This document shows positions 1-51,197 of a DNA stretch of 51,197 nt, piece after piece (the stretch's first letter is position 1; every line of letters starts with the position of its first letter). The position numbers were made by a program, and so were the translations under genes. The stretch covers positions 1 through 51,197 of the forward strand of contig JACQUK010000134.1 in assembly GCA_016210325.1 (NCBI GenBank). Direction: 5' to 3'. The notes beneath the pieces were generated by a model, which ran no database searches, was not told where the DNA came from, and worked only from the letters and a program-made list of their open reading frames with translations. Origin of the DNA: Chloroflexota bacterium (GTDB lineage: Bacteria; Chloroflexota; Dehalococcoidia; Lucifugimonadales; HRBIN23).

Positions 1-198
1 ATCGTCGCCGTCGCTCACTCCCTCCTGGTCACCATCTACCACATGCTCCGCAGAGGGACTACCTACCAGGACCTCGGTGGCCAGTACTTCGACCACCGCA
101 CCCGCGAGGCGGTCGTACGCAACGCCCTCCGCCAGATCCAACGCTTGGGCTACAGCGTCACCCTTGCTCCGCCCACGCCAGCCCCCGCATTTTCGTAG
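1..198 (+). CDS. C-terminal end of an IS110-family-like transposase (5' part outside window)
   Basis: Frame 1 is open from base 1 to TAG at 196-198: IVAVAHSLLVTIYHMLRRGTTYQDLGGQYFDHRTREAVVRNALRQIQRLGYSVTLAP, resembling the Transposase_20 (IS110/IS116/IS902) C-terminus. Not in the ORF track because its start is outside the window. Confidence 0.75.
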   Translation: MVAVAHSLLVTIYHMLRRGTTYQDLGGQYFDHRTREAVVRNALRQIQRLGYSVTLAPPTPAPAFS

Positions 199-293
199 GA
201 ATGACCATTGAAAGACTCTGCACGCCCCACTTGGTGTCCTGCCGCGCCCGATGGCGGCGTGGTAGGATAGAGAAAAGTCAGCGGAGCAAGCAG

Positions 294-593
294 GTGCACA
301 TCGGGGTCTGTCGCATAAGCCTGCGTCTAGCGGAGAACCACAGCCTCAAGGGAAAGCGGCAGGTCCTGCGCTCCCTGGAAACGCGGGTCCGCCAGCGGTT
401 CAACGTCGCCATCGCCGAGGTGGCTGACCAGGATGCCTGGCAGGTAGGCACCATCGGCTTCGCCTGCGTCAGCAACGCAGGGGCCCACGCCGACCAGATG
501 ATGGCACAGGTGGTCCACTTCATAGAGGACTCGGTCCGTGGGGATGCCGAGGTCTTGGACGTAGCCACCGAGGTTATCGTCAGTCAATCCTGA
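294..593 (+). CDS. DUF503 family protein (YlxP-like)
   Basis: VHIGVCRISLRLAENHSLKGKRQVLRSLETRVRQRFNVAIAEVADQDAWQ..GFACVSN matches the DUF503 pattern; GTG start at 294 preferred over ORF start 201. Confidence 0.85.
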   Translation: MHIGVCRISLRLAENHSLKGKRQVLRSLETRVRQRFNVAIAEVADQDAWQVGTIGFACVSNAGAHADQMMAQVVHFIEDSVRGDAEVLDVATEVIVSQS

Positions 594-644
594 CGGCGGG
601 CATCGCGCCACATGTCGGCTCCACATTGCAGCAAGGAGGCGGCC

Positions 645-1529
645 GTGGAGTTTGGTGTTTGCATCCCGCACTACGGTGTGCCCATCGATGCCGAAGGCCT
701 GCGGCGGTTCGCGGCCCGCGTCGAGGAGCTGGGCTACGACTCCATCTGGGTCACCGACCACATCATCGTGCCCCAAGGCCTGGACATCGTCTACAAGGAG
801 CGGATGCTGGAGCCCTTCGCCGTGCTTGCCCACGTGGCGGCGCTGACGCGGCGGGTGAAGCTGGGCACCAGCGTCATCATCCTGGGCTACCGCAACCCCA
901 TCGTGGTTGCCAAGATGCTGGCCACGGTAGATGTCCTCTCCGGCGGCCGGCTCATCTTTGGGGCAGCCGCCGGCTGGATGGAGGGCGAGTTCGCGGCACT
1001 GGGGGTGCCCTTCGAGCAGCGGGGCAAGCTCGCCAACGAGTACTTGCAAGTCATCCGCCACCTGTGGACCCAGCCCACAGCGCCATTCCAAGGCGAGTAC
1101 GTCCACTTCTCCGACGTGGTCTTCTCACCGGAGCCTGTGCAGAAGCCCAGCCCACCCATCTGGGTCGGCGGGCGCAGCCGCAGGGCAGTCCGCCGCGCGG
1201 TGGACTACGGCGACGGGTGGCACCCCACGCAGATGGGCCCGGATGAGTTGGCGAAGGAAGCGGCCTACATGCGGGAATACAGCACCTCCAAGGGCCGCCC
1301 GAAGCCGCCGCTGCTCTCCTTGCGGGGCAGGCCTCGCTTCACCGACGGCGCGGCGGGGGCGGAGCGTCGGCCCCTCAGCGGGACGCCGCAGCAGATAGCC
1401 CAGGACCTGGCCGTGTACCAGAAGGCGGGGCTGGAGTACCTGGTGATGGACACCGGCGCCCGCTCCCTGGAGGAGGCCCTGCGCACGATAGAGCGGTTCG
1501 CCCGCGAGGTGCGGCCCCCCGTTGGCTGA
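645..1529 (+). CDS. LLM class F420-dependent oxidoreductase (luciferase-like monooxygenase fold)
   Basis: VEFGVCIPHYGVPIDAEGLRRFAARVEELGYDSIWVTDHI... GRLIFGAAAGWMEGEFAALGV; AAGGAGG upstream of GTG. Confidence 0.9.
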   Translation: MEFGVCIPHYGVPIDAEGLRRFAARVEELGYDSIWVTDHIIVPQGLDIVYKERMLEPFAVLAHVAALTRRVKLGTSVIILGYRNPIVVAKMLATVDVLSGGRLIFGAAAGWMEGEFAALGVPFEQRGKLANEYLQVIRHLWTQPTAPFQGEYVHFSDVVFSPEPVQKPSPPIWVGGRSRRAVRRAVDYGDGWHPTQMGPDELAKEAAYMREYSTSKGRPKPPLLSLRGRPRFTDGAAGAERRPLSGTPQQIAQDLAVYQKAGLEYLVMDTGARSLEEALRTIERFAREVRPPVG

Positions 1530-1571
1530 AGTCTCCGTCGCCGCGCAAGCTGGACTCAGGGCCATTGCCCG

Positions 1572-3860
1572 ATGAACCCACAGGCCTTTCTGGACGAGTT
1601 GCGCCGCAAGGGCTGGTACCAGGGCCAGGTGGTCCACGTGGAGCACCTGCCACCCCGCTCTGCCACGTATGGGGAGCTGGAGCAGCCCCTGCATCCCCTG
1701 CTGCGCGCCAGCCTGGAGCGCTTGGGGCTGCTCCCCCTCTACCGTCACCAGGCCGGGGCGATCAGCGCCCTGTGGCGGGGCGAGAACGTCATCCTCACCA
1801 CGCCGGCGGCCAGCGGCAAGAGCATGGCCTACCAGGTACCCACCCTCCAAGCAGTGCTGGAGGACCGCACCGCCCGCGCCCTGTTCCTGTACCCCACCAA
1901 GGCCCTGGCCCAGGACCAGCACCGCAGCCTGGCCTCCCTGGTGCCGCCCGGCGAAGCCATCAACTTCGCGATCTACGATGGCGATACCCCCCACCACGAG
2001 CGGGCCGCGATCCGCCGTCAGGCCAGAGTCCTGCTCTCCAACCCCGACATGCTGCACGTGGGCATCCTGCCTAATCACAAGGTCTGGGCAGGCTTCCTCC
2101 GGGGCCTGCGCTACGTGGTGGTGGACGAGGCCCACATCTACCGTGGCGTGTTTGGCTCCCACATGGCGGACCTGCTGCGGCGGCTGCGACGCCTCTGCCT
2201 GCGCTACGGCTCGCGGCCCCAGTTCATCCTGTGCTCCGCCACTATCGCCAACCCGGCCGAGCTGGCAGAGCGGCTGGTCGGCCTCCCCTTCACCGCCGCT
2301 GCCGAGGACGGCGCCCCCTTCGGTGGCAAGGCCTTCGCCTTTTGGAACCCGCCAGTTACCGACGAACAAAAGGGGACGCGCCGCGGCGCCTCGGGCGAGG
2401 CCACGGTGCTCTTTGTCGAGCTGCTGCGACGTGGGGTCCGCACCCTGGCCTTCGTGCGGACCCGTCGGCAGGCAGAGCTGGTGTACCGCTACGCCAGGGA
2501 CGGGCTGGCCCACGACGGCCCTGGGCTGGCGCAGCGCATCGCCCCCTACCGGGGCACCTACCTGCCCGAGGACCGCCGCCGCATCGAGCACGAGCTTTTC
2601 AGTGGCCGACTGCTGGGGGCCGTCAGCACCAACGCCCTGGAGCTGGGGGTGGACATTGGCTCCCTGGACGCCACGGTGCTCACCGGCTACCCCGGCAGTG
2701 TGGCCTCGGCCTGGCAGCAGGCCGGGCGCAGCGGCCGCCGCGGCGAGCCTTCCCTGACGGTGCTGGTAGCCCGGGATGACCCCCTGGACCAGTACCTGAT
2801 GCGGCACCCCGACTTCTTCTTCGGGCGGCCCCACGAGCAGGCCCTCATCGCACCGGAGAACCCCTACATCCTGAAGCCCCACCTGCTGTGCGCCGCCTAT
2901 GAGGCACCCCTGACAGAGGCCGATGCCACCCTGTTCGGCACCAGCTTCCCCCAGCGGGTCGCGGAGCTGGAGGAGGAGGGGTTGCTGCGCCATGAGGGCA
3001 CCCGCTGGTTCCTTACCCCAGAGATGGCCTACCCCGCCGAGCAGGTGGACTTGCGCACCAGCGGCGGCCACAGCTACACCATTGTGGAGCGCAGCACCGG
3101 GCGAGTGCTGGAGCAGGGCATCAGCGAGTCGTCCGCCTTCGCACAGCTCCATCCGGGGGCGGTGTACCTGCACCAGGGGGAACCCTTCGTCGTGGCTGAG
3201 CTGGACCGCGTGAGCCACTCGGCCTACGTGGAGCGGGAGGAGGTGCCCTACTACACCCAGGTCCGGGAGCTGACCGACACCCGCATTCTGAAGACCTGGA
3301 AGGAGAAGCCCGCTCCCGGCGGCTCAAAGGTCTTCCTGGGCGAGGTGGAGGTGACCACTCAGGTGGTGGCCTTCAAGAAGGTGTCCCACTACAGCGACGA
3401 GCTGCTGGGCGAGGAGGTCATTGACCTGCCACCGCACCGCTTCCGCACCGTGGCCCTCTGGTTCGAGGTCCCAGACGCGACCTACCGGGGCATTCTGGCG
3501 CGGCGGGAGGACCTGGCCGGAGGCCTGCACGCCGCCGAGCACGCCGCCATCGGGGTGCTGCCCCTCTTCGCCCTGTGCGACCGGAACGACATCGGCGGCG
3601 TCTCCACGCCGTTGCACCCGGACACGGGCAAGCCGGCGGTGTTCATCCACGACGGCTACCCTGGAGGCATTGGCATTGCCGAGCGGGGGTACGACATCAT
3701 CGAGCAGCTCTGGGAGGCCACGCTGCGGGCCGTCTCCGAGTGCCCCTGCGAGGCGGGCTGCCCTGGCTGCATCCACTCGCCCAAGTGCGGCAACAACAAC
3801 CACCCCCTGGACAAGGCGGTGGCGGTCACCCTGCTCAAGGCGGTGCTGGGAAGGGGATAG
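1572..3860 (+). CDS. DEAD/DEAH-box helicase with DUF1998 Cys-cluster C-terminus (MrfA/YprA/Hrq1-like)
   Basis: TTPAASGKSMAYQVP (Walker A), VVDEAHIY (DEAH), QQAGRSGRRGEPS (motif VI), C-terminal [25 protein letters not shown]. Confidence 0.93.
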   Translation: MNPQAFLDELRRKGWYQGQVVHVEHLPPRSATYGELEQPLHPLLRASLERLGLLPLYRHQAGAISALWRGENVILTTPAASGKSMAYQVPTLQAVLEDRTARALFLYPTKALAQDQHRSLASLVPPGEAINFAIYDGDTPHHERAAIRRQARVLLSNPDMLHVGILPNHKVWAGFLRGLRYVVVDEAHIYRGVFGSHMADLLRRLRRLCLRYGSRPQFILCSATIANPAELAERLVGLPFTAAAEDGAPFGGKAFAFWNPPVTDEQKGTRRGASGEATVLFVELLRRGVRTLAFVRTRRQAELVYRYARDGLAHDGPGLAQRIAPYRGTYLPEDRRRIEHELFSGRLLGAVSTNALELGVDIGSLDATVLTGYPGSVASAWQQAGRSGRRGEPSLTVLVARDDPLDQYLMRHPDFFFGRPHEQALIAPENPYILKPHLLCAAYEAPLTEADATLFGTSFPQRVAELEEEGLLRHEGTRWFLTPEMAYPAEQVDLRTSGGHSYTIVERSTGRVLEQGISESSAFAQLHPGAVYLHQGEPFVVAELDRVSHSAYVEREEVPYYTQVRELTDTRILKTWKEKPAPGGSKVFLGEVEVTTQVVAFKKVSHYSDELLGEEVIDLPPHRFRTVALWFEVPDATYRGILARREDLAGGLHAAEHAAIGVLPLFALCDRNDIGGVSTPLHPDTGKPAVFIHDGYPGGIGIAERGYDIIEQLWEATLRAVSECPCEAGCPGCIHSPKCGNNNHPLDKAVAVTLLKAVLGRG

Positions 3861-3893
3861 TGAGAGAGCACATGCACAGGAAGGGCGAGCAGC

Positions 3894-4091
3894 CTATTCC
3901 CTGCGCCGCTCGTGGTGAGCTCGTCGAACCACGAGCGCAAAACGGGGCTGTGAGCAGAGGTGAAAGATCGCGAGACGGTGCTGCTCATAGACCATGAACT
4001 GGTGCCTCGCGCCGGAGAAGGGGCCGTCAAATCCAAGCTTTCTCAGGCGGCGAATGAAATCGCGGCGGCTACAGGGTCTCCACCGGCTCAC
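3894..4091 (-). pseudogene. hicA: HicA-like toxin, C-terminus apparently lost and replaced by repeat-derived sequence
   Basis: RRDFIRRLRKLGFDGPFSGARHQFMVYEQHRLAI is HicA-like; it then diverges into FHLCSQPRFALVVRRAHHERRRE, encoded by an interspersed repeat. Confidence 0.65.
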
Positions 4092-4344
4092 GTTGCGGCC
4101 CCTGGTTCAGGTCGATGTCACCCACAATAGGCAGGGGATGTCCCAGCTTGAGGCCCATCAGGACCCAGTCTTCCAGTGTCGAACGTAACCCATCCTGACA
4201 CACCTGGAGGGTGGGCCCAAAAGCGACCACACCCTTGCAGGGCGGGATGCGCGCCGCGAAGGTGCCGTCCTCTAGCTTGTCGTAGACCGCCTGGGACAGC
4301 GCCTGTTCAACATAGTCGGTAAGGACGAATCGAACACCCATCAC
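4069..4344 (-). CDS. hicB: HicB-family antitoxin-like protein
   Basis: MMGVRFVLTDYVEQALSQAVYDKLEDGTFAARIPPCKGVVAFGPTLQVCQDGLRSTLEDWVLMGLKLGHPLP; HicB fold pattern, overlaps hicA. Confidence 0.75.
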   Translation of the reverse strand: MMGVRFVLTDYVEQALSQAVYDKLEDGTFAARIPPCKGVVAFGPTLQVCQDGLRSTLEDWVLMGLKLGHPLPIVGDIDLNQGPQREPVETL

Positions 4345-4390
4345 ACACCTCAGCCTCGCGACAGGTAAGATTGTAGCACGAAGGAGCGGT

Positions 4391-4497
4391 GGGCTGCCCC
4401 GGCTGCATCCACTCGCCCAAGTGCGGCAACAAGGACCATCCGCTAGACAAGACCGTGGCAGTCACCCTGCTGAAGGCGGTGCTGGGGAAGGGATAGT
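4391..4497 (+). pseudogene. Duplicated 3' end of the DUF1998 helicase gene (remnant)
   Basis: About 95/107 identical by eye to 3755-3861; translates in the matching frame as [34 protein letters not shown]-stop. Confidence 0.85.
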
Positions 4498-4683
4498 ACT
4501 TCGGACCTGGGTTAGACGCGCACCCTCAACGGCGCAGGTAAGCACATACCCAGGTTTTGTCGCCGTCCGTAGCCGCAAGCCTGGACGTATGGGAACTCGA
4601 AGCCAACCTCCATTTGAGCTTCGTCAGTGTAATAAGGCTTCAGGGGAGGAGAATACCAGCCGTGGGTCAATTAGCGGAATCTC

Positions 4684-5988
4684 TCACTGTTGTTGCAGCT
4701 TTTGAAGGAGTAGCTCATAGCGAAGGTCGAACCGAGAAATAGTGGGGAGCGTCTCCCAAGCCAGGTCGCCAAGGCACAACTCAGCTTTCAGTAATCCGAA
4801 GAGAAACTTATGCGCTTCGCTAACCCTCGACTCATCTATGTCGGTTGCATCGCCGTGAACAGCATTGCTACGGAGCCGAGCCAAGAGCCGGAACTTTTCT
4901 ACAAGGTACGCGTTCCAGTGGTGCTCAACCACGTAGAACTTAGCACGCTCCGTAAGCGTAGACTCAACAAGCCGCTGGCGAGCCAGACCTAGCTCTTCGC
5001 TGGAGAAGTCCCCTTGAAGGGCGCTAAGAATCCGTTCAACTCGGGTTTCGCGATCAAGTACCTCTGGAATCGGTCCGTGCTCCGCTGCGTAGGCATTAAG
5101 GATGGTCTCAATCCCTATGAAATAGGCCAGGAACTTATCTAGTGGGGTGCCGGCTCTGGCCCCTCTTTCATACCATCTTAGCGCCAGCGACGTTGCGCGA
5201 TTCATCCGTCCGTTTTGCAAAAGAACAGGAAGTGTTCCGCTGATGACCTCTAGCTCAGCGTGCTCGGCTTCTCGCGGGAATTTGGCTACTACTGGTATGC
5301 GGAGAGTGCCAAACTGATGACCTTGGGTAGCCTCATAGGATTCTGAGAAAACAACCTCACCAATGGCATGGTCACCTACGCACACACCTGTGAGTCCCAG
5401 GACAGTGTACGCAAGTGCTTCTGCCCGCTCTGCTGACTGACCGGGGGCTACAACCTCTATGAAACGCCCTTCTGCTTCAGCACTGCCGACCGGTAGGCCA
5501 GTAATTGAGAGTGTGCCGTCGGCAACATCCACCTGGTCGTATGGCTCAACTCGCTCTCCTTTGACTTTCCCTTCGGTGAAGCGGACGATCAGGTTCTGCA
5601 CTCTGAGTATGGTGTCTTCACTCCAAGCCAAGTATGGCGTTGCGACCACCAAGCGGTGGAAGCGACCGTAACAAGGGACATGCTTTAAAGTTGTTGGCGC
5701 TCCGGTCAGGTCGTTATCCCACACCCTGGTTACTACCACGTTGTTGATCAGGCGTTCCCACCTAATCTGGAACTGGCGGTCGAGTGCTGATCTGTCATCC
5801 ACACTACAACGAAGGTTGCAGAAGCGGTAAGGCAGAGATTGCACTTTGGAGCCGTTCGGGTCAGTCAAGGGACCAGACCATTGCGTCTGTTCTCCCATCG
5901 TTTGCGATGTGCTCGTCCAGAACTTGGCCTTCGCATCCATGTCCCAGAATAGGATGCCTCGCTGATATTCCTCCACTGTCACCTTCAT
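4684..5988 (-). CDS. HEPN/Apea-like domain protein of unknown function
   Basis: ATG at 5988 (MKVTVEEYQ). C-terminal LDKFLAYFIGIETILNAYA... EKFRLLARLRSNAVHGDATD contains a HEPN-type R-x4-H motif; N-terminus unrecognised. Confidence 0.65.
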   Translation of the reverse strand: MKVTVEEYQRGILFWDMDAKAKFWTSTSQTMGEQTQWSGPLTDPNGSKVQSLPYRFCNLRCSVDDRSALDRQFQIRWERLINNVVVTRVWDNDLTGAPTTLKHVPCYGRFHRLVVATPYLAWSEDTILRVQNLIVRFTEGKVKGERVEPYDQVDVADGTLSITGLPVGSAEAEGRFIEVVAPGQSAERAEALAYTVLGLTGVCVGDHAIGEVVFSESYEATQGHQFGTLRIPVVAKFPREAEHAELEVISGTLPVLLQNGRMNRATSLALRWYERGARAGTPLDKFLAYFIGIETILNAYAAEHGPIPEVLDRETRVERILSALQGDFSSEELGLARQRLVESTLTERAKFYVVEHHWNAYLVEKFRLLARLRSNAVHGDATDIDESRVSEAHKFLFGLLKAELCLGDLAWETLPTISRFDLRYELLLQKLQQQ

Positions 5989-6090
5989 TGTTAAGCTATC
6001 ACCTTCCTCTGAATAAGAAAACCAACAATAAATTACAGAGCCGTGCATAGCGATCTAAACGTTTCCAGCGATCAGCCTGGACTGGTGGGT

Positions 6091-6174
6091 GTCATTCTGA
6101 GCGAAGCGAAGAATCTGGCGGGGTTGGGGACAGCCTCGCCCCAGATTCTTCGTCGCTGCGCTCCTCAGAATGAC
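6091..6174. repeat. Interspersed inverted-repeat element (GTCATTCTGAGCGAAGCGAAGAATCTGG type)
   Basis: GTCATTCTGAGCGAAGCGAAGAATCTGG ... CCAGATTCTTCGTCGCTGCGCTCCTCAGAATGAC; imperfect terminal palindrome. Confidence 0.8.
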
Positions 6175-6437
6175 AGGGCATATGTTTAGCTCACCGTTCA
6201 AGGCTCTGTAGATAAGAAAGCGATTAGATGGATGGTCGAGGATTTGACTGCATGATCTGGCACCGAACACGGCATGTCAACACCGGGACAGCGCAACAGC
6301 AAGGTTGCAACCCTTCGCTCTCCCTGGCGTTCAGCCCATACCGATTCCCTTCCTCCCACTGCAACCCCTTCCTAACAGCCGCCGAAGCCGTCCTCCTGCA
6401 CGCCGTTCGGCAGGCAAGGCTGCTCGTGGCGCCTACT

Positions 6438-7466
6438 TCACCCCGGCCAGGCTGCCTTCAGCACCCGCAGCGCCCGGAGGGTCACCCACTTGCTGGGCTG
6501 GCCCTTCTGCTCCACATCCGCCCAGGTCTTGCCGTTGTAGGTGTACTCCAGCTTCCACCTGCCCTGGCTGTCCTGCTTGCTCACCACCAGCTCCAGGGCA
6601 TGTGCCAGGCGCGGGTCCCGGGCGTAGCCCAGCAGCGCCAGGGCATCCAGGTTTTGCAGCACGTCGGTGACATAGCCAATGGGGTAGCCAAACTTGAACC
6701 AGCTTCCGCTAGGTTGATTTCCGGAGCCAAATGGGTAGTCGGCCACGGCGGGGTCGCGGCCCAGCAGGAACTCCACGCCCGCCTCGATGGCCGCCTGCAT
6801 GGCAGGCGTTCGCATCGCGGGGGGCACCTTGCCCAGGGCCAGCATCGCCTTGACGCCTCCCCAGGCGCAGCTCAGGCCGGCGTTGGCGACGCAGGCGAAC
6901 AGCGGGCCAGAGGTGCCCGACTTGTAGTACCGCTCGGCAACATCCTGCTGTTCAGGCCTCGCTACCCGCTCGCCGGTAATGGTCCGGGCCTGCCACTCCA
7001 GCGCCCGCATGAGCCGCGGGTCGCCCAGCCAGCCCAGGTCTAGCAGCGCCGCCCCAAGGTTGCCCGCCAGGCAGTGGATGAACGCGGAGGGCGTCCCGTT
7101 GACCGAAAAGCCGCCGTGAGTGGCTACGGAGTGGGCCAGGACGTACTCGCAGCCCTTCCATACCCTGGGGTCCGCACCATCGGCCCCTAGCTGTGCCAGG
7201 AAGATGACCTGCCAGACGGTGCCCTGGTACTTGGGGCCGTAGCCGGGGCCAGGCTTCACCCAGTGCCCCTCCGGCTCCTGGGCGGCTAGAATGGGCGGCA
7301 CCGGCCCATCTGCCATGACCGTTGCTCGCGTCTCCTGGACCTCTGGGTCCTCCTCGCTGCGGCCCAGCAGGTCCCGCAGGGCGAAGTAGCGTACGCCCGG
7401 CTGCCTCGGGTCAGGCTCCAGCAGCCAGGGGAGTGGGTCGCCGTGGAGGGCGTCCTTCCAGTGCAT
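6438..7466 (-). CDS. Prenyltransferase/terpene-cyclase-like alpha-alpha toroid protein, function unknown
   Basis: MHWKDALHGDPLPWLLEPDPRQPGVRYFALRDLLGR... GHWVKPGPGYGPKYQGTVWQVIFLAQLGAD...; repeated W/G helical pattern. Confidence 0.65.
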   Translation of the reverse strand: MHWKDALHGDPLPWLLEPDPRQPGVRYFALRDLLGRSEEDPEVQETRATVMADGPVPPILAAQEPEGHWVKPGPGYGPKYQGTVWQVIFLAQLGADGADPRVWKGCEYVLAHSVATHGGFSVNGTPSAFIHCLAGNLGAALLDLGWLGDPRLMRALEWQARTITGERVARPEQQDVAERYYKSGTSGPLFACVANAGLSCAWGGVKAMLALGKVPPAMRTPAMQAAIEAGVEFLLGRDPAVADYPFGSGNQPSGSWFKFGYPIGYVTDVLQNLDALALLGYARDPRLAHALELVVSKQDSQGRWKLEYTYNGKTWADVEQKGQPSKWVTLRALRVLKAAWPG

Positions 7467-7565
7467 GGGTCACCTCCCTTCGCCCGCAAACAAGGCCATC
7501 CTCGCGACCCAAGCCTCGTCTTTTGTTGGCGAAGCAGCCGGCATAGTGGGCCGCAGGCAGGCCGG

Positions 7566-8984
7566 CTACTGCTGCGTCACGCTGTACGTGGCCGTGCTGG
7601 TGAAGGTGCCCGGTGTGTCGGTCCAGTCAATGCGGAGGCAGTAGAAATGGGTGTAGGCGGCTACCCCAGGCCCGACCCCCGCCTTCCACGGGCTGAGTGC
7701 GGTGGTGAAAGCGGCCGTGCTGGCGCACCCGCTGTAGCTGCTGGGGGCGCTGCCCTCCGCATACCGCCAGACGCCAGAGGCAACGGTCAACGTCGGCGAA
7801 GTACCGGCGTTCTCCGCGGCAGATAGCGTCCCGTCCCAGGGCTTGTTGCTCTTGACGGTGACGGCCATCCCCGTCCCGCTGGCTGACTTCCATACGTAGT
7901 AGGTCCCCTGGGTCCCGGTGCCGCTCACCGCGGCCAGCACGGTGTCCGCGGAGTTGGACGCAGGGCCAGAGGGGTCAAGGTTGCTACCAAAGTCCGCCGT
8001 GGCATCCGAAATGCTGATACGGATGGTGGCCGGTGCCGTGGTGGTATTCGTGACGCTGCTCTGGACGGTGCTGTCGGCACTGGAGGTGGCGGTCACGGCG
8101 GTGGTGTCACTGAGGGCGCTCCAGCCCACCGTCACCTTGGCCACGATGGTGCGCATTCCTCCAGAAGCCAGGCTACCGGTATCGGGGGTGCCGTCGCCGT
8201 CGGTGTCAGCAAGAGGCGTGACGCCATCAGACAGGTAGAGGTCTACTGCCCAGCCGGCGCCGGAGGATGAAGTCATCTCGAAGGTGTCGGCGCCCCTGCC
8301 GAGGTTGATGACGAGGTGTGTGTAGGAGACCACGGACTCTGGTGCGCCGGAGCCGGTGCGGTTGGGCAATATGATCACCCCCGGCGTGGCGATCTGCGGA
8401 TAAGTGGTGTAGCCCGCCAGGGGGTCCCCGTTCCCCTGGACCATCCGAAAGTAGTAGATGGTAGCTGGGGCAGCCGCGTTGTTCTGGACCACCCACCCCC
8501 ACTCTCCAACCCCCGAGCCGGTGATCCTGCTGACCACGCTGGCGCTGTTCGCCTCCTCGTAGCTTTCCTCCGCGGTGGAGCTGGTCAGCAGCGTGCTGGT
8601 GATGGCGTCTCCATCGGCAGGTGTGGGGTTGTCGTAGCCGCGCCAGGCGGCCTCGGAGCCGAGGTCACCCACGTCAGTCCAGGGCCCGGAGGTTGAGGTG
8701 GCGAACTGGAGTTTCAGGAGGTCCCCAACCTCGAGGGCGGCTCCCGAGTTCCGGGCGCTGATGCGCAGGTGGTAGACGGTCCCCCGGGCTGAGTTGACCA
8801 CCCGCGTGTTCTGGGCCGCCAGCGGTGTGGCCGGTTGGACCCCGTCCACGTTCTGGTACCACTGGTACTGGAGCTGGTTGAGGTTGCGTAGTGCTGCGTC
8901 CACTGCGGCAGGACTGAGGGACGGCCCCACGAGCAGCACGACCCCGACCAGCAGCCAGAAGACCTGGCGATTCCAGCGTGGCAT
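7566..8984 (-). CDS. Secreted/surface beta-rich hypothetical protein
   Basis: ATG at 8984: MPRWNRQVFWLLVGVVLLVGPSLSPAAVDAA signal peptide, then Thr/Ser/Gly-rich repeats (NVDGVQPATPLAAQNTRV...). Confidence 0.7.
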   Translation of the reverse strand: MPRWNRQVFWLLVGVVLLVGPSLSPAAVDAALRNLNQLQYQWYQNVDGVQPATPLAAQNTRVVNSARGTVYHLRISARNSGAALEVGDLLKLQFATSTSGPWTDVGDLGSEAAWRGYDNPTPADGDAITSTLLTSSTAEESYEEANSASVVSRITGSGVGEWGWVVQNNAAAPATIYYFRMVQGNGDPLAGYTTYPQIATPGVIILPNRTGSGAPESVVSYTHLVINLGRGADTFEMTSSSGAGWAVDLYLSDGVTPLADTDGDGTPDTGSLASGGMRTIVAKVTVGWSALSDTTAVTATSSADSTVQSSVTNTTTAPATIRISISDATADFGSNLDPSGPASNSADTVLAAVSGTGTQGTYYVWKSASGTGMAVTVKSNKPWDGTLSAAENAGTSPTLTVASGVWRYAEGSAPSSYSGCASTAAFTTALSPWKAGVGPGVAAYTHFYCLRIDWTDTPGTFTSTATYSVTQQ

Positions 8985-9176
8985 CACGGCCTCACTCTCG
9001 CCTCCGCGGGACACCCGCGCAGAGGCTTCCCTCCCACCACCGGTCCTCTTCCGATGGGAATAATACGGACTCGGGCAGCGAGCGCAAGAGGAGCAGAGGA
9101 GCCGAGACCCATGATCATAGGTCCCGTTGCCACGTGTCAACCTCTCGCGGCGTAAGGCCCGTACGGGGCGCTGCTG

Positions 9177-10769
9177 TCACCACCCCACTGCGCAGCCATC
9201 CTTGCGGGGGTCGGAGCCGCCCCTTAGCACACCCGCAGTATCCCGTTCAATGACTTGGCCCCCGCCAAACTGCATCCTGTCGTAGCCTGAGATTATGTTG
9301 ATTTGGTGCCCCCGTTGCTGAAGCCCCGCTACTACCTCCTCTGACACCCCATCTTCCAGGGCCACCTCGGCACCCCGTTGCACACTGAAGCGCAGGGCGT
9401 CCAGGGCCTCCTGGGGCCCCATGCCGTAGTCCAGCATGTTCGTCAGCACCTGGAGGTGCCCCTGCGGCTGCTGGAAGGCCCCCATGACCCCGAAGGTCAG
9501 CCATAGCTCGCCCTTCCGCGTCGCCATGGCCGGTATGATGGTGTGGTAGGGCCGCTTGCGCGGCGCCAGAGCGTTGGGGTGGGCCGGGTCCAGGGAGAAG
9601 ATGGAGCCACGGTTATGCAGGACCACACCTGTCCCCGGCGCCACCAGCCCCGTGCCGAAGCCCTGGAACAGGCTGTTGATGAAGGAGCAGGCGTTGCCCC
9701 CGCCGTCCACGGCAGCCAGGTAGACCGTGTCGCCCGCCGGGATGGGGCTTCCCGCCGCGGCCTTGGGCATAGCGCGGTCGGGGTGGACCAGGGCGCGGCG
9801 CCCCGCTGCATACTCCTTGGACAGCAGCCCTGCCACGGGCACCGAAGCCAGGGCGGGGTCGGCGATATAGTGTAGGGCGTCGGCAAGGGCCAGCCGCATG
9901 GCCTCGATGAGGTGATGGTAGCTCTCCGGCGTCTGAGGACCCATGCCGGCCAGGTCAAATCCCTCGGCGATGTTCAGGGCCAGGAGGGCCGCCAGTCCCT
10001 GGCCGTTGGGCGGGCACTCCCACACGGTGGCGCCCCGGTAGTCGGTAGTGATGGGCTGGTCCCAGGTGGAGGCATGGCTTGCCATGTCCTGGGCGGAGAG
10101 CCATCCCCCCTGCTGCTGTAGATACCCGGCGATGGCTTCGGCGACCGGGCCGTGGTAGAAGGCGTCCGAGCCGCCCTCAGCCACGGCACGCAGCGTGCGG
10201 GCCAGCGCCGGCAGGCGCACCACCTCCCCTTCACGGGGAGCGCGCCCGTCACGCAGCAGCTCGCCCCCCGATGGGTAGCGCAGCAGCTTCTCCTCGGCCC
10301 TTTGCCACCGCTCGGCGATGACCTCGGCTACCGGGTAACCATCCTCGGCGTAGCGAATGGCGGGCTCCAGCACGCGGGAGAGGGGCATGGTGCCGCAGGC
10401 CTTCAGCAGCGTCTCCCACCCGTGGACTGCGCCGGGGACGGTGACGGCGTAGGGGCTGAGGTCGGGGATGCTAGCGTGCCCCTGGCGCCGGATCTCCTCC
10501 AGGGACGCCGCCGCTGGGGCGCGGCCGCTGCCGTTGAGGGCCAGCACCCGCTTCTCCTTCGCCAGCCACACCAGGGCGAACATATCGCCGCCCAGGCCGG
10601 TGGACATAGGCTCCGTGACGCAGAGGGCCGCCGCTGTGGCTACCGCAGCGTCCACGGCGTTGCCGCCCTCCAGCAGGGTGCGCAGCCCGGCCACGGCGGC
10701 CAGGGGCTCGCTGGTAGCCACCATGCCATGCCTTGCCAGCACATTCGAACGCCGCGATGCGAAGCGCAT
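9177..10769 (-). CDS. ggt: Gamma-glutamyltransferase family protein
   Basis: MRFASRRSNVLARHGMVATSEPLAAVAGLRTLLEGGNAVDAAVATA; nucleophile region GDTVYLAAVDGGGNACSFINSLFQGFGTG. Confidence 0.93.
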   Translation of the reverse strand: MRFASRRSNVLARHGMVATSEPLAAVAGLRTLLEGGNAVDAAVATAAALCVTEPMSTGLGGDMFALVWLAKEKRVLALNGSGRAPAAASLEEIRRQGHASIPDLSPYAVTVPGAVHGWETLLKACGTMPLSRVLEPAIRYAEDGYPVAEVIAERWQRAEEKLLRYPSGGELLRDGRAPREGEVVRLPALARTLRAVAEGGSDAFYHGPVAEAIAGYLQQQGGWLSAQDMASHASTWDQPITTDYRGATVWECPPNGQGLAALLALNIAEGFDLAGMGPQTPESYHHLIEAMRLALADALHYIADPALASVPVAGLLSKEYAAGRRALVHPDRAMPKAAAGSPIPAGDTVYLAAVDGGGNACSFINSLFQGFGTGLVAPGTGVVLHNRGSIFSLDPAHPNALAPRKRPYHTIIPAMATRKGELWLTFGVMGAFQQPQGHLQVLTNMLDYGMGPQEALDALRFSVQRGAEVALEDGVSEEVVAGLQQRGHQINIISGYDRMQFGGGQVIERDTAGVLRGGSDPRKDGCAVGW

Positions 10770-10949
10770 GATGAGCCCTCCGTCGTTCTCTCTGAGCATT
10801 GCCGCTAGCTTACTACCTCCCTGTGTCAGCGGCCAGTACCCTGCCCTTGACGGCCCTGGAGCGGCTACCTATACTCCCGCCAATAGCTGTGTGTTCTGCG
10901 GCCCGGTGCCCTGGGAGCGCGAGCATCATTGTTGACGAGGAGACGGGAC

Positions 10950-12308
10950 ATGGCTGAAGAGACCAAGATCACCCTGACCGAGAAGGAGATCCCCACCCGC
11001 TGGTACAACATCCAGGCGGACCTTCCCCAGCCGCTGCCGCCGGTGCTCCACCCCGGCACCAAGCAGCCCGTGGGACCCCAGGACCTGGCCCCCATCTTCC
11101 CCATGGCCCTCATCGGGCAGGAGGTGAGCCGGGAGCGCTACATCGAGATACCGGAGGAGGTGCGGGAGGTCTACAAGCTGTGGCGTCCCACGCCTATGTA
11201 CCGCGCTCGGCGTCTGGAGAAGGCCCTGGGGACTCCGGCGAGAATCTACTACAAGTACGAGGGCACCTCGCCCGCTGGCAGCCACAAACCCAACACCGCG
11301 GTGGCCCAGGCCTACTTCAACAAGCAGGAGGGGGTGAAGCGCCTGACCACCGAGACGGGCGCCGGCCAGTGGGGCAGCGCCCTGGCCTTCGCCTGCCGCT
11401 CCTTCGGCATGGAGTGCAAGGTCTACATGGTGAAGGTGAGCTACCAGCAGAAGCCCTACCGCCGCGTCATGATGGAGACCTGGGGCGCCAAGGTGGTCCC
11501 CAGCCCCAGCAAGGAGACCCAGGCGGGGCAGCGCATCCTGGCCGGGGACGCCGATAGCCCCGGCTCCCTGGGCATCGCCATCTCCGAGGCGGTGGAAGAT
11601 GCCGCCACCCATCCGGACACCAAGTACGCCCTGGGCTCGGTGCTGAACCACGTGCTGATGCACCAGACGGTCATCGGCGAAGAGGCGCTGCTCCAGATGG
11701 AGAAGGCCGGCGCCTACCCGGACATGGTCATCGGCTGCGTGGGAGGCGGGTCCAGCTTCGCGGGCATTTCGCTCCCCTTCATACGGGAGCGGCTCCAGAA
11801 GGGACGCAAGACCCGCTTCATCGCCGTGGAGCCGGAGGCGTGCCCCTCCATCACGCGGGGCAAGTACATCTACGACTTCGGCGACACGGGGGAGATGACC
11901 CCGCTGGTGAAGATGTACACCCTGGGACACACCTTCGTGCCGCCGCGCATCCACGCCGGCGGGCTGCGCTACCACGGCATGTCCCCCATCATCAGCGCCC
12001 TGTGCGAGCAGGGGGTCATCGAGGCACGTGCGGTGCACCAGACCGCCATCTTCGAGGCCGCCCTCCTCTTCGCCCGCGCCGAGGGCATCATCTCGGCGCC
12101 GGAGCCGGCCCACGCCATCAAGGTGGCCATTGACGAGGCGCTGAAGTGCAAGGAGTCTGGCGAAGCCAAGACCATCCTGTTCAACCTGTGCGGCCACGGC
12201 CACTTCGACATGTCCTCGTACGACGACTACCTGGCCGGCCGCCTCCAGGACTACGCCTACCCTCAGGCGGAGATCGAAAAGGCCCTGAAGCTGGTGCCGC
12301 AGGTGTAG
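10950..12308 (+). CDS. trpB2: TrpB-like PLP-dependent enzyme (TrpB2 type tryptophan synthase beta)
   Basis: [70 protein letters not shown]; long N-terminus typical of TrpB2. Confidence 0.95.
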
Positions 12309-12335
12309 GTGCCCCCGGAGGACCCTCCGTAACCA

Positions 12336-12372
12336 ACAAGAGAAGGGAGCCGCGTTGGCTCCCTTCTCTTGT
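12336..12372 (+). terminator. Strong stem-loop downstream of trpB2, probable transcription terminator
   Basis: Perfect 16-bp stem ACAAGAGAAGGGAGCC-gcgtt-GGCTCCCTTCTCTTGT; no clear T-tract. Confidence 0.65.
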
Positions 12373-12392
12373 CTCAGGGCTTTGCCTCAAAA

Positions 12393-12494
12393 GTCATTCT
12401 GAATCCTTCCTGAGAAGGATGAAGAATCTGGGTGGAGTCCAGTTTATACTTGGCTGACCCCCAACCCCAGACCCTTCGCTTCGCTCAGGGTGAC
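12393..12494. repeat. Degenerate copy of the GTCATTCTGA / CGCTTCGCTCAGGGTGAC repeat
   Basis: GTCATTCTGAATCC...GAAGAATCTGGG ... CCCAGACCCTTCGCTTCGCTCAGGGTGAC; related to 6091-6174. Confidence 0.65.
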
Positions 12495-12586
12495 ATAAGA
12501 GGCACTTTTAGGGCAAAGTCTCGTCTCAGGGCAAGGGTGAGGGGACCATGAACGGGACAACTGCCTATTGGCCGGGGTTTCAGCGC

Positions 12587-13687
12587 CTAGCCTGCCCGGC
12601 CAAAGCTCGCCAGCCGCCGTAGTGCATCTAGCTCCTCGCGCTGGCCCAGGCGGGCGCGGCGGACGGCCTCGCTCAGAATGTGGACCGTCTGGTCGTAGGT
12701 GGCCCGGTCCACCGGGAAGGGGTAGCCGTCCTTGCCGCCGTGGGCGAAGGCGTACAGGGCCGGCTCCCGGTGGCCCACGGGAACGCCGTGCACCAGCTCC
12801 GCCACCAGGCTCAGCGCCCGCACTGTCCGCGGGCCTACCCCCGGCAGGGCCAGCAGCCCCTCGAAGTTGGAGGGCTGGCGCTCGTAGGTGACCAGTAGGG
12901 CCTTGTAGAGGCGGTCGGGGTCCAGGTCGGCCAGCTCGATGTGGTGGTGCACAGGAAGCTCCAGCATCTTGAGGCGTTTGAGCTCTGCCACCAGCACCTC
13001 GGGCCGCTCCTGCGCCACAGCCGGGATGGCCTGGCGCGCCGGCTCCGCCTCGGCGGCCACCAGGTTCAGCACGTACTGCCCCCGCGCCTGGGCCGCGATG
13101 GCGGCGTGGGGCTCCCGCACAAAGCTCTCGACCCGCTGTCCCAGCCAGTGGTAGCGGCGGGCGTAGCGGTCCTGAGCGTTCATCCCCTGCTGCACGACGG
13201 CCCACTGGCCTTTGACAGTGAAGAAGAAGCTGTGGTGGTAGAGCTGGTAGCCGTCCTGGAGGGCCGCCGAGTCCACCTTGGCAGCCATGCGGCTGGCGTA
13301 GACCAGCGGCGCCGGGTCAAGGCCAGTGCGCTGGCCCGCCTCCGTCACCTCGCCCGGCGTCTTTCGGGAGGTGCCGCCCTTGCCGCCGGCGACCCACAGG
13401 CCACTCTCGTGCTCCAGGCCGCGTAGCCCCTCCTTGAGGGCGCCGCAGACGGTGGTGGTGACCCCACTGGAGTGCCAGTCGAAGCCCAACACGCAGCCGA
13501 AGGCCTGGAACCAGAAGGGGTCCGAGAGGCGGCGCAGCACCTCATCCGGCCCGTAGTCCTCCACGATGGCCAGCGTCATGCCCCGCGCCAGCTTGACCAT
13601 GCGCTGGAACAGCCAGGGCGGCGCCTTGCCGCCGTGGAGGGGCAGGTGGGCCAGGCCGGTGCGCTGCCCGCCGGGGGGAGTGGTCAT
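12587..13687 (-). CDS. DUF763 domain-containing protein
   Basis: RTGLAHLPLHGGKAPPWLFQRMVKLARGM... GFDWHSSGVTTTVCGALKEGL... ALPGVGPRTVRALSLVAELVHG. Confidence 0.9.
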   Translation of the reverse strand: MTTPPGGQRTGLAHLPLHGGKAPPWLFQRMVKLARGMTLAIVEDYGPDEVLRRLSDPFWFQAFGCVLGFDWHSSGVTTTVCGALKEGLRGLEHESGLWVAGGKGGTSRKTPGEVTEAGQRTGLDPAPLVYASRMAAKVDSAALQDGYQLYHHSFFFTVKGQWAVVQQGMNAQDRYARRYHWLGQRVESFVREPHAAIAAQARGQYVLNLVAAEAEPARQAIPAVAQERPEVLVAELKRLKMLELPVHHHIELADLDPDRLYKALLVTYERQPSNFEGLLALPGVGPRTVRALSLVAELVHGVPVGHREPALYAFAHGGKDGYPFPVDRATYDQTVHILSEAVRRARLGQREELDALRRLASFGRAG

Positions 13688-13772
13688 ACGGTCCTCGCAT
13701 TCCCTAAAAGCCGAGGTAACCTCTCACTCCCGCTCATGGTCCGACGCGCTCACCACGAGCGGGCAAATACTA

Positions 13773-13836
13773 CCCCGCCCTGAAGGGCGGGGTATAGGGC
13801 AGTGCTAGGTACCATGCCGCAGCCTTCAGGCTGCGG
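13773..13836. repeat. Two adjacent perfect hairpins, possible IS200/IS605-type terminal structure remnant
   Basis: CCCCGCCCTGAAGGGCGGGG (13773-13792) and CCGCAGCCTTCAGGCTGCGG (13817-13836). Confidence 0.5.
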
Positions 13837-13855
13837 TGCGGGTTGTCAGCAGACC

Positions 13856-14956
13856 CTACCGCCCTATCTTCCGGGTGAAGGTGACTAGGAAGAGAGCGAC
13901 AAGGAACACGCCCAGAAGAGACTCAACTGCCCCCAAGTAACGGGTCCAGCCCATAGGAGCAATGCGCAAGGTCTCCACCCATCCTCCATAGCCCAAGGAT
14001 GTGAAAGACACCCCAGAGAAGTAAAGTGCCTTCCACAGCAGTTGCCATAGGGTTTTCATGCCACTCCAAGACAACTCGAGGTGTGTGAAGGGTAGATACG
14101 GGAAGTAGGCAGCCGCGAAGCCGCCGATCACTGCTGCGGCCGCCCGGACCACCCGCCAGGGCCGCTCACCGTAGCCGAAGAGCTGTTCGTAAAAGTTGAG
14201 TCTGGCAACTGCACCAAGGTTTGCGCACCACGGTCCCCTCCTCTCCTCAAGCCGTCGCCGCCCAGGGCAAAGCTCGAAAGACGCCAGCCCGAAGAACAGC
14301 ACACCGATCTGGGGAAAGAGGAATCCAGCCACGTGCTGCATCCATGCGGGCCGTCGCCGGAGCCACCGCAAACAGCGCCGCAGGATGGGCCGGCGTCGGC
14401 AGGTGAGTAAAAGCAAGTCGCCCAGGGCCATCTTGCGCAGGCACACCTGCTCCCGATAGTGAAACTCGCCAGCTTCTTCGGAATAAGCGTGAGCCTGGTG
14501 CCATGCTCTGAGTTGCTTATAGATCGAAATGGCGTTGAGGTAGTGTCTTTCGCTTTCCTGGGGCGTGGTGTAGTCGCCCCAGTCCACCCTGTCCAGATCC
14601 GTGTCACTCGACAACGTGACGCGGAATAAGTCCGCGCGGCGCAAATTGGTCCTAACGAGCTTGGCGTCAGACAAATCGGCAAAGCGGAGCACAGCATCAG
14701 ACATATCTGCGCCGCTGAGGTCTGCGCCAACGAGCACGGCGTGTTCCAAGTAGATTCCCCGCATATTTCGCCCGTTTAGGTTCAGTCCCTGGGCCGTCCC
14801 GCCATTGGCCTCAATCAGCCGCTCCACGTCCTCCCGCGTCAGCGGCTCGGTGCCGTCGGCCTGGGCGTGCCGGCCCCAGTGGCGCAGCCAGCAGTCCACC
14901 GCTTCTCGTGTGCGCGGTGGCTCGCAGGGCGGCGGCTGGCCGGTGCCTTCACCCAT
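13856..14956 (-). CDS. Pentapeptide-repeat protein fused to a two-TM potassium-channel-like pore
   Basis: LNGRNMRGIYLEHAVLVGADLSGADMSDAVLRFADLSDAKLVRTNLRRADL repeats; C-terminal KALYFSGVSFTSLGYGGW...YLGAVESLLGVFLVALFLVTFTRK resembles Ion_trans_2 with a TSLGYG filter. Confidence 0.85.
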   Translation of the reverse strand: MGEGTGQPPPCEPPRTREAVDCWLRHWGRHAQADGTEPLTREDVERLIEANGGTAQGLNLNGRNMRGIYLEHAVLVGADLSGADMSDAVLRFADLSDAKLVRTNLRRADLFRVTLSSDTDLDRVDWGDYTTPQESERHYLNAISIYKQLRAWHQAHAYSEEAGEFHYREQVCLRKMALGDLLLLTCRRRPILRRCLRWLRRRPAWMQHVAGFLFPQIGVLFFGLASFELCPGRRRLEERRGPWCANLGAVARLNFYEQLFGYGERPWRVVRAAAAVIGGFAAAYFPYLPFTHLELSWSGMKTLWQLLWKALYFSGVSFTSLGYGGWVETLRIAPMGWTRYLGAVESLLGVFLVALFLVTFTRKIGR

Positions 14957-15584
14957 GTCTACCCTCTCAGCGAAAGGCCTCACCTCAGCGGCCAGTATAA
15001 GCCTACTCCACCTACAGCAGGTAGCACCCCCTGTCACATACCGGCGTCGCCTGACCTTCCGTGGAAGGACCAGGTCCTCCCAGACCGGTGTGGTAGCTAA
15101 AGGTGCGAGATGGCGTGTTTCGTCGCCAGCCCATAGCGCTGCCTAGAACAACATGGATAGTAGCGAGTACCGGCGGCGCGAATGCCATTTGTGGACTCCC
15201 GAACTAACGGCAGGCGTTTTAGAAGCTTTGCCATCTCTATTATGACGTGATTCGGCTCATATGTAACTCTCACTGAGCACATTATAGCCATTGACACGGC
15301 AGATGTGCTGTGCTACGTTCTGTTCATAGCTATCGGTCCAGGGAGGGACGCGGAACTCGCTCGGGCTTGGGCTGGCCGCAGACCAGGGCAGCAGCCAGCC
15401 CAGGTGGTAAGTGCTTCTTTCTTCGGCAGCGCTGTTGCTCCACACGCACGGGGGTAGAGGGTTACAGGGGTTGGAGATTTCCTGTGTTAGTGCACTCGAA
15501 ACTTTCTTGAGTTACCCCCAGCGGGGGACGAGGAGGCTTTCCACCTTGCTGTAAGGACAACTCGCAAAGCGATGGAGGTACAGC

Positions 15585-17207
15585 ATGCGCAGCCAGAAGG
15601 CTTGGCTTCTGCTCATGGGGGTGCTCGGCCTCGTCTTTGTGTTCAGCCTGAGTTGTGCTTCCAGAACACCAACGCCAACCGCCCCTGCTGCCCAACCTAC
15701 CGCCACCACCCCGCGTGCCACGCCCACCCCAACCGCTACAGCGGTCCCCACGGCCAGGCCCACCAGGGTGCTGCGCATCGCTCAGGCGGCTGAGCCAGTC
15801 ACGCTCTTTGCTGGAGCGGACACGGACATCGCCAGCATCCTCTTCCACGCCAACGTGTTCGACTGCCTGGTGGACCGTAAGGCGGACCACAGCATGGGGC
15901 CCGGCCTGGCGACGTCTTGGAAGACTGTGGACCCTACAACGTGGGAGTTCACCCTGCGCCCCGGGCTCAAATGGCACGACGGCAGCCCGGTGGATGCCCA
16001 GTCGGTGGCCGACTACTGGAACTTCCTCCGCACCGACGATGCCAAGACACTGCGCGCCGCTATCCGATTCAAGGGTGTCATTAAAGACGCCCAGCCTGTC
16101 GGCACGGGCACGGTCCGCTTCGTCACTGAGCAATCGGAGCCCATCCTGCCCAACCTGCTTTCGGGCTTCAACTGCGGGGTCGGCAACGCCAAGAGCATCA
16201 AGGCACAGGGGCTCCAGAAGGAACTGGAGAAACCCGTCGGCACCGGCGCCTACCGGGTGGTGGAGTGGAAACGCCAGGTCAACGTGGAGCTGGCCCGGAA
16301 CCCCGACTGGTTCGGGGAGCGCGGCGATGGTGACACGGCCATCATCCGGCCCATACCGGACCAGGGCACTCGCGTGGCCGCCCTGCTGGCTGGCGAGGTG
16401 GACATGATCGTAACGGTGGAGCCGGACTCCATCAAGACCATCCAGGGGAATCCCAACGCCCACGTGACCAGCACCCACATGGTGGACTGGATGATCTACT
16501 ACCCGCACCTCAAGGCCACTGCCCCCATCATCTACCAGTCCAAGGAGTTCCGCCAGGCTGTCAGCATGGCCATTGACCGCGAGGCCATCGCCCGGGACAT
16601 CTTTGGCGGCTACGCGGTCCCTATGCGCGGCGTGTTCCCCAACACGAACCCCTCCTACGATGCCTCCCTGGCATGGCCCTATGACCAGAACAAGGCCAAG
16701 GAGCTTCTGGCGAAGTCTGGCTACGCCGGCCAGGAGATTGTCTTCCAGACCGGCGAGAACATCTTCCAGGGCGACCGGCTCACCACCGAGGCCATCGTCA
16801 ACATGGTCCAGAAGATAGGGGTCAACGCCAAGATCGAGCTGCTGGAGGCGGTGGTGCGGGAGCAGATTGTGCGGGAGAAGACCATGAAGGGGTTCATGAT
16901 CCGTCTTCCCGCCGATTTCGCCTATGACGGCTCTGTGTGGTGGGCCAGCATCAAGCCCGGCGCTGCCATTGACTTCTGGCGCAATGAGCGCGCAGACCAA
17001 CTGATGGGCAAAGACTGCGCCGTGATGTTCGACCTGACAGGGCGCAACGCCTGCTACAAGGAAGCCCAGAAGATCATGTTCGACGAGGTGCCTATCCTCC
17101 AGATCGTCCAGGTGGATTTCGTGGACGCGGTCTCCAGCAATTGGGACTGGAAGCGTCGTCCCAACGAGAAGATTGTCCTGGCTGACTTCAAGTACAAGGG
17201 CAGGTAG
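15585..17207 (+). CDS. ABC transporter substrate-binding lipoprotein (SBP_bac_5, peptide/opine/nickel type)
   Basis: MRSQKAWLLLMGVLGLVFVFSLSCASR lipobox; DPTTWEFTLRPGLKWHDGSPVDAQSVADYWNFLR; FRQAVSMAIDREAIARDIFGGYAVPMRGVFP. Confidence 0.95.
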   Translation: MRSQKAWLLLMGVLGLVFVFSLSCASRTPTPTAPAAQPTATTPRATPTPTATAVPTARPTRVLRIAQAAEPVTLFAGADTDIASILFHANVFDCLVDRKADHSMGPGLATSWKTVDPTTWEFTLRPGLKWHDGSPVDAQSVADYWNFLRTDDAKTLRAAIRFKGVIKDAQPVGTGTVRFVTEQSEPILPNLLSGFNCGVGNAKSIKAQGLQKELEKPVGTGAYRVVEWKRQVNVELARNPDWFGERGDGDTAIIRPIPDQGTRVAALLAGEVDMIVTVEPDSIKTIQGNPNAHVTSTHMVDWMIYYPHLKATAPIIYQSKEFRQAVSMAIDREAIARDIFGGYAVPMRGVFPNTNPSYDASLAWPYDQNKAKELLAKSGYAGQEIVFQTGENIFQGDRLTTEAIVNMVQKIGVNAKIELLEAVVREQIVREKTMKGFMIRLPADFAYDGSVWWASIKPGAAIDFWRNERADQLMGKDCAVMFDLTGRNACYKEAQKIMFDEVPILQIVQVDFVDAVSSNWDWKRRPNEKIVLADFKYKGR

Positions 17208-17252
17208 GACCAGGCAGGCGAGTGAGCAGCCTGCCAACGAGGTGAGAAGGGA

Positions 17253-17383
17253 CTAGGTCCTGTTGACACTGTCCGCTCCCCCTTCGATGGCCTTAGGGTG
17301 AGCGGACCCAACCAGGACCCCGCTCATGGATTCGACAAGCTCACCACGAGCGGGATAAGTGGCAGGATGTCAACAGAACCTAG
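17253..17383. mobile_element. MITE-like element, about 131 bp
   Basis: Termini CTAGGTCCTGTTGACA... and ...TGTCAACAGAACCTAG are inverted; contains internal GATTCGACAAGCTCACCACGAGCGGG module. Confidence 0.7.
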
Positions 17384-17434
17384 CGGGACTGGGGAAGCGC
17401 GGCGGGTGCCGCCACCCAGCGCGAGGGTGAGGGT

Positions 17435-18352
17435 ATGGGCCGCTTTCTGGTCAGGCGGTTCCTGCGCGGCATCCTGGTAGTGCTGGGCGTCTCCACCATT
17501 GTGTTCGGCATCACCCACCTGTCCGGTGACCCGGTCTCGCTGCTGGTGGACCAGGAGTGGACCCACGAGCAGGTGGAGCAGGTACGAAGAGACCTGGGCC
17601 TGGACAAGCCTGTGTACATCCAGTACGTGCGCTACTGGCAGAACGTCCTCCTGGGCGATTGGGGCCAGTCCCTGCGGTACCGCCGGCCAGCGCTGTCCCT
17701 GGTCTGGGAACGGTTCCCGGCCACCGTGGAGCTGGCGGCGGTAACCCTCATCATCGTCGTAGCCCTTTCCATACCGGCGGGGGTCATAGCAGCCGTCAAG
17801 CGAGGAGGGTTCTGGGACCAGGCCATCATGACCCTGGCTATGGTGGGCCAGTCGTGGCCGACCTTCTGGCTGGGCCTGGTGCTGATCCTGGTCTTTGCGG
17901 TGAAGTTCCACTGGCTCCCTACCTCTGGCCGCGGCGGCTTTGACCACCTCATTCTGCCTGCGTTCACCCTGGCCTTCCTGCCCATGGCGATGATGGCCCG
18001 CCTCACCCGCTCGGCCATGCTGGACGTTCTGCGGGCAGACTACATTCGCACGGCCCGCGCCAAGGGGTTGAGGAACAGCACGGTCATTGTGCGTCACGCG
18101 CTCCGGAACGCGGCAATCCCGGTGGTCACCATCCTGGGCATTCAGGTGGGGTCCCTGCTGGCGGGCGCCGTAGTGACCGAGACGGTTTTCGCCTGGCCGG
18201 GAGTCGGCCGCGCCGCGGTGGAGGCCGTCCAGCAGCGGGACTACCCGGTGGTCCAGGCTGTGGTGCTGTTGACCTCGGTAGTCTTTGTCACGGTGAACCT
18301 GGCCGTGGACACTCTGTACGGGGTCCTGGACCCGCGTATCCGCTACGCCTAA
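17435..18352 (+). CDS. ABC transporter permease (DppB-like)
   Basis: MGRFLVRRFLRGILVVLGVSTIVFGITHLSGDPV...; SAMLDVLRADYIRTARAKGLRNSTVIVRHALRNAAIPVVTILG. Confidence 0.95.
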   Translation: MGRFLVRRFLRGILVVLGVSTIVFGITHLSGDPVSLLVDQEWTHEQVEQVRRDLGLDKPVYIQYVRYWQNVLLGDWGQSLRYRRPALSLVWERFPATVELAAVTLIIVVALSIPAGVIAAVKRGGFWDQAIMTLAMVGQSWPTFWLGLVLILVFAVKFHWLPTSGRGGFDHLILPAFTLAFLPMAMMARLTRSAMLDVLRADYIRTARAKGLRNSTVIVRHALRNAAIPVVTILGIQVGSLLAGAVVTETVFAWPGVGRAAVEAVQQRDYPVVQAVVLLTSVVFVTVNLAVDTLYGVLDPRIRYA

Positions 18353-18361
18353 GGGGATGGG

Positions 18362-19297
18362 ATGGGCACCCCGACGGGAAACAGCATGCAGGTCAGTGCC
18401 TCCCTGGGCCAGATGGTGGACACCGCCAGGCGGCGGGAATGGCTGCGGAGGACGCTCAGACGCCTGAAGCTGCCCATCACCGGCTGGGTCAGCCTCCTCA
18501 TCCTGGTTGTCCTGGTCCTGGCTGCCATTCTAGCGCCGTTCATCTCGCCCTACGACCCCCTGGAGCAGTCCCTGGCCGACCGTTTGAGCCCCCCGTTGAC
18601 CCGCACCGCTGACGGCCTGTTCTTCCCCCTGGGCACAGACCGCCTTGGAAGGGATTTCCTGAGCCGCATGTTCTATGGCGCCCGCATTTCTCTCAGCCTG
18701 GCTTTTGCTGTCGTAGTGGGTGGGACACTGGTGGGCGTAGCAGTTGGCCTGGTTTCCGGGTTCTTCGGAAAGACGGTGGACCAGGCCCTGATGACCATCG
18801 TGGACATCCAGCTCAGCATCCCCAGCATCCTGCTGGCGATTGCCCTGCTGGCGGTGTTGGGGTCCAGCATCCCAACCCTGCTGGTCGTCCTCATCATCAG
18901 CCGGTGGATTGCCCATGCCCGCGCAGTGCGGGGACAGGTCATGTCCCTCAAGGAGAAGGAGTACATCGAGGCGGCCAGGGCCGTTGGGGCCTCCAATGCG
19001 CGGATTGTGCTGCGCCACCTGCTGCCCAACACCATGTCCATTGTGCTGGTGCTGGCGACCCTCCAGTTCGCCGATGTCATTGTGCTGGAGGCCAGCCTGA
19101 GCTTTCTGGGCCTGGGGGTCCAGCCGCCGACCCCTAGCTGGGGCGGTGAGCTGCAACAGGGGCGGGCCTTCATGCAGACCGCCTGGTGGCTTAGCACCTT
19201 CCCCGGCATTGCCCTGATGCTGGTGACGCTGAGCATGAACCGCCTGGGAGACTGGCTTCGTGATGTTCTCGACCCAGCCCTGCGCGGGTCGCTATAG
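18362..19297 (+). CDS. ABC transporter permease (DppC-like)
   Basis: FPLGTDRLGRDFLSRMFYGARISLSLAF; KEKEYIEAARAVGASNARIVLRHLLPNTMSIVLV. Confidence 0.95.
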   Translation: MGTPTGNSMQVSASLGQMVDTARRREWLRRTLRRLKLPITGWVSLLILVVLVLAAILAPFISPYDPLEQSLADRLSPPLTRTADGLFFPLGTDRLGRDFLSRMFYGARISLSLAFAVVVGGTLVGVAVGLVSGFFGKTVDQALMTIVDIQLSIPSILLAIALLAVLGSSIPTLLVVLIISRWIAHARAVRGQVMSLKEKEYIEAARAVGASNARIVLRHLLPNTMSIVLVLATLQFADVIVLEASLSFLGLGVQPPTPSWGGELQQGRAFMQTAWWLSTFPGIALMLVTLSMNRLGDWLRDVLDPALRGSL

Positions 19298-19332
19298 AGA
19301 CAGCTCTTTGACCTGAGCAAAAAGGAGGACGA

Positions 19333-20313
19333 GTGAGTCAGCGCATTGAGAAGCTGTTGCCGCCGCAACTGGTCCAGAGCCGGGGGGAAACCCGCGACTA
19401 CAACATGATGAGCACCTGGATCAGGCCCTGGGACTACCAGGAGGAACTGGACGTCGGCATTATCGGACTGCCCCAGACCCTCTCTCACGGCTTTCAGGGG
19501 ACCTTCATGGGCCCCAACGCGGTCCGGGAGACCTTTGCCACCTTTGGCACGCGCAGTTTCGACTTTGATGTTGACGTGGCGGACCTGAAGGTCCGGGACG
19601 TCGGCGACGTGAAGCTGCACCCCACCAGTGTGGTGGAGACCCATGCCAACTTCGAGAGCGCCCTGGCCGATGTCTATAAGCAGCGCCCCAACTTCATCCC
19701 TATCCTCCTGGGCGGCCACCATGCGGTGGCTGCGCCATCGGTGCGCGGGTTCAAGAAGGGGCACGGTGGATTCAAAGTGGGCCTCATTGACTTCGACGCC
19801 CACAACGACCTGCGGGACCCGACCTACGAGGGACCCAGCGGCGGCACGCCCTTCCGCCAGCTCATTGACCAGGGGTACGTTGATGGCCGCAATGCTGTCC
19901 AGGTGGGGCTGCACGGGTTCCTGAGCTCCTCGGTGCTCAAGGAGTACGCTGACAAGCGCGGCCTGCGCATGGTCTCGGCGCGGGAGGTACGGGCCCGCGG
20001 CATCATCAAAGTCGTGGAGGAGGCGATAGCCCAGGCCTCGGACGGGACGGATGCCATCTACATCTCCTTTGACATGGATGCCATTGAGGCGGCGCTGGCC
20101 CCAGGGACAGTTGCCCACACGCCTGGCGGACTCATGCTGGGCGACGTCTTCGAAGCCCTCCACCTTCTGGGTCAGACGCCCAAGGTGATGGCTATGGACA
20201 TCGTGGAGATGGACCCCCTGCGCGACCTGCGCGGCATGACCCCCAGGGTGGGCTGCATGATGCTGATGTCCTTCCTGGCAGGGCTCCACCAGCGCAAGAA
20301 GCTGTACCGGTAA
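19333..20313 (+). CDS. Ureohydrolase (arginase/agmatinase family) U1, metal-ligand set intact
   Basis: GTG start after AAAGGAGG. Motifs LLGGHHAVAAP, DFDAHNDLRDP, ISFDMDAIEAALAPGT. Confidence 0.93.
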   Translation: MSQRIEKLLPPQLVQSRGETRDYNMMSTWIRPWDYQEELDVGIIGLPQTLSHGFQGTFMGPNAVRETFATFGTRSFDFDVDVADLKVRDVGDVKLHPTSVVETHANFESALADVYKQRPNFIPILLGGHHAVAAPSVRGFKKGHGGFKVGLIDFDAHNDLRDPTYEGPSGGTPFRQLIDQGYVDGRNAVQVGLHGFLSSSVLKEYADKRGLRMVSAREVRARGIIKVVEEAIAQASDGTDAIYISFDMDAIEAALAPGTVAHTPGGLMLGDVFEALHLLGQTPKVMAMDIVEMDPLRDLRGMTPRVGCMMLMSFLAGLHQRKKLYR

Positions 20314-20323
20314 GGAGGGAGCG

Positions 20324-21298
20324 GTGACTACCAAGACCATCGAGTTCCTGGGCCCACCGCAGATCATCCGCCTGAACCAACTGGAGGGGCAGAAGGAGCG
20401 CCGGGTCAGCAACTGGATCACGGCCTGGGACTTCAGCGAGGCCATTGACGTGGGCATCGTGGGGGTCCCGCTGTCCAAGGCGGGGCACCTGCCCGCCGGA
20501 GTTGACTCCACCCCCAACGCCATTCGCAAGGCCTTCATCTACTTCACCACCTACGACCCGGACCTGGGGGTAGACATCCAGTCGCTAAAGGTCCGCTACG
20601 TGGGGGACGTCCGACTCCACGCCACGGACCTCGTGGAGAACAACCGGCGCATTGAGCAGGCCATGAAAGAGGTCTTTGGCCTCACGGGCAGGGTAGTGAC
20701 GGTCATCATGGGCGGCGATGGCTCCATCACCGCGCCGGTGGTCAGGGGGATGGCCGCCGCCACCAAGCAGAAGATCGGCCTGGTGTGGTTCGACTCCCGG
20801 GCCGACAGCCGCGACGTGGCCGAGGGCGGGCAAAGCGACGTGACCCCTCTGCGCAACATCCTGGAGGCCGGCGTCGTGCAGGGGAGCAGCACCGCCGTGG
20901 TGGGTCTCCACGGGTTCGCCAGCTCAATGGAAGAGCACGGGTGGGCGGCGGGCCAGGGCGTCACGCTGATTACCGCACGGCAGGCCCGCAAAGAGGGCAT
21001 CGCCAACGTCACTCAACGGGCACTGGAAGTGGCCTCCAAGGGCACCGACGCGGTGTACGTCAGCGTGGATGGCACCGTGCTGGACATGTCCTCCAGCGCC
21101 TCTCACCTGGCAACGGTGCCGGGGGGGCTGTCCTGGCTGGAGGTGCAGGAAGCACTGTTCCTGCTGGGACAGGGCACCAGGGTCAAGGCCCTGGACATCA
21201 CCGCAATAGACACCTATGACGACATCAAGGAGGTTGTTGCCAGGACCAGCGCCGGACTGCTGCTGGCCTTCCTGGCGGGAGTCAAGCTTCGCAAATAG
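20324..21298 (+). CDS. Ureohydrolase-fold paralog U2, ligands degenerate (probable pseudoenzyme)
   Basis: Homologous to U1, but IMGGDGSITAP (His to Gly), WFDSRADSRD (His to Arg), VSVDGTVLD (second Asp to Thr). Confidence 0.88.
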   Translation: MTTKTIEFLGPPQIIRLNQLEGQKERRVSNWITAWDFSEAIDVGIVGVPLSKAGHLPAGVDSTPNAIRKAFIYFTTYDPDLGVDIQSLKVRYVGDVRLHATDLVENNRRIEQAMKEVFGLTGRVVTVIMGGDGSITAPVVRGMAAATKQKIGLVWFDSRADSRDVAEGGQSDVTPLRNILEAGVVQGSSTAVVGLHGFASSMEEHGWAAGQGVTLITARQARKEGIANVTQRALEVASKGTDAVYVSVDGTVLDMSSSASHLATVPGGLSWLEVQEALFLLGQGTRVKALDITAIDTYDDIKEVVARTSAGLLLAFLAGVKLRK

Positions 21299-21331
21299 GG
21301 TGGCCACGGAAGCCACGATGAGGAGGATACT

Positions 21332-22255
21332 ATGGCAGCGCCGGCAGGGGAGCGAGTTGTTTACCTGAATGGCAAGTTTGTCCCCGAGAGCCAGGCGACG
21401 GTCTCGATCTCTGACCACGGGTTCACCCACGGCGACGCCGCCTTCGACACCATGCGGACCTTCAAAGGCAAGGTTTTCAAGCTCAAGGAGCATGTGGAGC
21501 GACTATACCGCTCGTGCAAGTACGCCGGCATAGACCCCGGTATCTCCCAGGGGGAGATGTCACGTCTGACGGACGAGGTGGTGGAGCGCAACAAGCACCT
21601 GCTGGGCCCCAGCGACGACTTCTGGGTGACCCAGCGAGTCACGCGCGGGGTCCCCTCGGCGCGGCCCGGCGAGAAGGAGCAGCCCACCATCATCATCCTG
21701 TGCCGGCCACTGCCGTGGGAGCGGGCCAAGTTCTACCAGACGGGTATCAGCATGAGGACTTCGCCCATCCGCCGAACACCCCCACAGTACCTGGACCCCC
21801 GGGCCAAGCTCCAGAACTACCTGAACCAGGTGATGGCCGAGATGCTGGCCAAGCAGGGAGACCCGGACGTCTGGAGCCTGCTGCTGGATGAGAACGGCAA
21901 TGTGGCCGAAGGCTCCGGCTACAACTTCTTCATCGTGCGGGATGGGAGGGTCATCACCTCCCACGAGCGCTACGTCCTGGGGGGCATCAGCCGCCAGACA
22001 ACGATGGAGATCTGCCAGGAACTGAACATCCCGGCCGCAGAGATGGACTTCAACCTCTACGATGTGTATACCGCTGACGAGGCGTTCATCACCGCCACCA
22101 GCGTCTGCCTGCTGCCGGTGCGCTCCGTTGACACCCGGACCATTGGGGATGGGGCCATCCCCGGCTCCATCACAGGGCGTATTCTCGGCACGTGGAGCGG
22201 GATGGTGGGCGTGGACATCGCGGGACAGTACCTGGCCCACATCAAGAGCGCCTGA
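21332..22255 (+). CDS. Class IV aminotransferase (BCAT/D-amino acid transaminase-like)
   Basis: MAAPAGERVVYLNGKFVPESQATVSISDHGFTHGDAAFDTMRTFKGKVFKLKEHVERL; DPRAKLQNYLNQVMAEM (PLP Lys), NVAEGSGYNFFIV. Confidence 0.95.
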   Translation: MAAPAGERVVYLNGKFVPESQATVSISDHGFTHGDAAFDTMRTFKGKVFKLKEHVERLYRSCKYAGIDPGISQGEMSRLTDEVVERNKHLLGPSDDFWVTQRVTRGVPSARPGEKEQPTIIILCRPLPWERAKFYQTGISMRTSPIRRTPPQYLDPRAKLQNYLNQVMAEMLAKQGDPDVWSLLLDENGNVAEGSGYNFFIVRDGRVITSHERYVLGGISRQTTMEICQELNIPAAEMDFNLYDVYTADEAFITATSVCLLPVRSVDTRTIGDGAIPGSITGRILGTWSGMVGVDIAGQYLAHIKSA

Positions 22256-22277
22256 GGAAGGGCGTCCGGAGGTGCCT

Positions 22278-23258
22278 GTGTACACGCGGGAGCTATTGCC
22301 GTCCTTCGCAGGGGTATCGAGCTTTCTGCGGGCACCGTGGGGCACGGCCCGCCAGGTCCGGCCCGGGGCCGTGGCGGTGCTCGGTGCTCCCCATGACGCC
22401 ACCTCCAGCGCACGTCAGGGTGCCCGCTACGGCCCCAAAGCTATCAGAGAGGCCTCCGCCGATTTCGTCTACGACCTCCAGGCCTCGGAGACCCATACCT
22501 TGGTGGACATCGAGACGGGAAAGCAGCTCCGGCTCCCGACTGGTGGCAAGGTAGTAGACCTTGGTGATGCGCCCCTTTACCCCCTCAGCCTGGCCCGCAG
22601 CATGGCATCGCTGCGGAACATCGCGGCCCAAGTGGTCCACCGCGGCGCCTTCCTGGTGGCCCTTGGCGGCGACGCCTTCATCACCTACCCGCTGCTCCAG
22701 GGTGTGGCCCGTGCCCTGGGGCAGGGCGCCGCGCTGGGGTACATCCAGGTGTCCAGCCAGTTTAACCTGGCCGACGCCGACGCGGCCTGGGGCAAGAACT
22801 GGCACGGCGCCACGGCCCGCCGGCTCCTGGAACTGGACCTGGTGAAGCCCCAGAACATGGCCTTCCTCGGCGTCTCCGGCTACGCCCTGGCAGAGGAGTG
22901 GGAGCTGGCCCAAGCTAAAGGGATGAAGGTGGTCACCGTGGAGGCGGTGGGCAAGCTGGGGGCCACACGGGCGGCAGAGGAGGCAGTGGCGGCAGCCGGC
23001 GCCGGGTGCGGGGCCATCTACCTGAGCGTGGACATCGGGGCGGTAGATACCGGCTACGCCCCTGGCCGAGGCGAGGTGGTCATCGGTGGCATGACGCCCC
23101 GAGAGCTGTTGGAGACCATGCGTGCTCTTTCCAAAGTCACCACTCTCCGGGCCATGGACATGGTGGAGGTGGCGCCCACGGTGGACCCCAGCGGCCGTGC
23201 TCAGCGGCTGGCGGCGGAAGCGGTCATCGAGCTCATCAGCCCCAGAGCGCTGGCCTGA
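22278..23258 (+). CDS. Ureohydrolase-fold paralog U3, ligands degenerate
   Basis: GGAGG upstream of GTG 22278. Motifs ALGGDAFITYP, YIQVSSQFNLAD, LSVDIGAVDTGYAPG; ligand His/Asp residues replaced. Confidence 0.88.
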   Translation: MYTRELLPSFAGVSSFLRAPWGTARQVRPGAVAVLGAPHDATSSARQGARYGPKAIREASADFVYDLQASETHTLVDIETGKQLRLPTGGKVVDLGDAPLYPLSLARSMASLRNIAAQVVHRGAFLVALGGDAFITYPLLQGVARALGQGAALGYIQVSSQFNLADADAAWGKNWHGATARRLLELDLVKPQNMAFLGVSGYALAEEWELAQAKGMKVVTVEAVGKLGATRAAEEAVAAAGAGCGAIYLSVDIGAVDTGYAPGRGEVVIGGMTPRELLETMRALSKVTTLRAMDMVEVAPTVDPSGRAQRLAAEAVIELISPRALA

Positions 23259-23282
23259 GGCTGAGGCGTGGGAGGCTGAAGC

Positions 23283-24299
23283 ATGCCTCTGAACAAGGAC
23301 CCCCTGCCCATGTTCGCCGGCATCCTCACCTTCTTGCGGGTGCCCCACGGGGACCTCGAGGACCTGCAAGAGGGGATGATAGCCATCGCAGGGGTCACCT
23401 ACGACCTCTCCAACACCGCCCGCATCGGCTCCCGCTTCGGCCCGCGAAACATGCGGGAGACCTCCACCTTCTATGCGGGCAGCATCGAGACCGGCAGCGA
23501 GGTCATCGAGGTCACCACCAAGGAGGTGGTGCGCTACAATCCGAAGCCCCGGATGCTGGACCTGGGCGACCTCAACGTGTACCCCGTGGACTGGCCCAAG
23601 ACCGAGGCATCCCTCCGGCGGGCCATGCGCGAGATCACGCGACGGGGCGCCTTCCCCGTCATCCTGGGGGGCGATAACTTCATCACCACCGCCCTGATTC
23701 AAGGCTACAAGGATGCGGTGGTAGCAAAAGGTGGCCGGAGGGTGGGGTACATCCAGCTTTCCCGCAATCTTGACTTGGGGAAAGAGGACCCTGTGTGGGG
23801 CAACGTGTGGCGGGGCGCCACTGCTCGCCAAATTATCGAGATGGGTGCTGTGGACCCCCGCAACATGGTCTGGGTCGGGCCTCACGGCTACGTGCGGGCC
23901 GAGGAGTGGGTCTACGCGCAGGAGCTGAACGCACGGGTGTTTACCCTGAAGGACATCCGCAAACAGGGCATCCTGCCGGTGATGCGCCAGGCTGTAGACA
24001 TCGCGGGTGCAGGCTGCGATGGCATCTACGTGAGCGTTGACCTGGACGTAGTGGACGGCTGCTACACCGCCGGCACCGCGGTCCCGAACCTGGACGGGGT
24101 CCGCGATGTGGAGCTGGTGGACGCCATGGACGTGCTGTGGGATGCCAAGGTTGGCGCAGTGGGGGTGGTGGGGGTGAACCCAACGGTGGAGTTCGTGTAC
24201 CACACCAGTCAGCGCATCGCGGTCACCGCCATTCTGCGGCTCATTGCCCCGCGGATTGCTGCGGTCTCGCCCACGCCTTCCGTTCCAGCCCGAACCTAG
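23283..24299 (+). CDS. Ureohydrolase-fold paralog U4, ligands partly degenerate
   Basis: ILGGDNFITTA (His to Asn), YIQLSRNLDLG (Asp/His lost), VSVDLDVVDGCYTAGT (DxD kept). Confidence 0.88.
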   Translation: MPLNKDPLPMFAGILTFLRVPHGDLEDLQEGMIAIAGVTYDLSNTARIGSRFGPRNMRETSTFYAGSIETGSEVIEVTTKEVVRYNPKPRMLDLGDLNVYPVDWPKTEASLRRAMREITRRGAFPVILGGDNFITTALIQGYKDAVVAKGGRRVGYIQLSRNLDLGKEDPVWGNVWRGATARQIIEMGAVDPRNMVWVGPHGYVRAEEWVYAQELNARVFTLKDIRKQGILPVMRQAVDIAGAGCDGIYVSVDLDVVDGCYTAGTAVPNLDGVRDVELVDAMDVLWDAKVGAVGVVGVNPTVEFVYHTSQRIAVTAILRLIAPRIAAVSPTPSVPART

Positions 24300-24324
24300 A
24301 ACAGCCGAGAAAGGGGGCTGACCC

Positions 24325-25314
24325 ATGGTGGCAGGAAGACCGGGACCCTGGTATGAAGGCGCGGCCACCTTCCTGCACGCGCCGATGGTGGACTTTGATA
24401 CACTGAAACCGGGCATGGTGGCGGTGAGCGGCGCTCCCCACGACAGCACCCACTCCACTCGCTTTGGCACGCGGACGGGCCCCAAGGGGGTCCGAGAGGC
24501 CTCTTTGCCCTTGGCCGACAAGCTGCGCAACGCCGGCAAGAAAGGCCTGGTGGACGTGGCCACCGGGGCGCGGCTGGTCATGAAGGATGGTGTGCTGGCC
24601 GACGTGGGCGACGCCAATGTGTACCCCACCGACGTGATGAAGACCACTGAGGGCATCGCCGGCCTGGTCTACGAGGTGGTGAAGCGGGGCGCCTTCTCGG
24701 TATGCCTGGGTGGCGATCACTACGTCGGCTACCCCTCATGCCTTGGCGCTACCCGGGCCATTGTGGAGAAGGACCCCCGGGTGAAAGTGGGCTACATCCA
24801 CGTGGACGGGCACCTGGACTTCACCGACGGCAACCCCATCTTTGGACGGTACAACCACGGCACCAACGCCCGGCGCATCTCCGAGTTGCCCATGGTGTCG
24901 CCCAGTAACATGGCCTGGGTGGGCATCCAGGGGTGGGTCAGCACCGAGCAGTGGGACCTCATCCACAAGAATGGCGCCAAGATCTTCACCCACAAGGACC
25001 TGTGGGAGCTGGGCGCACGAGAGGTGGCCCGCCGCGCCGCCGACCACGCCATCCAGGGTTGCGACTACATCTACGTATCCCTGGACATTGACTGCATTGA
25101 CACCGGCTTCGCGCCCGGCACCGGTGGCGTGGTCATCGGCAGCGTAACCCCGCTGATGTACCTCCAGATCATCGAAGAGCTGGCCAAGTACCCTATCCTG
25201 GCCTTTGACCTGACGGAGGTCACCCCCCGTCTGGACTACACCGAGCGGACGCCGCGGATGGCGGCCGAGGCGGTCCTGCGCTTCATTGGGCGCAAGGTGT
25301 TCGAGATTCACTAG
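24325..25314 (+). CDS. Ureohydrolase (arginase/agmatinase family) U5, metal-ligand set intact
   Basis: CLGGDHYVGYP, YIHVDGHLDFTDG, VSLDIDCIDTGFAPGTGG. Confidence 0.93.
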   Translation: MVAGRPGPWYEGAATFLHAPMVDFDTLKPGMVAVSGAPHDSTHSTRFGTRTGPKGVREASLPLADKLRNAGKKGLVDVATGARLVMKDGVLADVGDANVYPTDVMKTTEGIAGLVYEVVKRGAFSVCLGGDHYVGYPSCLGATRAIVEKDPRVKVGYIHVDGHLDFTDGNPIFGRYNHGTNARRISELPMVSPSNMAWVGIQGWVSTEQWDLIHKNGAKIFTHKDLWELGAREVARRAADHAIQGCDYIYVSLDIDCIDTGFAPGTGGVVIGSVTPLMYLQIIEELAKYPILAFDLTEVTPRLDYTERTPRMAAEAVLRFIGRKVFEIH

Positions 25315-25331
25315 GGAAGAGGAGGCCCCCG

Positions 25332-26633
25332 ATGGTGAAGAGCGTCGTGCGCGGGCAGGCCAGCAAGGAGCTCTGGGAGATGGCCAGGGAGTTCATCCCG
25401 GGGGCGACCCTGCACCTGCGGGGCCTGCCGGATGAGGTAGCCACGGTCTTTGTCCGCGGCAAGGGGAGCCGCATCTGGGACGTGGACGGCAATGAGTACA
25501 TTGACTATCTGATCGGGGCAGGTCCCCTCATCCTGGGGCATGCCCACCCTGCTGTGGTCCAGGCGGTGAAGGAACGCCTGGAGATGGGCTCCCAGTTCTA
25601 CCAGCTTACCGATGTGGCCATACGACTGGTGAAGAAGATAGTGGAGGCGGTCCCCTGCGCCGAGGCCCTGAAGTTCACCAACTCGGGCAACGAGGCCACC
25701 TATGTGGCCCTGCGGCTGGCGCGAGGCTACACCGGCAAGCCCAAGATCCTGAAGTTCGAGGGCGGCTATCACGGCAGCCACGACTACGCGGCCTGGAGCA
25801 CTACACCATCGGGGCCACCCAACTACCCGAAGGGCGAGCCAGACTCCGACGGGGTGCCCAGCGTGTTGGGCGACCGCGTTCTGGTGGCGCCCTTCAACAA
25901 TACTGACTACGTCTGCTCTCTCATCCGCCAGCACAAGGACGAGTTGGCGGCGGTCATCGTGGAGCCCTTCTTCCGCATCATCAAGCCCAAGCCGGGCTTT
26001 CTGGAGGCCCTGCGACAGAACACCAAGGAGTGCGGTGTGCTGCTGGTCTTCGACGAGGTGGTTACCGGCTTCCGTATCGCCTGGGGGGGTGCCCAGGAGC
26101 TTTATGGCGTCGTCCCTGACTTGGCGACCCTGGGCAAAGCCATCGGCGGCGGGTTCCCCGTGGGTGCCGTGGTGGGCCCCAAGGAGATCATGGGCCGACT
26201 GGACCCGGCACTGAAACCCCAGGGACGGTACGTAATGACCAGCGGCACCTTCAGCGGCAACCCCATCACTGCCACGGCCGGCCTGACCACCCTCAACGAG
26301 CTGGAGAAGCCAGGTACGTACGATGCGCTACGGCGCTCCGGCGAGCGACTCAAGAAAGGCTTCAAGCAGGTCTGCGACCTCCTGGAGACGCCCGCGCAGG
26401 TGCTGGGAGAGGGGCCGATTGTGGACATCCTGTTCACTGACGAGGAGATCGTAGACTACCGCTCCACCATGAGGGCCGACCAGGAGAAGGGGCGCAGGGT
26501 GAGCATCGAGATGATTAAGCGGGGAGTCTTCCGTCCGCCTGGCGGGAAGTTCTACATCTCCAAGGCCCACACGGATGCCGACCTGGACGAGACGGTCAAC
26601 ATCTTCGAGGCTGCCCTGCGCGCGGCGTACTAA
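25332..26633 (+). CDS. Class III aminotransferase, glutamate-1-semialdehyde 2,1-aminomutase (HemL)-like
   Basis: NEYIDYLIGAGPLILGHAHPAVVQAV; LKFTNSGNEATYVALRLARGYTGKPKILKFEGGYHGSHD; FDEVVTGFRIAWGG; LGKAIGGGFPVGAVVG. Confidence 0.93.
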   Translation: MVKSVVRGQASKELWEMAREFIPGATLHLRGLPDEVATVFVRGKGSRIWDVDGNEYIDYLIGAGPLILGHAHPAVVQAVKERLEMGSQFYQLTDVAIRLVKKIVEAVPCAEALKFTNSGNEATYVALRLARGYTGKPKILKFEGGYHGSHDYAAWSTTPSGPPNYPKGEPDSDGVPSVLGDRVLVAPFNNTDYVCSLIRQHKDELAAVIVEPFFRIIKPKPGFLEALRQNTKECGVLLVFDEVVTGFRIAWGGAQELYGVVPDLATLGKAIGGGFPVGAVVGPKEIMGRLDPALKPQGRYVMTSGTFSGNPITATAGLTTLNELEKPGTYDALRRSGERLKKGFKQVCDLLETPAQVLGEGPIVDILFTDEEIVDYRSTMRADQEKGRRVSIEMIKRGVFRPPGGKFYISKAHTDADLDETVNIFEAALRAAY

Positions 26634-26710
26634 GGCTCTATATCCATCGGCTGCACACACTTCGCATGGCACCTCTCTATGCTGGTGAAAAGGGAAAGAG
26701 GCGCTGAGCC

Positions 26711-28411
26711 ATGAGCGGAAAAACCACCAGTTGGGGCGTGCGGAAGAGCCGGATAACCGCCGAGCACGGGATGGTGCTCTCGGAGCACGCGGCGGTAACC
26801 AGGGCGGGCCTGGAGGTGCTCATGGCCGGGGGCAACGCCGTGGACGCTGCGGTGGCCATGGGGTTTGCCATTGGCGTGTGCGGGCCTTTCATGAGCGGTC
26901 TGGGCGGCGGTGGCCACATGGTCATCTACAACGCCCGCAACAAGAAAAGCGCCGTGGTGGACTACAACATGCGGGCACCCAAGGCAGCCACGCCCGCCAT
27001 GTATGAGCTGCTCCCAGGCCCCCCAGAGGGCAACTTTGGCTGGCGCCCGGTGAAGGACCAGGCAAATGCGGTGGGCTACCGTTCCATCACGGTCCCCGGC
27101 ACCATCGCCGGGCTGTGCCTGGCCCTGGAGAGGTTCGGCACCATGGGCCGCCAGGACGTCATGCGCCACGCCATTCGGTACGCCGAGGAAGGGTTCGACG
27201 CAGACATCTTCCTGGCCCTGTCCATCGCCTCGCGCTGGGGCATCATTACCCAGTTCCCGGAGACGATGGGGCTGTTCCGGAACGCTGACGGGTCACTGCT
27301 GACCTCACCGCTTTCACAGAAGGCCGCGGGGAAGATGGTGCAGAAAGACCTGGCCCGCACACTCAGGAGGATAGCGCAAGAGGGACCGGATGCCTTCTAT
27401 CGTGGCGAAGTCGCCAGGGCCATCGTGCGGCACGTGCTCGGGCATGGCGGGCTGCTGGGCGAGGAGGACCTGGCCTCCTACCAGGCGGACGTGTGGTCTC
27501 CAGGAGGGATAGCTTCCTACCGTGGCTACACTGTCGTGGCCCCGCCCATCGCAAGCGGTGGGCCGACGCTGGTGGAAGCCCTGCACATCCTGGACAACTT
27601 CGACATGGCTTCTTTGCCCCATAACTCTGCCGAAGCTCTGCATCTTATTGCCGAGGCCCTGCGGCTGGCTTTTGCCGACCGCTACCACCTGATGGGGGAC
27701 CCGGACCTCATCCCTACGCCCTACGAAAAGCTAGCTTCACCGGGCTACGCCAAGGAGTTGGCCCGGTCTGTCCGTCCCGATAGGGATCTGCCGCTGCCCC
27801 CGGTCAGAGAGCTCCAGAACACCCTTGTTGAGGCCGCGCTGGCCGGCCAGCACGGTGCAGACACCACACAGAGCTGTGTGGTGGACAAAGAGCGCAACAT
27901 GGTCTCTATAACCCAGACCTTGCAGACCTGGAGCGGAGTCATCCCCCCGGGGACTGGGGTACCCCTGAACGGCGCCATGAGCTGGTTCAATCCAGAGCCG
28001 GGGACGCCCAACTCAGTCCAGGGTGGCAAACGCATCCTCTCCAACATGTCCCCGGTCCTGGTGCTGAAGGACAGCAGGCCGGTCATGGCGCTGGGCGCCC
28101 CCGGAGGCCGAAAGATCGTCAGTGCGGTGCTCCAAGTGCTGGTGAACATCCTGGACTACGGCATGGAGCTTAACCAGGCCATCGCCGCCCCGCGGCTGGA
28201 TGCCAGCGCCCTGGACCTGCTGGCCGACGACCGATTGCCGCAGCGGAGCATCCAAGGTCTTCAGGCCCGGGGACACCGCGTGGCGACGGTCCGCGAGGAG
28301 TTGCTGGCACGGTACTTTGCGGGGCCGGCTGGAATACAGGTGGACGGGGGCACCGGGAAGCTGCGCAGCGGGCTATGCGAGTTCGACCTGGCCTCAGCCG
28401 CGGGGTACTAG
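26711..28411 (+). CDS. ggt: Gamma-glutamyltransferase family protein (second copy)
   Basis: AEHGMVLSEHAAVTRAGLEVLMAGGNAVDAAVAMGFAIGV; HGADTTQSCVVDKERNMVSITQTLQ nucleophile region; APGGRKIVSAVLQVLVNILDYGM. Confidence 0.93.
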   Translation: MSGKTTSWGVRKSRITAEHGMVLSEHAAVTRAGLEVLMAGGNAVDAAVAMGFAIGVCGPFMSGLGGGGHMVIYNARNKKSAVVDYNMRAPKAATPAMYELLPGPPEGNFGWRPVKDQANAVGYRSITVPGTIAGLCLALERFGTMGRQDVMRHAIRYAEEGFDADIFLALSIASRWGIITQFPETMGLFRNADGSLLTSPLSQKAAGKMVQKDLARTLRRIAQEGPDAFYRGEVARAIVRHVLGHGGLLGEEDLASYQADVWSPGGIASYRGYTVVAPPIASGGPTLVEALHILDNFDMASLPHNSAEALHLIAEALRLAFADRYHLMGDPDLIPTPYEKLASPGYAKELARSVRPDRDLPLPPVRELQNTLVEAALAGQHGADTTQSCVVDKERNMVSITQTLQTWSGVIPPGTGVPLNGAMSWFNPEPGTPNSVQGGKRILSNMSPVLVLKDSRPVMALGAPGGRKIVSAVLQVLVNILDYGMELNQAIAAPRLDASALDLLADDRLPQRSIQGLQARGHRVATVREELLARYFAGPAGIQVDGGTGKLRSGLCEFDLASAAGY

Positions 28412-28497
28412 ACTGAATACCGTAGGGCAGGGCGCCGGGAGCGTCCAAAGCCCCGTGCTGCGTGTCCTCGGCCCGCAATCTCAGGCTGGGAGGAGGC

Positions 28498-29487
28498 ATG
28501 TCTATGGTGAAACACCTGCTGCCACCCGGACTCATCCTGGCGTCGAGCCCTCTGGGGGCCAACCCGGACTACAACATGCTGAACAGCGTCATCCTGCCCT
28601 GGGACTTCAAGGAAGACATCCATGCCGGTATCATCGGCGTCCCGTTCAACAAAGGGACCCACATGTTCAAGGGGACCAATGAGGGACCCAACGCGGTGCG
28701 GGAGACCTTCCTCTCCTTCGCCACCCGCAGCTTCGATTTTGGCGTGGACATCATGAACCTGAAAGTGCGGGACATCGGTGACGTGCAGATGCACCCCACC
28801 GATGTGGTGCGGTGCCACGCCAACACTCAGGAGGCGCTGACAGAGCTTTACCAGCGTCATCCGGGGTTTGTGCCTATCATCATCGGTGGCGACCACGCTA
28901 TCGCAGCCCCCTCGTGCCGCGCCCTCCGTGACGGTCGCAGGTTCAGGCGGGTGGGCCTGGTTGACTTCGACGCACACAACGACCTGCGGGACCCAGCCTA
29001 CGACGGCCCCAGCAGCGGCACACCGTTCCGTCAGCTCATTGATGGGGGGTACGTGAACGGGCGCAACGCGGTCCAGGTGGGCTTGCACGGCTTTCTCTCC
29101 TCCTCGGTGCTCAAAGACTATGCCGACAAGCACGGCCTCCGCATGGTCTCGGCCAGGGAGGTGCGCCAGCGGGGCATCGAGGATGTGGTGGAAGAGGCCC
29201 TGGCCCAGGCCGGCGATGGGACAGACGCCATCTATGCCTCCTTCGACATTGATGCCATTGAGGCGGCCTTCGCGCCAGGCACCGGCTCCCACACCCCCGG
29301 CGGGCTGCTGCTGGGCGATGTTTTCGAGGCCATGTACATGCTGGGCCGCGACCCCAGGGTGGCGGCCATGGACCTGGTGGAGTTGGACCCCATCAAGGAC
29401 CTCAAAAAGATGACCTCCCGTGTAGGGTGCATGATGATCCTGACCTTCCTGGTGGGGCTCCAAGAGCGCCTTCAGCTCTACGCCTAG
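28498..29487 (+). CDS. Ureohydrolase (arginase/agmatinase family) U6, metal-ligand set intact
   Basis: IIGGDHAIAAP, DFDAHNDLRDP, ASFDIDAIEAAFAPGTG; close paralog of U1. Confidence 0.94.
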   Translation: MSMVKHLLPPGLILASSPLGANPDYNMLNSVILPWDFKEDIHAGIIGVPFNKGTHMFKGTNEGPNAVRETFLSFATRSFDFGVDIMNLKVRDIGDVQMHPTDVVRCHANTQEALTELYQRHPGFVPIIIGGDHAIAAPSCRALRDGRRFRRVGLVDFDAHNDLRDPAYDGPSSGTPFRQLIDGGYVNGRNAVQVGLHGFLSSSVLKDYADKHGLRMVSAREVRQRGIEDVVEEALAQAGDGTDAIYASFDIDAIEAAFAPGTGSHTPGGLLLGDVFEAMYMLGRDPRVAAMDLVELDPIKDLKKMTSRVGCMMILTFLVGLQERLQLYA

Positions 29488-29527
29488 TGGATATGTAGTG
29501 CCCGCAACCGCTAGCGAGGAGAGGCCC

Positions 29528-30517
29528 ATGCCCCTGAACCGGGACCCGCTGCCCGCCTTCGCCGGGATCCTTACCATGCTACGGGCACCCAAGGCTGAGG
29601 TGGAGGACCTGAAGGAAGGCATGGTGGCCATCCTGGGCGTCCCCTACGACCTTTCTACCACGGGCCGCATCGGCGCCCGGTTCGGCCCCCGCAGCATGCG
29701 TGAGACGGCCACCTACTATGCCAGCCATATTGAAAGGGGGGACCTCATCGAGGTCACTACGGGCCAAGTCCTGGTGGCCCCCAAGGAACTGCGGCTCGTG
29801 GACCTGGGCGACCTGAACGTCTACCCCGTTGACTGGCCCAAGACGGAGGCAGCCCTCCGGGAGGCCATCGCCCGAATCCTCGAACGCGGGGCCTTCCCCG
29901 TTGTCCTTGGTGGCGACCACTTCATCTCCTATCCTCTGACCCTGGGCCTCCACGACGCCATCCTCCGCCGTGGCGGCAGGAGAATCGGCTATATCCAGGT
30001 CTCCAACCGGCTGGACCTGGGGCAGGAGGACCCCCTCTGGGGCAGGGTGTGGACGGGAGCTACCGCTAGGAGGGTCCTGGAGTCAGGCGCCGTGGACCCC
30101 CGCAACATGGTCTGGCTGGGTGCCCACGGGTACGTCCCCCTGGAGCAACTGGAGACGGCCAGAGAGTTGGATCTCCGGGTCTTCACCCTGGGCGACATGC
30201 GACGTGGAGGTATCCGAGCAGTGGCCCGCCAGGCTGTGGAAGTGGCTTCACAGGGCTGCGACGCCGTCTACCTGAGCCTGGACATGGGTGTGGTCAATGG
30301 GAGCTACGCCGCTGGTACTGCTGCTCCCAGCTTCGACGGGCTGCGGGATGTCGAGCTGCTTGAGGTCATGGACGAGCTGGCGCAATCCCCCATCGGCGCC
30401 TTGGACATCGTGGGGGTGAACCCCACCGTCGAGTTCGTGTACCACACCACACAGCGGCTGGCGGTCACCGCCCTCATCCGCTTCATTGCCCCCAGGGTCC
30501 TGGGCGGCACGGTCTGA
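29528..30517 (+). CDS. Ureohydrolase-fold paralog U7, ligands degenerate; close paralog of U4
   Basis: VLGGDHFISYP (His kept), YIQVSNRLDLG (Asp/His lost), LSLDMGVVNGSYAAGT (second Asp to Gly); N-terminus MPLNRDPLPAFAGILTMLRAP parallels U4. Confidence 0.9.
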   Translation: MPLNRDPLPAFAGILTMLRAPKAEVEDLKEGMVAILGVPYDLSTTGRIGARFGPRSMRETATYYASHIERGDLIEVTTGQVLVAPKELRLVDLGDLNVYPVDWPKTEAALREAIARILERGAFPVVLGGDHFISYPLTLGLHDAILRRGGRRIGYIQVSNRLDLGQEDPLWGRVWTGATARRVLESGAVDPRNMVWLGAHGYVPLEQLETARELDLRVFTLGDMRRGGIRAVARQAVEVASQGCDAVYLSLDMGVVNGSYAAGTAAPSFDGLRDVELLEVMDELAQSPIGALDIVGVNPTVEFVYHTTQRLAVTALIRFIAPRVLGGTV

Positions 30518-30718
30518 GGCGAGCGTCGAGGCCTTGGCGCCGCTGGCCCCACCTGCTAGTGTCCTGTCTCAGCACCCATGTTGACCTCTCCCCCTGTGGT
30601 CCCCCTCTCCTAAAGGCGAGGGGGACCGGGTTTAGAGGGGGTTAGGTGCTAGGCAAGTAAGCTGATGGTCGAGACGACCCTACTTGAACAGACCAAGGCC
30701 CCGCAGGCGGTAGCCCGC

Positions 30719-33223
30719 TCACGCCAGGAGGACGATAGTGGCCCCATCGCCGCGGCGGGAGGTATCGGGCTGCCATGCACGCACCAGGGGATGTTTGGCC
30801 AGGCGCTCCCGCAGGGCGACCCGCAGCGCACCGGTCCCTGCCCCGTGGACCACCCGGGCCACGGTGTACCCCTGAAGCAGCGCCTGGTCCAGGAACTTCT
30901 CCAGGCGGCGCAGGGCCTCTTCGGCCCGCTCCCCACGGAGGTCCAGCTCTACCTGGGGCACCGGAGTGGCAATAGCCTCAGTGGCCGGCTCCGCCGGGTG
31001 CGGCCCTTCCACGGAAGGGCGCGGTACAACGGGCTTCACCGCACCCTGCCAGGCGGCCACGGCCTTGGCCAGGCCTTGACCACTGGCCCAGGGTGGCGTG
31101 GGGGTGGGCAGGGCCCGCTCCAGTTGGTCCAGGGCTACTCGCGCCTTGAGTGCCCCAATGATGACCTCGACGGTCCCCCGGGGGTCTGGTGGCCCCTGAA
31201 CGATGCCCGGCTGGGGGAAGCCTCGCACCCTCACCCAGTCGCCGGGACGCAGGCGCGCCACCCACTCCCGCTCTTCGGCGGCCTGCCACTCGGGCGTGCC
31301 CAGCTCGCGGCGGAGGCGCTGGGCCGTTCGAAGGGCCTCGGCCACGGGCATGGCGGCGCCTCCCTCCAGCGCCCGGGAGGCCTCACGAAGCTGCCCCAGC
31401 ACCTCCTCGGCCTTCCGCTGGAGGTCAGCGTGGACCTCCTCCAGGGCCGCAGCCTTCTCTTTTTCCACCTCAGCAAGGCGCCCCTCCAGCTCCTGGCGCA
31501 GCTCCTCGGCGCGGCGAAGGGCGGCCTCCGCCTCCTGCCGCTGGGCCGCGGCCTGGGCCCGCTCCCGCCCCAGGTCAGCCAGCAGGACCTCCATCTGCTG
31601 CTGCAAGGGGGCCAGGTGGGCGCGGGCCGACTCCACGACCTCCCTGGGCAGGCCCAACTGGGCGGCGATGGCCAGAGCGTAGCTCCGGCCGGGCAGGCCG
31701 GCCGTCAGGCGGTAGGTGGGGGCCAGGGTGGCCGGGTCCAGCTCAACGCTGGCGTTCATCATGCCCGGGGTCTCCTGCGCATAGGCGGCCACGTCCCGGT
31801 GGTGAGTGGTGGCGATGGTGGTGACTCCTCGCTCCACCAGGTGGCCCAGCAGCGCCTTGGCCAGGGCTGCCCCCTCCTCCGGGTCGGTGCTGGCCCCCAG
31901 CTCGTCCACCAGCACCAGCGAGCGGGGCGTGGCCCGGCCCAGCATGACGCGGAGGGCGGCGATGTGCGCCGCGAAGGTGGACAGCGAGCGGTCAATGCTC
32001 TGCTGGTCGCCGATGTCGGCGAAGACGGCGTCGAACACCGAGAGCAAGGAGCCAGGGGCGGCTGGAACCTGCAGCCCCGCCTGGTGCATCAGCGCCAGGA
32101 GGCCAGCGGTCTTGAGCGCCACCGTCTTGCCGCCGGCGTTGGGACCGGTGATGAGCAGCACCCGCCATCCATCACCTACCTCGATGGTGTTGGGCACCAC
32201 GGGGCCTGTCAGCAGCGGGTGGCGGGCGTCGGTCAGCCGCAGGACTGCCTGCTCCGCCGTGGGGACGACCGGCTCGAAGGCGTCCAGGGCCACGGCGTAG
32301 CGGGCCTTGGCTAGGGCCAAGTCCAGGCGGGCGGCTAGCTCCAGTCCGGCCAGCAGGTCCTCGGCGTGGCGCTCCACCAGGGCCGAGAGCTCCCGCAGCA
32401 CCTTTACGGCCTCCCGCTCCTCAGCGGCCTTGAGCTGCCGCCAGCGGTTGCCCAGGGGGACCGCCGCCAGTGGCTCCACGAAGAGGGTCGCTCCGCTCTC
32501 GGAGACGTCGTGGACCAGGCCGGGCAGGCGGCCGCGGTGCTCGATTTTCAACGGGAGCACCAGGCGCCCCTCCCGCTGGGTGATGACGGCGTCTTGGAGG
32601 ACATGCACGCCCAGGGAGGAGCGGACGATGCGTCCGAGCGCCGCTTCCAGGCGGGCGTAAGCCACGCGGACCTCGGCTCGCAGCTCGCGCAGGGCCGGCG
32701 AGGCATTGTCGGCCACCTCCCCATGCCGTTCGATGCTCTTGGCGATGCGGTCTTCCAACTCTTTGAGGTCAGCGATGCGCCCCGCCATGTCCCCCAGGGC
32801 GGGGGCCTCCTGGCGGCCGCGGAGGAGCTGGTCCCGGAAGCGGCGGACCGCGTACAGGGTGTCGTGCACCTCCAGCAGCTCGGGGCCGGTCAGGACGCCC
32901 CCCATGGCAGCCCGCCGGAGGGTGCCCCGGATGTCCCGCGCCGCCGAGAGGTCGGGGTCAGCCCGCGCCAGCAGCCTTCGGGCCTCCCTGGTCTCCTGCT
33001 GACGGCGGGCCACCACGTCGGGGTCAAAGGAGGGGCGCAGGGCCAAGGCCGCCTCCCGTCCCAGCACGAAGGTGGCGTGGATGGCCAGTCGCTCCAGGAC
33101 GGCCGGGAACTCCAGCAGCCCCAGGGACCTGGCGCCCAGGTCGCTGGCGGCACTGCTTGGGGTCCCCGGCGTGTCGAGTTGCTGCATCGGTGGCTCCGCC
33201 CCAGCCTTGCCTCCATTGTACAC
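30719..33223 (-). CDS. mutS2: Endonuclease MutS2 (MutS ATPase plus Smr domain)
   Basis: LLITGPNAGGKTVALKTAGLLALM; LVDELGASTDPEEGAALAKALL; C-terminal VELDLRGERAEEALRRLEKFLDQALLQGYTVARVVHGAGTGALR. Confidence 0.95.
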   Translation of the reverse strand: MYNGGKAGAEPPMQQLDTPGTPSSAASDLGARSLGLLEFPAVLERLAIHATFVLGREAALALRPSFDPDVVARRQQETREARRLLARADPDLSAARDIRGTLRRAAMGGVLTGPELLEVHDTLYAVRRFRDQLLRGRQEAPALGDMAGRIADLKELEDRIAKSIERHGEVADNASPALRELRAEVRVAYARLEAALGRIVRSSLGVHVLQDAVITQREGRLVLPLKIEHRGRLPGLVHDVSESGATLFVEPLAAVPLGNRWRQLKAAEEREAVKVLRELSALVERHAEDLLAGLELAARLDLALAKARYAVALDAFEPVVPTAEQAVLRLTDARHPLLTGPVVPNTIEVGDGWRVLLITGPNAGGKTVALKTAGLLALMHQAGLQVPAAPGSLLSVFDAVFADIGDQQSIDRSLSTFAAHIAALRVMLGRATPRSLVLVDELGASTDPEEGAALAKALLGHLVERGVTTIATTHHRDVAAYAQETPGMMNASVELDPATLAPTYRLTAGLPGRSYALAIAAQLGLPREVVESARAHLAPLQQQMEVLLADLGRERAQAAAQRQEAEAALRRAEELRQELEGRLAEVEKEKAAALEEVHADLQRKAEEVLGQLREASRALEGGAAMPVAEALRTAQRLRRELGTPEWQAAEEREWVARLRPGDWVRVRGFPQPGIVQGPPDPRGTVEVIIGALKARVALDQLERALPTPTPPWASGQGLAKAVAAWQGAVKPVVPRPSVEGPHPAEPATEAIATPVPQVELDLRGERAEEALRRLEKFLDQALLQGYTVARVVHGAGTGALRVALRERLAKHPLVRAWQPDTSRRGDGATIVLLA

Positions 33224-33239
33224 GAGGTATCGTAGAGGC

Positions 33240-33419
33240 TATGCGGCGCTGTTGGCATCGCCTGCTCGCCCCTTCGACTGGCTCAGGGCGAGCGGGCCCA
33301 GGAGGTTTCCGCTCGTGGTGAGCTCCGCCCCCGACTCGACGGGGTCGAGACTCGCGACCCCGTCGGACCCGCCGAACCATGCGCGGAAGAGATGGCAGAA
33401 TGTCAACAGAGCCGCACTA
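33240..33419. mobile_element. MITE-like element, about 180 bp, same family as 17253-17383
   Basis: TATGCGGCGCTGTTGGCAT... / ...AATGTCAACAGAGCCGCACTA imperfect TIRs; internal CTTCGACTGGCTCAGGGCGAGCGGG and CCGCTCGTGGTGAGC modules. Confidence 0.6.
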
Positions 33420-34304
33420 CTACTTCTCGATTTCTTGAGGAACGGCATGGTGACCCTCCACCGTGACCAGCACGGAGCAGTAGCCCACGACGCCCTCTGG
33501 GTCGCCGCCCGTGTCGGCGGAGGTGGCATAGCCCAGGAGCCGCGCCCTGGGCTTCCCCAGCCGCCTCATGGTCTCCAGCATGGCCATGACCGCTCCAGGC
33601 CCACACATGTTGACCTCCTCCGCGGCCCGGGCCACGGCGGCCGGGTCCAGCGACAGGACTGCCTCGATGGCGGCTTTGTCCAGGACCTCCGCCCTGTCCC
33701 GTGGAAAGTAGTGGGACAGGTCGCTGCTGGCGATGACCACGCCCCGCCGGTCCCTCAGCACCTCCGCCAGGGCCGCCCCCAACTTGCGACAGGTCTCCAA
33801 GGACTGGTCCGACAGGCAGACAGGCAGGAAGGGCAGGCCGGTGCCGTAGAGGTGCTGGAGCCAGGGGAGCACGGCCTCGATGGAGTGCTCCATCCGGTGG
33901 GCAGCGGCATCGGGGACCAGCCGGGGCAGGCGGCGCCGCAGGGCTTCACCCAGATCCGTGTCCACTGGAGAGCGGCCCAAGGGCGTCTCCCAGAAAGCGG
34001 CCGACGAGAGGGCCAGCCCGGCCCCCAGGCCATAGTGATTGGGACCCAGAATAGCCACCACCTCAGGGCGCCCCAGGCCCGCCAGGGCTGCTATCCCCGT
34101 GGCAGCCACAGGCCCGGAGTAGGCGTAGCCGGCGTGGGGCAGCACCAGGCCCAGGAGGCCTGTCAAGAGCGCCTCGCTGGGCTGGGGCACGCGGCCAGGC
34201 CCCAGAGGGCCGCGGATGCACTCCTCCATCTGCAGTCGAAGGGCGCTGGGAGAGCGCTCATAGAGCTGCCCGACGACCGCCGCCGGTCGGACCGCTGCGG
34301 ACAT
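33420..34304 (-). CDS. amrB: AmmeMemoRadiSam system protein B / MEMO1 family protein
   Basis: GLVLPHAGYAYSGPVAATGIAAL; ILGPNHYGLG; RMEHSIEAVLPWLQHLYG; VIASSDLSHYFPRD. Confidence 0.92.
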   Translation of the reverse strand: MSAAVRPAAVVGQLYERSPSALRLQMEECIRGPLGPGRVPQPSEALLTGLLGLVLPHAGYAYSGPVAATGIAALAGLGRPEVVAILGPNHYGLGAGLALSSAAFWETPLGRSPVDTDLGEALRRRLPRLVPDAAAHRMEHSIEAVLPWLQHLYGTGLPFLPVCLSDQSLETCRKLGAALAEVLRDRRGVVIASSDLSHYFPRDRAEVLDKAAIEAVLSLDPAAVARAAEEVNMCGPGAVMAMLETMRRLGKPRARLLGYATSADTGGDPEGVVGYCSVLVTVEGHHAVPQEIEK

Positions 34305-34385
34305 CTCCGGCTGTTCCTCCTCCGCATGCTGGCTTATACTACCACCGTGGGACCCCCTGGGGGACAAGCGGGCCGAGGAGACCAC

Positions 34386-35795
34386 GTGAGGACGGGAGAG
34401 GCGAGCCTGGGGCACTGGGCGCACGCGCCAGAGCGGGCCGTGGCCCACCTCTGGCGGCGGGCGGCCGCTGCCCTGGGCCCCCTGGACGCGGGCGACGGCA
34501 GCCGCTTCACGGTGCTCTATCCGGGCCGGCCGGGCGGAGGGCCGGGGCCTGATTTTCGCGACGCGCTGCTGCTGCGGGACGACGGCTCGGTGGTGCGCGG
34601 CGATGTGGAGGTGCACGTTCGGGAGCGGGGCTGGCTGGACCACGGCCACGGTCGGGACCGCCGCTACAACCGGATGGCATTGCACGTGGTGCTGTGGCCC
34701 ACGCCCCCAGCGCCTTTGGATGGCCCCACTGGACGTGGCCCACTGACCCGGCTGGAGATGGGCGCTGTGGTACCGGTAGTGGCCCTGTTCCCGTCGCTGG
34801 CGCGGCTGTACCGCTCCACCACCACCCCCTCTGCGCCATCCAAACGCACGGCCGCACGTCACAGCCCTCGGCCGCAGGACGTGTCTCTCCGGACGGCGGG
34901 GAGGACGCCTCTCCTGGCACCGGAGGCAGTGTCCCCGGAGCCTGACCAATCCCTTTTGGCCGCGCCCCAGGCCGCTGCCCTGACCCCTGGACGGCTGCTC
35001 AGGGCAGGCCTTGTCCGCTTCCACCAGAAGGCGCGGGCCTTCACCCAAGAGCTGTCCCAGTCTGGGCCAGAGGAGGTCCTGTACCAGGGGGTCATGGAAA
35101 CACTGGGGTACAGCGGTAACCGGGAGGCCATGCGGTCTCTGGCGATGGGCCTGCCCCTGGCACTGCTGCGCCGTGCCCTGCTCCCCGTCCCTTCGGAGCA
35201 GCGGCGGACTGCCCTGGAGGCGCTGCTGGTGGGGGCCGCTGGTCTGCTGCCTCAGAGTCCCGACCTCGACGCCACGGCCCTGGCCGGGATTTGGAGGGCC
35301 TCTGGGCTGGAGGCGGTAGTGCCCCAGGCAGCGTGGTCGCTGGCGGGGCTGCGCCCCAGCAACCATCCTCGGCGTCGCCTGCTGGGCATGGCCGGCCTGC
35401 TGCACCGCTTCTGGGAGACAGGGTTGCTTGAGGGGCTTCTGCCCCTGGTCAAACTGCAAGGCCCGCCAGCCCTGGAGCGGGCGCTGGCCGTGGACTGCCC
35501 AGACCAAGCGCAAGGGGCCACAGCGCTCATTGGGGCCGGGCGCGCGCGGGAGGCGGCCGTCAACGTGGTCCTGCCCTTCTTCTACGCCTACGGAGGGCGG
35601 ACCGGCGGGTCAGCGCTGGCCCGGGCGGCCCTGGCCCTGTACCGGGCCTTCCCAGCTCCCGAGGAGAACAGCCAGGTCAGGGAGGCAAGGCGGGTGCTGG
35701 GCGTGGCCTGGCCGGTGCCCACCGCCTGCGGGCAGCAGGGGCTTCTGGGCCTCTACCGTCGCCTGCTGTCCGTTGCGCCTTCCGGCGCACGGTGA
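34386..35795 (+). CDS. DUF2851 family protein
   Basis: GPGPDFRDALLLRDDGSVVRGDVEVHVRERGWLDHGHGRDRRYNRMALHVVLW; exact start uncertain (GTG 34386 or ATG 34326). Confidence 0.85.
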   Translation: MRTGEASLGHWAHAPERAVAHLWRRAAAALGPLDAGDGSRFTVLYPGRPGGGPGPDFRDALLLRDDGSVVRGDVEVHVRERGWLDHGHGRDRRYNRMALHVVLWPTPPAPLDGPTGRGPLTRLEMGAVVPVVALFPSLARLYRSTTTPSAPSKRTAARHSPRPQDVSLRTAGRTPLLAPEAVSPEPDQSLLAAPQAAALTPGRLLRAGLVRFHQKARAFTQELSQSGPEEVLYQGVMETLGYSGNREAMRSLAMGLPLALLRRALLPVPSEQRRTALEALLVGAAGLLPQSPDLDATALAGIWRASGLEAVVPQAAWSLAGLRPSNHPRRRLLGMAGLLHRFWETGLLEGLLPLVKLQGPPALERALAVDCPDQAQGATALIGAGRAREAAVNVVLPFFYAYGGRTGGSALARAALALYRAFPAPEENSQVREARRVLGVAWPVPTACGQQGLLGLYRRLLSVAPSGAR

Positions 35796-35872
35796 CCGGT
35801 GAGAGGACATGGCCCTGCTGTGCACCTGGTGCCCCCTGGGTCCTACCGCTCGCCAAAGTAGGTAGCGCCTCT

Positions 35873-36160
35873 CTACTGGACTGAGAACGCCCGATAGGTG
35901 CCACTGGAGAGTGCCCAGGTGGCCTTCACCTTGTCAACGCGGGCCAGGGGCGGCCCCCTCCGAAGGTGCTCCAGCAGCGCCTCCAGGGAGGCCCTGGGGC
36001 CCTCGGCCACCACCTCCACCGAGGCGCCGTCAGGCAGGTTGCGCACGTACCCTATGAGGCCCAGGCGACAGGCGCGTTCGGCCACAAACTGTCGGAAGAA
36101 GACCCCCTGGACCCTGCCGTACACCGTGGCGTGCAATGATAACACCTCTTGGACGGCCAT
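35873..36160 (-). CDS. acyP: Acylphosphatase
   Basis: LHATVYGRVQGVFFRQFVAERACRLGLIGYVRNLPDGASVEVVAEGP. Confidence 0.95.
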   Translation of the reverse strand: MAVQEVLSLHATVYGRVQGVFFRQFVAERACRLGLIGYVRNLPDGASVEVVAEGPRASLEALLEHLRRGPPLARVDKVKATWALSSGTYRAFSVQ

Positions 36161-36364
36161 CCGGTCATCCCCTCCTCCCACTCTGCCTCCAGTGTAGCAG
36201 TCCAGATGGAGGGAAGGGAGCAAGCCCCAGGGGCTGTGGAGGTGAACAAGGCGCTTCAGGCTGTGGTAAAGTAGGGGACGCCCAAGGCAGCCAGGGCCTG
36301 GGTACTGGGGCGGCATGGGATTGCCTTGGGGAGGGACGACACTCAACCGTGGAGGTGCACAGGA

Positions 36365-37201
36365 ATGGTGGACTACCGGCTCTCCATCGGAAATGCGGAG
36401 GTCATCGCCTTCTCCGACGCCACCTTCCAGCGGGGTCCCACTGAGTTCTTCCGGGCCACCTCGGACAAGGACTGGGGACCCTACCGAGACCTCATGACCC
36501 CGGAGGGGCAACTCCGCATCAACATTGGCTGCTACGCCGTGCGCTCTCAGGGGCGCTGGGTGATGGTGGACACGGGCATCGGGCCAGGGCCTGTCGCCGC
36601 CCTGGGCAGCGTCCAGGGCCAGCTCGGGCGGCTGCTGAAGGAGCGCGGGGTGCCGGCCGAGGAGGTGGCAGCGGTGGTCTTCACCCACCTGCACGTGGAC
36701 CACGTGGGCTGGAACATCACCCCGCAGGAGGGTAAACCCAGGCCTCTCTTCCCCAACGCCCGCTACCTGGCGTCCCGGAGCGACTGGGAGTTCTTCACCA
36801 GCCCTGAGAACCAGCAGCGGTTCCCTTACATCAAGACCCAGGTACTGCCGCTCCAGCAGCTTGGCATCCTGGAGCTTACCTCGGGCGAGAAGCGCGTCAC
36901 CGACGAGGTGCGTACGGTGCCTACCCCCGGCCACACGCCGGGCCACGTCAGCGTCGCCATCGCCTCGGGCGGACAGCGGGGATTCATCCTGGGGGATGTG
37001 GCACACCATCCGGCCCAGGCGGCCGAGACCGACTGGGGGACCCGGGCCGACGTGGACCCTGACCTGGCGCGACACACCCGCCACCAGGTGTTCGACCAAC
37101 TGGAGCGGGAGGGGACGACGGTCGCGGCCGGCCATTTCCCCACGCCGGGGTTCGGCCGGCTGGTGCGGGCCCAGGGGCGCCGCTACTGGCAGGTGCTGTA
37201 G
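36365..37201 (+). CDS. MBL-fold metallo-hydrolase
   Basis: MVDTGIGPG; VVFTHLHVDHVGWN; TVPTPGHTPGHVSVAI. Confidence 0.9.
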   Translation: MVDYRLSIGNAEVIAFSDATFQRGPTEFFRATSDKDWGPYRDLMTPEGQLRINIGCYAVRSQGRWVMVDTGIGPGPVAALGSVQGQLGRLLKERGVPAEEVAAVVFTHLHVDHVGWNITPQEGKPRPLFPNARYLASRSDWEFFTSPENQQRFPYIKTQVLPLQQLGILELTSGEKRVTDEVRTVPTPGHTPGHVSVAIASGGQRGFILGDVAHHPAQAAETDWGTRADVDPDLARHTRHQVFDQLEREGTTVAAGHFPTPGFGRLVRAQGRRYWQVL

Positions 37202-37220
37202 AGCGGGGCATCACCGTTCT

Positions 37221-37413
37221 CTAGTGTGGTGTCCCCGAAGTTCGCCGAGCCCGACGAACGAGAACCGTGGCAATGGTTCGGCAGGCTCACCACGGCGTCT
37301 GGAGGAAGGGTGGACCCCGCCGCTCCCGACAGCATCGGGACTTCGTCGTCCCAATTACATCGGGATTCCTCGCAGTGACAATTCGTAAACGTATTTCGGA
37401 GACAGGACACTAG
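37221..37413. mobile_element. MITE-like element, 193 bp with TIRs
   Basis: Left CTAGTGTGGTGTCCCCGAA, right end reverse complement CTAGTGTCCTGTCTCCGAA (about 16/19 identical). Confidence 0.65.
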
Positions 37414-37513
37414 ATGGCGGTGCCTGGAGCGTGGCTGCACCGGGCGTTGTGATCGCCCCTTCTGAAGCCCGGCTACGCCACTCAGGCATCGCCGGCGGGG
37501 TCGGCCCCGCCGG

Positions 37514-38104
37514 CTAGGTTATGCCCGTGGCCCGGGAGACGAGCGCACGTATCTCGTCCACCTCGGCCTGCTGCCAGGCTGGGTAGCGGGCCTGGGACCG
37601 CCGGCGGCTCTCGGCGCGCTGCGCCTCCTCGCCAGCCACCTGGGCCTTTACCTCCGCCTCGATGCGCGCCCGCTCCTCGTTGGCCAGCCCGGGCCGCTCG
37701 ATCCAGTGGCAGAGGTAGCGGCCGTCCTTGGTGTAGAACACAAAGACGGGGATGGAGCGGAACTGCCCGTCCTTCAGGAACTCGTCCATGATGTCCAGGT
37801 TCTGGTCCCGGGGGAAGACGCGGAACTCCAGCCCTGCCAACTCGGCCAGCTTGGCCATCACGGGCATACCCCGGTAGACATCGGGGCACCAGTCCTCACC
37901 CAGGCATAGCACCGTGGCAGGCCCGCCATGTGCCGCCTTGGCCCTACGGAAGAACTCCACGTCCTCCGGGCGGGGCTGGTAGGAGTCCCAGTACTGCTGA
38001 AAGCGGTCTTTGTTGACCTTGATGACCGCCTGGAAGTACTCGTTGTATGGGTGCCCCCGTGCGAACCGCTCCGGGGTGACCACACTGGCCTTCTGCGCCA
38101 TCAT
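37514..38104 (-). CDS. Thioredoxin-fold family protein
   Basis: ATVLCLGEDWCPDVYRGMPVMAKLAELAGLEFRVFPRDQNLDIMDEFLKDGQFRSIPVFVFYTKDG. Confidence 0.85.
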   Translation of the reverse strand: MMAQKASVVTPERFARGHPYNEYFQAVIKVNKDRFQQYWDSYQPRPEDVEFFRRAKAAHGGPATVLCLGEDWCPDVYRGMPVMAKLAELAGLEFRVFPRDQNLDIMDEFLKDGQFRSIPVFVFYTKDGRYLCHWIERPGLANEERARIEAEVKAQVAGEEAQRAESRRRSQARYPAWQQAEVDEIRALVSRATGIT

Positions 38105-38207
38105 CCCTCCTTGCTGCCTGAGAAGATGCGTCTATCTGAGAGCCCCAGGGGCACTAGGGGTCTCCCCCACAGGACCCCCACGGGCCAACGGCCCGTCACT
38201 CGATGTG

Positions 38208-38423
38208 TCAGCCGGCTTCGCCCTCGAACCCATGCTCCACGCGGCCGTCCGGCCAGACGACGATGGGCACCGCGTCGCCGTAGCGCAGCGCCTCGTCCAG
38301 CCACCCCTGGTCCGCGTCCACCGGTCGCTCCTCGTAGGCGACGCCTTGGCGCCGCCACGCCCGCTTCAGCTTGATGCACGTAGGGCAAGTGGTGAGGGTA
38401 TACACAATGGGCTTGGTTGTCAT
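38208..38423 (-). CDS. Glutaredoxin family protein
   Basis: MTTKPIVYTLTTCPTCIKLKRAWRRQGVAYEERPVD; CPTC active site. Confidence 0.88.
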   Translation of the reverse strand: MTTKPIVYTLTTCPTCIKLKRAWRRQGVAYEERPVDADQGWLDEALRYGDAVPIVVWPDGRVEHGFEGEAG

Positions 38424-38691
38424 GGGCCTCCGCCACCCAAAGGGGTGTACCTGGTCTATGATGCCGGAACAGGGGACCGGATGCTGCCCATACTAGCACA
38501 GGTGCCGGTGGGATGTCACGGCAGGATGAGCGCCGGTTCCAGTCAGTTGATGTTGAGGACACTTTCCAGGTATCCTCCGGGCAGCCCAAGCCTGGAGGAA
38601 ATACCGGATGGAATCTCTACCAGGCCCGCTTTCCAATCTGTCAGTCGTCATTCCGCTCGGTTGTCCAAGTCAAGGGTCCAGCCCGCTCGTA

Positions 38692-38761
38692 CCTCCACAC
38701 GTCCGACCCCGACTCGTCGGGGTCGCGACTCTCGACGGAGTCGGAGCTCAGTACGAGCGGG
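38692..38761. repeat. Hairpin repeat element with 11-bp perfect terminal inverted repeat
   Basis: CCCGCTCGTAC (38692-38702) / GTACGAGCGGG (38751-38761), internal palindrome GACCCCGACTCGTCGGGGTC. Confidence 0.65.
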
Positions 38762-38765
38762 ATCG

Positions 38766-39425
38766 CTAGCCCTTCAGCCAGAGGACATCGCCGCACAGGT
38801 CTGGCGGGTGGGGGCGGCCCGCGAAGACGCGGTACTCCTCTCTGGCCCGCCCAATGGTGGTGGTGTCCCCATGGCCGGGGTAGACCACCGTGGCGTCGGG
38901 TAGGACCAGCAGCTTGGTGGTGATGCTGCGGATGGACTCCTGGAGCGCTTCCGGCGTTCGCGTGTGGCCTGGTCCGCCAGGAAAGAGGGTGTCCCCAGAG
39001 AAGAGGGCGTTGCCCAGAAGCAGACAGGTGGCACCCGGCGTGTGGCCTGGGGTATGGACGACCTTCAACGCCAGGCGCCCGAAGGGCACCAGGTCGCCGT
39101 CGTTGAGGTAGAAGTCCGGGGGCGTGGGCATAGCCTCGGCGTCGGCGCGGCCGATGGCGGCGGGGGCGCCGGTAGCCGTCTTGATAGCGCCGAACCCAGC
39201 CAGGTGGTCGGCGTGGCGGTGGGTGATGAGGATGGCGCGGACCCGGGTCCCCTGGGCCGCGGCCAGCACCTTCTCCGGCTCCTCTGGCGTGTCAATGATG
39301 ACGCTCTCAGCCGTCTGGCAGCAGACCAGCACGTAGGCGTTGTTGTTGTACCGGCCGCACACGGCCCGGTAGAGGCGCAGGGTCTCGTCCTCGTAGTAGG
39401 GCTGCACGGGTCCTCCTTCGCTCAA
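38766..39425 (-). CDS. MBL-fold metallo-hydrolase (glyoxalase II-like)
   Basis: VIIDTPEEPEKVLAAAQGTRVRAILITHRHADHLAGF; VVHTPGHTPGATCLLLGNALFSGDTLF. Confidence 0.92.
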   Translation of the reverse strand: MSEGGPVQPYYEDETLRLYRAVCGRYNNNAYVLVCCQTAESVIIDTPEEPEKVLAAAQGTRVRAILITHRHADHLAGFGAIKTATGAPAAIGRADAEAMPTPPDFYLNDGDLVPFGRLALKVVHTPGHTPGATCLLLGNALFSGDTLFPGGPGHTRTPEALQESIRSITTKLLVLPDATVVYPGHGDTTTIGRAREEYRVFAGRPHPPDLCGDVLWLKG

Positions 39426-39545
39426 GCCTCCCGGCGGCCGGCCACTGCCCTGCGGCGTGGTGGGCTGAACTCAAGCGCCTGTTCATGGTCCGACATATTC
39501 ACCATCAGTGTCGTCGCGAACGCAGGGTCATTTCATTGTCGCTCA

Positions 39546-39628
39546 TTCGTCCCCCATCCTGACCTTCCCCCGTTTCCGGGGGAAGGCACTGTGCTCTCCC
39601 CCGTGTGGGGGAGAGTCCGCGAGAGGGT
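39546..39628. repeat. Hairpin-rich intergenic repeat
   Basis: CCTTCCCCCGTTTCCGGGGGAAGG followed by CTCTCCCCCGTGTGGGGGAGAG. Confidence 0.65.
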
Positions 39629-39724
39629 ACAAACGAAAGGACCCTGGGCGCTGCGTGGGACCAGTAGAGGCAGCGCCAGGCCATCCGGTCCGGGGTGTTT
39701 CCTGGGCCTGGCCAAAGGCCGACG

Positions 39725-40408
39725 TTATCCCCCGGCCTTCACCTTGAGGACAGGCTCCAGCACCTCGACCCTGGCCGCCGCGCCCACCAGCGAGCGGAAC
39801 TTCTCCGGATCGCCGGCCGTGGCGTACTGGTAGTGCATGGGGATGACCACCCTGGGCTTGATAAGGTCTCGTACCGCCTGCGCCGCCTCGGCCTCGTCCA
39901 TGGTATAGGTGCCACCGATGGGCAGCAGGGCGATGTCCACCGGGCCTAGCTTCCCCATCTCTGGCACCTTGCCGGTGTCCCCAGCATGGAAGATGTGCTG
40001 ACCCCCCATGCTGAACAGGAACCCGGTGTTGAACCCCTGCTCCTTGGAGTGGTGCTGGTTGTACCCCGCCACAGCGGTGATGGCAACCCCCTTCTGCTGC
40101 GCCGACTCGCCCGCCTTGATGGCCACGACCTTCCAGGGCCCCTTGAGCTTGGCGGACAGCTCGGCGGCCACCACCGGGTTGGTGACGATGACGGCATCGT
40201 CCTTGGCGCAGACGCGAATGGCGTCGGGGTCCATGTGGTCGAAGTGTGGGTGGGTCACCAGCACCAGGTCGCCCCTGTCCGCGCCCACCTCTTTCGCCGC
40301 AATGCGGTGCGGGTCGGCCCACACGACTACCCGTGGGGACTTGATCTTGAAGCTGGCCTGCACGTAGCGGGTAAACTCCACCCCGTTGATGGTTATGCTA
40401 CTGGCCAT
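39725..40408 (-). CDS. MBL-fold metal-dependent hydrolase (UPF0173/UlaG-like)
   Basis: MASSITINGVEFTRYVQASFKIKSPRVVVWADPHRI; VLVTHPHFDHMDPDAI; IFHAGDTGKVPEM. Confidence 0.88.
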   Translation of the reverse strand: MASSITINGVEFTRYVQASFKIKSPRVVVWADPHRIAAKEVGADRGDLVLVTHPHFDHMDPDAIRVCAKDDAVIVTNPVVAAELSAKLKGPWKVVAIKAGESAQQKGVAITAVAGYNQHHSKEQGFNTGFLFSMGGQHIFHAGDTGKVPEMGKLGPVDIALLPIGGTYTMDEAEAAQAVRDLIKPRVVIPMHYQYATAGDPEKFRSLVGAAARVEVLEPVLKVKAGG

Positions 40409-40464
40409 TACGCCACCTCCTTGGCAGGTTAGCTTTTTCAAGCATGGTGAGCCGCGGGTCGCTC

Positions 40465-41466
40465 CTACTGTCGGAAGACCAGCAAGACGGCCACGATGGC
40501 CCCCAGCCAGAGCGCCACCGCCGCCAGGATGGGGCCGTCCCTCAGCAGGATGTCCTCGGGCGCCTCGCCCCGGTTGCGATGGTACACCAGGTACAGGTAG
40601 CGGAACAGGCCATAGGCCACCAGGGGGATGGTCAGCATCATGGCGTGGTTACCGGGCAGGTTGGGGGCGGTGAACGTGTAGAGCGAGTAGGCAATGAGCG
40701 TGGCGGCCGAGACCAGGGCAATGAGCTGGTCCAGCAGCGGCAGAGAGTAGTCCTTCAGGGCCTCCCGCTGGGCCAGGGCAGCGTCGGCGCCTGCCAGGGC
40801 CAGCTCGCTGCGCCGCTTGGCGAAGCCGATAAGCAGCGCGCCCAGGCTGGTGATGACATAGAGCCAGGGTGACACGGGGGCGCTGATGACCACCGCGCCA
40901 GCCACGGCCCGCAGCACGTACCCGGCGCTGAGGGCCATGACATCCAGCAGCACGGCCCGCTTCAGGGCGAAGGAGTAGGCCAGGGTCAGGGCCAGGTAGA
41001 GCAGCGCCACGCCCCCAAACCAGGGGCCCAGCAGGAAGGAGAGGGCAGCACCGCCTGTCCCCAACAGCGCCGCCGTGCCAACCGCCAGGGGCACTGGCAG
41101 GGCCCCACTGGCGATAGGGCGGTGGCGCTTGCGAAGGTGCTGGCGGTCCCGGGATGCGTCGACCAGGTCGTTGACCAGGTAGACGGCGCTGGAGAGGAGG
41201 CAGAACACCAGGAACCCCAGGGTGACCCGCCCCAGCAGGGCAGCCGCACCTCCCGGGTCGGCGGGACTCCACTGCTCGTTGATGGTGAAGAAGAAGGCGA
41301 AGTAGAGCAGCGCGTTCTTGGTCCACTGCTGCGGGCGCGCCGCCAGGGCCAGGGCGCGCAGCATGGCCAGGGCCGCGGCCGGACCGCGCCGTCCCTCCGA
41401 TCCCGAGACCTCGGCCCCCCGTTCCAGGGCCATCGCCATGCCCCACTCTGCCAAGGCTGATGGCAT
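40465..41466 (-). CDS. UbiA-family prenyltransferase, decaprenyl-phosphate phosphoribosyltransferase-like
   Basis: ARPQQWTKNALLYFAFFF; VYLVNDLVDASRDRQHLRKRHRPIASG; LSAGYVLRAVAGAVVI. Confidence 0.9.
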   Translation of the reverse strand: MPSALAEWGMAMALERGAEVSGSEGRRGPAAALAMLRALALAARPQQWTKNALLYFAFFFTINEQWSPADPGGAAALLGRVTLGFLVFCLLSSAVYLVNDLVDASRDRQHLRKRHRPIASGALPVPLAVGTAALLGTGGAALSFLLGPWFGGVALLYLALTLAYSFALKRAVLLDVMALSAGYVLRAVAGAVVISAPVSPWLYVITSLGALLIGFAKRRSELALAGADAALAQREALKDYSLPLLDQLIALVSAATLIAYSLYTFTAPNLPGNHAMMLTIPLVAYGLFRYLYLVYHRNRGEAPEDILLRDGPILAAVALWLGAIVAVLLVFRQ

Positions 41467-41614
41467 AATAGGCTGGCGGGAGAACCGCCGTCAACGCGGG
41501 ACGGCCAGGCCCAGGGCCGTTCAGAGGTCCGCCTGCGCTTCTATGACGCTCTCGGTTCGACACGCTCAAGGTGAGCGAGGCGCTGCCGCAATCCCACTTG
41601 GACAGGAGGGTGCC

Positions 41615-42193
41615 ATGAAGGTCCGCAAGCTGGTCACCATTGTGGAAGAGGTATGGTCCGAGGGCGGCAGGCCCCTGGAGCGCCCTCTGCGGAAGGCTGC
41701 TGCCATCGCTGTCATCGAGAACCCCTGCGCAGGCCGCTACGTAGAGGACCTGGCCGAGCTGGTGGAGGTTGGCGAGAAGCTGGGCGAGCTGCTGGGCAAG
41801 CGGGCGGTGGAGGCCCTGGGCAAAGGGCCGGCGGGCGTGGAGAGCTATGGCAAGGCGGCGATTGTGGGCACCGACGGGGAGTATGAGCACGCCGCCGCTA
41901 TCCTGCACCCCAAGCTGGGCACCCCCTTCCGCGAGGCCGTGGGCGGCGGTAAGGCCATCATCCCCTCGGCCAAGAAGGTGGCAGGCCCTGGCGCCTCAGT
42001 GGACGTGCCCCTGCACTACAAGGACGCCGCCTTCGTCCGCAGCCACTTCGACGCCATGGAGGTGCGGGTGCCCGACGCGCCGCGGCCCAACGAGATCGTG
42101 GTGGCCCTGGTCGTCACCGACGGCGGCCGCCCCCACCCGCGCATCGGCGGCCTGCGTAAAGAGGAGGCCAAAGGGGTGGACGGGCTGAGGTAG
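41615..42193 (+). CDS. Amino acid synthesis family protein (DUF1185)
   Basis: MKVRKLVTIVEEVWSEGGRPLERPLRKAAAIAVIENPCAGRYVEDLAELVE...GKAAIVGTDGEYEHAAAILHPKLGTPFREAVGGG. Confidence 0.85.
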   Translation: MKVRKLVTIVEEVWSEGGRPLERPLRKAAAIAVIENPCAGRYVEDLAELVEVGEKLGELLGKRAVEALGKGPAGVESYGKAAIVGTDGEYEHAAAILHPKLGTPFREAVGGGKAIIPSAKKVAGPGASVDVPLHYKDAAFVRSHFDAMEVRVPDAPRPNEIVVALVVTDGGRPHPRIGGLRKEEAKGVDGLR

Positions 42194-42212
42194 GGGGGTG
42201 CGGTCCCGCTTG

Positions 42213-45200
42213 TTACGGCTGCGGCTTCACCCCCAGAAGCTCTGAAACCAGCCCATCAATGCGGGCTGCAATCCCGTCCTCCTGGAGGGCCTTACGGATG
42301 AGCTGCCTGGCCTTGACGAAGTGCGTCCTTTCTCTTAGCGCCACAGCACCGGCCACTTGCTCAGCGTGCGACGCAGCCCGCACTAGCTCCTGATGGAGCG
42401 GCTTGGACGGGTCAAAGGGCGGGATACGCAGGGACAGCATTGCTTTGTCAAAGTGGCGCGCTCCCCACTGGCCGCGGGGCTGTTTGTCTGCCACGCGGGC
42501 GCGGGCTGTTTCGCTGTTGAGCACCGCTGCCAGGTACCACGCCTCTTCCTCGGTCTCTGGAGCAATCCAGTAAAGTGCGTGCTCGACCAGAGCGGAGCCG
42601 TCAGTTAGGAGCGCCGCTGCGGGCAATGTGCCGGACGCCGCATACACGACTCGCAGCAAGGAAGTAGGGAACTGTGCAGTGAGCTTCCCGTAGTAGTCAA
42701 TCTGCTGGGCGAACGTCAGGCCTCCCCGACCATGCTCAGCCCACAGGCGCTCAGCTTTCCCCAGCCATCTCGCCAGGTTAGAGTAGCCAGCCTGCTGGGC
42801 AGCCGCGGCATCCAGAAGGCGGTTGCCTCCCTCCTCCCAGGGGATGACCGCCAGGACGGGCCCCAGTAGCCGGAAGGGTGCCACGGACTCGCCCAGGTAC
42901 AGGGGCCTCAGGAACTCTTCTTCCACATTGTCGTGCAGAGGAGGCAAGTGCTTCCACGGACGTTTCTCCTGACTTGTACGGCGGCTCTGGACTACGGGGG
43001 CTATGGGGTTTCCTCCGAGGGCTCCAATCTGCGCAGGTTCCACCACACACAAGACGCGAGGGAAGATAGTTGCTCCGTTCCGGAAGAGTTCACGGTAAGG
43101 CGATCCCGCCGCCTCCTCATCAGTAACAACGGGCCACGGTTTCTGCTCCCAGTGCAGGGCCACCTCCGCCTCTGCTGGAGAGGCGTCCCGCCGGGGCAGG
43201 GTGCCCTTGGCGGCCAGCACCGTGGTCGGGAGGGCTTTCCCCTCGCCTCCACCAGGTCGTGCAAGCAACACGCAGGAAGGGACGGGAAAAAGGGGCTGCA
43301 CGTTGTCACTGAGGGCCCAGGCCTCCGTAAACTGCACCGTAGCCACGGCCTGCTGCACTCTCTTGCCCCGCCTGGCGCCGTAGATGCCCGTCCGGAACCC
43401 CTCGAACTGCCTTCGGGACATGGCCGCGTAGGGCATGACAAAGGCGATAACGCCCGTAGGCTTCAGGTAGAGCTCCACACAGCGGGCAAAGAAGTAGGCA
43501 GAGAGGTCCTGGTGAGTAGCCATCTTGCCCCCGGCCCACAGGCCGCGGCGCTGACACTCTTCCCGGAAACGTTCCTGTGTCACTCGCTCCATGTCGTGGT
43601 AGGGGAGCCACGGTGGATTGCCAATCACCACATCAGCCCGCTGGTGCTCCTGGGAAAGCCAAACCGGTCGTACCAGGTTGCGGGCCACGAAGCCCCAGAT
43701 GTGGTCGCGCTTCTCCGCGTGCAGCCGACGCAGGGTCTCATAGGTCTGAGCTAGGATTTCAATAGTTTGAGTTGCCAGATGGTGGGTTCGTTCCAGCCAG
43801 GCACTCAAACCTTCGGAAGAGGCATTCTGCCTGCTCAGGTCCAACATACGCCCAATCACCGCATCAAACAGGCCGGGGTCACGGGCCACCTCGAAAGGGA
43901 ACTCAAGGAGTGGGCCGCCATCTGGGACTTCTATGAGCACCTCACGCTCCGCCAGGAACCCTCGAGTGTTCCACTGGAGAGAGTCGCCCAGGTAGACGGG
44001 GATGGTGAGGTGTGGTGGCCGGTGACGCAGTCGCTCCTCACCCAGGGCCAGGAGGAAGGTGACCCGGGCGATCTGGACCGCCACCGGATGCACATCCACG
44101 CCAAAGACCTGCTGGCAGGCCCGCTCCACGCCTCCCCCGGTCGGGATCCCAGCCCCATCGGCTGCGGCAAGCAGGCGGCGCACCGCGTGGAAAAGGAACG
44201 TTCCCGAACCGCAGGCGGGGTCCAATACCCGCTGCTCCAGGGGACGCTCGATGGCCCGGGCGCACATCCGGTGCGCTAACCAGTCCGGGGTATAGTACTC
44301 GCCCAGGCCATGCCGCTGCTCCGGGTCTATCAGCGACTCGTATAAGCCTTTGAGCACGTCGGTCCGCACGTCCCGCAGGCGGAAACGCCCCGCCTGGAGT
44401 GCGATGCGGCGGACGAGGTCATTCCCCCTGCTGTGAGCAAGGAGCCAGTCAAAGAAGTCGGCCTCCACGGCACCGCCGATGCCTGCCTCGAGGAAGGGAC
44501 GCCCGGCCAGCAGGTCGGGCGGCTCCGGCACATCAATACCCAGCACGTGCGTGGCCATTGTCTTGGCGATGGTTGCCAGATAGGTGTGCTGGAAGAAAAG
44601 GGCGTCCTCGTCCACAGAGGAGCCGTAGACGCGCTCCATGAGCCTGGCCCACAGTTCACGCTTCAGGCGGACGTCTGGCTGGGGACCAATCTCCCTCCAC
44701 AGGCCCGCCAACTCTTCTCGCACCATGTGCCAGGCCAGGCTGTCGCGGCCCAGCTCCCGGCTGACCACTTCCGGCGTCGGTTCCAGGTCAGCGCTGACAG
44801 CAACTGCGGAGCTCAGCCAGGCAAGAAGGTCTCTGGGTTTGTCCATGGAGGCAGTGAAAGAAGGGAGCTGACGAAGCTTGCCAACTCGAAGCTCGTATGG
44901 GAGGAAGGTCGCTCCATCGGTGGCGATGCCTACGAAGTGCTGGCCGGTCTCGGCCTCACGCTGGCCCAGGTAGTCGGGCAGCTTGCGCTCCGCATCTTGC
45001 TTCTCATGGCGAAGGTCGGACTTGAACTCAAAGACGGTCCGTCCGAGCAGGGCGTCAATGCGTCCACGGACCTCGGGCACAGGTCGCTCGAAGTCCACCT
45101 CGGTGCTCCTGGCGCCCAAGCCGTCCACCAGCAGTTGATAGATGAGTGCCCGCACCTTCTCGTGTCCAGGGCGGGACGAAAGCTCTCCAACGATTTCCCG

Positions 45201-45224
45201 GAGGCGCTCTGGTGCTAGCGGCAT
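42213..45224 (-). CDS. Type IIG-like restriction enzyme / N6-adenine DNA methyltransferase (single polypeptide)
   Basis: N-terminal RIDALLGRTVFEFKSDL (D...ExK nuclease-like), VLDPACGSGTFLFHAVRRLL (SAM motif I), ADVVIGNPPWLPY (NPPW). Confidence 0.88.
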   Translation of the reverse strand: MPLAPERLREIVGELSSRPGHEKVRALIYQLLVDGLGARSTEVDFERPVPEVRGRIDALLGRTVFEFKSDLRHEKQDAERKLPDYLGQREAETGQHFVGIATDGATFLPYELRVGKLRQLPSFTASMDKPRDLLAWLSSAVAVSADLEPTPEVVSRELGRDSLAWHMVREELAGLWREIGPQPDVRLKRELWARLMERVYGSSVDEDALFFQHTYLATIAKTMATHVLGIDVPEPPDLLAGRPFLEAGIGGAVEADFFDWLLAHSRGNDLVRRIALQAGRFRLRDVRTDVLKGLYESLIDPEQRHGLGEYYTPDWLAHRMCARAIERPLEQRVLDPACGSGTFLFHAVRRLLAAADGAGIPTGGGVERACQQVFGVDVHPVAVQIARVTFLLALGEERLRHRPPHLTIPVYLGDSLQWNTRGFLAEREVLIEVPDGGPLLEFPFEVARDPGLFDAVIGRMLDLSRQNASSEGLSAWLERTHHLATQTIEILAQTYETLRRLHAEKRDHIWGFVARNLVRPVWLSQEHQRADVVIGNPPWLPYHDMERVTQERFREECQRRGLWAGGKMATHQDLSAYFFARCVELYLKPTGVIAFVMPYAAMSRRQFEGFRTGIYGARRGKRVQQAVATVQFTEAWALSDNVQPLFPVPSCVLLARPGGGEGKALPTTVLAAKGTLPRRDASPAEAEVALHWEQKPWPVVTDEEAAGSPYRELFRNGATIFPRVLCVVEPAQIGALGGNPIAPVVQSRRTSQEKRPWKHLPPLHDNVEEEFLRPLYLGESVAPFRLLGPVLAVIPWEEGGNRLLDAAAAQQAGYSNLARWLGKAERLWAEHGRGGLTFAQQIDYYGKLTAQFPTSLLRVVYAASGTLPAAALLTDGSALVEHALYWIAPETEEEAWYLAAVLNSETARARVADKQPRGQWGARHFDKAMLSLRIPPFDPSKPLHQELVRAASHAEQVAGAVALRERTHFVKARQLIRKALQEDGIAARIDGLVSELLGVKPQP

Positions 45225-45232
45225 ATCACCCC

Positions 45233-45637
45233 CTAAGCGGGCCTTCCCCGGATTTGCAGCCCGTCTCCTGGAAAACGCTCATCCAGCGTGTACACCACCG
45301 TGCTGCCCGCAGACCGGGCCGCCGCCCAGACCATAGCATCGGCAAAAGACACCCGGCCTGACGGCTTGCAGAGCAGCAGGGCATGGAGTACCAGCCCCTT
45401 GTCCAGGGCAAAGGGCGAGATGTTCTCTTTCTGGAGGAAAGCGATCAAGTGGTCTACCACCAGGCTGCGAGGGACCCGGTAGACCGAGGTCAAGACGTAG
45501 GCGGTCTCGGCCAGCACCACGTCGGTGACCTGTAGCCCTTCCTCGCTGTCTATGACCTGGGCGGCCTGCTCCGCCAGGGCGGGCGGGTCGCCGGTCAGGT
45601 AGCGCACCACCATGCTCGTGTCCAGGAAGCCGTTCAC
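45233..45637 (-). CDS. vapC: PIN-domain toxin (VapC family)
   Basis: NGFLDTSMVVRYLTGDPPALAEQAAQVIDSEEGLQVTDVVLAETAYVL... RVSFADAMVWAAAR. Confidence 0.9.
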   Translation of the reverse strand: MNGFLDTSMVVRYLTGDPPALAEQAAQVIDSEEGLQVTDVVLAETAYVLTSVYRVPRSLVVDHLIAFLQKENISPFALDKGLVLHALLLCKPSGRVSFADAMVWAAARSAGSTVVYTLDERFPGDGLQIRGRPA

Positions 45638-45912
45638 TCCCCTTGCTCCGCTGGCTTGACCTCTTGACGGGCGGCCTCAGTCCAAGCGGCTTCGCGGGCC
45701 TTCTCCCACTCTCGGCCCACGCCAACGCGTGCTTTGATATGTCCGGCCAGGCTGCCCTTGAGCGACTTCCTGTGCCGTGGTGGGACGAAGTACACTTCCA
45801 CGTGGTCATTGACCAGCCGCTGGACCGCAACCCACCCAGGCCCAATCCCGAGGCGCTCCCGGATTTCTTTCGAGATGACGACCTGGCCCTTTGGGCCTAC
45901 CACATGGGCCAT
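45634..45912 (-). CDS. vapB: AbrB/MazE-family antitoxin (VapB partner)
   Basis: VGPKGQVVISKEIRERLGIGPGWVAVQRLVNDHVEVYFVPP; overlaps vapC start by 4 nt. Confidence 0.88.
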   Translation of the reverse strand: MAHVVGPKGQVVISKEIRERLGIGPGWVAVQRLVNDHVEVYFVPPRHRKSLKGSLAGHIKARVGVGREWEKAREAAWTEAARQEVKPAEQGE

Positions 45913-46016
45913 AGTATAACCTCCAGCCTATTGGTACAACCAGATGCTAGCACAGAGCCTTCGTACGTACAAGCAGCAAGTACTTCCCAAGAATAGCGAT
46001 TGAATGGGTAGGTCGT

Positions 46017-46076
46017 CCCGACGGGTCGGGATAACCCGACCGTCGTGATCGGGCAGGTTGGTCCCGACGTGTCGGG
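46017..46076. repeat. Paired short palindromes (CCCGACNNGTCGGG)
   Basis: CCCGACGGGTCGGG (46017-46030) and CCCGACGTGTCGGG (46063-46076). Confidence 0.6.
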
Positions 46077-46202
46077 GTGCCCCACGAGAGTCAATTGGTA
46101 GTTTCGTGTTAGTTTCGGGCACTTTCGGCCGGTTGCCCCAATGCACCAGGGCCGCTCACGCACCGTTTGGGTGCTGCTGATGGATAGACGGGGAGAGCGT
46201 CG

Positions 46203-49817
<3,615 letters not shown>

Positions 49818-50240
49818 GAGCACACCCACGAGCGCAGGACAACACACCAAAGGCTAGTCCCGCACGACTAGCCCTCCGACTTCCAGTATAGCACCTGTCT
49901 CGGAGCGTGACAAACGCCCGGCTGCATCGGGTCTTCGTCCTGAACGGGGACGGTGTTGAGGACGAGGGTGACCTGGGAGCGCAGACGCCGCGTCTGCACG
50001 GCGAGGGGACGAGCAGGCCAGGGGTCTGCCCTCCCAGGATACGGCGCCTTCCCCCTAAAGGACGAAGCGCCCCCGCTTCCGGCCTCTTGAACCGGACGTG
50101 CCGATACGCTACACTGCGACATGCGGGCAGGTGCAGCGCGCCGTCTGCGGCGCTTCGTCCTGCGGTGCCAGCCACCAGCGAGAGAACTCCGCCAGAAGTC
50201 AGCACCGGCCGCGGGCCGCGTGCGTAGAGTGAGGACGACG

Positions 50241-51197
50241 ATGCCCCCAAAGACGATGTTCGAGAAGATCTGGGACGCCCACGTGGTCCACGAGGAGCCG
50301 GGCAAGCCGGCCCTCCTGTACATCGACCTGCACCTGGTCCACGAAGTGACCTCGCCGCAGGCCTTCGAGGGGCTGCGGCTGGCGGGCCGCAAGGTGCGGC
50401 GTCCGGATTTGACGATTGCCACGGCGGACCACAACGTTCCCACCTGGGACCGCGCTCGGCCCATCACCGACGAGATCGCCAAACAGCAGCTGGACACCAT
50501 GGCCCAGAATGCCAGGGAGTTCGGGATCACCTACTACGACATGTTCAGCCCCGACCAGGGCATCGTCCACGTCATCGGCCCACAGTTGGGCTACACCCAG
50601 CCGGGCAAGACCATCGTCTGCGGCGACAGCCACACCTCCACCCACGGAGCCTTCGGGGCCCTGGCCTTCGGCATCGGCACCTCCGAGGTGGAGCACGTGC
50701 TGGCGACCCAGTGCCTGCTCCAGGCCAAGCCCAGGACCATGGAGATCCGGGTCAACGGCCAGTTGCCCACCGGGGTGACGGCCAAGGACATCATCCTGGG
50801 CATCATCGGGAAGATCGGGGTGGACGGCGCGGTGGGCCACGTCATCGAGTACACCGGCGAGGCCATCCGCTCCCTCTCCATGGAGGGACGCATGACCGTC
50901 TGCAACATGTCCATCGAGGCGGGCGCCCGCGCCGGGATGATCGCCCCCGACGAGAAGACCTTTGCCTACCTCAAGGGACGCCGCTACGCCGCCCAGGGCG
51001 CGGACTTCGAGCGGGCCGTGGCGGAGTGGCGCACGCTGCCCACGGACCCCGGCGCCACCTATGACCGCCTCGTGGAGATCGACGCCGCCGCCCTGGAGCC
51101 CCATGTCTCCTGGGGGACCAACCCCGGCATGGTGCAGCCCATCAGCGGACGGGTACCCGACCCGGCAGCGTTCACCGCGGCCGCCGACCGTGCCGCC
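50241..51197 (+). CDS. leuC: 3-isopropylmalate dehydratase large subunit, 3' end beyond window
   Basis: [68 protein letters not shown]... [32 protein letters not shown]; open to window end. Confidence 0.95.

Follow-up and report, generated by a model that had tools for sequence, protein, structure and literature searches.

Seven genes of the arginase/ureohydrolase family, four of them depleted of metal ligands, lie in a plus-strand cluster of about 15 kb (15585-30517) of a Chloroflexota genome, and the locus raises the question of how intact and depleted copies are combined. In particular, the last two genes, U6 and U7, were described in the first-pass annotation as a self-contained pair of active enzyme and pseudoenzyme. 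The window, which is the whole stretch of 51,197 nucleotides analysed, is contig C120 of a 2.29 Mb genome (G000) that is 82% complete.

Gene content and metal ligands

The genes run in the order OppA-OppB-OppC, U1, U2, class IV aminotransferase, U3, U4, U5, class III aminotransferase, gamma-glutamyltransferase, U6 and U7, with intergenic gaps of 9 to 86 nt from OppB onward. All seven U proteins match PF00491 (arginase/ureohydrolase) over their full length, with 155-232 bits against a curated cut-off of 22. The ligand states below are given in the order H101, D124, H126, D128, D232 and D234, then E277, as aligned with solved ureohydrolases, and homologues are those of G324, a genome of the same order and another family.

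15585..17207, + strand, OppA-like solute-binding protein (SBP_bac_5; the G324 equivalent, at the matching place, has 30% identity)
17435..18352, + strand, OppB-like permease (55% identity to the gene beside the G324 array)
18362..19297, + strand, OppC-like permease (51% identity to the G324 gene)
19333..20313, + strand, U1, A-type ureohydrolase, all six metal ligands intact (HDHDDD+E)
20324..21298, + strand, U2, A-type pseudoenzyme with H101G, H126R, D234T and E277A (GDRDDT+A); its G324 orthologues lie beside U1-type genes
21332..22255, + strand, class IV (BCAT-like) aminotransferase (two G324-cluster homologues, 47% and 44%)
22278..23258, + strand, U3, B-type pseudoenzyme of the U3 clade, five ligands lost and 1/6 left (ASQNDG+E)
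23283..24299, + strand, U4, B-type pseudoenzyme of the U4/U7 clade (NSNDDD+G)
24325..25314, + strand, U5, B-type ureohydrolase, six ligands intact (HDHDDD+E)
25332..26633, + strand, class III (glutamate-1-semialdehyde-aminomutase-like) aminotransferase (G324-cluster homologue, 37%)
26711..28411, + strand, gamma-glutamyltransferase
28498..29487, + strand, U6, A-type ureohydrolase, six ligands intact (HDHDDD+E), placed by the trees as a lineage-specific duplicate of U1
29528..30517, + strand, U7, B-type pseudoenzyme with D124S, H126R, D234G and E277G (HSRDDG+G; 3/6 ligands and the catalytic Glu gone), placed by the trees as a lineage-specific duplicate of U4

The six Asp/His ligands of the binuclear metal site, which are the test for a catalytic ureohydrolase, are all present in U1, U5 and U6, while three to five of them are missing from U2, U3, U4 and U7, and the Glu that follows the ligands is also lost in U2, U4 and U7. 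U6 starts with the ATG at 28498, preceded by GGGAGGAGG, and U7 with the ATG at 29528, preceded by GAGGAGAGG and located 40 nt past the U6 stop; the likely start of U3 is the GTG at 22278 (a corrected call). The first-pass annotation had called U6 intact and U1-like and U7 degenerate and U4-like, with U1-U2 as an intact and a degenerate A protein and U3-U4-U5 as two degenerate and one intact B proteins, and these descriptions agree with the ligand states and with identities of 65% for U1-U6 and 62% for U4-U7 (A and B proteins share 21-30%).

All of U1-U7 score under the NCBIfam equivalog cut-offs. The formimidoylglutamase model TIGR01227 (229 bits) is not reached by U6 (192.1) or U1 (192.3), and the best score with the agmatinase model TIGR01230 (174.3 bits) is that of U6, with 130.3. 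No guanidine riboswitch is found upstream of the cluster at the gathering score, and urease is not found in the window's genome, which is 82% complete. Outside the ureohydrolase cluster, the window has a second gamma-glutamyltransferase gene (9177-10799, - strand) and a gene for a DUF763 protein (12587-13687, - strand, 438 bits), a family without known function.

Related arrays and duplication history

With U7 as query, 295 genomes of the class yield one other carrier, G004, which belongs to another order and is 80% complete, and a search of the window's order gives G324, a two-contig genome. The G004 array is on the 11.5 kb contig C21 (public record JADFJI010000033.1, Chloroflexi bacterium isolate B41T1B8), which is the sole match of the genome-contig scan, and the plasmid search with U7 gives only about 34% identity or lower among the matches listed. 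G324 has eleven PF00491 genes in 17 kb (C1:1735213-1751673), in the order A-active, A-dead, class IV aminotransferase, class III aminotransferase (other strand), an intact X-type gene, A-active, A-dead, U3, U4, U5, U4', U5' and U5'', where dead means ligand-depleted. A second class IV aminotransferase and OppABC are found upstream of the first A pair, so these neighbours of the window's cluster also lie beside the G324 array. The G004 array is formed by U3, U4, U5, U4' and U5' and has no A gene. The U3-U4-U5 order is kept in three genomes of three families and two orders, and the pair of A-active and A-dead genes is present twice in G324.

Such arrays are found in four Chloroflexota genomes, most of them fragmented, and one is only partly seen. 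G725, which belongs to a different class of the phylum, carries a dead gene paired with an intact one and, separately, a B-like array at a contig end with at least one dead member. The pair (L082, contig C280, 13059-14045 and 14052-15011) is formed by adjoining dead (D124G, H126D, E277G) and intact ureohydrolases that are mutual sisters, which makes it a further independent origin of a dead copy; at 17195-18208 of the same locus, an intact-looking B-type gene lacks the stretch of the GGDH motif, by deletion or assembly error. The single A-family genes of other Chloroflexota classes are intact; some have Asn at H101, which the solved formimidoylglutamase shares. Within the window's order, X-type genes that are single and intact occur in several genomes. 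Among genes of the same families, 14 of 30 in tandem have lost two or more ligands, against 0 of 24 that stand singly (Fisher p = 7e-5, a guide only, as the genes are related and were gathered by similarity and not at random). Some tandem members lack a dead partner: G324 has unpaired intact members (L034_7180 and L034_15585) and G004 has a tandem pair of ureohydrolases that both keep all ligands (L040, contig C163, 227-1237 and 1287-2384). G004 also encodes distant arginase-like proteins outside arrays (L063 on C190 and L065 on C111), which have Ser at H101 and Cys at E277, and near the G324 array a cobalamin riboswitch (L034, 3723-3905, - strand) lies ahead of genes for a permease and a periplasmic binding-protein-like protein.

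In maximum-likelihood trees, the split into subfamilies A (U1, U2, U6) and B (U3, U4, U5, U7), which had been proposed on first annotation, is fully supported (100/100), each subtype forms its own clade, and the clade placement confirms that U6-U7 joins one A and one B protein. The dead B proteins fall into a single clade, divided into the subtypes U3 and U4/U7 (91-99% bootstrap), and D124S and E277G are found in 6/6 and H141R in 5/6 members of the U4/U7 clade. The dead A proteins form another, separate clade. The U2 clade falls with intact single-copy genes from other classes in a larger tree (98/88), and it is uncertain where the dead A clade belongs with respect to U1 and to the single-copy genes. 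A single common origin of all dead copies is rejected (AU p 1e-92); by the AU tests, dead copies arose at least twice here, independently of the metformin-hydrolase subunit B.

U6 is sister to U1 and U7 is sister to U4, and by the AU tests U7 does not group with either of the U4-type copies in other genomes (p 0.004 and 0.0002), nor U6 with the second A-active gene of G324 (p 0.002), which places both duplications in the window's own lineage. The divergence (pN) is similar for U1-U6 (0.235) and U4-U7 (0.243), so a single duplication event could possibly have produced both. Both copies of U4-U5, including U4' and U5', have one-to-one orthologues between G004 and G324, which indicates that the U4-U5 block was duplicated before the two lineages parted and was then kept, and the A-active and A-dead trees of the two G324 A pairs are congruent. 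As read from these trees, the units are duplicated and inherited together as blocks, and the conserved units lie within a subfamily, being U1 and U2 for A and U3, U4 and U5 for B. The repeated grouping of active enzyme and pseudoenzyme noted in the first-pass annotation is thus recurrent in relatives within each subfamily, but U6-U7 as a self-contained pair is not supported, as the pairings conserved elsewhere are A-active with A-dead (G324, twice) and B-dead-dead-active (G324 and G004). The pattern that the first-pass annotation named as its own refutation, local duplications with no conserved pairing, is thus observed for U6-U7, but not for U1-U2 or U3-U4-U5.

Possible roles of the ligand-depleted copies

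Because distant relatives show these groupings of active and dead copies as well, the dead ones probably serve as functional subunits in mixed enzyme complexes. The pN/pS values, with synonymous sites near saturation, are 0.29-0.65 for dead and 0.32-0.63 for active copies, a shared range, so purifying selection maintains the dead proteins as it does the active ones. The predicted fold of U7 is a complete ureohydrolase (pLDDT 75, pTM 0.83) that matches guanidinase and metformin hydrolase chains; the predictions are of monomers only, and the poor U2 model (pLDDT 57) is left out.

The favoured reading, which the sequence comparisons make moderately likely, is that the cluster encodes heteromeric ureohydrolases that work like the metformin hydrolase MetCaCb and lie outside its lineage, with U6 and U7 as alternative subunits and not as a closed enzyme. 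Complex A would be formed by U1 as catalytic and U2 as dead, structural subunit, and complex B by U5 as catalytic subunit together with U3 and U4 as two types of dead subunit. A dead subunit physically associated with the catalytic one in the usual trimer or hexamer of the fold would stabilise it and help to form or cap the pocket, the role that MetCb has for MetCa. Later in this lineage, the duplication of U1 and U4 gave rise to U6 and U7, which are most likely a second catalytic subunit working with U2 and a second dead subunit working with U5, and could change the substrate range. Judging from the transporter, the aminotransferases and the gamma-glutamyltransferase, the substrate may be an amino compound with a guanidino or amidino group, and the pathway would probably run from uptake by OppABC to the breakdown of one or more guanidino/amidino compounds. 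Against this reading count the small number of genomes with such arrays (four), the tandem members without a dead partner, the lack of unit A in G004, the unsure relationship of U2 to U1 and the class III aminotransferase, which is only 37% identical between genomes. More tentatively, the stoichiometry of unit B could be that of an obligate heterotrimer (or its dimer), in which one catalytic and two dead subtypes hold their own positions and U7 and U6 are exchangeable, widening the substrate range; this putative three-part ureohydrolase would differ from the two-part MetCaCb.

U6 and U7 could instead be a mixed A-B heteromer of their own, with U6 catalytic and U7 its dead partner, one duplicate coming from each unit. 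The genes adjoin, 40 nt apart in the same operon, the like divergence means that they were perhaps duplicated together, and their identity of 27% is not far under the 32% of MetCa and MetCb. It is nevertheless an unlikely arrangement, as a pair of A-active and B-dead genes is absent from all other genomes searched, the conserved units stay within a subfamily, and G004 keeps unit B without any A gene, which argues that B-dead proteins need no A partner. We give still less weight to the idea that the degenerate proteins are not subunits and have new functions of their own, for example in binding guanidino compounds without metal, sensing them or carrying them: any retained function would account for the purifying selection and the type-specific replacements, but the dead genes are duplicated and inherited with the intact gene of their own subfamily and ligand loss is confined to tandem contexts. 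Decay of functionless duplicates, to which the greater ligand loss of the window's U3 (five ligands) and U4 (H101N) relative to their G324 and G004 orthologues could point, is very improbable, as the open frames are full-length, pN/pS is like that of active genes, the gene order is the same over family and order distances, and purifying selection is found in all four dead types.

Comparison with known ureohydrolases

The heteromeric ureohydrolases proposed here are best compared with MetCaCb, which is described in PMC11271267 and PMC11399263 as an alpha2-beta4 enzyme in which only alpha binds metal and both subunits are needed. In these descriptions it is a dimer of trimers, each with one catalytic and two dead subunits, and the dead subunit caps the active pocket and keeps the catalytic one soluble. 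As in MetCaCb, MfmAB, MefH and the dimethylguanidine hydrolase DmgH, intact and ligand-depleted ureohydrolase genes adjoin (here in U1-U2, U3-U4-U5 and U6-U7), the dead partner retains the fold, and D124 and H126 are lost (GAQLD in MetCb, SSQFN in U3, SSQLD in G324). MetCa and MetCb, however, are mutual sisters (100/99) far from the A and B clades, and membership of the dead copies in the MetCb clade is rejected (AU p 1e-5 for joining dead B, 7e-7 for joining dead A). The nickel chaperone HypA is not found in G000 (82% complete), G324 or G004 (80% complete). MetCaCb consists of a single active and a single dead gene; the arrays here reach eleven genes, with two dead subtypes per B unit. By analogy, the A unit (one intact, one dead) and the B unit (one intact, two dead subtypes) would fit the MetCaCb plan, reached independently.

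The nearest solved relative of U6 is the formimidoylglutamase HutG (3m1r, E 4.5e-56), and those of U5 and U7 are guanidinases (7esr and 9fek, E about 1e-34), enzymes that are known as single genes forming homomers, unlike the tandem array here. Tandem ureohydrolases of putative Limnocylindrales, in the Chloroflexota, are mentioned in PMC11399263 and said to be independent of MetCaCb, and this tandem may be the G725 pair or the array described here; in the literature searched, arrays of this kind are not described. The first heteromeric ureohydrolases with a dead subunit were described in 2024, in one lineage only, while the present arrays, with as many as eleven genes and with units copied as blocks, point to at least two additional origins of such subunits. 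These arrays would be repeated natural trials of the passage from a homomeric enzyme to a complex of enzyme and pseudoenzyme, and they add a testable case with three paralogues.
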